Assembly (NCBI GenBank): GCA_025458125.1
Contig: JALOTA010000012.1
Span: 1 to 38,018 of the forward strand
Reading direction: 5' to 3'
DNA: 38,018 bases
Source of the DNA: Hyphomicrobium sp.
GTDB taxonomy: Bacteria; Pseudomonadota; Alphaproteobacteria; Rhizobiales; Hyphomicrobiaceae
The notes under the pieces were generated by a model. The model was not told the DNA's origin and did not search any database. It worked only from the letters and a program-made list of their open reading frames with translations. Position numbers and translations under genes: made by a program. Shown in pieces: positions 1 to 38,018 of this stretch (position 1 is the stretch's first letter; the number at the start of each line of letters is the position of its first letter).

Positions 1-25
1 GTCTCAAGGCGCATCGCCGCGTCGC

Positions 26-49
26 CACACACCACAATTTCGGTGTGTG
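26..49. repeat. 8-bp inverted repeat (hairpin) downstream of tRNA-Ala
   Basis: CACACACC and GGTGTGTG are perfect inverted arms around an 8-nt loop, and GGTGTGTG occurs again at 53-60. It lies about 60 bp past the 3' end of the minus-strand tRNA-Ala. There is no T-run on either strand, so a canonical intrinsic terminator is not supported; it could be a 3' processing or rho-linked structure. Confidence 0.4.
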
Positions 50-109
50 ACCGGTGTGTGCCCAAAGATTTCAGATTTTGAAGGAAAGCCAATAATGCCT
101 TGATTTAAT

Positions 110-185
110 TGGTGGAGCCGAGGGGAATCGAACCCCTGACCTCTGCAGTGCGATTGCAGCGCTCTCCCATCTGAGCTACGGCCCC
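110..185 (-). tRNA. tRNA-Ala (anticodon CGC)
   Basis: The reverse complement folds into a standard cloverleaf. The acceptor arms are GGGGCCG and CGGCTCC, the D-arm begins TAGCTCAG, the anticodon stem CTGCA/TGCAG encloses loop ATCGCAC, and the T-arm contains GGTTCGATTCC. Loop positions 34-36 read CGC, so it decodes the alanine codon GCG. The discriminator is A and CCA is encoded in the DNA (TGG at 110-112 on the plus strand). ORF-track entry 4..192 is only a shadow over this gene. The 167 bp to the next gene hold the divergent upstream regions of this tRNA and yggT. Confidence 0.95.
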
Positions 186-352
186 TCACCACGGGAGCGG
201 CATTTACGAACGGCCCTCCGTCGATGTCAAGAAATGGCCCTGTGACAGGGGATAGGGCTCGGAAAGCGCCGCGAAAACGGGCCTGCCGCCTTGCCCCACC
301 CCGCCGGGGCGGTTACACACCCTGAACGACACGGCCGCAGCGGCGAGGGCAC

Positions 353-643
353 ATGCTGGAATTCCTGAGCTTCATCAATTACGTCATCAACTTGTACAGC
401 TATGTCGTGTTCGCGGCCGTCATCATGAGCTTTCTGCTGGCGTTCAACGTCGTCAATCCGCGCAATCAGATCGTGCAGACGATCTGGAATGCACTGACGG
501 CATTGACGGAACCGCTTCTGGGGCCCATCCGGCGCGCGCTTCCCGATTTCGGGCCGATCGATCTTTCGCCCGTCGTGCTGCTGCTCGGGCTCTATTTTAT
601 TCAGAGCGTCGTCCTGACCAACATCGCCAAGGCCCTCATTTAG
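353..643 (+). CDS. yggT: YggT family integral membrane protein
   Basis: This 96-residue protein is almost entirely hydrophobic, with segments at about residues 5-30 and 72-92 separated by a short loop. That loop holds the family-typical stretch NPRNQIVQ ... TEPLLGPIRR. YggT proteins are small inner-membrane proteins of poorly defined role; related factors are linked to osmotic-shock tolerance and to organisation of division or photosynthetic membranes. The length is usual for a single-repeat alphaproteobacterial YggT. The ATG has a GAGGG-type ribosome site just upstream. The yggU gene begins 39 bp downstream on the same strand, a pairing common across proteobacteria, so the two are probably co-transcribed. 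Family assignment is firm; function is only by family. Confidence 0.88.
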   Translation: MLEFLSFINYVINLYSYVVFAAVIMSFLLAFNVVNPRNQIVQTIWNALTALTEPLLGPIRRALPDFGPIDLSPVVLLLGLYFIQSVVLTNIAKALI

Positions 644-682
644 CGGCAGAACGCAACGTTCTGCCCTCCCGAGACGACACCG

Positions 683-1009
683 ATGCCCCAACAAGAACGA
701 CCTTGGCAGGTGGCCGAAGGGTGCGTCATCGTGCGCGTGCGCGTCGCGCCGAAATCGTCCAAAGATACAATTGACGGGGTCGAACCGACCGCCGGAGGCC
801 CGGGCTTCAAGGTCAGGGTCCGGGCGGTCCCGGCCGAAGGGGAAGCCAACGAGGCCGTGACGCGTCTGCTCGCGGACTGGCTGGACATCCCCAAGAGCCG
901 CGTCACGGTAGCCTCCGGCCACCGGTCACGGGTGAAATCCATAAAAGTCACGGGTGATGCAGCGAGCTTGGACAGCCTGCTCGCAGCGCGCCTGTTGCAA
1001 CTGTCCTGA
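683..1009 (+). CDS. yggU: YggU/DUF167 family protein
   Basis: This 108-residue soluble protein shows the DUF167 (UPF0235) pattern: an RVRVAPKSSKD strand, then KVRVRAVPAEGEANEAV, then the basic RVTVASGHRSRVKSIKV segment. These small alpha/beta proteins have known structures but no established biochemical role; the conserved KV.V.APP.....AN motif suggests a ligand or nucleic-acid surface. The length is normal for the family (about 95-110). It follows yggT closely and precedes folD by 57 bp on the same strand, so a three-gene transcript ending at the terminator after folD is likely. The start used is the ATG at 683, which has only a weak ribosome site. Confidence 0.85.
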   Translation: MPQQERPWQVAEGCVIVRVRVAPKSSKDTIDGVEPTAGGPGFKVRVRAVPAEGEANEAVTRLLADWLDIPKSRVTVASGHRSRVKSIKVTGDAASLDSLLAARLLQLS

Positions 1010-1066
1010 CGCCTGATCGAACTGCGCTGATGTGATCACCGCAACAAACCGAGGAGGAATGATCTG

Positions 1067-1939
1067 ATGCAATCGCGTGTCATCGACGGCAAGGCCGTCG
1101 CCGCCGACGTCCGCGCCGGCGTGGCCAGGGATGTCGCCGCTCTGAAGGCCGGTCACGGGTTGACTCCGGGCCTGGCGGTGGTTCTCGTCGGCGAAGATCC
1201 CGCGAGCAAGGTCTACGTCAAGAACAAGGGCGAGCAGACCAAGGAAGCCGGCATGAACTCCTGGGAGTACAGGCTTCCAGCCGAGACGAGCGAAGCCGAA
1301 ATTCTGGCCGTGGTCGAAAAGCTCAACAACGATCCCGCCGTCAACGGCATCCTGGTGCAGTTGCCCCTGCCCAAGCACGTAAACGCCGAACGCGTGCTCA
1401 ACACCATCGACCCGAACAAGGACGTCGACGGTTTCCATCCCGTCAACGTCGGCCGCCTGTGGATCGGCGAGCGCACACTCGTTCCCTGCACGCCGACCGG
1501 CTCCGTCATTCTGGCCAAGACCGTACAGCCCAACCTTTCGGGGATGAATGCCGTCGTCATCGGCCGCTCCAACATCGTAGGCAAGCCCGTCGCCGCGCTG
1601 CTGCTTCGCGAAAACTGCACGGTGACGGTCGCGCATTCGCGCACGCGCAACATCGAAAGCGTCGTGAAGGGCGCTGATCTGCTCATCGCCGCGGTCGGCA
1701 TTCCCGAAATGGTCAAGGGCGACTGGGTGAAGCCCGGCGCCATCGTGATCGACGTCGGCATCAACCGCGTGCCCTCGGCCAACGGCAAGACCAAGCTCGT
1801 CGGCGATTGCGACTATGAGAGTTGTGCGCAGGTCGCAGGCGCCATTACGCCGGTTCCCGGCGGCGTCGGTCCCATGACGATCGCTTGCCTGCTGCAGAAC
1901 ACCGTGGAAGCCGCCAAGATCCAGCGCGGCATCAAGTAA
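1067..1939 (+). CDS. folD: Bifunctional methylenetetrahydrofolate dehydrogenase / methenyltetrahydrofolate cyclohydrolase
   Basis: FolD interconverts 5,10-methylene-THF, 5,10-methenyl-THF and 10-formyl-THF with NADP(+) in the cytosol, feeding purine and formyl-Met-tRNA synthesis. The 290-residue length is standard. Visible signatures are the N-terminal substrate region with KVYVKNKG (catalytic Lys in the YxxxK motif), the loop VQLPLPKHV, the [10 protein letters not shown] motif, the [13 protein letters not shown] Rossmann nucleotide-binding loop, and the C-terminal [10 protein letters not shown] motif. A strong AGGAGG site sits about 9 nt before the ATG. It ends the yggT-yggU-folD cluster and is followed by a clear intrinsic terminator. 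Nothing is abnormal in the sequence. Confidence 0.98.
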
Positions 1940-1967
1940 CCGCCCCGGCGGTTGACCGCTTGAAGAG

Positions 1968-1993
1968 GGGCGCCCGCGTGGGCGCCCTTTTTT
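1968..1993 (+). terminator. Rho-independent terminator after folD
   Basis: The 8-bp arms GGGCGCCC/GGGCGCCC enclose the loop GCGT and are followed by six T residues. It starts 28 bp after the folD stop codon and separates folD from the phosphatidyltransferase genes. Confidence 0.92.
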
Positions 1994-2071
1994 ACGGCCA
2001 CTCCACGGGTCGCCACGCCGCAGGGGGTTACGCCGGGGATCGGCCCTGGGGTAGTCTGTCAATATCGCGAA

Positions 2072-2671
2072 TTGAAACCGGTCCAGGCCACAGGAACACC
2101 ATTGAAACCCCTTGGACTATGGACGCTGCCGAACGCGATCACATGGTATCGCGTCGTCGCCGCCATTCCGATCATACTGCTTCTGGTGAGCGGATCGACG
2201 ACGGGGCTTTGGGCAGCCCTCGTGCTAATGGCGATTGCCGAAATCTCCGATGGCATCGATGGCTGGGTCGCACGCCGCTACGGGCAGGTCTCGGCCGTGG
2301 GCAAAATCCTCGATCCCATGGCGGACAGCCTGTACCGCGTCTCCGTGTTTACCGCCTTCGCCGCCAATCGGTGGATGCCCGTGTGGATGTTCCTGATCAT
2401 GCTTTGGCGCGACGTCAGCGTCTCCTACCTGCGCGTGGTGGCCGAACAGAAAATCGGAACGCTGGCGGCTCGCCAGAGCGGCAAGTGGAAGGCCGTGGCG
2501 CAGGGGATCGCGCAAATCCTGGTCGTGGCGGTCTACGCCTGGTGGGGCACAAATCTCCCAGCGAACATGAGTTGGCTGCTCTGGTCGGCGCTGTTGGTCG
2601 CCACGCTCGTTACGGCCTGGTCCCTGGTCGACTACGGCCTCGCTGTCTATCGCGGCCTCCGTCAAGGCTGA
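2072..2671 (+). CDS. CDP-alcohol phosphatidyltransferase family protein (paralogue 1)
   Basis: This family of membrane enzymes transfers a phosphatidyl or phospho-alcohol group from a CDP-linked donor to an alcohol acceptor, as in PgsA, Pcs and CLS. The complete signature D-x2-DG-x2-AR-x8-G-x3-D-x3-D is present in SDGIDGWVARR ... GKILDPMAD (about residues 60-87). Several hydrophobic helices surround it (about 20-42, 44-62, 100-118, 145-165, 170-190). At 199 residues the length is typical. No ATG fits the family start; TTG at 2072 is the first usable start in frame and is weakly supported. The acceptor cannot be read from sequence. The next gene is a paralogue of the same family, and a HAD phosphatase remnant follows, suggesting a small phospholipid-modification locus. 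Confidence 0.85.
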   Translation: MKPVQATGTPLKPLGLWTLPNAITWYRVVAAIPIILLLVSGSTTGLWAALVLMAIAEISDGIDGWVARRYGQVSAVGKILDPMADSLYRVSVFTAFAANRWMPVWMFLIMLWRDVSVSYLRVVAEQKIGTLAARQSGKWKAVAQGIAQILVVAVYAWWGTNLPANMSWLLWSALLVATLVTAWSLVDYGLAVYRGLRQG

Positions 2672-2690
2672 CCGGCCTCGGGCGGTCCTT

Positions 2691-2722
2691 GCCTATCCTA
2701 TTGATCAAACTTGGCCTATCCT
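2691..2722. repeat. Direct repeat GCCTATCCT flanking TTGATCAA palindrome
   Basis: GCCTATCCT occurs at 2691-2699 and 2714-2722, a 23-bp offset of about two helical turns. The perfect 8-bp palindrome TTGATCAA lies between them (2701-2708). It sits in the 162-bp space between the two phosphatidyltransferase genes and could be an operator or part of a promoter; no terminator is visible there. Confidence 0.4.
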
Positions 2723-2833
2723 CCCCGACCGGTTGCGCAATGAAGCAGGGTGCGCACGCGCGAAAGCTATGGCAGAAAGTCCGAAGCACGGGCCTTCGGA
2801 CTCCCTGACGGGCCGTGGCCGGACAGGATACGC

Positions 2834-3436
2834 ATGACCATGTCGAGCGGGCCGGGCGTCGGGCACAGTCGCACCACCAGCGCCCTCGCCACCATACCCA
2901 ATCTCCTGAGCCTACTGCGCGGTCTGCTTGGACCCGTGGTGCTGGCGCTCATCCTGGCCGAAACACCCTGGGCTCTATGGACCGCCCTCGCGCTGATGCT
3001 ATTCGCCGAAGCGACCGACTACATGGACGGGGAGGTCGCGCGCCGTTTCGATCAGGAATCCGAGCTCGGCCGTCTCGCAGATCCGGTCTGCGACAGCGTC
3101 TATCACCTGTCGGTCTTTCTCGCTTTCCTCGCGATGGGCTGGATGGCGGCCTGGATGCTCTTCATCATCTACGCGCGAGACCTGATGGTTCCCTACCTGC
3201 GCGCATTCGCTCGCCAGTCCGGCCACGAGTTGCAGGTTCTCGCATCGGGCAAGGTCAAGACCGCGATCCACGCGACGGCCCAGATCGGCATCGTCGCCAT
3301 TGCCCTTGGACTATTCGGACCTGCGATCCGCATGGATGGCCCCGCGCCCACCGTACTTTTGCTTGCCGCGATCGCGGCATCCATCTACTCGCTGGCAGAC
3401 TATGTGGCCGAGGTTGGCCGCCTTGTCCGTCACTGA
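2834..3436 (+). CDS. CDP-alcohol phosphatidyltransferase family protein (paralogue 2)
   Basis: This is a second member of the same family as the gene at 2072, with the full signature in TDYMDGEVARR ... GRLADPVCD, every conserved Asp included. Both proteins share the layout of helix pairs before and after the active-site loop, and the region after it (WM..WMLFII..RD and the YLR motif) aligns closely, so tandem duplication and divergence is likely. The ORF track starts at GTG 2750; I prefer the ATG at 2834 (or 2840) because an AGGAT ribosome site lies in front and the extra 28 N-terminal residues do not look like family sequence. The product is then 200 residues. It shares a strand with the upstream paralogue and the broken HAD gene 29 bp downstream. 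Confidence 0.85.
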   Translation: MTMSSGPGVGHSRTTSALATIPNLLSLLRGLLGPVVLALILAETPWALWTALALMLFAEATDYMDGEVARRFDQESELGRLADPVCDSVYHLSVFLAFLAMGWMAAWMLFIIYARDLMVPYLRAFARQSGHELQVLASGKVKTAIHATAQIGIVAIALGLFGPAIRMDGPAPTVLLLAAIAASIYSLADYVAEVGRLVRH

Positions 3437-3465
3437 ACCCGCCGTTTCTCAAGGTAGCGTTTCCC

Positions 3466-4099
3466 ATGCAGCCGCTGTCGTCCGCCGCACGGGATGTCTT
3501 TGCCAACGTCGACTTCGTGCTGACGGATCTCGACGACACTCTCACCCTCGACGGGCGATTGCCAGCTCGCCACTCGAACGATGCTGCGGGCATTCCAGCG
3601 CTCGGACGCGGAACGGGCCCGCGATCGCACTCGCCTGGACGAGATCTTCGCCGGCATCACGGCGCGCTATCCCGATGTTCGCTTATCGGCGGATCAGGCT
3701 TATCGTGTGAGCGATATTGCCGTCGACTTCTGTGAAGACGTTCCCCGTCTGGACGAGGGTACGATCGCCGATATCGTGCGGATGTTCGAGGCTGGCGGCG
3801 CGACCGCGAAAGTCTCGTCCATCCACATCAACGCGTGGATCGGCGATTTCAGCAAACTGGAAATGTCGCTTCAATTGCTACGCGAGAGATTTGTTTCCCG
3901 CAGCGACCCTCGGGAGCGCGTGGTCTACGTCGGCGATTCCCCAAACGACGAGCCGATGTTTGCCTACTTCCCGCTTTCCATCGGCGTCTCCAACCTTCGG
4001 CCTTTCGCATCGTCCCTTCGCTCTCCCCCTAGGTGGATTACCGGAGAGCCAGGCGGATTGGGCTTCGCAGAGGTGGTACAACGCCTTCTGAAAGTCTGA
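3466..4099 (+). pseudogene. HAD-IIB-type phosphatase, disrupted by internal deletion and frameshift
   Basis: Two reading frames together give one HAD phosphatase with its middle missing. From ATG 3466 frame 1 encodes the nucleophile motif VLTDLDDTLT followed by DGRLPA. Homology then jumps, around 3566-3581, to frame 2, which continues as RAFQRSDAERARDR ... SDQAYRVSDIAVDFCEDVP, the motif III lysine region and motif IV VGDSPNDEPM, ending at 4099. From my memory of this family, some 65-70 residues belong between the two parts, including motif II (T/S) and a GENG stretch. Neither frame alone has all catalytic motifs, so activity is unlikely. The family resembles mannosyl-3-phosphoglycerate phosphatase-like HAD proteins. 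An assembly or sequencing deletion is the alternative to real decay. Confidence 0.8.
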
Positions 4100-4122
4100 C
4101 CCTGATCAGTCGAAGGTTCACT

Positions 4123-4136
4123 TTGATTTGAAGCAA
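4123..4136 (+). promoter_or_regulatory. FNR/FixK-type box upstream of the FNR-type regulator gene
   Basis: TTGATTTGAAGCAA matches the FNR consensus TTGAT-N4-ATCAA except for one base in the right half (AGCAA instead of ATCAA). It lies 182 bp before the start of an FNR-type gene, fitting autoregulation. The rest of the 218-bp gap between the HAD remnant and fnr also holds the 8-bp palindrome CTGATCAG at 4102-4109. The assignment is inferential. Confidence 0.55.
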
Positions 4137-4317
4137 ACTTCTTTTCCGGCCTCCCGCCATCGGATACATTGTCAACGGGAGTAGACAACGGGTGCTGCTG
4201 GTTTGCAGGCCCGGCGCGCTTAAAGGGGAAGAGACGGCTGCACTGGCTTAATTTCAAGCGGCGGCCGTCAGCGCGCAAAACCCCTGCGTTTAGCAAGCGC
4301 CAGAGGTCGAGGATCGC

Positions 4318-5040
4318 ATGGGAGAGCATTTGCTTCGCTGTGACAGCTGCGCGGTCCGCCACCGTGCTGTTTGCGGCGCACTCGAGCGCAACGAGATCGA
4401 GCGGCTCAACGCCATCGCTCATCATAAGTTGCTTCCTCCGGGACAGGTCATTCTCCACGACAACGCGGAGATGCATTACTTCGCGAACATCGTCTCGGGC
4501 GTTGTCAAACTGACAAAGACGCTGGCCGACGGCCGCCAGCAGATTGTCGGGCTTCAGTTCGCTTCCGATTTTCTCGGCCGGCCGTTCCGATCGCAGAGCC
4601 CCTATCACGCAGAAACAGTGACCGACGTTCACCTCTGCACCTACGACAAGGGCAAATTCGAACGGCTTGTGAAGGAAATCGAGGGTTTCGAGCACCGCCT
4701 GTTCCAGAACACGCTCGACGAACTCGACAGTGCGCGTGAATGGATGCTGCTCCTTGGCCGCAAGAGTGCCGGCGAGAAAGTGGCGAGTTTTCTTCTGATG
4801 GTCGCCCGCCGCATGGAGACGATCGGCTGCAAGGCAGGAGACGATCCGGATCGTCCCCACTTCAATCTTCCCCTGTCACGGGCAGAAATCGCCGATTTCC
4901 TGGGGCTGACCATCGAAACGGTCAGCCGCCAGATCTCACGCCTCAAAGTCGATAAGATCATCGCGCTGGAAGGCAATCGCACGATCTGCATCCTCGACAT
5001 GCGCCGCCTGATGGCCGCGATGGAGCAGGAACGCGACTAA
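4318..5040 (+). CDS. FNR-type oxygen-responsive Crp/Fnr family regulator (FnrN/FnrL-like)
   Basis: This 240-residue cytosolic transcription factor should bind a [4Fe-4S] cluster and switch genes to low-oxygen metabolism. The N-terminus has the cysteine set C8-x2-C11-x7-C19 (CDSCAVRHRAVC), and a fourth cysteine lies at about residue 107 (HLCTYD), the four-ligand pattern of oxygen-sensing FNR rather than FixK. A cyclic-nucleotide-like beta-roll spans about residues 30-120, a dimer helix about 135-170, and the helix-turn-helix contains LSRAEIADFLGL and ETVSRQISRL. The E--SR residues of the recognition helix are those that read TTGAT half sites. The ATG at 4318 is preceded by GAGG. Its stop codon directly abuts the stop of convergent moeB. 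Confidence 0.93.
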   Translation: MGEHLLRCDSCAVRHRAVCGALERNEIERLNAIAHHKLLPPGQVILHDNAEMHYFANIVSGVVKLTKTLADGRQQIVGLQFASDFLGRPFRSQSPYHAETVTDVHLCTYDKGKFERLVKEIEGFEHRLFQNTLDELDSAREWMLLLGRKSAGEKVASFLLMVARRMETIGCKAGDDPDRPHFNLPLSRAEIADFLGLTIETVSRQISRLKVDKIIALEGNRTICILDMRRLMAAMEQERD

Positions 5041-5871
5041 TCAGATCGGCGCGCAAACCGCTTGTTCACCTGCTGCGTGACTTGACAGATCAACGATTGT
5101 CGGCCGGCGTCCCGAGAGCGCGTTTTCGGGGTCCCACTCCACCGCGATCTTCTCGAAGCGCGTGTCCTTCGCATCGTAGATTAGCAGATGCCCGGCCAGC
5201 GTTTCGCCCGTCCCGGTGATCTCCTTTAGAACTTCCACGGCCTGCAACGTACCGATCACGCCGACCACCGCACCCAGAACCCCCACTTCGGCGCAGTTGG
5301 CTACCGTTCCAGGCGGCGGCGGTTCGGGAAAAATACACCTGTAGGTCGGATACGGCGTCCCATCCGGCTTCGCTTCGTGGGGCTTCAGAACTGTTAGATG
5401 TCCGTCGAAGGGGCCAACGGCAGCGAACACCAACGTTCTGCGGGAAAGAAAGCACGCATCGGAAACCAGATAGCGCGTCGCGAAATTGTCGGAGCCGTCC
5501 GCCACGAGGTCATAGCGGCCGATCAGGTCGAGCGCATTGCCGGCCGTCAGTCGAACCGCGTGTGTCTCCACGCGGACATGTGGATTGAGCCGCGCGACCG
5601 CTTCGCGCGCGCTCTCGACCTTCAGCGTTCCGATGTGGGGGGTGTCATGCACCACCTGCCGCTGGAGATTGTCGAGAGAGACCCGGTCGTCATCGACGAT
5701 CCCGATCGTCCCGACACCGGCAGCCGCGAGATAAAGCACAAGAGGCGAACCCAGCCCGCCGGCGCCAACGACGAGCACGCGCGCCGACTTCAGGCGTTGC
5801 TGCCCCTGACCGCCCAGCTCCTTCAGGACCAGATGGCGCTTGTAGCGCTGAATTTCATCGGGGCTGAGCAT
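5041..5871 (-). CDS. moeB: Molybdopterin-synthase adenylyltransferase MoeB (ThiF/HesA family)
   Basis: MoeB adenylates the C-terminal Gly-Gly of MoaD so that it can be sulfurated for molybdopterin synthesis. The E1-like nucleotide site is clear: VLVVGAGGLGSP, the IVDDDRVSLDNLQRQ segment with the ATP-contacting Asp and Arg, and ADGSDNFATRYLVSDAC. The active-site cysteine region is TVANCAEVGVLG. Compared with E. coli MoeB, the first Cys of the zinc CxxC is Thr (PTYRC) and the C-terminal CxxC is absent, so the structural zinc site is probably lost; I recall similar alphaproteobacterial members. I choose ATG 5871 (LSPDEIQRY..H start, 276 residues); the ORF-track extension to 6060 lacks family similarity. 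A ThiF role in thiamine synthesis is the main alternative. Confidence 0.85.
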   Translation of the reverse strand: MLSPDEIQRYKRHLVLKELGGQGQQRLKSARVLVVGAGGLGSPLVLYLAAAGVGTIGIVDDDRVSLDNLQRQVVHDTPHIGTLKVESAREAVARLNPHVRVETHAVRLTAGNALDLIGRYDLVADGSDNFATRYLVSDACFLSRRTLVFAAVGPFDGHLTVLKPHEAKPDGTPYPTYRCIFPEPPPPGTVANCAEVGVLGAVVGVIGTLQAVEVLKEITGTGETLAGHLLIYDAKDTRFEKIAVEWDPENALSGRRPTIVDLSSHAAGEQAVCAPI

Positions 5872-5907
5872 GACTTCGACCTGTGGCTTATGGGCGACAC
5901 CCGGATA

Positions 5908-5923
5908 TTTCGCATCTGCGAAA
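5908..5923. promoter_or_regulatory. Inverted repeat TTTCGCA-TC-TGCGAAA upstream of moeB
   Basis: Perfect 7-bp arms with a 2-nt centre lie 37 bp before the moeB start, inside the 309-bp divergent region between moeB and the permease. The position suits an operator or 5' leader hairpin for moeB. No known regulator is recognised. Confidence 0.4.
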
Positions 5924-6142
5924 CGAGTCCGCGCTGCAACCCCGCGTGACGGACCTGTCAAACACGGATACGCTCGCGGTGGGGAAGATGGCCTGCGCCG
6001 CGCCGTACGGGTGAGCCTTTCGATTGCCCTTACGCGTTGTTGTTGAACGGAAAGAGACACGAAAGGTTCTCGCTTCGCAAGACCACTTCATCTTCCCCGC
6101 GGCCGTCGAGTCGAGTGGTCCATTCAGGACGAATTGTGTCTA

Positions 6143-6158
6143 TCCGGGCAATCCCGGA
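6143..6158. promoter_or_regulatory. Inverted repeat TCCGGG-CAAT-CCCGGA upstream of the permease
   Basis: Perfect 6-bp arms around CAAT end 22 bp before the permease ATG, just ahead of its GGGGGA ribosome site. It could be an operator or a leader hairpin affecting translation of the permease. No known regulator is recognised. Confidence 0.35.
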
Positions 6159-6180
6159 CAGCACATCAACGGGGGAAGAC

Positions 6181-7698
6181 ATGCAGCAATCCAATCAGGA
6201 CTTGTCTCTTGAAAAACCGTCGCAAGGCGTAACCTACGAGCGCGTGGACGACGCCTATTTCGCGGCACGCGGTTTGAGGCGGCACGCGGGGGTCTGGTCA
6301 TTATGGGCACTCGGCGTCGGCGCCGTGATCTCCGGCCACTTCTCCGGATGGAACCTTGGCCTTGCGCAAGGCGGATGGGGCGGCATGGCGCTCGCCACGG
6401 CCATCATCGCCGTGATGTATCTCGGGCTGACGTTCTCCCTCGCGGAAATGAGCCCGGCAATGCCGCACACCGGCGGCGCCTATTCTTTCGCGCGCACGGC
6501 GTTCGGACCCTGGGGCGGATTTCTCACCGGCTTGGCCGAGAACGTCGAGTACGTCATCACGCCCGCAGTCATCGTGTTCTTCATCGGCAGTTATATGGCC
6601 GCGATATTGGGCGCGCCAACAGAGATGCAACCGCTCTTCTGGGTGGGAGGTTACATACTGTTCGTCGCCTTGAACTACATCGGCGTCGAACTCTCGTTCC
6701 GCTTCTCGCTGATCATCACGCTCCTGGCCCTGGCCTGCCTCGCCGTATTCTACGCGAGCGCGATCGGCCATATCGATTTCAACCGCTGGGCCCTGAACAT
6801 CGCACCTGACGGCACGGAACTTCCCGAGGGCAACGGTCAACTGATGCCAATGGGATGGTACGGCGTTCTCGCAGCCCTCCCGTTCGCGGTCTGGCTCTTC
6901 CTCGCCATCGAGCAGCTTCCGCTTGCAGCTGAAGAATCGGTCGACCCCAAGCGGGATATGCCCAAGGGTATCATCCTCGGCATCTTCACGCTGATCCTGT
7001 CGGCCGCACTCGTCGTGTTTCTCAACCCGTCCGTCGAAGGCGTCGGCTCGCACAAGCTCGGCGCGTCGGGCGAACCACTGCTCGACGGCTTCCGCGCGCT
7101 GTTCGGCTCCGAACTCGCCAACGTGTTGGCTCTGGTCGCGGTCACGGGCCTGGTGGCGAGCTTCCATACGATCATCTACGCTTACGGGCGGCAGATCTAC
7201 TCGCTCTCTCGCGCCGGATATTTCCCACGCTTCCTGTCGCTCACGCACGGAACTCGCAAAACGCCCCACGTCGCGCTGATTGCGGGCGCGCTCATCGGTT
7301 TGGGCGTCATGCTGGCGGTCTGGTATGCGGTCGGGGCCGACCAGGGTGCGAAGGTGATCGGCGGCACGTTGCTCAACATGGCCGTATTCGGCGCCATGTT
7401 CTCCTACGTCATGCAGGGCCTGACCTACATTCAGCTTCGTCGCAGCTTTGCTGAAATGCACCGGCCCTACCGCAGCCCTCTCGGCATCCCGGGCGCAGCG
7501 CTCACGGTGATCATCGCCTTGATCACGATCTACATGCAGCTTCAGGACCCGCTTTACCTGCAAGGCATCCTGTTCGTTGCCGCTTGGTTCGCGGTCGGCA
7601 TCCTCTACTTCGCACTCTTCGGACGCCACAAACTCATCCTCTCTCCCGAGGAGGAGTTCGCCCTGTCGAAGGGAGAGTCGGAATACAAATCGCACTGA
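6181..7698 (+). CDS. APC-superfamily permease, ethanolamine permease type
   Basis: This 505-residue inner-membrane transporter has about 12 hydrophobic helices. The N-terminal region LWALGVGAVISGHFSGWNLG, the segment MPHTGGAYSFARTAFGPWGG and the following GLAENVEYVITPAVI match what I recall of the ethanolamine permease subfamily (TIGR00908, Eat) closely, more than amino-acid permeases such as YjeH or CycA. It should import a small amine with a cation. ATG 6181 is supported by GGGGGA upstream; the ORF-track start at 6037 adds non-family sequence. It appears monocistronic, with its own terminator 30 bp downstream. No ethanolamine ammonia-lyase genes lie in the window, so the substrate is inferred from family only. 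Confidence 0.85.
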   Translation: MQQSNQDLSLEKPSQGVTYERVDDAYFAARGLRRHAGVWSLWALGVGAVISGHFSGWNLGLAQGGWGGMALATAIIAVMYLGLTFSLAEMSPAMPHTGGAYSFARTAFGPWGGFLTGLAENVEYVITPAVIVFFIGSYMAAILGAPTEMQPLFWVGGYILFVALNYIGVELSFRFSLIITLLALACLAVFYASAIGHIDFNRWALNIAPDGTELPEGNGQLMPMGWYGVLAALPFAVWLFLAIEQLPLAAEESVDPKRDMPKGIILGIFTLILSAALVVFLNPSVEGVGSHKLGASGEPLLDGFRALFGSELANVLALVAVTGLVASFHTIIYAYGRQIYSLSRAGYFPRFLSLTHGTRKTPHVALIAGALIGLGVMLAVWYAVGADQGAKVIGGTLLNMAVFGAMFSYVMQGLTYIQLRRSFAEMHRPYRSPLGIPGAALTVIIALITIYMQLQDPLYLQGILFVAAWFAVGILYFALFGRHKLILSPEEEFALSKGESEYKSH

Positions 7699-7727
7699 AC
7701 GGCTGCTTCAGTCCCAGAAACAGGAAA

Positions 7728-7755
7728 GGGCGCCGGTCAACCGGCGCCCTTTTTT
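7728..7755 (+). terminator. Rho-independent terminator after the permease
   Basis: GGGCGCCGG and CCGGCGCCC form a 9-bp stem with loop TCAA followed by six T residues, 30 bp past the permease stop. On the other strand it lies just beyond the cysK stop, with an A-rich upstream side, so it could also serve that convergent gene. Confidence 0.92.
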
Positions 7756-7776
7756 CATGACGTCCGAAATTGGGCG

Positions 7777-8778
7777 TCAGGTCTTTGCGGCCGGCTCGAG
7801 GAACAACTCGCTCGTATAATAGCGTTCGGCGCAGGACGGAGCGAACGTCACGACGGTCTTGCCGGTCATATTCTCGCGGGTGGCCACAGAGATAGCTGCC
7901 GCGACGTTGGCGCCCGTGGAAATGCCGCCCGGAATCCCTTCCGTCTTGGCAACGAGGCGCGAAACTTCGAACGCCTGTTCGTTCGACACCGTCACGATTT
8001 CATCGATCAGCGAGGTATCGAGAACGCCAGGCACGAAACCGGCGCCAATTCCCTGAATCTTGTGGGGACCACGGTTGCCGCCTGAAAGAACCGGGCTGCC
8101 GGCGGGTTCCACGGCAACCACCTTGAGACCGGGCTTCCTTGCTTTCAGAACGCGCCCGCAGCCGGTGAGTGTGCCGCCCGTCCCGACGCCGATGACCAGC
8201 ACGTCGATATTGCCTTGCGTGTCGTTCCAGATCTCTTCTGCCGTCGTGCGAGCATGCACCGCCGGGTTGGCAGGGTTTTCGAATTGGCTCGGCTGCAACG
8301 CGCCCGGCGTGGTGGCGACGAGTTCCGCCGCGCGTGCGATGGCAGCAGGCATGCCGCCGGCAGCCGGCGTCAATTCGAGTTCGGCTCCCAGATGGGCCAG
8401 GATCTTGCGGCGTTCGATGGACATCGATTCCGGCATCACGAGAATGAGCCGGTAGCCGCGTGCAGCCGCCACGAAGGCAAGACCGATGCCCGTGTTGCCC
8501 GACGTCGGTTCGACCAGCGTGCTCTGGCCGGGGGTGATCTTGCCCTGCGCTTCCAGCACGTCGATCATCGAAACGCCGATACGGTCCTTGACGCTGGACA
8601 GGGGATTGAAGAACTCGAGCTTGAGAAGAATGTCCGCGCGCGCGCCGGCCTGCTTGGCAATCTTTCCGAGCCGAACGAGCGGCGTATGTCCGATGGTCTC
8701 TGTGATGTTTTCATAGACGCGGCCGCGGCCCCACGTCCGGGTAGCGGCAAGAGTCTTGATCTCTGGAACCTCGGTCAT
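7777..8778 (-). CDS. cysK: Cysteine synthase (O-acetylserine sulfhydrylase)
   Basis: This PLP enzyme replaces the acetyl group of O-acetyl-L-serine with sulfide to make cysteine. The PLP lysine lies in NPLSSVKDRIG (about residue 65), the substrate loop is EPTSGNTGIGLAF, the phosphate-binding glycine loop is GVGTGGTLTG, and SAERYY is represented by SCAERYYTSELF near the C-terminus. At 333 residues it is slightly long because of about 20 extra N-terminal residues before VYENITETIGHTPLVRL. The loop GIPGGISTGAN departs from the usual GISSGA form, a minor variant. It is convergent with the permease. The 159 bp separating it from dut upstream contain small imperfect palindromes but no promoter I can defend. 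Confidence 0.94.
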   Translation of the reverse strand: MTEVPEIKTLAATRTWGRGRVYENITETIGHTPLVRLGKIAKQAGARADILLKLEFFNPLSSVKDRIGVSMIDVLEAQGKITPGQSTLVEPTSGNTGIGLAFVAAARGYRLILVMPESMSIERRKILAHLGAELELTPAAGGMPAAIARAAELVATTPGALQPSQFENPANPAVHARTTAEEIWNDTQGNIDVLVIGVGTGGTLTGCGRVLKARKPGLKVVAVEPAGSPVLSGGNRGPHKIQGIGAGFVPGVLDTSLIDEIVTVSNEQAFEVSRLVAKTEGIPGGISTGANVAAAISVATRENMTGKTVVTFAPSCAERYYTSELFLEPAAKT

Positions 8779-8937
8779 GGCCGTAGCGCTGCCTTCTGTT
8801 GGTCGAACTCATCGATCTGTGGGAATAACCTTCCGGCGTGAACGCCGCAACGCCCTCGTGAGAGAATAATCTTTCACCGCGCCGTCCAACGCCGAAACGG
8901 AAATGTCTCCATCATATCGGCCTCGGACGGTTTCCGC

Positions 8938-9468
8938 TTAGCGGGAAGTTCTTACGGGCAAACCTTTCTTTTTGGCCCTGCCGGACGGGCGGGCTGCCTT
9001 GCCGGTCGAACCGAACCCGCCGGCCCCGCGCCGGGTTTGCGACAGCCCTGCCACCGGTTCCAGTCTCACCTGCGCATGAGCGCTGACCACCAGCTGAGCG
9101 ATCCGCTCGCCGCGCCGGACCGAGAATTTTTCTTCGCCGAGGTTCACCAGCAGAACCTGCACTTCGCCTCGGTAATCGCTGTCGATCGTGCCCGGGCTGT
9201 TGAGCACCGTCACCCCGTGCTTCATGGCAAGGCCCGAACGCGGCCGGACCTGCGCTTCCATCCCCAGTGGCAGTTCGAGTGACAGACCGGTCGGAATGAG
9301 AACGCGCTTTCCGGGCGGGATCTCGACGGGCATCACCGCATCGACCGCCGCCACCAGGTCGAGCCCCGCCGCCCCCTCGGACTGCGCCTCGGGTAAAGGC
9401 AGCCCCTCGCCGTGCGGGAGAACTTTCACCCGGACCGCAACCCGGGCCGTTTTGGTTGACTTGGCCAT
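8938..9468 (-). CDS. dut: dUTP diphosphatase (dUTPase)
   Basis: dUTPase hydrolyses dUTP to dUMP and pyrophosphate, keeping uracil out of DNA and supplying the dTMP precursor. The five homotrimeric dUTPase motifs can be followed: GAAGLDLVA (I), [21 protein letters not shown] (II and III, with the catalytic Asp in [10 protein letters not shown]), [11 protein letters not shown] (IV) and [10 protein letters not shown] (V, the P-loop-like tail over the substrate). The 176 residues include a Lys/Arg-rich tail of about 20 residues after motif V, longer than usual. Its start codon directly abuts the coaBC stop, so the two are almost certainly co-transcribed and translationally coupled. Confidence 0.97.
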
Positions 9469-10695
9469 CTAGACGTCGACCTGCTCACTGGCGAGCCACG
9501 CGGCTGCCTGCTCCATTAATTGCCGCCCAACCGCTTCCTTGGACTGCGGCGGCCAGCTTGCCGTGTCTTCGCCCGTCACGAGATGCACCGTGGTCCGGTC
9601 GCCGCCGAAAGTTCCGGTGCCGGGAGAGACATCGTTGGCGACGATCCAGTCCGCGCCCTTCTCCTTGCGCTTCTTCTGGGCATGCGCGACGACGTTTTCG
9701 GTTTCCGCCGCGAACCCGATGACGAGCGCGGGCCGTCGCGAACCGCGTGCCGCAATCGCCCCGAGAATGTCGGGATTTTCGGCAAGCGACAGAACCGGCG
9801 CCACGGTGCCCTTTGCCTTTTTGATCTTCTGATCGGCCGCCGACGTCACCCGCCAGTCGGCCACCGCAGCGGCAAAGACGGCAATGTCCGCCGGCAGCGC
9901 AGTCTCCACCGCCGTCAGCATCTGGGCGGCCGTCTCAACCTTCACGACATCGACCCCCTTCGGATCGGCGATCGTCACCGGACCGGACACCAGCGTGACC
10001 CGCGCGCCAAGGGCCGCGGCTGCCGCCGCGATCGCATGGCCCTGCTTGCCGGATGAACGGTTCGCAATGTAGCGGACGGGATCGATCGGTTCGTGCGTCG
10101 GCCCGCTTGTGACGAGCACATGCCGGCCGGAAAGCGGCCCCTTCGCCGAGGGCACCACTCCGGCGAGAAGACCGAACACCGCGTCGGCGATCTCTGTCGC
10201 CTCCGCCATGCGGCCGACCCCACCTTCGCCGCGTTCGGCCATTTCACCCGTCATGGGCCCGATAAGATGAATTCCGTCGCTTTGAAGCTGCTGGACATTG
10301 CGTCGGGTGGCCGGGTGATCCCACATTCGCGGGTTCATGGCCGGCGCCGCCAGCACCGGCTTGTCGGTCGCCAGCAGGACGGCGGTGGCCAGATCGCTCG
10401 CCTGCCCTGTTGCCATTTTCGACAGGAGATCCGCGGTCGCAGGCGCGACGACGATAAGGTCCGTATCGCGCGCCAGACGGATATGGCCGATCTCGCGCTC
10501 GTCATCGAGATCGAAAAGATCGGTGAACACGCGGTCGTTCGAAAGCGCCCCGGCCGACAGCGGAGTCACGAATTTTTCCGCCGCGCGCGTTAGCACGGTG
10601 CGGACCGATGCACCCCGCTCCCGCAGCCGCCGTATCAACTCCAAACTTTTGTAGGCTGCAATGCCGCCGCCGATAATGAGAAGAACCCGCGTCAC
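9469..10695 (-). CDS. coaBC: Bifunctional phosphopantothenoylcysteine decarboxylase / phosphopantothenate-cysteine ligase
   Basis: CoaBC carries out two steps of coenzyme A synthesis: ligation of cysteine to 4'-phosphopantothenate and decarboxylation to 4'-phosphopantetheine. The N-terminal flavoprotein half (about 1-180) has GGGIAAYKSLELIRRL, the catalytic His in IGHIRLAR, and PAMNPRMW. The ligase half (about 190-400) starts VLVTSGPTHEPIDPVRYIANRSSGKQG. In the decarboxylase lid the usual ACG motif with the catalytic Cys reads MAERGEGGVGRM, so the cysteine is not at the expected place; I recall the same replacement in rhizobial homologues. GTG 10695 is the start, with GGAG six bases before it. 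The coaBC-dut order on one strand is a common pairing. Confidence 0.96.
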   Translation of the reverse strand: MTRVLLIIGGGIAAYKSLELIRRLRERGASVRTVLTRAAEKFVTPLSAGALSNDRVFTDLFDLDDEREIGHIRLARDTDLIVVAPATADLLSKMATGQASDLATAVLLATDKPVLAAPAMNPRMWDHPATRRNVQQLQSDGIHLIGPMTGEMAERGEGGVGRMAEATEIADAVFGLLAGVVPSAKGPLSGRHVLVTSGPTHEPIDPVRYIANRSSGKQGHAIAAAAAALGARVTLVSGPVTIADPKGVDVVKVETAAQMLTAVETALPADIAVFAAAVADWRVTSAADQKIKKAKGTVAPVLSLAENPDILGAIAARGSRRPALVIGFAAETENVVAHAQKKRKEKGADWIVANDVSPGTGTFGGDRTTVHLVTGEDTASWPPQSKEAVGRQLMEQAAAWLASEQVDV

Positions 10696-10873
10696 GAAAG
10701 CTCCGGCACCCTTGATGGTGGTTAATGCAGGCGGACGATCATCCGCTGCAAAAGGAAGCCTTCATTACCATGCTCCCGGGCGCCATGTGTTAAATGCGTC
10801 CCTGCGGGAAGCCATTGCGCCGAGCGATTTGCAGCACTAGCTACACGCAGTCATCAACGGAGACGATTAGAAC

Positions 10874-11383
10874 ATGACACGAGGGATCTGGCTTGGCGCG
10901 CTTTTCGTCCTGTGGGCACCGGTATGTGCCATGGCCGACGAATATGAAGCCGGCGGCATAACGGTCGCGCATCCATGGGCGCGGGCGACACCAGGCGGGG
11001 CGACGGTTGGCGCGGCCTACGCGCAGATCAAGGCAAAAGACGGTGAACCCGACGTTCTCGTGGCGGCGTCGTCCCCGGTGGCCGGCCGGGTCGAAATCCA
11101 TACGCACTCCATGGACGGAGGCGTCATGAAGATGCGCCGGATAGAAAAACTGCCGATCGCCGGCGGCGCCTCGGCCGTCCTCAAGCCGTCTGGCGACCAC
11201 ATCATGCTGTTTGACCTGAAGGAGCCCCTCAAGGAAGGGGCCCTTCTGCCGATTACGCTCGTTTTCGAGAAAGCAGGTGAGGTCAAGATCGAGGCCACGA
11301 TCGAACCGCCGGGTGCCAAGGGGCCGCACGGATTGGATGACCAACCCGGCGATCAGGGTCATTCCGGGCACGACAAACACTGA
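10874..11383 (+). CDS. Periplasmic copper chaperone PCu(A)C
   Basis: PCu(A)C proteins deliver Cu(I) in the periplasm, mainly for assembly of the CuA or CuB sites of cytochrome oxidases. The 169-residue product begins with a typical signal peptide (about residues 1-21, cleaved near AMA-DE). Its core shows the copper-binding pattern H...M ... H.M, in HTHSMDGGVMKM and later GDHIMLF. A His-rich tail (GHSGHDKH) adds a possible extra metal site. The ATG is preceded by GGAG. It stands alone: divergent coaBC lies 178 bp upstream and the aldolase is about 195 bp downstream. No Sco or oxidase gene is nearby, so the partner is unknown. Confidence 0.93.
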   Translation: MTRGIWLGALFVLWAPVCAMADEYEAGGITVAHPWARATPGGATVGAAYAQIKAKDGEPDVLVAASSPVAGRVEIHTHSMDGGVMKMRRIEKLPIAGGASAVLKPSGDHIMLFDLKEPLKEGALLPITLVFEKAGEVKIEATIEPPGAKGPHGLDDQPGDQGHSGHDKH

Positions 11384-11577
11384 GTTGTGCTGACCACGAT
11401 TGGAACAGAAACCGGTTTCAACCGATTTTGCTGTTGCCCTGTCGGAACTCGAAAATTTAAGGGTCCCGACCTCTTCAAGTGCTTGACATGCGTCAGCGTG
11501 TCCAACATCCTCCGCGCCGTCGGGAAAGGACGACCCGATCCGAAAAAAACGCTCTCGTTATAGCTCTCGAATCGCCA

Positions 11578-12345
11578 ATGCGAGAAAACGCGATCAAGGC
11601 CAGGATTGCCGCTGGCAAGCCCGTACTCAACGCGTGGTGCTCCATCGCGAGTTCGCATGTGGCGGAAGCAATTGCCCACCAGGGCGTCGACAGTGTCACG
11701 ATCGATCTGCAGCACGGCGCCATCGACTTCGCTGCCGCGTTCCAGATGTTGCAAGGTGTTTCGACCTCGCCCGCTGTTCCTCTCGCGCGCGTACCCTGGA
11801 ACGAGCCGAGCATTATGTCGAAGGTGCTCGACGCGGGCGCCTTCGGCATCATCTGCCCGATGATCGAAACGCAGGCCGAGGCTGAAGCCTTCGTAGCGGC
11901 CTGCCGCTATCCACCGCAGGGCTCACGCTCCTACGGCCCCAACCGCGTCTCTTTTTACGCTGGACCGGATTACGCGCGGCACGCCAACCGTGAAATTCTG
12001 CTGCTGGCGCAGATCGAAACGCGCCGGGCCGTCGAGAACGTCAATGCTATACTCTCGGTCCCAGGCCTCGACGGCATCTATGTCGGTCCGGGCGATCTGT
12101 CCCTCTCCTATGGCGCGGCGCCCAGCATGTCACCCACCGATCCGGTCGTCTTGAAAGCCATGGGCGAGGTGCGGGAGCGGGCCCGCGCGACAGGCCTGAT
12201 CGCCGCGATCCACACCGATGGCGCCGCAACGGCGAGACGCCGGTTCGAGGAGGGTTTCCAGTTCTGCTCTCTCCCGACCGATGTGCGGCTTCTGATCGAC
12301 GCCGTCAGAGCCGCGGTCCACACCGCCAAGTCAACCGTCCCCTGA
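11578..12345 (+). CDS. HpcH/HpaI family class II aldolase
   Basis: These metal-dependent aldolases cleave or form 4-hydroxy-2-oxo acids such as HKHD, or act as citrate-lyase-like enzymes. The TIM-barrel signature is visible: DSVTIDLQHGAIDF near the start of the barrel, RVPWNEPSIMSKVLDAGAFGIICPMIET (arginine and metal-site Glu), then AQIETRRAVENV and GIYVGPGDLSLSYG with the second metal ligand Asp. At 255 residues it matches the family. The ORF track opens at 11479; I prefer the ATG at 11578 because family members start near it, though its ribosome site is weak. No neighbouring aromatic catabolism genes identify the substrate. Confidence 0.88.
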   Translation: MRENAIKARIAAGKPVLNAWCSIASSHVAEAIAHQGVDSVTIDLQHGAIDFAAAFQMLQGVSTSPAVPLARVPWNEPSIMSKVLDAGAFGIICPMIETQAEAEAFVAACRYPPQGSRSYGPNRVSFYAGPDYARHANREILLLAQIETRRAVENVNAILSVPGLDGIYVGPGDLSLSYGAAPSMSPTDPVVLKAMGEVRERARATGLIAAIHTDGAATARRRFEEGFQFCSLPTDVRLLIDAVRAAVHTAKSTVP

Positions 12346-12428
12346 GAAGGGCTGCGTGCTTTGCGCACCGGGCGACATTTGACTACTGTCGTCCCCGAAT
12401 CTCGGTCCCGGAAACCCGGAAAATTGCC

Positions 12429-12857
12429 ATGCGAACGCTCGAGGCCGCTGTTGGCCTCCTCATCATGGTCGCGGCAGGCCTTCTGGCAGGCGGCGCGGCA
12501 TCCGCGATTGCGCCTCTCGCCCCGGCGGGACTGGGGCCGACACTGGCCCTCGCCGGAGCCGGCGCCACGATAGCCGCCCATGGAATGACGGGGCGCTTCG
12601 CACAACGCTCGTCCCCGCTTGCCGCCGGCCGCTGGCGCGCACTCTTCTATGTGCTGCTCGTCATGACGCTTGCCGCCGCTCTCCCCCTGGCCGTCGAACT
12701 TCTCGATCTGTTCTCCATCGCGGGCTTCCCCGTCGGCTACTATCTCGCAGCGCAAGGACTGCTCATTGTCTTCGCGATGATTGCATTCCGCGCCTCCTAC
12801 CACCCGGAAGAAACGGAACCCGATGCGGCGGAGATGACTACGGCCGGGGACGCATGA
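12429..12857 (+). CDS. Small membrane protein with DUF4212-like C-terminus (probable symporter partner)
   Basis: This 142-residue hydrophobic protein has about four transmembrane segments (roughly 5-27, 32-52, 72-92, 98-120) and an acidic cytoplasmic tail. Its second half, especially AGFPVGYYLAAQGLLIVF, resembles the GFPLGFW.A.QG...VF motif I associate with DUF4212. DUF4212 proteins are small two-helix proteins encoded directly upstream of VC_2705-type sodium:solute symporters. The first two helices are an addition to the usual 80-100-residue form. The stop overlaps the start of the symporter gene by four bases (ATGA), so the two are translationally coupled and likely form a complex. The family call is my own comparison by eye. 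Confidence 0.65.
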   Translation: MRTLEAAVGLLIMVAAGLLAGGAASAIAPLAPAGLGPTLALAGAGATIAAHGMTGRFAQRSSPLAAGRWRALFYVLLVMTLAAALPLAVELLDLFSIAGFPVGYYLAAQGLLIVFAMIAFRASYHPEETEPDAAEMTTAGDA

Positions 12858-14923
12858 TGTTATCGGGCATCTCCTTGCTCATTCTGAGCACCTTTATCCT
12901 GCTGCTCGCGATACTGGTGCTGGCGATCGTTGCTCGGTCGTCCGAGTTTATCGCTCATTGCCGCGGCAGCGGCGGCGCAGGCCCGCTCGCAGGCGGCCTC
13001 TCCATGGCAGGATTGTTTGCGCTGTCGGTGACGGCGTTTCTGCCGGGTCTCGTATATCAGCACGGGTTCGATGCGCTTTTGCCTTCGGCGGGAATTGCCG
13101 GCGGACTGCTGATCCTCTCCGTCCTGGTCGGTCCGGCATTGACGCGCCGTGATGCGGCGACGCTGCCTGAACTCGTCGGACAGCGCTTCGGCCGCATTGC
13201 TCGAGCTCTCACTTTGCTTGTTTCCGTGACTGCCTCGGCAGGACTGCTCATCGGGGCGTTGTCCGCGACCTCATCGCTAGCCGCCGGTCTGCTGCATTTT
13301 CCCATCGTGACGACTGCGCTGGCTTTGGCAGCTGCCATTTCGTTGATTGTCATGCCCGGAGGCTTGAAGTCGGTCATTTCCGGCAGCCGCCTCGTCGCTT
13401 TTCTTACGGGCCTTGCGCTGCTTGGCCTCTTCGGGATCGTCTGCGCCGTCTTGCTTGGCAACCCGATCCCTCCTCTCGCCTACGGCAAAGTGCTGTCCGA
13501 AATCCGTCCCGCCGAAATGGCTCTCATTGAACAGGGCGCTGTCGATTTCGGCGTCTTCAAGCCCTTCATGCGAGCGTTTCTCACGATCGATCGCCTGAAC
13601 TGGGCATTGCTCGCCATCAGCCTGATGGCCGCGGTGGCCGCGCTGCCGCCACTGGTTCAGGCGACTGGCACCTTCCTGCCGGCCAGCGCCCGTCGCGGCC
13701 TCGCCTGGACATTGACCTTTCTCGTGATCGCGCTCAGCACCGTACCGGCCCTATCGGCGTTGGCTCGCCTCGAAACGTACCGCGTCGTGGCGGCCAGCGG
13801 CAGCTTCTCCGATCTTCCCGATTGGATCCGCCGCGGATCCGAAGTCGGTGCGGTCGAATTGCATGGAACTTCGCTCGCTCTGGTCGACGCTGTCGCCCGG
13901 GACGTCGCCTCGGGCGCCGAGAGTATCGGTGGCGTTTCCACGGCGCGGGCGGATGCCGGAATCAGGGCGGAAGCACATTGGCAACGCCTCGACCCTGCCG
14001 TGCAGGAGGCCGTGCTCGATCTCGCCCGCCGTGTTCAGACACAGCCGGCGGCCCCGTTGCCGGACCGCTGGACCGTCTACGTCGATACGGTCGTGATGGC
14101 CGCAGCGACAGCGGCGGGAAACATCAGCGGCAAGCCCAACCTCGCGTCCATTGCCATCCAACCTCAATATCTGTTGCTCGCACTTCCTCACGCCGCAGGC
14201 TTTCCAGCCATCGTCTCGATCACGGTCATCGCGACCATACTCGCTGCGGGATTGATTTCAGCGGCCGCCCTCGTCTCCGTTCTCTCGTCGATGCTCGTGC
14301 GCGATGGTGTCACGGTTCTCACCGGCACCCACCTTGGCAATGGCGCAGAGGTTATGGCCGTCCGTTTGACGTCGATTGCGCTCGCCTTCGCCTTCTCGTT
14401 GGCCGCGGCGCTGATCCCTCTGACGGCCGATGTCCTCTTTGTCGTGAGCCTGACGCTGTCCGCCTGCGTTTTGTTCCCCGCGCTGGTGCTGACGCTCTGG
14501 GTCCCGCGCTGCAACGCGATCGGTTTCCTCGCCGCACTGCTCACCGGTCTCGCCATCGGCACCTATTATCTCGCGGGCACGGCGATCTACAGTGTGCCGT
14601 TCTATGAGACCTGGGCAGAACTCTCGAGCGCCGGACCCGACGCCTTCGCCGAATACGAGGAGGCCCGCGACATCTGGGTTTCGGCCGAAGGCGACGAGCG
14701 CTCGGCTGCTTTCGCCGATCTTGCCGCTCGGACCACAGGAAGCCTGTGGAGTCCGGGGCTGGCGAATTGGTTTGGCATCGCGCCCGCTGCCGTGCCCGTC
14801 ATTGCGGCGCCCATCGCGATCCTAGTCGGGATTCTCCTTGGCTTCGCCGGCGCATTGAGGCGCCGTCCGGTGAAGCGCGCGGAAGACAGCATTCCCGCTC
14901 CATCGTCACGGGTCCGGCTGTGA
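12854..14923 (+). CDS. Sodium:solute symporter family transporter, VC_2705-like
   Basis: This 689-residue membrane protein has at least 12 predicted helices. The N-terminal half shows the symporter-like order VTAFLPGLVYQHGFDALL, then TLPELVGQRFGRIARAL, then VMPGGLKSVISGSRLVAFLTG. A hydrophilic insert of about 130-150 residues (roughly 300-445, from LETYRVVAASG to LPDRWTVYVD) separates the core from the last helices, which begin with a PHAAGFPAIVS segment like that of VC_2705-type relatives of ActP. Substrate is not readable; acetate or other small acids are possible by family. It is coupled at both ends: a 4-bp overlap with the DUF4212-like gene and a 1-bp overlap with glpD. Confidence 0.78.
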   Translation: MMLSGISLLILSTFILLLAILVLAIVARSSEFIAHCRGSGGAGPLAGGLSMAGLFALSVTAFLPGLVYQHGFDALLPSAGIAGGLLILSVLVGPALTRRDAATLPELVGQRFGRIARALTLLVSVTASAGLLIGALSATSSLAAGLLHFPIVTTALALAAAISLIVMPGGLKSVISGSRLVAFLTGLALLGLFGIVCAVLLGNPIPPLAYGKVLSEIRPAEMALIEQGAVDFGVFKPFMRAFLTIDRLNWALLAISLMAAVAALPPLVQATGTFLPASARRGLAWTLTFLVIALSTVPALSALARLETYRVVAASGSFSDLPDWIRRGSEVGAVELHGTSLALVDAVARDVASGAESIGGVSTARADAGIRAEAHWQRLDPAVQEAVLDLARRVQTQPAAPLPDRWTVYVDTVVMAAATAAGNISGKPNLASIAIQPQYLLLALPHAAGFPAIVSITVIATILAAGLISAAALVSVLSSMLVRDGVTVLTGTHLGNGAEVMAVRLTSIALAFAFSLAAALIPLTADVLFVVSLTLSACVLFPALVLTLWVPRCNAIGFLAALLTGLAIGTYYLAGTAIYSVPFYETWAELSSAGPDAFAEYEEARDIWVSAEGDERSAAFADLAARTTGSLWSPGLANWFGIAPAAVPVIAAPIAILVGILLGFAGALRRRPVKRAEDSIPAPSSRVRL

Positions 14924-16428
14924 TGACAAACGCCGTCTTCGATCTTCTGGTCGTGGGTGGCGGCATCAACGGAGCCGGCATTGCCGCCGACGCGGCCGGC
15001 CGGGGACTTTCGGTCTGCCTCGTCGAAATGGGCGATCTGGCCAGTGGGACATCCCAGTGGAGTTCGAAACTTGTCCATGGCGGCTTGCGATACCTGGAAC
15101 ATTACGAGTTCCGCCTTGTTCGCGAAGCACTGGCCGAACGCGAGATCATGCTCTCACGCGCCCCGCATATCGTTCGGCCTTTGCGGTTCATCATGCCCCT
15201 CGCGCCGAGCGCGCGATCCAGCCTCAAGATCCGGGCGGGCCTCTTTCTCTATGACCATCTGGCGCGGCGCCGCCGCATCCCGCGCTCGCGGCCGGTCGAT
15301 CTTTCGTCGGACCCGGCAGGCCGCGCCCTTAGCCGCCAATTCCATCACGGTTTTTCCTATTGGGATTGCTGGGTCGATGACGCACGTCTCGTTGTCCTCA
15401 ATGCGCGGCTTGCGGCTTCTCTCGGCGCGCTCATTCGGACCCGAACGCGGCTCGTCAGCTTCGACCGAGGCGCGGATGCATGGTCCGCCACCGTTGAAAA
15501 CTCCGGCCGGCTCGACACCTATCGCGCCCGAGCGATCATCAATGCCGCGGGGCCTTGGGCCGGCGAAGTCGCCGCTCTTGAACGATCCAATATCAAATCG
15601 GAATCGACGAATGTCAGCCTCGTCAAAGGCAGTCATATCGTGGTGCCGCGGATCGCTGGCGGCGATGACGGGTACCTCCTACAAAACACCGATGGCCGTG
15701 TCGTCTTTGTCCTCCCGTTTGAAGATGCCTTCACGTTGATCGGAACGACGGATGTCCCGGTCGACGGTTCACCTGCCGAAGCGGTCTGCACCTTCGAGGA
15801 GGAGGACTACCTGCTGGCCGCCGCCAACCGTTACCTGGCCACGCCGCTGACGCGCCGCGAGATCATATGGCGGTTCGCGGGCGTCCGACCTCTTCAGACC
15901 GGCCCGGTTGGAGTAGAGCCGTCGTCGCTCAGCCGAGACTATCAGTTGGTCCAGTCGGGAAGCCGGCACGGCGAGTTCATGCTATCGGTGATCGGCGGCA
16001 AGATCACCACGTACCGAGCTCTGGCCGAAGCCGCGGTCCGGCGCCTGGAACCCCTTTTCCCCGGCCTCGCGCCGAATTGGACGGCGGCACGCCCACTGCC
16101 CGGCGGCGACATTCCAAACGAAGACTCCAGCCTTTACCTGGAAGGACTGGCCCGGCTCTACGCGTGGGTTCCCGACCCCGTCATGCACGCCCTCGTCCGC
16201 CGCCACGGTACGCTCGCACGCGAGGTCATCGGCGACGCCCGCAGGCTCGAAGACATGGGGCGCTTTTTCGCTGGAAGCCTCAGCGAACGCGAGGTCGCTT
16301 ACTTCGCCGAAAACGAGTGGGCAAAGACCCCGGAAGATGTCCTCTGGCGAAGAACGAAAGCCGGCCTTCACTTCGCATCGCAGGACGCGCGGGCTGCGGC
16401 ATCGGCAGCGATCGAGGCTCAATTGTAG
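14923..16428 (+). CDS. glpD: Aerobic glycerol-3-phosphate dehydrogenase
   Basis: GlpD oxidises sn-glycerol-3-phosphate to dihydroxyacetone phosphate at the inner membrane and passes electrons to ubiquinone. The FAD site is complete: DLLVVGGGINGAGIAADAAG, then LVEMGDLASGTSQWSSKLVHGGLRYLEHYE, the strongest GlpD signature. Later segments FVLPFEDAFTLIGTTDVPVDG, FAGVRPLQ and GGKITTYRALAE are also typical. The length of 501 residues is normal. I start it at ATG 14923, which shares one base with the symporter stop (TGATG); the ORF-track start at 14746 runs through the symporter gene. No glpK, glpF or glpR is visible, and it is unusual that its coupled partner is a symporter. Confidence 0.95.
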   Translation: MTNAVFDLLVVGGGINGAGIAADAAGRGLSVCLVEMGDLASGTSQWSSKLVHGGLRYLEHYEFRLVREALAEREIMLSRAPHIVRPLRFIMPLAPSARSSLKIRAGLFLYDHLARRRRIPRSRPVDLSSDPAGRALSRQFHHGFSYWDCWVDDARLVVLNARLAASLGALIRTRTRLVSFDRGADAWSATVENSGRLDTYRARAIINAAGPWAGEVAALERSNIKSESTNVSLVKGSHIVVPRIAGGDDGYLLQNTDGRVVFVLPFEDAFTLIGTTDVPVDGSPAEAVCTFEEEDYLLAAANRYLATPLTRREIIWRFAGVRPLQTGPVGVEPSSLSRDYQLVQSGSRHGEFMLSVIGGKITTYRALAEAAVRRLEPLFPGLAPNWTAARPLPGGDIPNEDSSLYLEGLARLYAWVPDPVMHALVRRHGTLAREVIGDARRLEDMGRFFAGSLSEREVAYFAENEWAKTPEDVLWRRTKAGLHFASQDARAAASAAIEAQL

Positions 16429-16671
16429 TCCTGGCCTGCAAATTAGGCGGCTACGGATGATTTTTCCGCTCAACTTGGCTACAACTTGAACGTCAGACAG
16501 CGCCACAAGTCGTAATGCGTCCGAAAGGGTGCCGACGCAGTCTTTTTATTTCTCACTGACATTCCACTTGGTGGAGCCAAGCCAAAAAAATGCAAAAATT
16601 ACTTAAGGTCCAAGCATAGCCAAGATAAGTAGAAATAGAAAATGAGAGGAAACGCAAAATATATCTTCGTT

Positions 16672-16686
16672 TTAACCAATGATTAA
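16672..16686. promoter_or_regulatory. CtrA-type binding site TTAA-N7-TTAA
   Basis: TTAACCAATGATTAA matches the full alphaproteobacterial CtrA consensus TTAA-N7-TTAA exactly, and its left half reads TTAACCA as in favoured sites. It lies 109 bp before the start of a secreted peptidoglycan peptidase gene. The surrounding AT richness raises the chance of a random match. Confidence 0.6.
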
Positions 16687-16750
16687 ATTTTAGCTCTGGA
16701 TGGATTTGATCCGCGTGTAGGCAGCCTCGGCGATACAAGCGCTCTACGGT

Positions 16751-16762
16751 CCCTGTACAGGG
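16751..16762. promoter_or_regulatory. Perfect 12-bp palindrome CCCTGTACAGGG
   Basis: The perfect palindrome lies 33 bp before the ATG of the M15 peptidase gene, where an operator or leader hairpin would sit. I know no regulator for it. Confidence 0.4.
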
Positions 16763-16795
16763 GCGTGGCAGACCGATCGATGGGGAGCTCAAGTC

Positions 16796-17455
16796 ATGCG
16801 TCGAGATGTACTGGCCAGCATTCGTGCGGCCGTCTCCGTTCTTGCCGGCATCGTGCTGGCCTTCGCGTTTGCCGAAACCGCAGCTGCGAAACCCACAGGC
16901 TGGCAGAGCGAGAGCGAACTTCGCAAATCGGGTCCGAACGCATGGGCGGGCTACGGTGAATCGGGCTACGTCGCCCGTCCGAAATCAGCGACCCGAGCGA
17001 ACCGGGCCAAGTCCAAGGCATTCAAGGCGTACGGCTCCGCTTACGGCTCCAAGTCGAAAAAGTCGGTCTCCAAGGCTAAGCCGAAGAAGTACGCTGCCCT
17101 CGATACCGGCGCGATGGTCGATGCGCTCCCGCCCGCCAAGAGCCTGACCGGCGGCGGGGTTCGCTGGGCCGCGTCAGCCTCCTGTCTCAACGGAACGCTG
17201 AGATCTGTCGTCGAGCAGGTCGCGAGTTACGCCCGCGTCACGGTCAACTCCACCTGCCGCAGCAAGTCGCACAATCGTAAGGTTGGCGGCGCGTCGAAGT
17301 CGCACCACCTCACCGGTGATGCCGTGGATTTCCGCGTCCACGGTAATGTCAGCGCCGTCTACGCCTTCCTGCGCAGCTCCGGTTCCCTAGGCGGGGTGAA
17401 GCATTACGGCGGTGGCCTCTTCCACATCGATACGGGACCGAAGCGGAGCTGGTGA
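16796..17455 (+). CDS. Secreted M15-type (D-Ala-D-Ala carboxypeptidase-like) peptidase
   Basis: This 219-residue protein has a signal peptide (about 1-31, cleaved near AAA-K) and a low-complexity, Lys/Ser-rich linker (about 60-100). The C-terminal zinc peptidase domain resembles Peptidase_M15_3. Metal ligands are visible as SHHLTGDAVDF (His171 and Asp178) and FHIDTG (His210), and two cysteines (SCLNG, STCRS) may form a disulfide. It should act on peptidoglycan stem peptides in the periplasm. GGGAG precedes the ATG. The gene is monocistronic, convergent with the iron permease 21 bp away, and has a CtrA-type box in its promoter region, hinting at cell-cycle control. Confidence 0.85.
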   Translation: MRRDVLASIRAAVSVLAGIVLAFAFAETAAAKPTGWQSESELRKSGPNAWAGYGESGYVARPKSATRANRAKSKAFKAYGSAYGSKSKKSVSKAKPKKYAALDTGAMVDALPPAKSLTGGGVRWAASASCLNGTLRSVVEQVASYARVTVNSTCRSKSHNRKVGGASKSHHLTGDAVDFRVHGNVSAVYAFLRSSGSLGGVKHYGGGLFHIDTGPKRSW

Positions 17456-17476
17456 CACCCATCGCCCACGGGTAGA

Positions 17477-19228
17477 TCAGCCGCTGCCGGATCCGGGACG
17501 GCTGCCCGAGATGGTCCGGTGCAGCATCAAAACCGGCACAAGACCCACGAGTACGATAGCCAGCGCCCCGAGCGCGGCCCTCTCGAATTGTTCCAGAGCC
17601 GTCAATCCGTAGACGTGGGTGGCCAGCGTCTCGAAATTGAAGGGGCGGAGCAGCAGGGTCGCCGGTAACTCCTTCATCGCGTCGACGAAGACCAGCAGGC
17701 CGGCGGCACCCATTGCCGGTAGAAGAAGCGGCAGGTGCACGCGACGAAGCGCCGAAAACGGAGTTTCGCCCAACGTCCGCGCCGCCGCATCGAGATTGGG
17801 TGAAACCTTCTGCAACCCGGCTTCGATGTTGCCCAGCGCCACCGTCAGAAAGCGCGTCGTCAGCGCGAACACGAGAGCGAAAATCGTACCAGACAGGATC
17901 AGCCCGGTTCCAAAGCCGAACCTGTCGCGCATGAACGCATCGATGCCGTTGTCGAACGCAGCGAACGGGATCAGGACGCCGATCGCCAGCACGGTTCCCG
18001 GAAGGGCATAGCCCAGTCCCGCCGTACGAAGAGCGACGGCCACGAGGCGTTGGCTCGATACCCGTCCCGCATAGGCGAGCAGCAGTGACAGGAAGACCGC
18101 GACGGCCGCGACCGCGCCCGCAACAAGAATGCTGTTCATCGCCGCCGGCAGGAAACCATCGGCAACTGCGTCTGCGGCATGGGTGATGGCGTGACGGGCC
18201 AGCACCACAACCGGCACGGCAAAACCAATGATCACCGGCAGCGCGCAGGCTGCCGCCGCCATGTAGCCGCGCCAGCCCTCGATATCCTGGAATGCAATGG
18301 CTCGGTAACGCCCCGTCGTGTGGTGAAACCGGCTGTCGCCGCGTGCCAGACGTTCGAGAACGAGGACCAGGACCACCGCAAAGAGCCCGACGAGGGCGAT
18401 CTGTGTTGCACCCGGAAGATTGGCGCGCTGCAGCCACGTCACGTAGATGCTGACCGACAGCGTCTCTACGCCCAGGTACTGCACGGCTCCAAGATCGTTG
18501 AGTGTTTCCATGACGACAAGCGCACAACCCGCCGCCAGAGCCGGCCGCGCAAGAGGCAGGGCAACCCGCCGAAACGTTCCCAGAGAACTCTGTCCGAGTG
18601 TCCTCGCCACCTCGAGCACACACATGGATTGCTGCACAAAACTCGCCCGCGCCGTCAGATACACATAGGGATAAAGAACGGCGGATAGCACCGCGATCGC
18701 GCCACCCTGCGATCGGATGTCGGGGAACCAATAGTCGCGTGGCGTTGCAAATCCGCCGATCGATCGCACAGCGCTTTGCACCGGCCCACCGAAGTCGAGG
18801 AGTTCAACGTAGCAATACGCGACGATATAGGTCGGAATCGCCAGCGGCAGTACCAGCAGGCGGTCGAACAGCGCCCTGCCGGGGAAGCGATACATGGTGA
18901 CCAGCCATGCTGTCGCGGTTCCTACGACCAGTGTCACCGCACCTGTTCCACAGACGAGTACAAACGTCGACCACGCGGCGACCGGTAGAACCGTACTCAG
19001 TAGATGCGGCCATTCATTGTTGGTCGAAGAAAGAGCAAGAGCGCAAATTCCGGCGACGGGCAGCAACATGAGCGCTGCCACGCCGAGCGCCAGTACAGTC
19101 CAGAACGGCTGATCCGAGCTGCTCGAACGAAACATGCCCGACGCGGACCGCCATCCGCCCGAGCGCCGGCGCTGCGGAGGCTCGGACCGGCCACCCGTGG
19201 GAAGCGGCGTCAGGACCGCCTCAGGCAT
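17477..19228 (-). CDS. Iron(III) ABC transporter, fused double permease (FbpB/AfuB-like)
   Basis: This 583-residue inner-membrane permease is a tandem fusion of two binding-protein-dependent permease units, as in FbpB, SfuB and AfuB. Each half has about six helices and an EAA-type loop: EVARTLGQSSLGTFRRVALPLARPA (first half) and DAARTLGETPFSALRRVHLPLLLPA (second half). It would pass Fe(III) delivered by the binding protein encoded two genes upstream. Start options are GTG 19231 and ATG 19228; either overlaps the preceding Cys-rich gene by 8-11 bp, indicating coupling. No ATPase gene is present downstream (convergent M15 peptidase at 17455) or upstream, so the energising subunit must be encoded elsewhere. 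Confidence 0.92.
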   Translation of the reverse strand: MPEAVLTPLPTGGRSEPPQRRRSGGWRSASGMFRSSSSDQPFWTVLALGVAALMLLPVAGICALALSSTNNEWPHLLSTVLPVAAWSTFVLVCGTGAVTLVVGTATAWLVTMYRFPGRALFDRLLVLPLAIPTYIVAYCYVELLDFGGPVQSAVRSIGGFATPRDYWFPDIRSQGGAIAVLSAVLYPYVYLTARASFVQQSMCVLEVARTLGQSSLGTFRRVALPLARPALAAGCALVVMETLNDLGAVQYLGVETLSVSIYVTWLQRANLPGATQIALVGLFAVVLVLVLERLARGDSRFHHTTGRYRAIAFQDIEGWRGYMAAAACALPVIIGFAVPVVVLARHAITHAADAVADGFLPAAMNSILVAGAVAAVAVFLSLLLAYAGRVSSQRLVAVALRTAGLGYALPGTVLAIGVLIPFAAFDNGIDAFMRDRFGFGTGLILSGTIFALVFALTTRFLTVALGNIEAGLQKVSPNLDAAARTLGETPFSALRRVHLPLLLPAMGAAGLLVFVDAMKELPATLLLRPFNFETLATHVYGLTALEQFERAALGALAIVLVGLVPVLMLHRTISGSRPGSGSG

Positions 19229-19733
19229 CACAACGCATCCAGTGCTGCCCGGACGGCATCAACGCCAGGGCATTGCAGATGAAGTCGTTTGGAAGCGTGT
19301 GTCCCGCTTCGCGAAGCGCGTGGCTGAACGTCCCCGCCGAGCGGATGCAGGGATCTACATTAGCGCAATCGATCAGCGCAAAGACGCAGGCCCTCAGCGC
19401 AGGGCAGGCACCGGTCTGGGATGCCGCGACGACGGAAACAGCGAGGCACTCATCCCGGCACAAGCCCGGACAGGCCTTCGGGAGAACCTCGATCCGGCGT
19501 GCCGCCGAAGACTCCACGCAGTCGACGAACTGGCCGAGAACCGACAGCAGGCGATCGGCTTCATCCGGACCGGTGACGCCGGCGATTTCCTGCCATGCAA
19601 AAGACCAGCCCAGATCGCGCATCTCGCGCCGCGCGAGAATTCCATAGCGGAAAGACCGGCCGACCATCTGCGCCACGCGGGCGCCGTCTCGCGATGGCCC
19701 GCCGTCCGTCGTTCGCTTGTCTCCAGGCCACAT
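19221..19733 (-). CDS. Cys-rich protein of unknown function inside the iron ABC operon
   Basis: I do not recognise this 170-residue protein. It has no signal peptide or membrane segment and carries ten cysteines, clustered in KACPGLCRDECL, GACPALRACV and DCANVDPC, plus single ones near the C-terminus. The N-terminal third contains RYGILARREMRDLGWSFAWQEIAG. It starts 14 bp after the iron-binding protein gene and overlaps the permease start, so it is made with the transporter. The cysteine pattern suggests metal or Fe-S binding, for example as an acceptor for imported iron, but that is inference only. Composition is like its neighbours, and its tight fit in the operon argues it is a real gene. 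Confidence 0.75.
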   Translation of the reverse strand: MWPGDKRTTDGGPSRDGARVAQMVGRSFRYGILARREMRDLGWSFAWQEIAGVTGPDEADRLLSVLGQFVDCVESSAARRIEVLPKACPGLCRDECLAVSVVAASQTGACPALRACVFALIDCANVDPCIRSAGTFSHALREAGHTLPNDFICNALALMPSGQHWMRCDA

Positions 19734-19747
19734 GAACCGCCCCTGCG

Positions 19748-20791
19748 TTATGAACCTGGACCCGCATCGAACTGCACCTTGTCGACGAGCTCGGACGCCT
19801 CTTTGCGAAGCCCGCCGATTTCAGCCAGCGGCAGGCTGTCCGGCTTCAGCTCGCCCCAACTCTTGACAAGCGGGCTCGCATCGATCCCTGGCACCACGGG
19901 GTACTCACCGTTGCTCGCTGCATAAAGTGTTTGCGCGGATGGCGAGACGAGATAGGCCATGAGCTTCTCTGCGGCAGCCTTGTTCGGCGCGTGTGCGGCA
20001 AGCGCCATCCCGGAGATGTTGACGTGCGTGCCGCGATCTTCGGCGTTGGGAAATACGATGCGCACCGCCTCGGCCCACGCCTTCTGATCGGGATTCTTCA
20101 GCATCGCGGCCATGTAATAGGTGTTCCCGATGGCCACGTCGCAAAGACCGGCCTGCACATCCCGCACCGCTTCGCGATCACCCCCCGCAGGCTTGCGCGC
20201 GAGATTCGCCTTGACGCCTTGTAGCCAGGCTTCGGTTTTTTCCTTCCCGTGGTGGGCGATCATGGACGCGATCAAGGCCACCGAATACGTGTGCTGTCCC
20301 GACCTTGTGCAGATTTTCCCCGCCCACTTGGGGTCCGCGAGTTCTTCGTAGGTCATCGCGGTTTCTTTGACGCGATCCTTGGAAACATAGAAGACCCGCG
20401 CCCGCCGCGTTAGCGCGAACCAGTGGCTTTCGGGATCGCGCAGGGTGTCCGGGATCGCTGCAACGAGTTCGGGCGATGTATTGGGCGCCGTGACACTGGC
20501 TTCCTTTGCGCGGGTCAGAAGACCGAATTCCGGCACGAGCAGCACGTCTGCGGGACTGTTCGCGCCTTCCGCCTGCATGCGTTCGATGAGACCGTCCTTC
20601 GCGTAGATGAAGTTGACCTTGATCCCGGTGGTCTTCGTGAAGTCTTCCAGTAGCGGCTTGATCAGATCCGGCTCGCGATAGGAGTAGACGTTGACCTCGT
20701 CGGCGATCGCCGCGGCGGGCAAGAAAATCGCCGCGCAGCTGAGGGCGGCGAGAACACGGCGCGACAGTCGCGCCACACGGGACATGGGCAT
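19748..20791 (-). CDS. Periplasmic iron(III)-binding protein (FbpA/AfuA/FutA-like)
   Basis: This type II periplasmic binding protein captures Fe(III) for the permease encoded downstream. The signal peptide spans about residues 1-30 (cleaved near AIA-DE), followed by the family start VNVYSYREPDLIKPLL. The segment IGNTYYMAAM contains the paired tyrosines that coordinate ferric iron in FbpA/FutA, and ICTRSGQHTYSVALIASM is another typical region. I use ATG 20791, which has GGAG seven bases upstream; the ORF-track start at 20818 lacks one. The product is 347 residues, normal for the family. An Irr/ICE-like inverted repeat lies about 135 bp upstream, consistent with iron-dependent expression of this three-gene operon. 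Confidence 0.94.
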   Translation of the reverse strand: MPMSRVARLSRRVLAALSCAAIFLPAAAIADEVNVYSYREPDLIKPLLEDFTKTTGIKVNFIYAKDGLIERMQAEGANSPADVLLVPEFGLLTRAKEASVTAPNTSPELVAAIPDTLRDPESHWFALTRRARVFYVSKDRVKETAMTYEELADPKWAGKICTRSGQHTYSVALIASMIAHHGKEKTEAWLQGVKANLARKPAGGDREAVRDVQAGLCDVAIGNTYYMAAMLKNPDQKAWAEAVRIVFPNAEDRGTHVNISGMALAAHAPNKAAAEKLMAYLVSPSAQTLYAASNGEYPVVPGIDASPLVKSWGELKPDSLPLAEIGGLRKEASELVDKVQFDAGPGS

Positions 20792-20924
20792 GAGCGGCTC
20801 CAATAGTCCGGGGGGCAAAGCCCCGGCATCGGTTAGGATGAGCAGCCGCGCCAGATGGCGGATGCCCGGCGAATAGACCAGCAGGACTGCCGCCGGTCAA
20901 TCGAATAGCGGCGCCGGAAATCAC

Positions 20925-20941
20925 ATTAGAAATGGTCTAAT
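20925..20941. promoter_or_regulatory. Irr/ICE-like iron control element upstream of the iron operon
   Basis: ATTAGAAATGGTCTAAT has perfect 6-bp arms (ATTAGA/TCTAAT) around a 5-bp centre. It fits the rhizobial Irr box TTTAGAA-N3-TTCTAAA as I remember it, with three mismatches. It lies in the promoter region of a minus-strand ferric transport operon. Confidence 0.65.
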
Positions 20942-20999
20942 TCCAGAGAGTTAGCTGGCTTGATCGACGCGTACCGACGGCACCGCTGTAACCCGCGCA

Positions 21000-21848
21000 T
21001 CATGCGGCAAAAGTCACCGTCACGCGCGTCCCGCGGCCCGGCGCGCTGTCGATGGCGAGCGTGGCGCCCATCTCTGCCGCCAGCGCGCGCGTGATCGGCA
21101 AACCCAACCCTAGACCGCCTCCGTCTCTCACCTCCGGCACTTCCGACGGCAGTGGCAGCATCGCCTCCGCAATGGCCTCAGCCGACATCCCAAGTCCGGT
21201 GTCTTCGACAGCAAGCTCAACACACTGAGCTTCGCGGGAAGCCGTCGACACACAGATCGTTCCACCCGCAGGCGTGAACTTGATGGCGTTGGCGACGAGA
21301 TTGAGAATGATCTGCCTCAGAGTGATGGGGTCCGCCGACACAAAAACCGGTGTAGCGGGATGCCGTTCTTCGACTGTCAGCGCTTTCACGGCGGCCAGAG
21401 GCCGAACCGTCGAAAGGCACGCCGCGACAAACGCATCGAGAGCGATGGTCTCGACGGTCTTCCCGGCGGAATGCAGTGATGCTGCCTCGCTGCGATGGTT
21501 GAGCATCCGCTCCACAAGGTCCAGCGCATACCGGGCGCTGGCATGGATGTCCGCGATGTAGCCTGCGTAGCGCTCGTTGCCGATCGTCCCGAAGCGGCCC
21601 TCAGACATGATCTCCGAGGCAGCCGCAATGGCGCTGAGAGGCGTCTTCAGTTCATGTGCCAGTTTTGCCAGATCGATCCCGCGAGGCAGCGCGCCCGTGG
21701 CGTCGGTGAAGAAACCGTCCGCTTCGCCAAGCCCCGGCATCGCAGCCGGATCGATACCGGCGGCGCTGTCGTTCCCGGTGCGGGTCGCATCCGCCGCCAC
21801 CCCTGCGGCAGCGGGACGGCCTGGCGGTCGGTTCTTGGGCGGCTTCAT
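21000..21848 (-). CDS. Soluble sensor histidine kinase (HisKA-HATPase_c)
   Basis: The kinase core is complete: the phosphoacceptor His in LAHELKTPLSAI (about residue 70), the N box NLVANAIKFTP, G1 DTGLGMS and G2 GGGLGLGLPITRALA, ending with the GRGTRVTVTF strand. There is no transmembrane segment and no recognisable sensor domain, only about 60 residues of Pro/Ala-rich N-terminus, so it probably senses through a partner or is a cytosolic relay kinase. The start is uncertain: ATG 21848 gives 282 residues, with alternatives at ATG 21866 and GTG 21914, none with a clean ribosome site. No response regulator is adjacent; the single-domain receiver at 28767 is a remote candidate. Confidence 0.85.
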   Translation of the reverse strand: MKPPKNRPPGRPAAAGVAADATRTGNDSAAGIDPAAMPGLGEADGFFTDATGALPRGIDLAKLAHELKTPLSAIAAASEIMSEGRFGTIGNERYAGYIADIHASARYALDLVERMLNHRSEAASLHSAGKTVETIALDAFVAACLSTVRPLAAVKALTVEERHPATPVFVSADPITLRQIILNLVANAIKFTPAGGTICVSTASREAQCVELAVEDTGLGMSAEAIAEAMLPLPSEVPEVRDGGGLGLGLPITRALAAEMGATLAIDSAPGRGTRVTVTFAA

Positions 21849-22025
21849 GCTTGAAAAATAACACATCCGCGACAGTTTAGGCGTGCCTCCTCCCGGCCGG
21901 GATGAAGAACCCACCGGAAGATTTCAGAAGGCGGGTGATTGCGGGGTTCCGGCAAGGCCCCTGATAGGCCGGCCAGACCGGCGGTTACACCTCGGGGCGG
22001 CCCCCCTGCAAAAGCCAGTTTTTGC

Positions 22026-22054
22026 TTGACGGAACGTGCCGGTAGCGGTTCTTA
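22026..22054 (+). promoter_or_regulatory. Putative tRNA-His promoter (-35 TTGACG)
   Basis: TTGACG at 22026-22031 is followed after 17 bp by TTCTTA at 22049-22054, a poor -10 match, and the tRNA-His begins 30 bp later. The preceding GCAAAA-GCCAG-TTTTTGC (22010-22025) is a small hairpin. The rest of the 236 bp up to the histidine kinase shows nothing clear. Confidence 0.4.
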
Positions 22055-22084
22055 CGGGGTCCGCGCCAACGGCGCAGGTCCCGG

Positions 22085-22161
22085 GCCGCCTTAGCTCAGC
22101 TGGTTAGAGCGCTAGATTGTGGATCTAGAGGTCCCCCGTTCGAGCCGGGGAGGCGGTACCA
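22085..22161 (+). tRNA. tRNA-His (anticodon GTG), discriminator A
   Basis: The cloverleaf is complete: acceptor GCCGCCT/AGGCGGT, D-arm GCTCAGCTGGTTAGAGC, anticodon stem CTAGA/TCTAG with loop TTGTGGA (anticodon GTG), and T-stem CCCCG/CGGGG. CCA is encoded. Most bacterial tRNA-His have G-1 paired with C73; here position 73 is A, so the genomic G at 22084 cannot pair with it, and the first acceptor pair is a G-T wobble. Loss of G-1:C73 is described for a clade of alphaproteobacteria with a distinct histidyl-tRNA synthetase, which supports the taxonomic placement. Confidence 0.95.
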
Positions 22162-22246
22162 CCCCGATATACTCGGACCGATGATGGCCTTCGGTTCGTC
22201 CTGCGCTGCCTTGCCTCGCCGCAAGCGTCTGTCGTGAGCCCCGACC

Positions 22247-23374
22247 CTACAGCCGCCCCTCTCGCTGCAGGATCATCATGTAGGTATCCATCGTGTGCTC
22301 GGAGAGCTGGTGCCAGAGGTATCCGTCGCGGCGCACCTTGGCCATCGCCTCGTAAGCCGTCTTGAAGTCCGCGTTCTTGGCGGAGAGTTCTGCATAAACC
22401 GCATTGGAGGCGGCAAAGCAGGCGTCGAGCACCTCCTTTGAAAACGGCCTGAGCTCGGCACCGTTCTTGACGAGCGAACGGAGCGCCGGCGGATTCTGCA
22501 TGTCGTAGCGCGCCAGCATGATCGTGTTGGCCGTCTGCGCGGCGGCCGTCAGCACGGCCTTGTAGCTGGCCGGCAGTTCGTTCCACTTCTGGAGGTTGAA
22601 GAAGAAGTGCAGCATCGCCTGCCCTTCCCACCAGCCGGGATAATAGTAGTACTTCGCCACGCGGGCGAACCCGAGCTTCTCGTCGTCGTAAGGACCCACC
22701 CATTCGGCCGCATCGATGGTACCCTTTTCGAGCGCGGGATAGATGTCGGCCGCTGCAATCTGCGTGGGAACCGCACCCAGTTTCGCGAGCATGGCGCCGC
22801 CGAAACCACCGATGCGGATCTTAAGACCTTTCCAGTCGTCCGGTTTGTTGATCTCACGACGGTACCATCCGCCCATTTGCGCGCCGGAGTTGCCGCCGGG
22901 CAGGCCGTAGATGTTGAAGCGCTGATAGAAAGCGTTCATCAGCTCAACGCCGCCGCCTTCCCACATCCAGGCGTTCTGCATGCGTGAGTTGAGACCGAAG
23001 GGCACGCCCGTCGCGAGGGCGAACGTCGGGTCCTTGCCCCAGTAGTAGTAGGAGGCGGTATGCGCGCATTCGACTGTGCCGTCGGTCACCGCGTCCGCGG
23101 CCTGCAGGCCGCCCACGATCTCGCCCGCCGCAAAAACCTGAATCTGGAAGCGATTGTCCGTCAGATCCGCGACCGTTTTTGAAAAGACCTTGGCGGCGCC
23201 GAAAATGGTATCGAGCGACGGAGGGAAGCTGGAGGTTAGCCTCCATCGGATCTCGGGGCGCTCGGCGGCGACCGCCGGAGCCGCCGGTTCGGGCTGATCG
23301 CAGGCAGCGACGGCCAGTCCGGCCCCACCCACCGCAGCGCCGGCAACGAACTTGCGGCGGGAAATGCGCGTCAC
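22247..23374 (-). CDS. TRAP transporter solute-binding protein, TakP-like (2-oxo acid binding)
   Basis: This DctP-family periplasmic binding protein closely follows Rhodobacter TakP, which binds 2-oxo acids such as pyruvate in a TRAP system. Shared stretches include WRLTSSFPPSLDTIFGAA, ASYYYWGKDPTFALATGVPF, GWYRREIN, DIYPALEKGTIDAAEWVGPYDDEKLGF and YYYPGWWEG. The N-terminus carries a twin-arginine motif (SRRKFV) and then a lipobox-like VAAC, so it may be a Tat-exported lipoprotein. I choose GTG 23374, with GAGGGA nine bases upstream (375 residues); the ORF-track extension to 23452 would bury the signal peptide. No DctQ or DctM membrane genes are in the window, so it is an orphan binding protein here. 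Confidence 0.9.
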   Translation of the reverse strand: MTRISRRKFVAGAAVGGAGLAVAACDQPEPAAPAVAAERPEIRWRLTSSFPPSLDTIFGAAKVFSKTVADLTDNRFQIQVFAAGEIVGGLQAADAVTDGTVECAHTASYYYWGKDPTFALATGVPFGLNSRMQNAWMWEGGGVELMNAFYQRFNIYGLPGGNSGAQMGGWYRREINKPDDWKGLKIRIGGFGGAMLAKLGAVPTQIAAADIYPALEKGTIDAAEWVGPYDDEKLGFARVAKYYYYPGWWEGQAMLHFFFNLQKWNELPASYKAVLTAAAQTANTIMLARYDMQNPPALRSLVKNGAELRPFSKEVLDACFAASNAVYAELSAKNADFKTAYEAMAKVRRDGYLWHQLSEHTMDTYMMILQREGRL

Positions 23375-23541
23375 GAATGAATGTCCCTCTGCTTCCACCC
23401 AAGCCGGCCTCGCCGGCCCGGCCCTTATAGCGAGGCATGCCTCCGATCTCAAAGCACCGATAGGGCCAGCGATCGAGCGGCATGATCAGGCATCCCGCTT
23501 GGCGTCCATGACACCGGAGTCGATTTCCGCGCGGATCGCAT

Positions 23542-23583
23542 GTGAATTCACTATTGTCCGGCCACCCGTGAAACGTAATTCAC
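23542..23583. promoter_or_regulatory. Paired GTGAA/TTCAC inverted repeats upstream of the secreted subtilase-like protein
   Basis: GTGAATTCAC (23542-23551) and GTGAA-N6-TTCAC (23568-23583) share the same half sites and start 26 bp apart. They lie 62-103 bp before the GTG at 23645, in the 270-bp divergent region with the TakP gene. The pairing suggests an operator for an unidentified regulator. Confidence 0.4.
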
Positions 23584-23644
23584 GCAGACCATGGAGACCG
23601 GCGTCCCAAAATGCTGGTCCGGGAGAATATCGAACGGTGAAGCC

Positions 23645-24286
23645 GTGAAAGCGCCAATACCGAAGGCTGCGACGGCCTGCCGGCCAGCCGTCCTGGCCGC
23701 GACCATCGCCGTCCTCGCCGTTGGCGCTCAGGCCGCCGATCCGAAAGTGCCGCCTGCCGTCGAGACCGGCAACCGCGTTCCGGTCGCAATCATCACCCGG
23801 GGCTTTGATTACACGCGCCCGGACATTGCGCGGCTGCTGGCGCGGGATGGCGAAGGGGAAGTCATCGCCTGGGACGTCACGGGCGAAGACCGCTTTCCAT
23901 ATGACGCCGGCGGCGACACCGCGCTGATCTCGGAAATCGCCGCGCACATCGGAAAGGACGCATCCATCTCACTGCTCGCCGTAAAGGCCGATCCGGATGA
24001 TCCCGTGTCGATGGCAAAGGCTCTGGCGTTCATTGCGCGAACACCCGCGCGCAGCACTATTGTGCCGATGTGGTCGTCACAGCGTCGCAACTGGGAACCG
24101 TTCGAGAAGGCCGCGCGGCACTTCAACAAGCTTCGAATTGTGGTGCGATCCTGTCCGGATCTGCCGGCAGATGGGCCGGACGCGGTTTACCCGCGCGACC
24201 TCGAACTGCCCAACGTAACCCTGTCGTCAGACCCCGCTGCGACCGTGGAAACCTTCGTCGCCGGGTTGCCCTGCCGGCGTCCGTAA
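23645..24286 (+). CDS. Secreted protein resembling a subtilase that lacks the catalytic triad
   Basis: This 213-residue protein has a signal peptide (about 1-29, cleaved near AQA-A). By eye the mature part follows the order of a subtilisin fold. VAIITRGFDYTRPDIARLL resembles the VAVIDTGVDYTHPDIA strand with the catalytic Asp replaced by Thr. GGDTALISEIAAHIG sits where HGTxVAxI would be, with no His. The segments STIVPMWSS, FNKLRIVVRS and YPRDLELPNVTLSS echo later strands, and the GTSMA serine segment is absent. If correct it is a periplasmic pseudoprotease or binding module. GTG 23645 places the signal peptide at the N-terminus; the ORF-track start at 23591 adds an implausible leader. Confidence 0.7.
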   Translation: MKAPIPKAATACRPAVLAATIAVLAVGAQAADPKVPPAVETGNRVPVAIITRGFDYTRPDIARLLARDGEGEVIAWDVTGEDRFPYDAGGDTALISEIAAHIGKDASISLLAVKADPDDPVSMAKALAFIARTPARSTIVPMWSSQRRNWEPFEKAARHFNKLRIVVRSCPDLPADGPDAVYPRDLELPNVTLSSDPAATVETFVAGLPCRRP

Positions 24287-24585
24287 ATCCGGTACGCAAG
24301 CACGCCGAAGCCGGCGAACCCCGCCAGGCTCAACAGGACCGCCCGCAGAAAGTGGTCGCGAATCTGCCGTGTGGCGTCATCCGTCTGCACGAGCACGCGG
24401 GGGCGGATCATTTTGCCGGCACGCCCGTCGTCCTCGCTCACCGGCGGTTGGCGCGGCACAACCTCAAAACGTGGTTCCGGTGAAGCGCCGCCCGCCGGTT
24501 CGAACGCACCCGAAAGAAAAGAGTTTTGGGCGCTCAGCAAGGCCGCCGCCACGAGTGCCAGTGCGCCGTATCGATACGCCATCAT
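24187..24585 (-). CDS. Small membrane protein of unknown function, downstream of the OFA transporter
   Basis: This 132-residue ORF has an N-terminal hydrophobic segment (about 5-24, signal or anchor) and a second at about 82-102, with a Pro-rich polar region between. It begins 46 bp after the stop of the MFS gene on the same strand and would be co-transcribed with it. Its last 100 bp overlap the convergent subtilase-like gene, and the residues encoded there (VSTVAAGSDDRV..) look non-specific. The ordered hydrophobic pattern favours a real gene, but a chance ORF cannot be excluded. No family is recognised. Confidence 0.5.
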   Translation of the reverse strand: MMAYRYGALALVAAALLSAQNSFLSGAFEPAGGASPEPRFEVVPRQPPVSEDDGRAGKMIRPRVLVQTDDATRQIRDHFLRAVLLSLAGFAGFGVLAYRIYGRRQGNPATKVSTVAAGSDDRVTLGSSRSRG

Positions 24586-24631
24586 TCCGCCGCCTCACCG
24601 GTGACCGGAGGAACTGCGGCATGTCCGTGTT

Positions 24632-26326
24632 CTAATGGAACAGAACCAGCGCCTTTTCCACCGTCTTCCAGACACCCCAGGCAAGGGGAATGCCAACGAG
24701 CATCCAGAACGCCGCGGCCTTGGCATCCAGCCCGCCTTTGCCGATTCCGAACGATCCGGATTGGGCGACCGCCGACTTCTCGTGCAACTTCGCCCGCTCT
24801 TGCGCCAGTTGCTCCTCCGTCATGTGCCACTTGGGATTGACGGGCCGCACGAGCAGATTAGCCACGAACCCCACGACGAGCATCCCGGCGAGAATGTAGA
24901 AGATCGGCCCGTAAACCTGATCGGGCGCTATGCCGGACGCCAAGCGAGTGTCGTGCAAGTAATTCACGATAACCGGACCGACGATCCCGGCCGTCGACCA
25001 CGCAGTGAGGAGCCGACCGTGAATGGCGCCCACGAACTGTGTGCCGAAAATGTCCGCGAGATAGGCGGGGATGGTCGCGAAGCCGCCGCCGTACATCGAT
25101 GCGATGATGCAGAAGGACGCCACGAACAGCGCAAGAATCTTCCAGTCCGCCGCAAACGACGCGAGGACATAGAGCGCGCCACCCAGGACAAAGAAGATGA
25201 AGTAGGTCGCCTTGCGCCCGAGCTTGTCGGACGATGACGCCCAGGCGATCCGGCCGAAGATGTTGAACAGCGAGATCAGACCGACGAAGCCGGCACCGAC
25301 AGCGGCCGCAGCCGCAGCCAGCGCAACATCCTTCTTCATATCGAGATAGCCGACGCCTGCCGCACCGGCGAGCGCACCGCCAAACGTTTCCTGCAACATC
25401 GGCGAAGCAGCACCGATGATGCCGATGCCAGCCGACACGTTCATGCAGAGCACCAGCCACAACAGCCAGAACTGCGGCGTCTTGTGCGCGTTGTCGAGAT
25501 GCACGTGCTGCGATGAGATCATCGCGTTGGAGTTCGCAGGAGGCGTCCAGCCTTCCGGTTTCCATCCGGCCGGCGGAATTCGGTACCCGAACGTTCCGAT
25601 CAGCATGAAGACGAGATAGATCGCCGCCAGCGCCAGGAACGTTTCCCAAACACCCGGGTTAATATCGGTCTTGAAGTTATTCATCAGCGCTGTGGCCAGC
25701 GGCGAACCGATCATGGCTCCACCGCCGAAGCCCATGATGGCCATCCCGGTCGCCATGCCCCGGCGGTCGGGGAACCATTTGATCAGTGTCGAGACCGGAG
25801 AAATGTAACCCAGACCCAAGCCGATTCCGCCAATGACACCGGACCCGACCCACAGCATCCACAGTTGGTGCAGGTAGATGCCCAGGGCCGAGATCAGCAG
25901 TCCGCCGCACCAGCAGACCGTTGCGACAAAACCGGCCTTCCGTGGACCGGCCCGTTCCAGCCACCCGCCCCAGATCGCGGCTGAGACGCCAAGCAGCACG
26001 AAGAAGAACGTGTACATCCAGCCCAGGTCGAACTGGCTCCAGTTGCAATCCGTGGCCGTTAGCGCCCTGAGCGTTCCCGCTGCCTTTTCTGAAAAGGTCG
26101 TGGCGCCCGCCGAGCACAACGGCAGGGCCTTGCCGTCCGGACCGGTCAGCACATTTTCAAGCGGCTTCCAGAAGACTGAAAAGCCGTAGGCCATTCCGAT
26201 ACATAGATGGATACAGAGGGCCGCGGGGGGAACCATCCATCGGTTGAATCCGGCCTTGGCAACGATCCGCTCGCGATCGAGCAAACCCGCACCGGCCTCT
26301 GCCGGCGCCGCCCGCGTCTCTGACAT
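24632..26326 (-). CDS. OFA-family MFS transporter (oxalate/formate antiporter type)
   Basis: This 564-residue, 12-helix major facilitator resembles the oxalate:formate antiporter family. Typical segments are HLCIGMAYGFSVFWKPL in helix 1, WSQFDLGWMYTFFFVLLG, IWGGWLERAGPRKAGFVA (loop 2-3 motif), GIGLGLGYISPVSTLIKWFPDRRGMATG, and NIFGRIAWASSSDKLGRK in the central loop. Two cysteines in the first periplasmic loop (LCSAG, DCNW) may pair. The C-terminus carries an extra helix, FWMLVGIPLAWGVWKTVEKALVLF, which resembles separately encoded MFS small subunits, so this looks like a fusion. ATG 26326 has GGGGGA six bases before it. No oxalate or formate genes are near, so the substrate is open. Confidence 0.88.
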   Translation of the reverse strand: MSETRAAPAEAGAGLLDRERIVAKAGFNRWMVPPAALCIHLCIGMAYGFSVFWKPLENVLTGPDGKALPLCSAGATTFSEKAAGTLRALTATDCNWSQFDLGWMYTFFFVLLGVSAAIWGGWLERAGPRKAGFVATVCWCGGLLISALGIYLHQLWMLWVGSGVIGGIGLGLGYISPVSTLIKWFPDRRGMATGMAIMGFGGGAMIGSPLATALMNNFKTDINPGVWETFLALAAIYLVFMLIGTFGYRIPPAGWKPEGWTPPANSNAMISSQHVHLDNAHKTPQFWLLWLVLCMNVSAGIGIIGAASPMLQETFGGALAGAAGVGYLDMKKDVALAAAAAAVGAGFVGLISLFNIFGRIAWASSSDKLGRKATYFIFFVLGGALYVLASFAADWKILALFVASFCIIASMYGGGFATIPAYLADIFGTQFVGAIHGRLLTAWSTAGIVGPVIVNYLHDTRLASGIAPDQVYGPIFYILAGMLVVGFVANLLVRPVNPKWHMTEEQLAQERAKLHEKSAVAQSGSFGIGKGGLDAKAAAFWMLVGIPLAWGVWKTVEKALVLFH

Positions 26327-26535
26327 GCGTCTTCCCCCTCGTCCGGGCGCGTCCCACACGGGCCATTGACCGGATCAGTTTGCCTTTTTGGGGCGTAGAA
26401 GTACCGTGATGGGTATCAGGCGACAAGCACCGGTTGCGGCCCCTTGTGCCGTGAGGGCCTCCCGCGACAACCCCGGCACCGCCTCCGACCCTTGCAACCA
26501 GGGCCCGCCTTGCTAGATAGAGGGCATCCCCGATC

Positions 26536-26556
26536 CAGGGGCTCACCCCCTGTTTT
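26536..26556 (+). promoter_or_regulatory. Terminator-like hairpin in the moaA leader
   Basis: CAGGGG and CCCCTG form a 6-bp stem with a 5-nt loop followed by TTTT, ending 15 bp before the moaA start codon. It could be an attenuator or leader structure for moaA. The remaining bases between the MFS gene and moaA (212 bp in all from 26360) show no recognisable Moco riboswitch. Confidence 0.45.
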
Positions 26557-26571
26557 ACGGCAAGGCTTCCG

Positions 26572-27600
26572 GTGGACATCGCTCCGACGCCCGATTCACG
26601 TACCTCACCACTGATCGACCCCTTCGGCCGGTCCGTGTCCTACCTGCGCGTATCCGTTACCGACCGCTGCGACTTCCGCTGCGTCTATTGCATGTCGGAG
26701 CACATGACGTTTCTGCCCAAGCAGGATCTTCTCACTCTGGAAGAGCTTGACCGGCTGTGCTCGGTCTTCGTGCGGCGCGGCGTCCGCAAGCTTCGCATCA
26801 CGGGCGGCGAACCGCTCGTCCGCAAGAACGTGATGTGGCTGTTCCGCGCCCTGTCTCGCCACCTGGACGATGGCTCGCTGGACGAACTGACGCTGACGAC
26901 GAACGGCAGCCAGCTTGCCAAGTATGCCGCTGAGCTGAAAGCCTGCGGTGTCGAGCGCATCAATCTTTCGATGGACACGCTTGACCCCCGGAAGTTCAAG
27001 GCCATCACCCGGTGGGGCGATCTGGCCAACGTCATCGGCGGACTCGAAGCGGCCGAGCGGGCCGGGCTCAAAGTTAAGATCAACGCCGTCGCCCTCAAAG
27101 GCGTCAACGAGCACGAGATCGACGATCTCATCCGCTTCGCGCATGGCCGCGGCGCCGACCTGACATTGATCGAGACCATGCCGCTCGGTGATATCGACGG
27201 CGACCGGACCGACCAGTACCTGCCGCTCTCCCGGGTCCGCGCGGACCTGCTCGACCGGTGGACATTGGAAGATATCCCGTATCGCACGGGTGGCCCGGCA
27301 CGCTACGTGCGGATCAAGGAGACCGGCGGCCGACTCGGGTTCATTACCCCGCTGACGCACAACTTCTGCGAAAGCTGCAATCGCGTCCGCCTCACCTGCA
27401 CCGGCACACTCTATATGTGCCTCGGCCAGGACGACGCCGCCGATCTTCGCGCGCCGCTTAGGGCCTCGCTGGAAGACGATATGCTCATGGAGGCGATCGA
27501 CGCTGCGATCGCGCGCAAGCCCAAGGGGCACGACTTCGTCATCGACCGCACGACGCAGAAGCCGGCGGTGGCGCGCCATATGAGCGTCACCGGTGGGTGA
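26572..27600 (+). CDS. moaA: GTP 3',8-cyclase MoaA (molybdenum cofactor biosynthesis)
   Basis: MoaA is a radical-SAM enzyme that turns GTP into 3',8-cyclo-dihydro-GTP, the first step to molybdopterin. The SAM cluster motif is CDFRCVYC (about residues 33-40), and the C-terminal GTP-side cluster is [27 protein letters not shown] is the usual SAM-binding strand, and the C-terminal Gly-Gly needed for activity is present. At 342 residues the length is normal. The start is GTG 26572 with AAGG upstream. Together with moeB at 5041 it indicates molybdoenzyme capacity, though moaC, moaD and moaE are not in the window. Confidence 0.97.
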
Positions 27601-27624
27601 TCGGCGAAGGAAACCCTGCCCGTG

Positions 27625-28770
27625 ATGCACGGTACCTTCGATGTCATCGTGGCGGGTGTGGGAGGTATGGGCGCCCAGACCTGCCTGCGCCTTGCCGAGC
27701 GTGGCCAGCGAGTTCTGGGCCTCGAACGCTTTGACATTCCCCACGCGATGGGCTCGTCGCACGGTGTCAATCGCATCATCCGGCTCGCCTATTTCGAACA
27801 TCCGAGCTACGTGCCTCTCCTGCGCCGCGCCTACGAACTCTGGCGCCAGCTGGAACAGCGCGCCGGCGAGCAGCTGCTCTACATCACCGGCTCGATGGAC
27901 ATCGGCCCGAGCGGGTCCGCCGTTCTCTCCGGATCGCTCGCCAGCTGCCGCGAACACGATCTTCCCCACGAAGTTCTGAACGCCGCCGAAATCGTGCGCC
28001 GGTACCCCGGATACCGGCTGCCGAACGGCTATGAAGCCGTCTACCAGGGCGACGGCGGGTTCGTGGCGTCGGAACGGGCTATCGTCGCGGCCGTGGGTCT
28101 TGCCATGAACGAAGGCGCCGTCATCCGCGCCCGCGAGCCGCTGCTCGACTATGCGCCGCTGCCCGGCGGCGGTGTACGCGTCCGAACGGCAAAAGGTACC
28201 TACGAAGCAGGCCGTCTCGTCCTCTCGTCGGGAGCCTGGATCGGCGAGCATGTTGCCGCGCTGGCAACAACCGCAGTCCCGGAACGGCAGGTTCTAGGAT
28301 GGTTCCAGCCGCGTCAGCCGGAGCACTTCCGGCTGGGAGCATTCCCTGTCTCGAACTTGAAATGCGATCTCGGCCACTTCTATCAGTTCCCGGTCTGGCA
28401 TGTGCCCGGCTTCAAGATCGGCCTCTACCATCACTTGCAAGAAACCGGGACTGCCGATGCCTTGTCGCGCGAGCCGACCGCTGCTGATGAAGCCATCCTG
28501 CGCGAGGGCCTGGCGCGTTTCTTTCCCGGTGCCAACGGCGATCTGCTGGCCGCGCGCGCCTGTCTCTTCACGAACACGCCCGACGAGCATTTCATCATCG
28601 ACACTCTGCCCGGCTTTCCCGAGGTCGTCGTCGCTTCGCCTTGCTCCGGTCACGGCTACAAGTTCGCAAGCGTCGTGGGCGAGATCCTTGCCGATCTCGC
28701 GACCGGCAGGACGCCGCCTTTCGATCTCACGCTCTTTTCGTTGGCACGCTTCGCAAAGACTGCAAACTAG
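27625..28770 (+). CDS. FAD-dependent amine oxidase, SolA / monomeric sarcosine oxidase family
   Basis: This 381-residue flavoprotein should oxidise an N-methyl amino acid, giving formaldehyde, hydrogen peroxide and the free amine. The FAD dinucleotide site is FDVIVAGVGGMGAQTCLRLAERG, followed by the family loop ERFDIPHAMGSSHGVNRIIRLAYFEHPSYVPL. The covalent-FAD cysteine is in SPCSGHGYKFA near residue 333, as in MSOX and N-methyltryptophan oxidase. The ORF-track start is GTG 27622; ATG 27625 is as good, with AAGGAAA upstream. It sits 24 bp after moaA on the same strand, probably in one transcript. The substrate (sarcosine, N-methyl-Trp, pipecolate) cannot be told. It overlaps the convergent receiver gene by 4 bp. 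Confidence 0.9.
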   Translation: MHGTFDVIVAGVGGMGAQTCLRLAERGQRVLGLERFDIPHAMGSSHGVNRIIRLAYFEHPSYVPLLRRAYELWRQLEQRAGEQLLYITGSMDIGPSGSAVLSGSLASCREHDLPHEVLNAAEIVRRYPGYRLPNGYEAVYQGDGGFVASERAIVAAVGLAMNEGAVIRAREPLLDYAPLPGGGVRVRTAKGTYEAGRLVLSSGAWIGEHVAALATTAVPERQVLGWFQPRQPEHFRLGAFPVSNLKCDLGHFYQFPVWHVPGFKIGLYHHLQETGTADALSREPTAADEAILREGLARFFPGANGDLLAARACLFTNTPDEHFIIDTLPGFPEVVVASPCSGHGYKFASVVGEILADLATGRTPPFDLTLFSLARFAKTAN

Positions 28771-29126
28771 CCCGTCAGCGCCTTGATCCTGGCTCGAATG
28801 TCATCGATCGAGCACGGCTTCGTCAGCGTCTCGACATGCCCCGGAATCTCCGCCTTGCCGCGATGGAGTTGCTCGGGAAACCCGCTCATCAGGAGAATCT
28901 TGAGGCCTGGCTGCTTCGCCGTGAGGGCCTTGGCGAGTGTGATGCCGTCGATACCCGGCATATGAACATCCGTCACCAGCACGTCGAACGGGCCGCTGGT
29001 CTCGGCCCATGCCAACGCTTCCTGACCGTCTTGCGCGATGAACACCTGGTGGCCACCGGCCGCCAGCACCCGCTCGAAAAGATCGCGCACCATCGCATCG
29101 TCATCGGACAGGAGGATGCGCGCCAT
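28767..29126 (-). CDS. Single-domain response regulator (CpdR-like receiver)
   Basis: The 119 residues are a receiver domain only. The acidic pocket is SDDD (about residues 7-10), the phosphoacceptor Asp is in VLVTDVHMPGIDG (about residue 53), the Thr/Ser switch is LLMSGFPE and the conserved Lys is in LTKP. The opening MARILLSDDDAMVRDLFERVL resembles CpdR, the alphaproteobacterial receiver that controls ClpXP loading, but the C-terminal helix differs, so a paralogue is also possible. GGGGGA precedes the ATG. It lies 38 bp downstream of hpt on the same strand. The orphan kinase at 21000 is not adjacent, so no partner is indicated. Confidence 0.88.
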   Translation of the reverse strand: MARILLSDDDAMVRDLFERVLAAGGHQVFIAQDGQEALAWAETSGPFDVLVTDVHMPGIDGITLAKALTAKQPGLKILLMSGFPEQLHRGKAEIPGHVETLTKPCSIDDIRARIKALTG

Positions 29127-29164
29127 GGTGTTCCCCCATTGAATCAGGGTTTTGCGGGCTTCTA

Positions 29165-29719
29165 TCAGTGCTTTGTAATGCGCCCCACGAACGGCAATTC
29201 CCGGTAGCGATGCGCGACATCCATGCCGTAACCGACCACGAACTCGTCAGGACACTCGAAGGCGGCATAATCGGCTTCGACATCCACCGCCCGCGGAACC
29301 TGCTTCTCGAGGAGTACGCAAGTTCGGATAGCGGTCGCGCCGCGCGCCGACAGGAGGTCTTTTGCAAACGCCAAAGTACGCCCGCTGTCGAGCACGTCGT
29401 CGACAATCAGCACGTTGCGGCCCTCGACGCTGAGATCGAGATCGCGCAGGATTTCGACCCGGCCCGAAGACGTCTTGCTCTTTTTGTAGCTCGAAAGCGT
29501 CAGAAAATCGACTTCCGGCGACAGGCCGGCCCGGTGCAAGGCCCGGATCAGGTCCGCGGCGAAGACAAAGCTGCCCTTCAAGATCGCGACAACCAGGAGA
29601 TTGCGCAGCCCCGCCGATTTGATCTCCTGCGCAAGATCCTCCAGGCGCCGGGCGATTTCATCGTCCGAATAGACGACTTCCACGCCGCTATCGCTGGTCG
29701 TAGTGGCGTCCACAGTCAT
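29165..29719 (-). CDS. hpt: Hypoxanthine phosphoribosyltransferase
   Basis: Hpt salvages hypoxanthine (and guanine) with PRPP to give IMP or GMP in the cytosol. The PRPP motif is VLIVDDVLDSGRTL (about residues 103-116), the pyrophosphate loop is VVAILKGSFVFAADL, and the SSYKKSKTSSG flexible loop closes the active site. The base-binding end FVVGYGMDVAHRYRELPFVG is typical. Its 184 residues are standard. A strong GGAGAGG site precedes the ATG. It is divergent from ftsE across 211 bp, in which I see no confident promoter, and the receiver gene follows on the same strand. Confidence 0.96.
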   Translation of the reverse strand: MTVDATTTSDSGVEVVYSDDEIARRLEDLAQEIKSAGLRNLLVVAILKGSFVFAADLIRALHRAGLSPEVDFLTLSSYKKSKTSSGRVEILRDLDLSVEGRNVLIVDDVLDSGRTLAFAKDLLSARGATAIRTCVLLEKQVPRAVDVEADYAAFECPDEFVVGYGMDVAHRYRELPFVGRITKH

Positions 29720-29930
29720 TCCCGGTCCTCTCCGTTGCTTAACATTCTGACTCGACTATGAAGGTATTGGGGTGCCGGCCGCAATCCACAAGCGTCCCGG
29801 CGGCAAAAAGCGAGCGTATCGAATGCACACGACGCCGCCACAATCCTGGTCGATGGAAGAGTGGGGACCCGGTGCCAGACACGGCCACCCTCACCCGGAA
29901 TCTATCATCAATATGGCGGGAAACTGATAC

Positions 29931-30587
29931 GTGATCCGGCTCACGAATGTCGCGCTCAATTACGATCGTGGTCCCGATGTTCTGTCGGATGTGAACATCG
30001 ACTTGAAGCCCGGGTCGTTCCACTTCCTCCACGGTGCTTCTGGCGCAGGAAAATCGTCTCTGCTGCGCCTTTTGTTCATGTCTATTCATCCGACCCGCGG
30101 CCGCATCGAGATGTTTGGCGAGGACATCAGCAACGTCGCCCCGGCGAAACGCGCTCAACTGCGTCGCCGCATCGGGATCGTATTTCAGGATTTCCGCCTG
30201 CTCGACCACCTCACGACTTGGGAAAACGTGGCCTTGCCTCTGCGAGTTGTTGGAAAGCGGGTCGACGATTATCGCGAAGATGTGACGGACCTGTTGCAAT
30301 GGGTCGGGCTCGGTGATCGGATGCACGCCTATCCTTCCGTCCTGTCGGGCGGCGAAAAGCAGCGTGCCGCGATCGCGCGCGCCGTCATAGGAAAGCCGGA
30401 GGTCCTTCTCGCCGACGAACCGACCGGCAACGTCGACCCTCAGATGGCCCGCCGGCTGCTGCGTCTCTTCATCGAACTCAATCGCCTCGGTACGTCCGTC
30501 GTTATTGCAACTCACGATCATCAGCTCATGCGGCAGTTTAAAGCGCCGCGCATGGAACTTCATAACGGCCATGTCCGGATCATATGA
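29931..30587 (+). CDS. ftsE: Cell division ATP-binding protein FtsE
   Basis: FtsE is the ATPase of the FtsEX complex, which couples the division ring to peptidoglycan hydrolase activation across the inner membrane. Walker A is HGASGAGKSSLL (about residue 35), the Q-loop is VFQDFRLLDHLTTWENVA (FQDFRLL being characteristic of FtsE), the ABC signature is LSGGEKQRAAIARA, Walker B is VLLADEPTGNVD and the switch His is in IATHDH. The length of 218 residues is normal. The start is GTG 29931 with GGGAAA upstream. It overlaps ftsX downstream. A family-typical operon start. Confidence 0.96.
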   Translation: MIRLTNVALNYDRGPDVLSDVNIDLKPGSFHFLHGASGAGKSSLLRLLFMSIHPTRGRIEMFGEDISNVAPAKRAQLRRRIGIVFQDFRLLDHLTTWENVALPLRVVGKRVDDYREDVTDLLQWVGLGDRMHAYPSVLSGGEKQRAAIARAVIGKPEVLLADEPTGNVDPQMARRLLRLFIELNRLGTSVVIATHDHQLMRQFKAPRMELHNGHVRII

Positions 30588-31698
30588 AAAAAGCCCCGGG
30601 CGTATGCCGCACGGCACCTATCCGGTGGACCCCTATTACGAGGACGACCCCGCCACGGCCCCAAGCCCTCAGGCGTCGCGAACCTATTCGTCGGCATTCG
30701 AGGACACCGGCTATCCGATCCATCAGGAACCTTCCCTATCGCGGCTGGAATCCGATCGTCGTATCGAGCCCGCGGAACCTGTGCGGCGCGGCAAGGCACA
30801 GGCCAACGCCCCGATCGTGCCCGCCGGCTCCGTCACCGGCCGCTCGCTGACGCTCGTCATCTCCATCATGTGCTTCCTCGCCTGCCTGACGGCGGGGGCC
30901 GTCTACATGATCAAGGAGTCGGCAGACGCCTGGCTGAAGGACCTTGCCAGCGAAGTGACCGTGCAGGTCTCGCCGCGGGACGGCAGCGACATAGAAAAAA
31001 CCCTGCGCGATGTCTCCACCCTGCTGACGGAGACCGCCGGAGTAACCAGCGTGCGCGTTCTGGCCCTGGAGGATTCGACGGCTCTGCTCGAGCCCTGGCT
31101 CGGCAAGTCCGACGCCTTGAAGGCGCTTCCCGTGCCCCGTCTGATCGCAGTCGGTGTCGATCGGGACGCCGCTCCCGATCTCGCCGCCGTCAGCCGCTCG
31201 CTATCGGAGAAATTCGAAGGCGTCAGCCTCGACGACCACAGGCAGTGGCAACGGCAGATTCGAACCGTGACCCGTTCCCTGGCGCTTGGCGGAATCGCGA
31301 TCCTGGTACTCGTGGCAGCGGCAACGACCGCCATCATCGTTTCAGCCACAAAAAGCTCGATGGCTTCCAACCGCGAAATCGTGGAAGTGCTCCATTTCGT
31401 CGGAGCCACCGACCGGTTCATCGCCCGGGAGTTCGAAAAGCACTTCCTGAGGCTGGGAATTCGCGCTGGCTTGGTCGGCGCCGGTCTGGCCGCTTTCGTG
31501 TTCATCTCGATGCCAATTCTGCTCGAGATCATGGGCGGGGGCCCGGTCGTGATGGCGGAAATGCAGAGGATGATCGGAAGCGGCAGCCTCGACACGGCCG
31601 GCTTCGTGCTTCTCGGCATCGTCGTCGTTATCATTGCCGCGTTGTGCATGCTGACGAGCCGGTTCGGCGTCTACCGGATTCTGCATGCGCGACGCTGA
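30571..31698 (+). CDS. ftsX: Cell division protein FtsX
   Basis: FtsX is the membrane partner of FtsE and transmits the signal to periplasmic hydrolases. The four-helix FtsX topology is visible: a first helix after the long polar N-terminus (LTLVISIMCFLACLTAGAVYM), a periplasmic domain with the VTVQVSPRDGSDI strand, then three helices including LALGGIAILVLVAAATTAIIV, and the REIVEVLHFVGATDRFIAREFEKHF segment typical of the family. The cytoplasmic N-terminus of about 90 residues is Pro- and Arg-rich, as in other alphaproteobacteria. Start: ATG 30571 (overlaps ftsE by 17 bp) or ATG 30604; the ORF-track start at 30505 is inside ftsE. The 150 bp after it show no terminator. Confidence 0.92.
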   Translation: MSGSYEKSPGRMPHGTYPVDPYYEDDPATAPSPQASRTYSSAFEDTGYPIHQEPSLSRLESDRRIEPAEPVRRGKAQANAPIVPAGSVTGRSLTLVISIMCFLACLTAGAVYMIKESADAWLKDLASEVTVQVSPRDGSDIEKTLRDVSTLLTETAGVTSVRVLALEDSTALLEPWLGKSDALKALPVPRLIAVGVDRDAAPDLAAVSRSLSEKFEGVSLDDHRQWQRQIRTVTRSLALGGIAILVLVAAATTAIIVSATKSSMASNREIVEVLHFVGATDRFIAREFEKHFLRLGIRAGLVGAGLAAFVFISMPILLEIMGGGPVVMAEMQRMIGSGSLDTAGFVLLGIVVVIIAALCMLTSRFGVYRILHARR

Positions 31699-31848
31699 CG
31701 CAACCACAGCCAACCAGCTGTTTTTGTTGATGCCGCTCCTGTGAGGTACCGCACCAAGATTTGCAGACACAGAACCTGGCAAATCGGATAGTATTCACGA
31801 ATTCAAACCGAGGGCGAAAGCGAGCCAAGTACGGCTCCCTGCAATCCA

Positions 31849-32496
31849 ATGTCACGCTTGTGGAAGACGATAGCTGTTGTCGCAGCGGCGGGTCTCTCTG
31901 CCGGCGTACTCGGCTTCGCACTTTTCGCCGCCAGCGTGATGCGTACGCCGGTTGCTGCTGACGAAAAGGCGGACGGAATCATCGTCCTCACGGGCGGTCA
32001 GTCGCGGATCAAGGAAGGCGCCCGGCTCTTGAAGGACGGCTATGGCTCCCGCCTCCTGATTTCGGGCGTCAACGCCAGAACGGGTCAAGCCGATCTCATT
32101 CGATTGTCCGGCCTCGACTCTCAGATGTTCACCTGCTGTGTGGACCTCGGCTACACCGCGCTCGATACCATCGGCAACGCTTCGGAAGCTCATACGTGGG
32201 CACGCGCCAACGGCTATCGCTCGCTTGTCGTCGTCACTTCCAACTATCACATGCCCCGTACCCTGGTGGAGCTGTCCCGCGCGATGCCCGACGTCCGGCT
32301 CATCCCGCACGCCGTAACCCCGGCCGGCTTCGAGACACAGACTTGGTGGTGGTCTCCACTCGCGATGCGGAATTTGGTTGCGGAGTACGTCAAGTTCCTG
32401 CCTTCTGCCGCTCGTCTGGCTCTGCAGCTGGCGGTGACCCCCTTCGAACGTGGATCGGTCGCCACCGCCAACGGCAACAACGACCACAAGACCTGA
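31849..32496 (+). CDS. YdcF/DUF218 family protein
   Basis: This 215-residue protein has one N-terminal membrane helix (about 8-30) and a DUF218 domain. Family landmarks are DGIIVLTGGQSRIKEGARLL, LLISGVN, the NASEAHTWARANGYRSLVVVTSNYHMPRTLVE block, and RLIPHAV. DUF218 proteins include SanA and ElyC, linked to envelope and peptidoglycan precursor homeostasis; their biochemical role is not settled. It stands between ftsX and plsC on one strand, a placement I remember from rhizobia, and probably belongs to the same envelope-related operon. Its ATG has a weak ribosome site. Confidence 0.88.
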   Translation: MSRLWKTIAVVAAAGLSAGVLGFALFAASVMRTPVAADEKADGIIVLTGGQSRIKEGARLLKDGYGSRLLISGVNARTGQADLIRLSGLDSQMFTCCVDLGYTALDTIGNASEAHTWARANGYRSLVVVTSNYHMPRTLVELSRAMPDVRLIPHAVTPAGFETQTWWWSPLAMRNLVAEYVKFLPSAARLALQLAVTPFERGSVATANGNNDHKT

Positions 32497-32538
32497 GCCC
32501 GGCGCATCCATCCACCGCTCCTTCCCTTACAGACGGTC

Positions 32539-33282
32539 ATGCTGCGCTCGCTGATTTACGCTGCCGCGTTCTACACCGTGACCGGCGTCATGCTGATCGG
32601 ACTTTCATGGCTGCTGCTGGCGCCGCGAAGCTGGGCTATGGCCGGCCTGAAACTGCACGCGCGCATCGCGGTGTGGCTGCTGGAAAACATCGTCGGCACA
32701 AAACTGGAGGTCCGCGGCCGCGAGAACCTTCCTGCTGGACCGGTCCTCGTGGTGGCCAAACATCAGTCCACATGGGACACCTTCGCGCTGATCCCGCTAT
32801 TTGCCGACCCTGCGATCGTCCTGAAGGACGAACTGAAGTGGATCCCCTTCTACGGCTGGTTCTGCGTCAAGTTCCGGCACATCCTCGTCAAGCGCGACAA
32901 GGCGGCCGTCGCACTCAAGGCACTGGTCGCCGAGGCCAAGGACCGGATCGCTCATAATCGCCAGGTGGTGATCTTCCCAGAGGGAACACGCATGGCACCG
33001 GGCGCGCCGCCCGACTACAAACCGGGATATCTGGCTCTGTATGACGCTCTCGGCGTGCCGGCAGTGCCGCTGGCTCTGAACTCCGGCCTCTTCTGGCCCC
33101 GCCGCCAGCTGATGCGATATCCCGGCACGATCGTCGTGTCGTTTCTGCCTCCCATCCCGCCGGGTCTGCCGCGCAAGCTGGCCCGCGACCGCATCGAAAC
33201 CGCCATCGAGACGGAAACGGCCGCCCTCATCGCTCAGGCCCGCGATGCCCGGGCCGGCGACGGAGCGGTTCGCGGAACATGA
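32539..33282 (+). CDS. plsC: 1-acyl-sn-glycerol-3-phosphate acyltransferase
   Basis: PlsC acylates lysophosphatidate to phosphatidate on the cytoplasmic face of the inner membrane, the branch point of phospholipid synthesis. The N-terminal helix (about 5-28) anchors it. The catalytic HX4D motif is KHQSTWD (about residue 75), block II is VKRD, and block III is IFPEGTRM. The C-terminal block VPAVPLALNSG is also present. The length of 247 residues is normal. It follows ydcF by 42 bp. The 147 bp after it contain a pair of TTGACA boxes and three phased repeats belonging to the next gene. Confidence 0.95.
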   Translation: MLRSLIYAAAFYTVTGVMLIGLSWLLLAPRSWAMAGLKLHARIAVWLLENIVGTKLEVRGRENLPAGPVLVVAKHQSTWDTFALIPLFADPAIVLKDELKWIPFYGWFCVKFRHILVKRDKAAVALKALVAEAKDRIAHNRQVVIFPEGTRMAPGAPPDYKPGYLALYDALGVPAVPLALNSGLFWPRRQLMRYPGTIVVSFLPPIPPGLPRKLARDRIETAIETETAALIAQARDARAGDGAVRGT

Positions 33283-33305
33283 CAAGCCGCGCTTGACACT
33301 ATTGA

Positions 33306-33341
33306 GAACATAAATAAAACATAAGAAGAACATTTGTTGAC
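33306..33341. promoter_or_regulatory. Three 11-bp-phased GAAC/AAAC repeats upstream of nrdJ (LexA-like)
   Basis: GAAC at 33306, AAAC at 33317 and GAAC at 33328 are each separated by N7, so starts are exactly 11 bp apart, and TGAC at 33338 continues the phase inside the -35 box. The alphaproteobacterial LexA site is GAAC-N7-GAAC, so this reads as two overlapping near-sites sharing a mismatched centre. It abuts the nrdJ promoter -35 element. A second TTGACA lies at 33293-33298. Confidence 0.55.
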
Positions 33342-33365
33342 ATATCTGGTTCGCTTCACTATATT
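33337..33365 (+). promoter_or_regulatory. Near-consensus sigma70 promoter of nrdJ
   Basis: TTGACA (33337-33342), a 17-bp spacer and TATATT (33360-33365) make a near-perfect housekeeping promoter, unusual in this GC-rich window. A transcript starting near 33372 would have a leader of about 58 nt before ATG 33430. Confidence 0.75.
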
Positions 33366-33429
33366 AGCGATTAGTTTTTCTTGAAGCCCACCCGTAGGTT
33401 AGCTGAAGCGGGTTTTGAGTTTCGGGTCC

Positions 33430-35820
33430 ATGACGAAGCGTTCCGCGTTCCCGGCTCCCATCTCGCATGAAATCTGGGAGCGGAAGTACCGGTTCAAACC
33501 GCCGGTTGACACTGGCCGTGGCCAAGTGCCGGGGCTGGCCGGCGATGCCAATCTTGACGACACGTTCCGCCGCGTTGCCGAAGCCGTCGCGGGCGCAGAG
33601 ACCGGAAAAAAGTCGCGCCAACGCTGGGCTGCCGAATTCTTCGCCGCCATTGCAGATTTCGGTTTTCTTCCCGCCGGCCGCATTCTCGCGGGTGCCGGCA
33701 CGGGCCGCGAAGTCACGCTCTTCAACTGCTTCGTGATGGGCCGGATCGAGGACGATCTCGCCTCGATCTTCGACAACGTGAAAGAAGCGGCTCTGACCAT
33801 GCAGCAGGGCGGCGGCATCGGGCACGATTTCTCGACACTGCGGCCCAAGGGCGCCCTCGTCCGGTCGATCGGCGCCGACGCCTCGGGGCCCGTAAGCTTC
33901 ATGGACGTGTGGGACGCCATGTGCCGCACGATCATGTCGGCCGGTGCGCGGCGTGGGGCCATGATGGCCACTCTGCGCTGTGATCACCCCGACATCGAGA
34001 CGTTCATCGAAGCCAAGTCCGACGCCACGCGCCTTCGTAACTTCAACCTCTCCGTTCTTGTCACCGATGCGTTCATGGAAGCGGTCGCAGCTGATGCGCC
34101 CTGGCCGCTCGTGTTTGGCGGTACGACCTACCGGGTCATCCCGGCAAAAGCACTTTGGGAGCGCCTGATGCGCGCGACCTATGACTACGCCGAACCGGGC
34201 GTGATCTTCATCGATCGCGTCAATCGACGAAACAATCTCGCCTACCTTGAGGAGATCCACGCCACTAACCCATGCGGCGAGCAGCCTCTGCCGCCTTACG
34301 GGGCTTGTCTTCTGGGATCGATCAACCTGACCCGTTTCATCCGCCGGCCGTTTTCGGATGCAGCATCGCTCGACCTCGCGGCTCTGGAAGAGAGGGTGCG
34401 TGTCGCCGTCCGGTTCCTCGACAACGTCGTCGACATATCCGGCTATCCGCTGAAAGCTCAACGCCGCGAAGCGGAATCCAAGCGCCGCATCGGTCTCGGC
34501 CTGACTGGCCTCGCCGACGCGCTCATCATGCTCGGCGTCCGTTACGGCTCTGACCGGGCAGTGGCTTTGAGCGGTCAGTGGATGCAGGCGATCTCGCGCG
34601 CAGCGTATCTCACCAGCAGCCAGATTGCTTCGGATAAAGGCGCTTTTCCGCTCTTCGACTGCGATCGGTATCTGGACCGGCCGCACATCGCAGCGCTCGA
34701 TGCCGATGTCCGCAAGGCAATCGGGCGTAATGGCATCCGCAACGGCTGCCTGACCTCGATTGCCCCCACCGGCACGATTTCTCTTTTCGCAGGCAACATC
34801 TCGAGCGGTATCGAGCCGGTTTTCGATTTCAAGATGCGCCGCCGGATTTTGGACGCCTCCGGCAAAGCTTACGAGGACATTCTGGAAGACTTCGCGCATG
34901 CGGAATATGTGCGCAATGGCGGCAACCCGGATGTGCTTTCCGAAGCCTTCGTCACAGCCGGTGAATTAACGCCGCGCGAACATCTTCGGATGCAGGCCGC
35001 TGTCCAGGCTCACGTCGATAGTTCCATATCCAAAACGATCAATTGCCCGGAATCGATTTCCTTCGATGCCTTCATGTCGGTCTATCGCGAGGCGTATGAA
35101 CTGGGCCTCAAAGGCTGCACCACCTATCGGCCAAACCCCGTGACGGGCGCCGTGCTCACACCCGTTGAAGAGCCTGCATCACAGCCCCCCGGTCCTGCTG
35201 CAATTGCCCCACCGCCGATCGTTCCGGCCGCTGCGCCGCAAACATCCAGAGCCGCTTCCGGCGCTTCGGGTGATATCGTTTATCTGTCCAAGCCCTTGGA
35301 ACGGGCGCCCGTGCTCACGGGTGCGACTTATAAACTGCGCTGGCCCGATAGCGATCACGCCATCTACATCACGATCAACGACATCGAAGTCGACGGTGTC
35401 GAACCGGGACAAGCCCCGCGAAAACGCCCGTTCGAAATCTTCATCAACACACGCAATCTGGAGCACTATGCCTGGACGGTTGCGCTGACTCGAATGATCA
35501 GCGCCGTATTCCGCCGTGGCGGCGACGTCTCCTTCGTGGCGGAGGAGTTGAAGGCCGTCTTCGATCCACAAGGCGGGCGTTTCATCGGCGGGCGGTATGT
35601 CCCCAGCCTGCTTGCCGCCATCGGCGACGTTATCGAGACTCACCTGCGCAACATCGGATTCTTGGCCCCCGGGGCGACGGCTTCATCCTCGCCACCGCCG
35701 CCAGAAGACGCCCGAAAAGTGGCAGGCGGCCGGGCCTGTCAGCGCTGCGGTCATCCGACACTGACCCGGCGCGAAGGCTGCTGGGTTTGCAGCACGTGCG
35801 GATTCTCCCGCTGCGGCTGA
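33430..35820 (+). CDS. nrdJ: Class II (adenosylcobalamin-dependent) ribonucleotide reductase
   Basis: NrdJ reduces ribonucleotides using a thiyl radical generated from adenosylcobalamin, without needing oxygen or a second subunit. The key residues are present: the first redox Cys in LFNCFVMG (C100), N280-x-C282-x-E284 in NPCGEQPLPPYGAC with the second redox Cys C293, and IAPTGTISLFAGN for substrate phosphate. After the barrel come a Pro-rich linker (about 590-620), a TSCPD-like domain, and a C-terminal Cys cluster (CQRCG ... CWVCSTCGFSRCG). The 796-residue size is that of the shorter NrdJ class, not the roughly 1200-residue rhizobial form. ATG 33430 is preferred over TTG 33415. It has its own strong promoter. 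Confidence 0.94.
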   Translation: MTKRSAFPAPISHEIWERKYRFKPPVDTGRGQVPGLAGDANLDDTFRRVAEAVAGAETGKKSRQRWAAEFFAAIADFGFLPAGRILAGAGTGREVTLFNCFVMGRIEDDLASIFDNVKEAALTMQQGGGIGHDFSTLRPKGALVRSIGADASGPVSFMDVWDAMCRTIMSAGARRGAMMATLRCDHPDIETFIEAKSDATRLRNFNLSVLVTDAFMEAVAADAPWPLVFGGTTYRVIPAKALWERLMRATYDYAEPGVIFIDRVNRRNNLAYLEEIHATNPCGEQPLPPYGACLLGSINLTRFIRRPFSDAASLDLAALEERVRVAVRFLDNVVDISGYPLKAQRREAESKRRIGLGLTGLADALIMLGVRYGSDRAVALSGQWMQAISRAAYLTSSQIASDKGAFPLFDCDRYLDRPHIAALDADVRKAIGRNGIRNGCLTSIAPTGTISLFAGNISSGIEPVFDFKMRRRILDASGKAYEDILEDFAHAEYVRNGGNPDVLSEAFVTAGELTPREHLRMQAAVQAHVDSSISKTINCPESISFDAFMSVYREAYELGLKGCTTYRPNPVTGAVLTPVEEPASQPPGPAAIAPPPIVPAAAPQTSRAASGASGDIVYLSKPLERAPVLTGATYKLRWPDSDHAIYITINDIEVDGVEPGQAPRKRPFEIFINTRNLEHYAWTVALTRMISAVFRRGGDVSFVAEELKAVFDPQGGRFIGGRYVPSLLAAIGDVIETHLRNIGFLAPGATASSSPPPPEDARKVAGGRACQRCGHPTLTRREGCWVCSTCGFSRCG

Positions 35821-36039
35821 GACTTAAGGCCAGGGCGAGCAATGCCGGCCGGGCCGCGGATCGACCGTCCGACAACGGATTCCACGCACGGAACAGCCGC
35901 TAACCGGACTTAAACCTTGCCACAAATTCTCAAAGGTCGAGCCACACTTCATCCAGACTTTTCTGGGAATGTTGGCTCCAGTGAATTCGAGGCGCATCAC
36001 AGGCCGGTCAACGGCTGGATTCGAAATCGGCAGGGCAGC

Positions 36040-36477
36040 ATGGCAGCAGAAATCATCTCGCTCGCAGACTACAGATCAGGCCGGAATACGTCCGGCGACC
36101 GCGGCGTCCAGGCTGCTGTCCAGCGCGGCGCGTCGAGCCTGGCGGATCGCTTTCAATTCTGGAGCGGCGCATCCGGCCGCCGTTATGTTCACACGGTCTA
36201 TAGCCTGTTCGAGTGCCCGGCGATCCCTGCCGGCAACTACATCCTGATCCATCGCGACGCCGAGGGCCGCCGTCTGGTGCTTGCTGTCGGCCGCGTCGGC
36301 CATTCGGCCTCGTCGTTGAACCTTGCTGAAATCCGCCGCCGTGGCGCGGCTCTCGGAGCCAACGAAGTCCACGTGCATCTCCTGGCGCCGAACGCCAAGC
36401 TGAGCCGTTTCATCGAGTCCGACCTTCGCGCCGGCCTCTGCGCGGGCGTCGTTTCGGGCTTTGCAGCCGGAATGTGA
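36040..36477 (+). CDS. Conserved alphaproteobacterial protein of unknown function
   Basis: This 145-residue soluble protein has no signal peptide or membrane segment. I remember similar sequences from rhizobia, with landmarks FQFWSGASGRRYVHTVYSLF, NYILIHRDAEGRRLVLAVGR, SLNLAEIRRRGAALGANEVHVHLLA. No function is known to me. ATG 36040 follows an AGGG site and starts the family-like MAAEIISLADYR; the ORF-track start at 35917 adds unrelated sequence. It lies 219 bp after nrdJ, a gap with no clear promoter or terminator, and is closed by a terminator. The segment RYVHTVYSLFECPAIPAGNY suggests a compact alpha/beta fold, but that is speculative. Confidence 0.75.
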   Translation: MAAEIISLADYRSGRNTSGDRGVQAAVQRGASSLADRFQFWSGASGRRYVHTVYSLFECPAIPAGNYILIHRDAEGRRLVLAVGRVGHSASSLNLAEIRRRGAALGANEVHVHLLAPNAKLSRFIESDLRAGLCAGVVSGFAAGM

Positions 36478-36505
36478 GCATCACGCGCTCAAATTGAAAT
36501 TCAGG

Positions 36506-36539
36506 AAACGGCGGTCCCAAGTGGCCGCCGTTTTCGTTT
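36506..36539. terminator. Terminator hairpin between the conserved unknown and the cyclotransferase gene
   Basis: AAACGGCGG and CCGCCGTTT form a 9-bp stem with a 10-nt loop, followed by TTCGTTT. It lies 28 bp after the plus-strand stop and 2 bp before the minus-strand gene end, so it could serve both convergent transcripts. Confidence 0.8.
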
Positions 36540-36540
36540 G

Positions 36541-37227
36541 TCACGACGAAAGGCGGCGCCGGTAGGAGAATGCATGACGCCGGTCGTGTCTGACCGGACT
36601 CGCCCTGCACCCGCGCAGATGCCCGAACGCCCGGCACCGTCCCTCCATCACGCCGGCCGCGGCCGTTTCGGCGTAGGGCCCGCCGACCCCGGCAGCGATG
36701 GCCAGACGTTCCAGGTCGGCCTGCCGGATTCCCAATTCTCGCAGCTTGCGTAGCGTCGCGACAAAATAGGCGAGGTTGCTTCCGGACTTGCCACGCGCGG
36801 CTCGGATGATGGCCGCTCGCCGCGCCAGGGGGAGAACGCCTGCGAAACTAGGATGCCCCGCCTCTGCGATATAGGTCAGCACGTCGACGCACTGATCTTG
36901 CCCCGGCCCGATCAACTCGGCCGGCACCATGGTTTCGCGATAAACTCCGTAGATCAGCTCACGCGCGTGCAGGTAGGCTCGCACCGAGGCGGCCTGGCGC
37001 GCCGCAATGCGAAACGCCACGCCTTCGCACGTGCCCCCGCGCTGGAGACCTAGCACCAGCCCGGGCCTCTCCTGGGTGCCGCGATAATGCAACGAGTAGA
37101 TGCAGAAGGCCCTGTGATAGCCCTTGAGCCGCGCTCGCCGTGCCTCTTCGTAGGCAAACCCCGGTTGCCACATCAGCGACCCGTAGGCAAAAACCCACAG
37201 CGCGGGCGTGTCTCGCCGTGCGGTCAC
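36541..37227 (-). CDS. Gamma-glutamylcyclotransferase, ChaC-like
   Basis: ChaC-type enzymes cleave the gamma-glutamyl group of glutathione to 5-oxoproline and Cys-Gly. The substrate-binding motif is WVFAYGSLMWQPGF (about residue 10), followed by the family block KGYHRAFCIYSLHYRGTQERPGLVLGL and GVAFRI. The start is GTG 37227, two bases after the stop of tyrC, so the two genes are translationally coupled; the ORF-track extension to 37467 lies inside tyrC. The product is 228 residues, and its last 35 (RCRAFGHLRGC ... SYRRRLSS) are Arg-rich and look non-conserved, possibly from a late frameshift or divergence. The role of glutathione turnover next to tyrosine synthesis is unclear. Confidence 0.88.
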   Translation of the reverse strand: MTARRDTPALWVFAYGSLMWQPGFAYEEARRARLKGYHRAFCIYSLHYRGTQERPGLVLGLQRGGTCEGVAFRIAARQAASVRAYLHARELIYGVYRETMVPAELIGPGQDQCVDVLTYIAEAGHPSFAGVLPLARRAAIIRAARGKSGSNLAYFVATLRKLRELGIRQADLERLAIAAGVGGPYAETAAAGVMEGRCRAFGHLRGCRASPVRHDRRHAFSYRRRLSS

Positions 37228-37229
37228 GC

Positions 37230-38018
37230 TTACCCCGCGCCTGTCTTGGAAGCCGATGGCGCAGGCGTGCGTCCGAAGTTCGGCGCGGGCGTATCCTGTC
37301 CGGCCTGGATCACCCCACGCCGGATCGCACGCGCATCTCCGAAAAGCTTCTGCAGGGTTTCCCCGTCGCCAAACCGGATGGCGCGCTGCAGGGCGGTCAG
37401 GTCTTCGGTGAAGCGCCCGAGCATTTCCAGCACCGCCTCCTTGTTGTTCAGGAAGACGTCGCGCCACATGACCGGATCGGACGCCGCAATACGCGTGAAA
37501 TCGCGAAAACCGCCGGCCGAGAACTTGATCACCTCGCTATCCGTCACGCGCTCCAGATGCGCGGCCGTATTGACGATGTTGAACGCAATCAGATGCGGCA
37601 GATGCGAAGTGATCGCCAGAACGAGATCGTGATGGTCGGGCGCCATGACCTCGACGTTCGAGCCGAGCTTCTGCCAGAACACGCGCAGCTTCTCGACTGC
37701 ATCAGGGTCCGTGTGCGCTTCGGGCGTCAGAATGCACCAGCGCCCGTCGAACAGTTCCGCAAAACCCGATTCCGGCCCGGACTGTTCTGTGCCCGCGATC
37801 GGATGTCCTGCAACGAAATGGACCCCCTCAGGCACATGAGGAGCCACATCCCGCACGATCGAGCCCTTGACGGACCCCACATCCGTCAGGATCGCGCCAC
37901 GCTTCAAAACCGGCGCGATCTCCGCCGCGATCGGTCCGCACAATCCTACGGGAACGCACAGAATGACGAGATCGGCCCCCGCCGCCGCTTCCCGGGCGGT
38001 TGCGAAGCCTTCATCGAT
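37230..38018 (-). CDS. tyrC: Prephenate/arogenate dehydrogenase family protein (TyrC), 5' end outside the window
   Basis: This enzyme makes 4-hydroxyphenylpyruvate or tyrosine by oxidative decarboxylation of prephenate or arogenate with NAD(P). The visible 262 codons hold the end of the nucleotide domain (ADLVILCVPVGLCGPIA, then ILTDVGSVKGSI), the substrate His region FVAGHPIAGTEQSGPESGFAELF, and the C-terminal helical dimer domain (AITSHLPHLIAFNIVN, FSAGGFRDFTRIAASDPVMWRDVF). The first strand and GxGxxG loop would lie beyond 38018. In rhizobia hisC commonly precedes it, which cannot be checked here. The downstream gene is coupled to its stop. The Pro/Ser-rich C-terminal tail is extra. Confidence 0.93.
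   Translation of the reverse strand: MDEGFATAREAAAGADLVILCVPVGLCGPIAAEIAPVLKRGAILTDVGSVKGSIVRDVAPHVPEGVHFVAGHPIAGTEQSGPESGFAELFDGRWCILTPEAHTDPDAVEKLRVFWQKLGSNVEVMAPDHHDLVLAITSHLPHLIAFNIVNTAAHLERVTDSEVIKFSAGGFRDFTRIAASDPVMWRDVFLNNKEAVLEMLGRFTEDLTALQRAIRFGDGETLQKLFGDARAIRRGVIQAGQDTPAPNFGRTPAPSASKTGAG

Follow-up and report, generated by a model that had tools for sequence, protein, structure and literature searches.

The window analyzed here, a 38,018-nucleotide stretch of Hyphomicrobium sp. DNA taken as a whole, contains an intergenic region that separates a PlsC-like acyltransferase gene from the gene for a short NrdJ and that carries a promoter preceded by three phased half sites (Table 1). 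A first-pass annotation made from the letters alone had described half sites GAAC, AAAC, and GAAC that start exactly 11 bp apart and run into the -35 element of a TTGACA-N17-TATATT promoter; the phasing proved exact to the base, and the promoter was present before nrdJ at positions 33337-33365. The central half site, described as common to two registers, was real as anatomy and recurred in relatives. Because it reads AAAC, neither N7 register of the window is perfect: each combines one perfect with one degenerate half site and carries one mismatch.

Table 1. Features of the short nrdJ locus and its promoter region in the window
Feature	Positions	Strand	Remarks
Upstream acyltransferase gene (PlsC-like)	32539..33282	+	147 bp 5′ of nrdJ
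Intergenic region	33283-33429		147 bp; PlsC-like acyltransferase gene on one side, short nrdJ on the other
Upstream TTGACA	33293..33298	+	Within genus-conserved block TGACACTATTGAGAAC
Distal LexA half site (predicted), GAAC	33306..33309	+	Invariant in 7/7 congener loci
Central degenerate half site, AAAC	33317..33320	+	GAAT/GAAC in congeners; common to two overlapping N7 registers
Proximal LexA half site (predicted), GAAC	33328..33331	+	5 bp upstream of -35
-35 element, TTGACA	33337..33342	+	TTGAC invariant in 7 congener loci
-10 element, TATATT	33360..33365	+	17-bp spacer from -35
Short nrdJ, adenosylcobalamin-dependent ribonucleoside-diphosphate reductase	33430..35820	+	796 aa; TSCPD domain, C-terminal cysteine cluster

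The promoter region and the short NrdJ

The pattern GAAC-N7-RAAC-N7-GAAC occurred twice in the 2.92-Mb assembly, both times 5′ of a short nrdJ (in the window and at an orthologous locus on contig C13), and the reversed pattern, searched as a control, gave no match. When the 147-bp intergenic region was dinucleotide shuffled 50,000 times, the three-half-site pattern never appeared; the outer pair alone, GAAC-N18-GAAC, was found in 74 shuffles.

The downstream gene had been read as encoding a B12-dependent ribonucleotide reductase, and a match to NrdJ_Z (TIGR02504) of 583 bits, above the curated cut-off of 400, bore this out. The profile search also matched PF02867, PF00317, and PF12637 to the short NrdJ. 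Residues C100, N280, C282, E284, and C293, together with the C-terminal cysteines, were invariant among 14 orthologs, and the five named residues presumably represent the catalytic cysteine triad and the N and E residues. Set against NrdJ_Z, the short NrdJ showed no unusual features, and the promoter alone is notable.

An additional TTGACA upstream of the array had been taken to suggest tandem promoters, an idea that did not hold up. The hexamer was retained unchanged in the window and C13 alone; at its position five congeners read GTGACA, and no convincing -10 element lies downstream. Tandem promoters are therefore unsupported, and we rejected the upstream TTGACA as a second promoter. The genus-conserved block around it, found at 33294-33309 and at congener loci L038-L042, runs into the first half site, and in most congeners a second TGACAC copy is located about 17 bp upstream of this block.

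Conservation of the half sites

At seven congener loci, the outer GAAC half sites, 22 bp apart, were invariant, the central half site read AAAC in three, GAAT in three, and GAAC in one, and the spacers drifted; the block ended in GAACAT-N3-TTGAC. Contig C13 belongs to the same assembly, is 4.5 kb long, and has an orthologous locus with an exact GAAC-N7-GAAC, the window registers having one mismatch each. Since C13 aligns collinearly with the window locus from end to end at 79.5% DNA identity, and since each of five congeners has one short nrdJ form, its gene was rejected as a paralog, and the contig probably derives from a contaminating congener.

Examination of nrdJ upstream regions in relatives, a check proposed with the first-pass annotation, found the box conserved at family and order level and in several further alphaproteobacterial groups, with boxes at named loci of Hyphomicrobium, Filomicrobium, Skermanella, Asaia-labelled, Dongia, Kiloniellaceae, and other Rhodospirillales-like genomes. 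An exact GAAC-N7-GAAC was located upstream of 22 of 44 short nrdJ genes and any other spacing (2 to 15) upstream of at most one, a comparison within the same sequences that is a safer control than counts of related genomes, which are non-independent samples. With one mismatch allowed, the N7 box preceded 43 of the 44 genes versus 3 to 11 of 44 at other spacings, although the counts obtained with one mismatch are in part too high at N7 and N8 wherever a -35 TTGACC mimics GAAC. The excess of one-mismatch N8 matches in the named loci probably arises from this mimicry at a 6-bp gap.

Third half sites counted on either side may be inflated in the same way. We therefore preferred an anchored count, which examines the upstream side only and so escapes the TTGACC mimicry; 65 promoters were aligned on the GAAC adjoining TTGAC, and the 23 of 88 sequences lacking this anchor were left out. 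A half site with no more than one mismatch stood at -11 from the anchor in 64 of the 65 promoters, a third one at -22 in 32 (18 of them exact), and another at -33 in three, with control offsets giving a half site in approximately 4%. Nearly every anchored promoter thus has at least two half sites, and roughly half of the anchored set has three. Furthermore, a 17-bp spacer yielded the best -10 element in 31 of 40 relatives.

Phased A-rich tracts could also serve as an UP element or as curved DNA that strengthens the promoter without LexA, and the AT-rich spacers and the position of the array just upstream of the -35 element would suit such a role. In the anchored promoters, however, the half-site columns were 91-100% conserved except for the G at -11 (63%), whereas most spacer columns reached 49-60%. 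The half sites moreover repeat in exact 11-bp steps, and the same motif precedes lexA, recA, and imuA, as described below; we regard this explanation as very improbable.

No box was found before the short nrdJ in 33 Rhodobacteraceae-type loci, indicating that LexA control of the short nrdJ would not be universal. At loci such as L162, L165, and L170, the short nrdJ has no LexA-like box of any kind and the long NrdJ is also kept. The idea that box-less Rhodobacteraceae might rely on the short NrdJ as sole reductase was refuted by the presence of the long form in all 16 Rhodobacteraceae-type genomes tested.

LexA-type boxes at SOS genes and the search for other regulators

The organism's own lexA, recA, and imu promoters, whose inspection had likewise been proposed, were found to carry GAAC-N7-GAAC or GAAC-N7-GTAC boxes in the same genome. 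The single lexA gene, on contig C167 (G000:C167), was identified by TIGR00498, PF00717 (S24), and PF01726 (DNA-binding domain); GAACGGGGCGGGAAC lies about 90-100 bp before its start and is followed by GTAC in phase. The exact motif preceded lexA in 28 of the 29 loci with enough sequence. The own lexA operator (L009, 1411-1436) is a phased triple, GAAC-N7-GAAC-N7-GTAC, the last half site of which touches the -10 region. Upstream of the own recA the box is GAACATAAAGAGTAC, and a recA box with no more than one mismatch, commonly GAAC-N7-GTAC, was detected in 28 of 30 genomes; GTAC, the last half site of the lexA triple, is also the second half site of recA. The imuA-imuB-dnaE2 operon was recognized from its gene order and an IMS domain, and its first gene is preceded by GTTCTTGTATTGTTC and GAACAAAACATGTAC. 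Two further GAAC-N7-GAAC boxes, on opposite strands of a single intergenic region, are located at G000:C28:33650-33711 (L011, L028) before the gene for a small protein (MRTYLVSYDLAKPHLTK...), which is a candidate for a further SOS gene.

A long NrdJ of about 1250 aa is also encoded in the same genomes, the window's assembly having a fragment on contig C90. In the regions upstream of the long form, exact GAAC-N7-GAAC occurred in none of 20 genomes, and with one mismatch allowed it occurred in two of 20, which is the baseline given by other spacings. In some congeners (L222, L223, and L224), CCACTA-N-ATNTAGTGG palindromes that resemble NrdR boxes, at two mismatches from the NrdR consensus used, were seen some 320 bp upstream of the start of the long nrdJ. 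This pattern suggests a division in which NrdR would govern the housekeeping (long) enzyme and LexA the accessory (short) one.

Neither an NrdR box nor a cobalamin riboswitch had been evident at first reading of the window, and both statements stood. An Rfam search of 32500-34500 returned no match at E up to 1, so no cobalamin riboswitch was found there, and an NrdR-like box within two mismatches was found before none of the 44 short nrdJ genes. FNR-like sites were also missing from all 44 upstream regions. These results bear on the proposal that another regulator occupies the array, be it of the anaerobic FNR type, NrdR, or a different S24-type repressor. Such a regulator would accord with Sphingopyxis granuli, in which the class II nrdZ is strongly induced by anaerobiosis (PMC6472365), and in the same anaerobiosis experiment SOS genes rise together with nrdZ (PMC6472365). 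Against it stand the missing FNR-like sites and NrdR-like boxes and the identity of the array motif with the organism's own lexA motif, and we hold control by another regulator to be extremely unlikely.

Predicted LexA control of nrdJ

The first-pass annotation had raised the possibility that a GAAC-N7-GAAC LexA-type array places a class II reductase under SOS control, and the motif at the own lexA together with its conservation before nrdJ supported this. Of the two refuting conditions named with that annotation, loss of the repeats before orthologous nrdJ genes and a different motif at the own lexA promoter, neither was borne out. Because the own lexA, recA, and imu promoters bear the same motif and the long NrdJ does not, and because the GAAC positions hold while the spacers vary, we consider it highly likely, on this comparative evidence, that the array is a LexA operator and makes the accessory class II reductase a member of the SOS regulon. 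Expression of nrdJ would then probably be switched on upon DNA damage. In the proposed mechanism, LexA on the array would cover the DNA just upstream of and up to the -35 element and block RNA polymerase, and RecA-stimulated self-cleavage of LexA after DNA damage would free the nrdJ promoter. The accessory oxygen-independent, adenosylcobalamin-requiring reductase would consequently rise and provide dNTPs for repair and for translesion synthesis by ImuB/DnaE2, routine dNTP synthesis presumably being done by the long ~1250-aa NrdJ.

Since the array is situated 5′ of the -35 element and not across the core promoter, LexA could alternatively be an activator or modulator that touches the polymerase from upstream of -35. 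The gap between the last GAAC and TTGAC is tight, 5 or 6 bp in 58 of the 65 anchored orthologs, as for a class II-like activator position, and LexA reportedly activates recA in Rhodobacter sphaeroides, which would favor such a role. A near-consensus sigma-70 promoter, however, should need no activator, and repression is the usual outcome for alphaproteobacterial LexA (PMC12700426); we therefore judge activation unlikely.

It is conceivable, though doubtful, that the phased triple is a LexA operator architecture of its own, in which dimers use two overlapping registers or sit head to tail about a shared but weakened center, and that it tunes the accessory reductase to a particular stage of the SOS response. 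Three phased sites are found again at many alphaproteobacterial nrdJ promoters and possibly at lexA, as GAAC-N7-GAAC-N7-GTAC.

Among the papers searched, none was found that reports LexA control of nrdJ in Alphaproteobacteria, but nrdJ may have been listed earlier in SOS regulon surveys. With nrdJ, a known regulator would gain a new target. If LexA control is true, a B12-dependent, oxygen-independent dNTP supply would be tied to DNA damage across much of the Alphaproteobacteria, which would help to explain why a second, short NrdJ is kept beside the long one and would point to a cobalamin dependence of SOS capacity.

The Caulobacter LexA consensus is GTTCN7GTTC (PMC12700426; PMC4211646). The nrdJ array resembles the alphaproteobacterial LexA box of Caulobacter, Rhodobacter, and Rhizobium in half site, spacing, and orientation, but differs from it in having three phased half sites, a degenerate center, and a B12-dependent reductase as its target. 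Other bacteria also place ribonucleotide reductase under SOS or DNA-damage control and so increase dNTP synthesis within the damage response; here, by contrast, the enzyme predicted to be controlled is a class II (adenosylcobalamin) reductase that is accessory to another class II enzyme.
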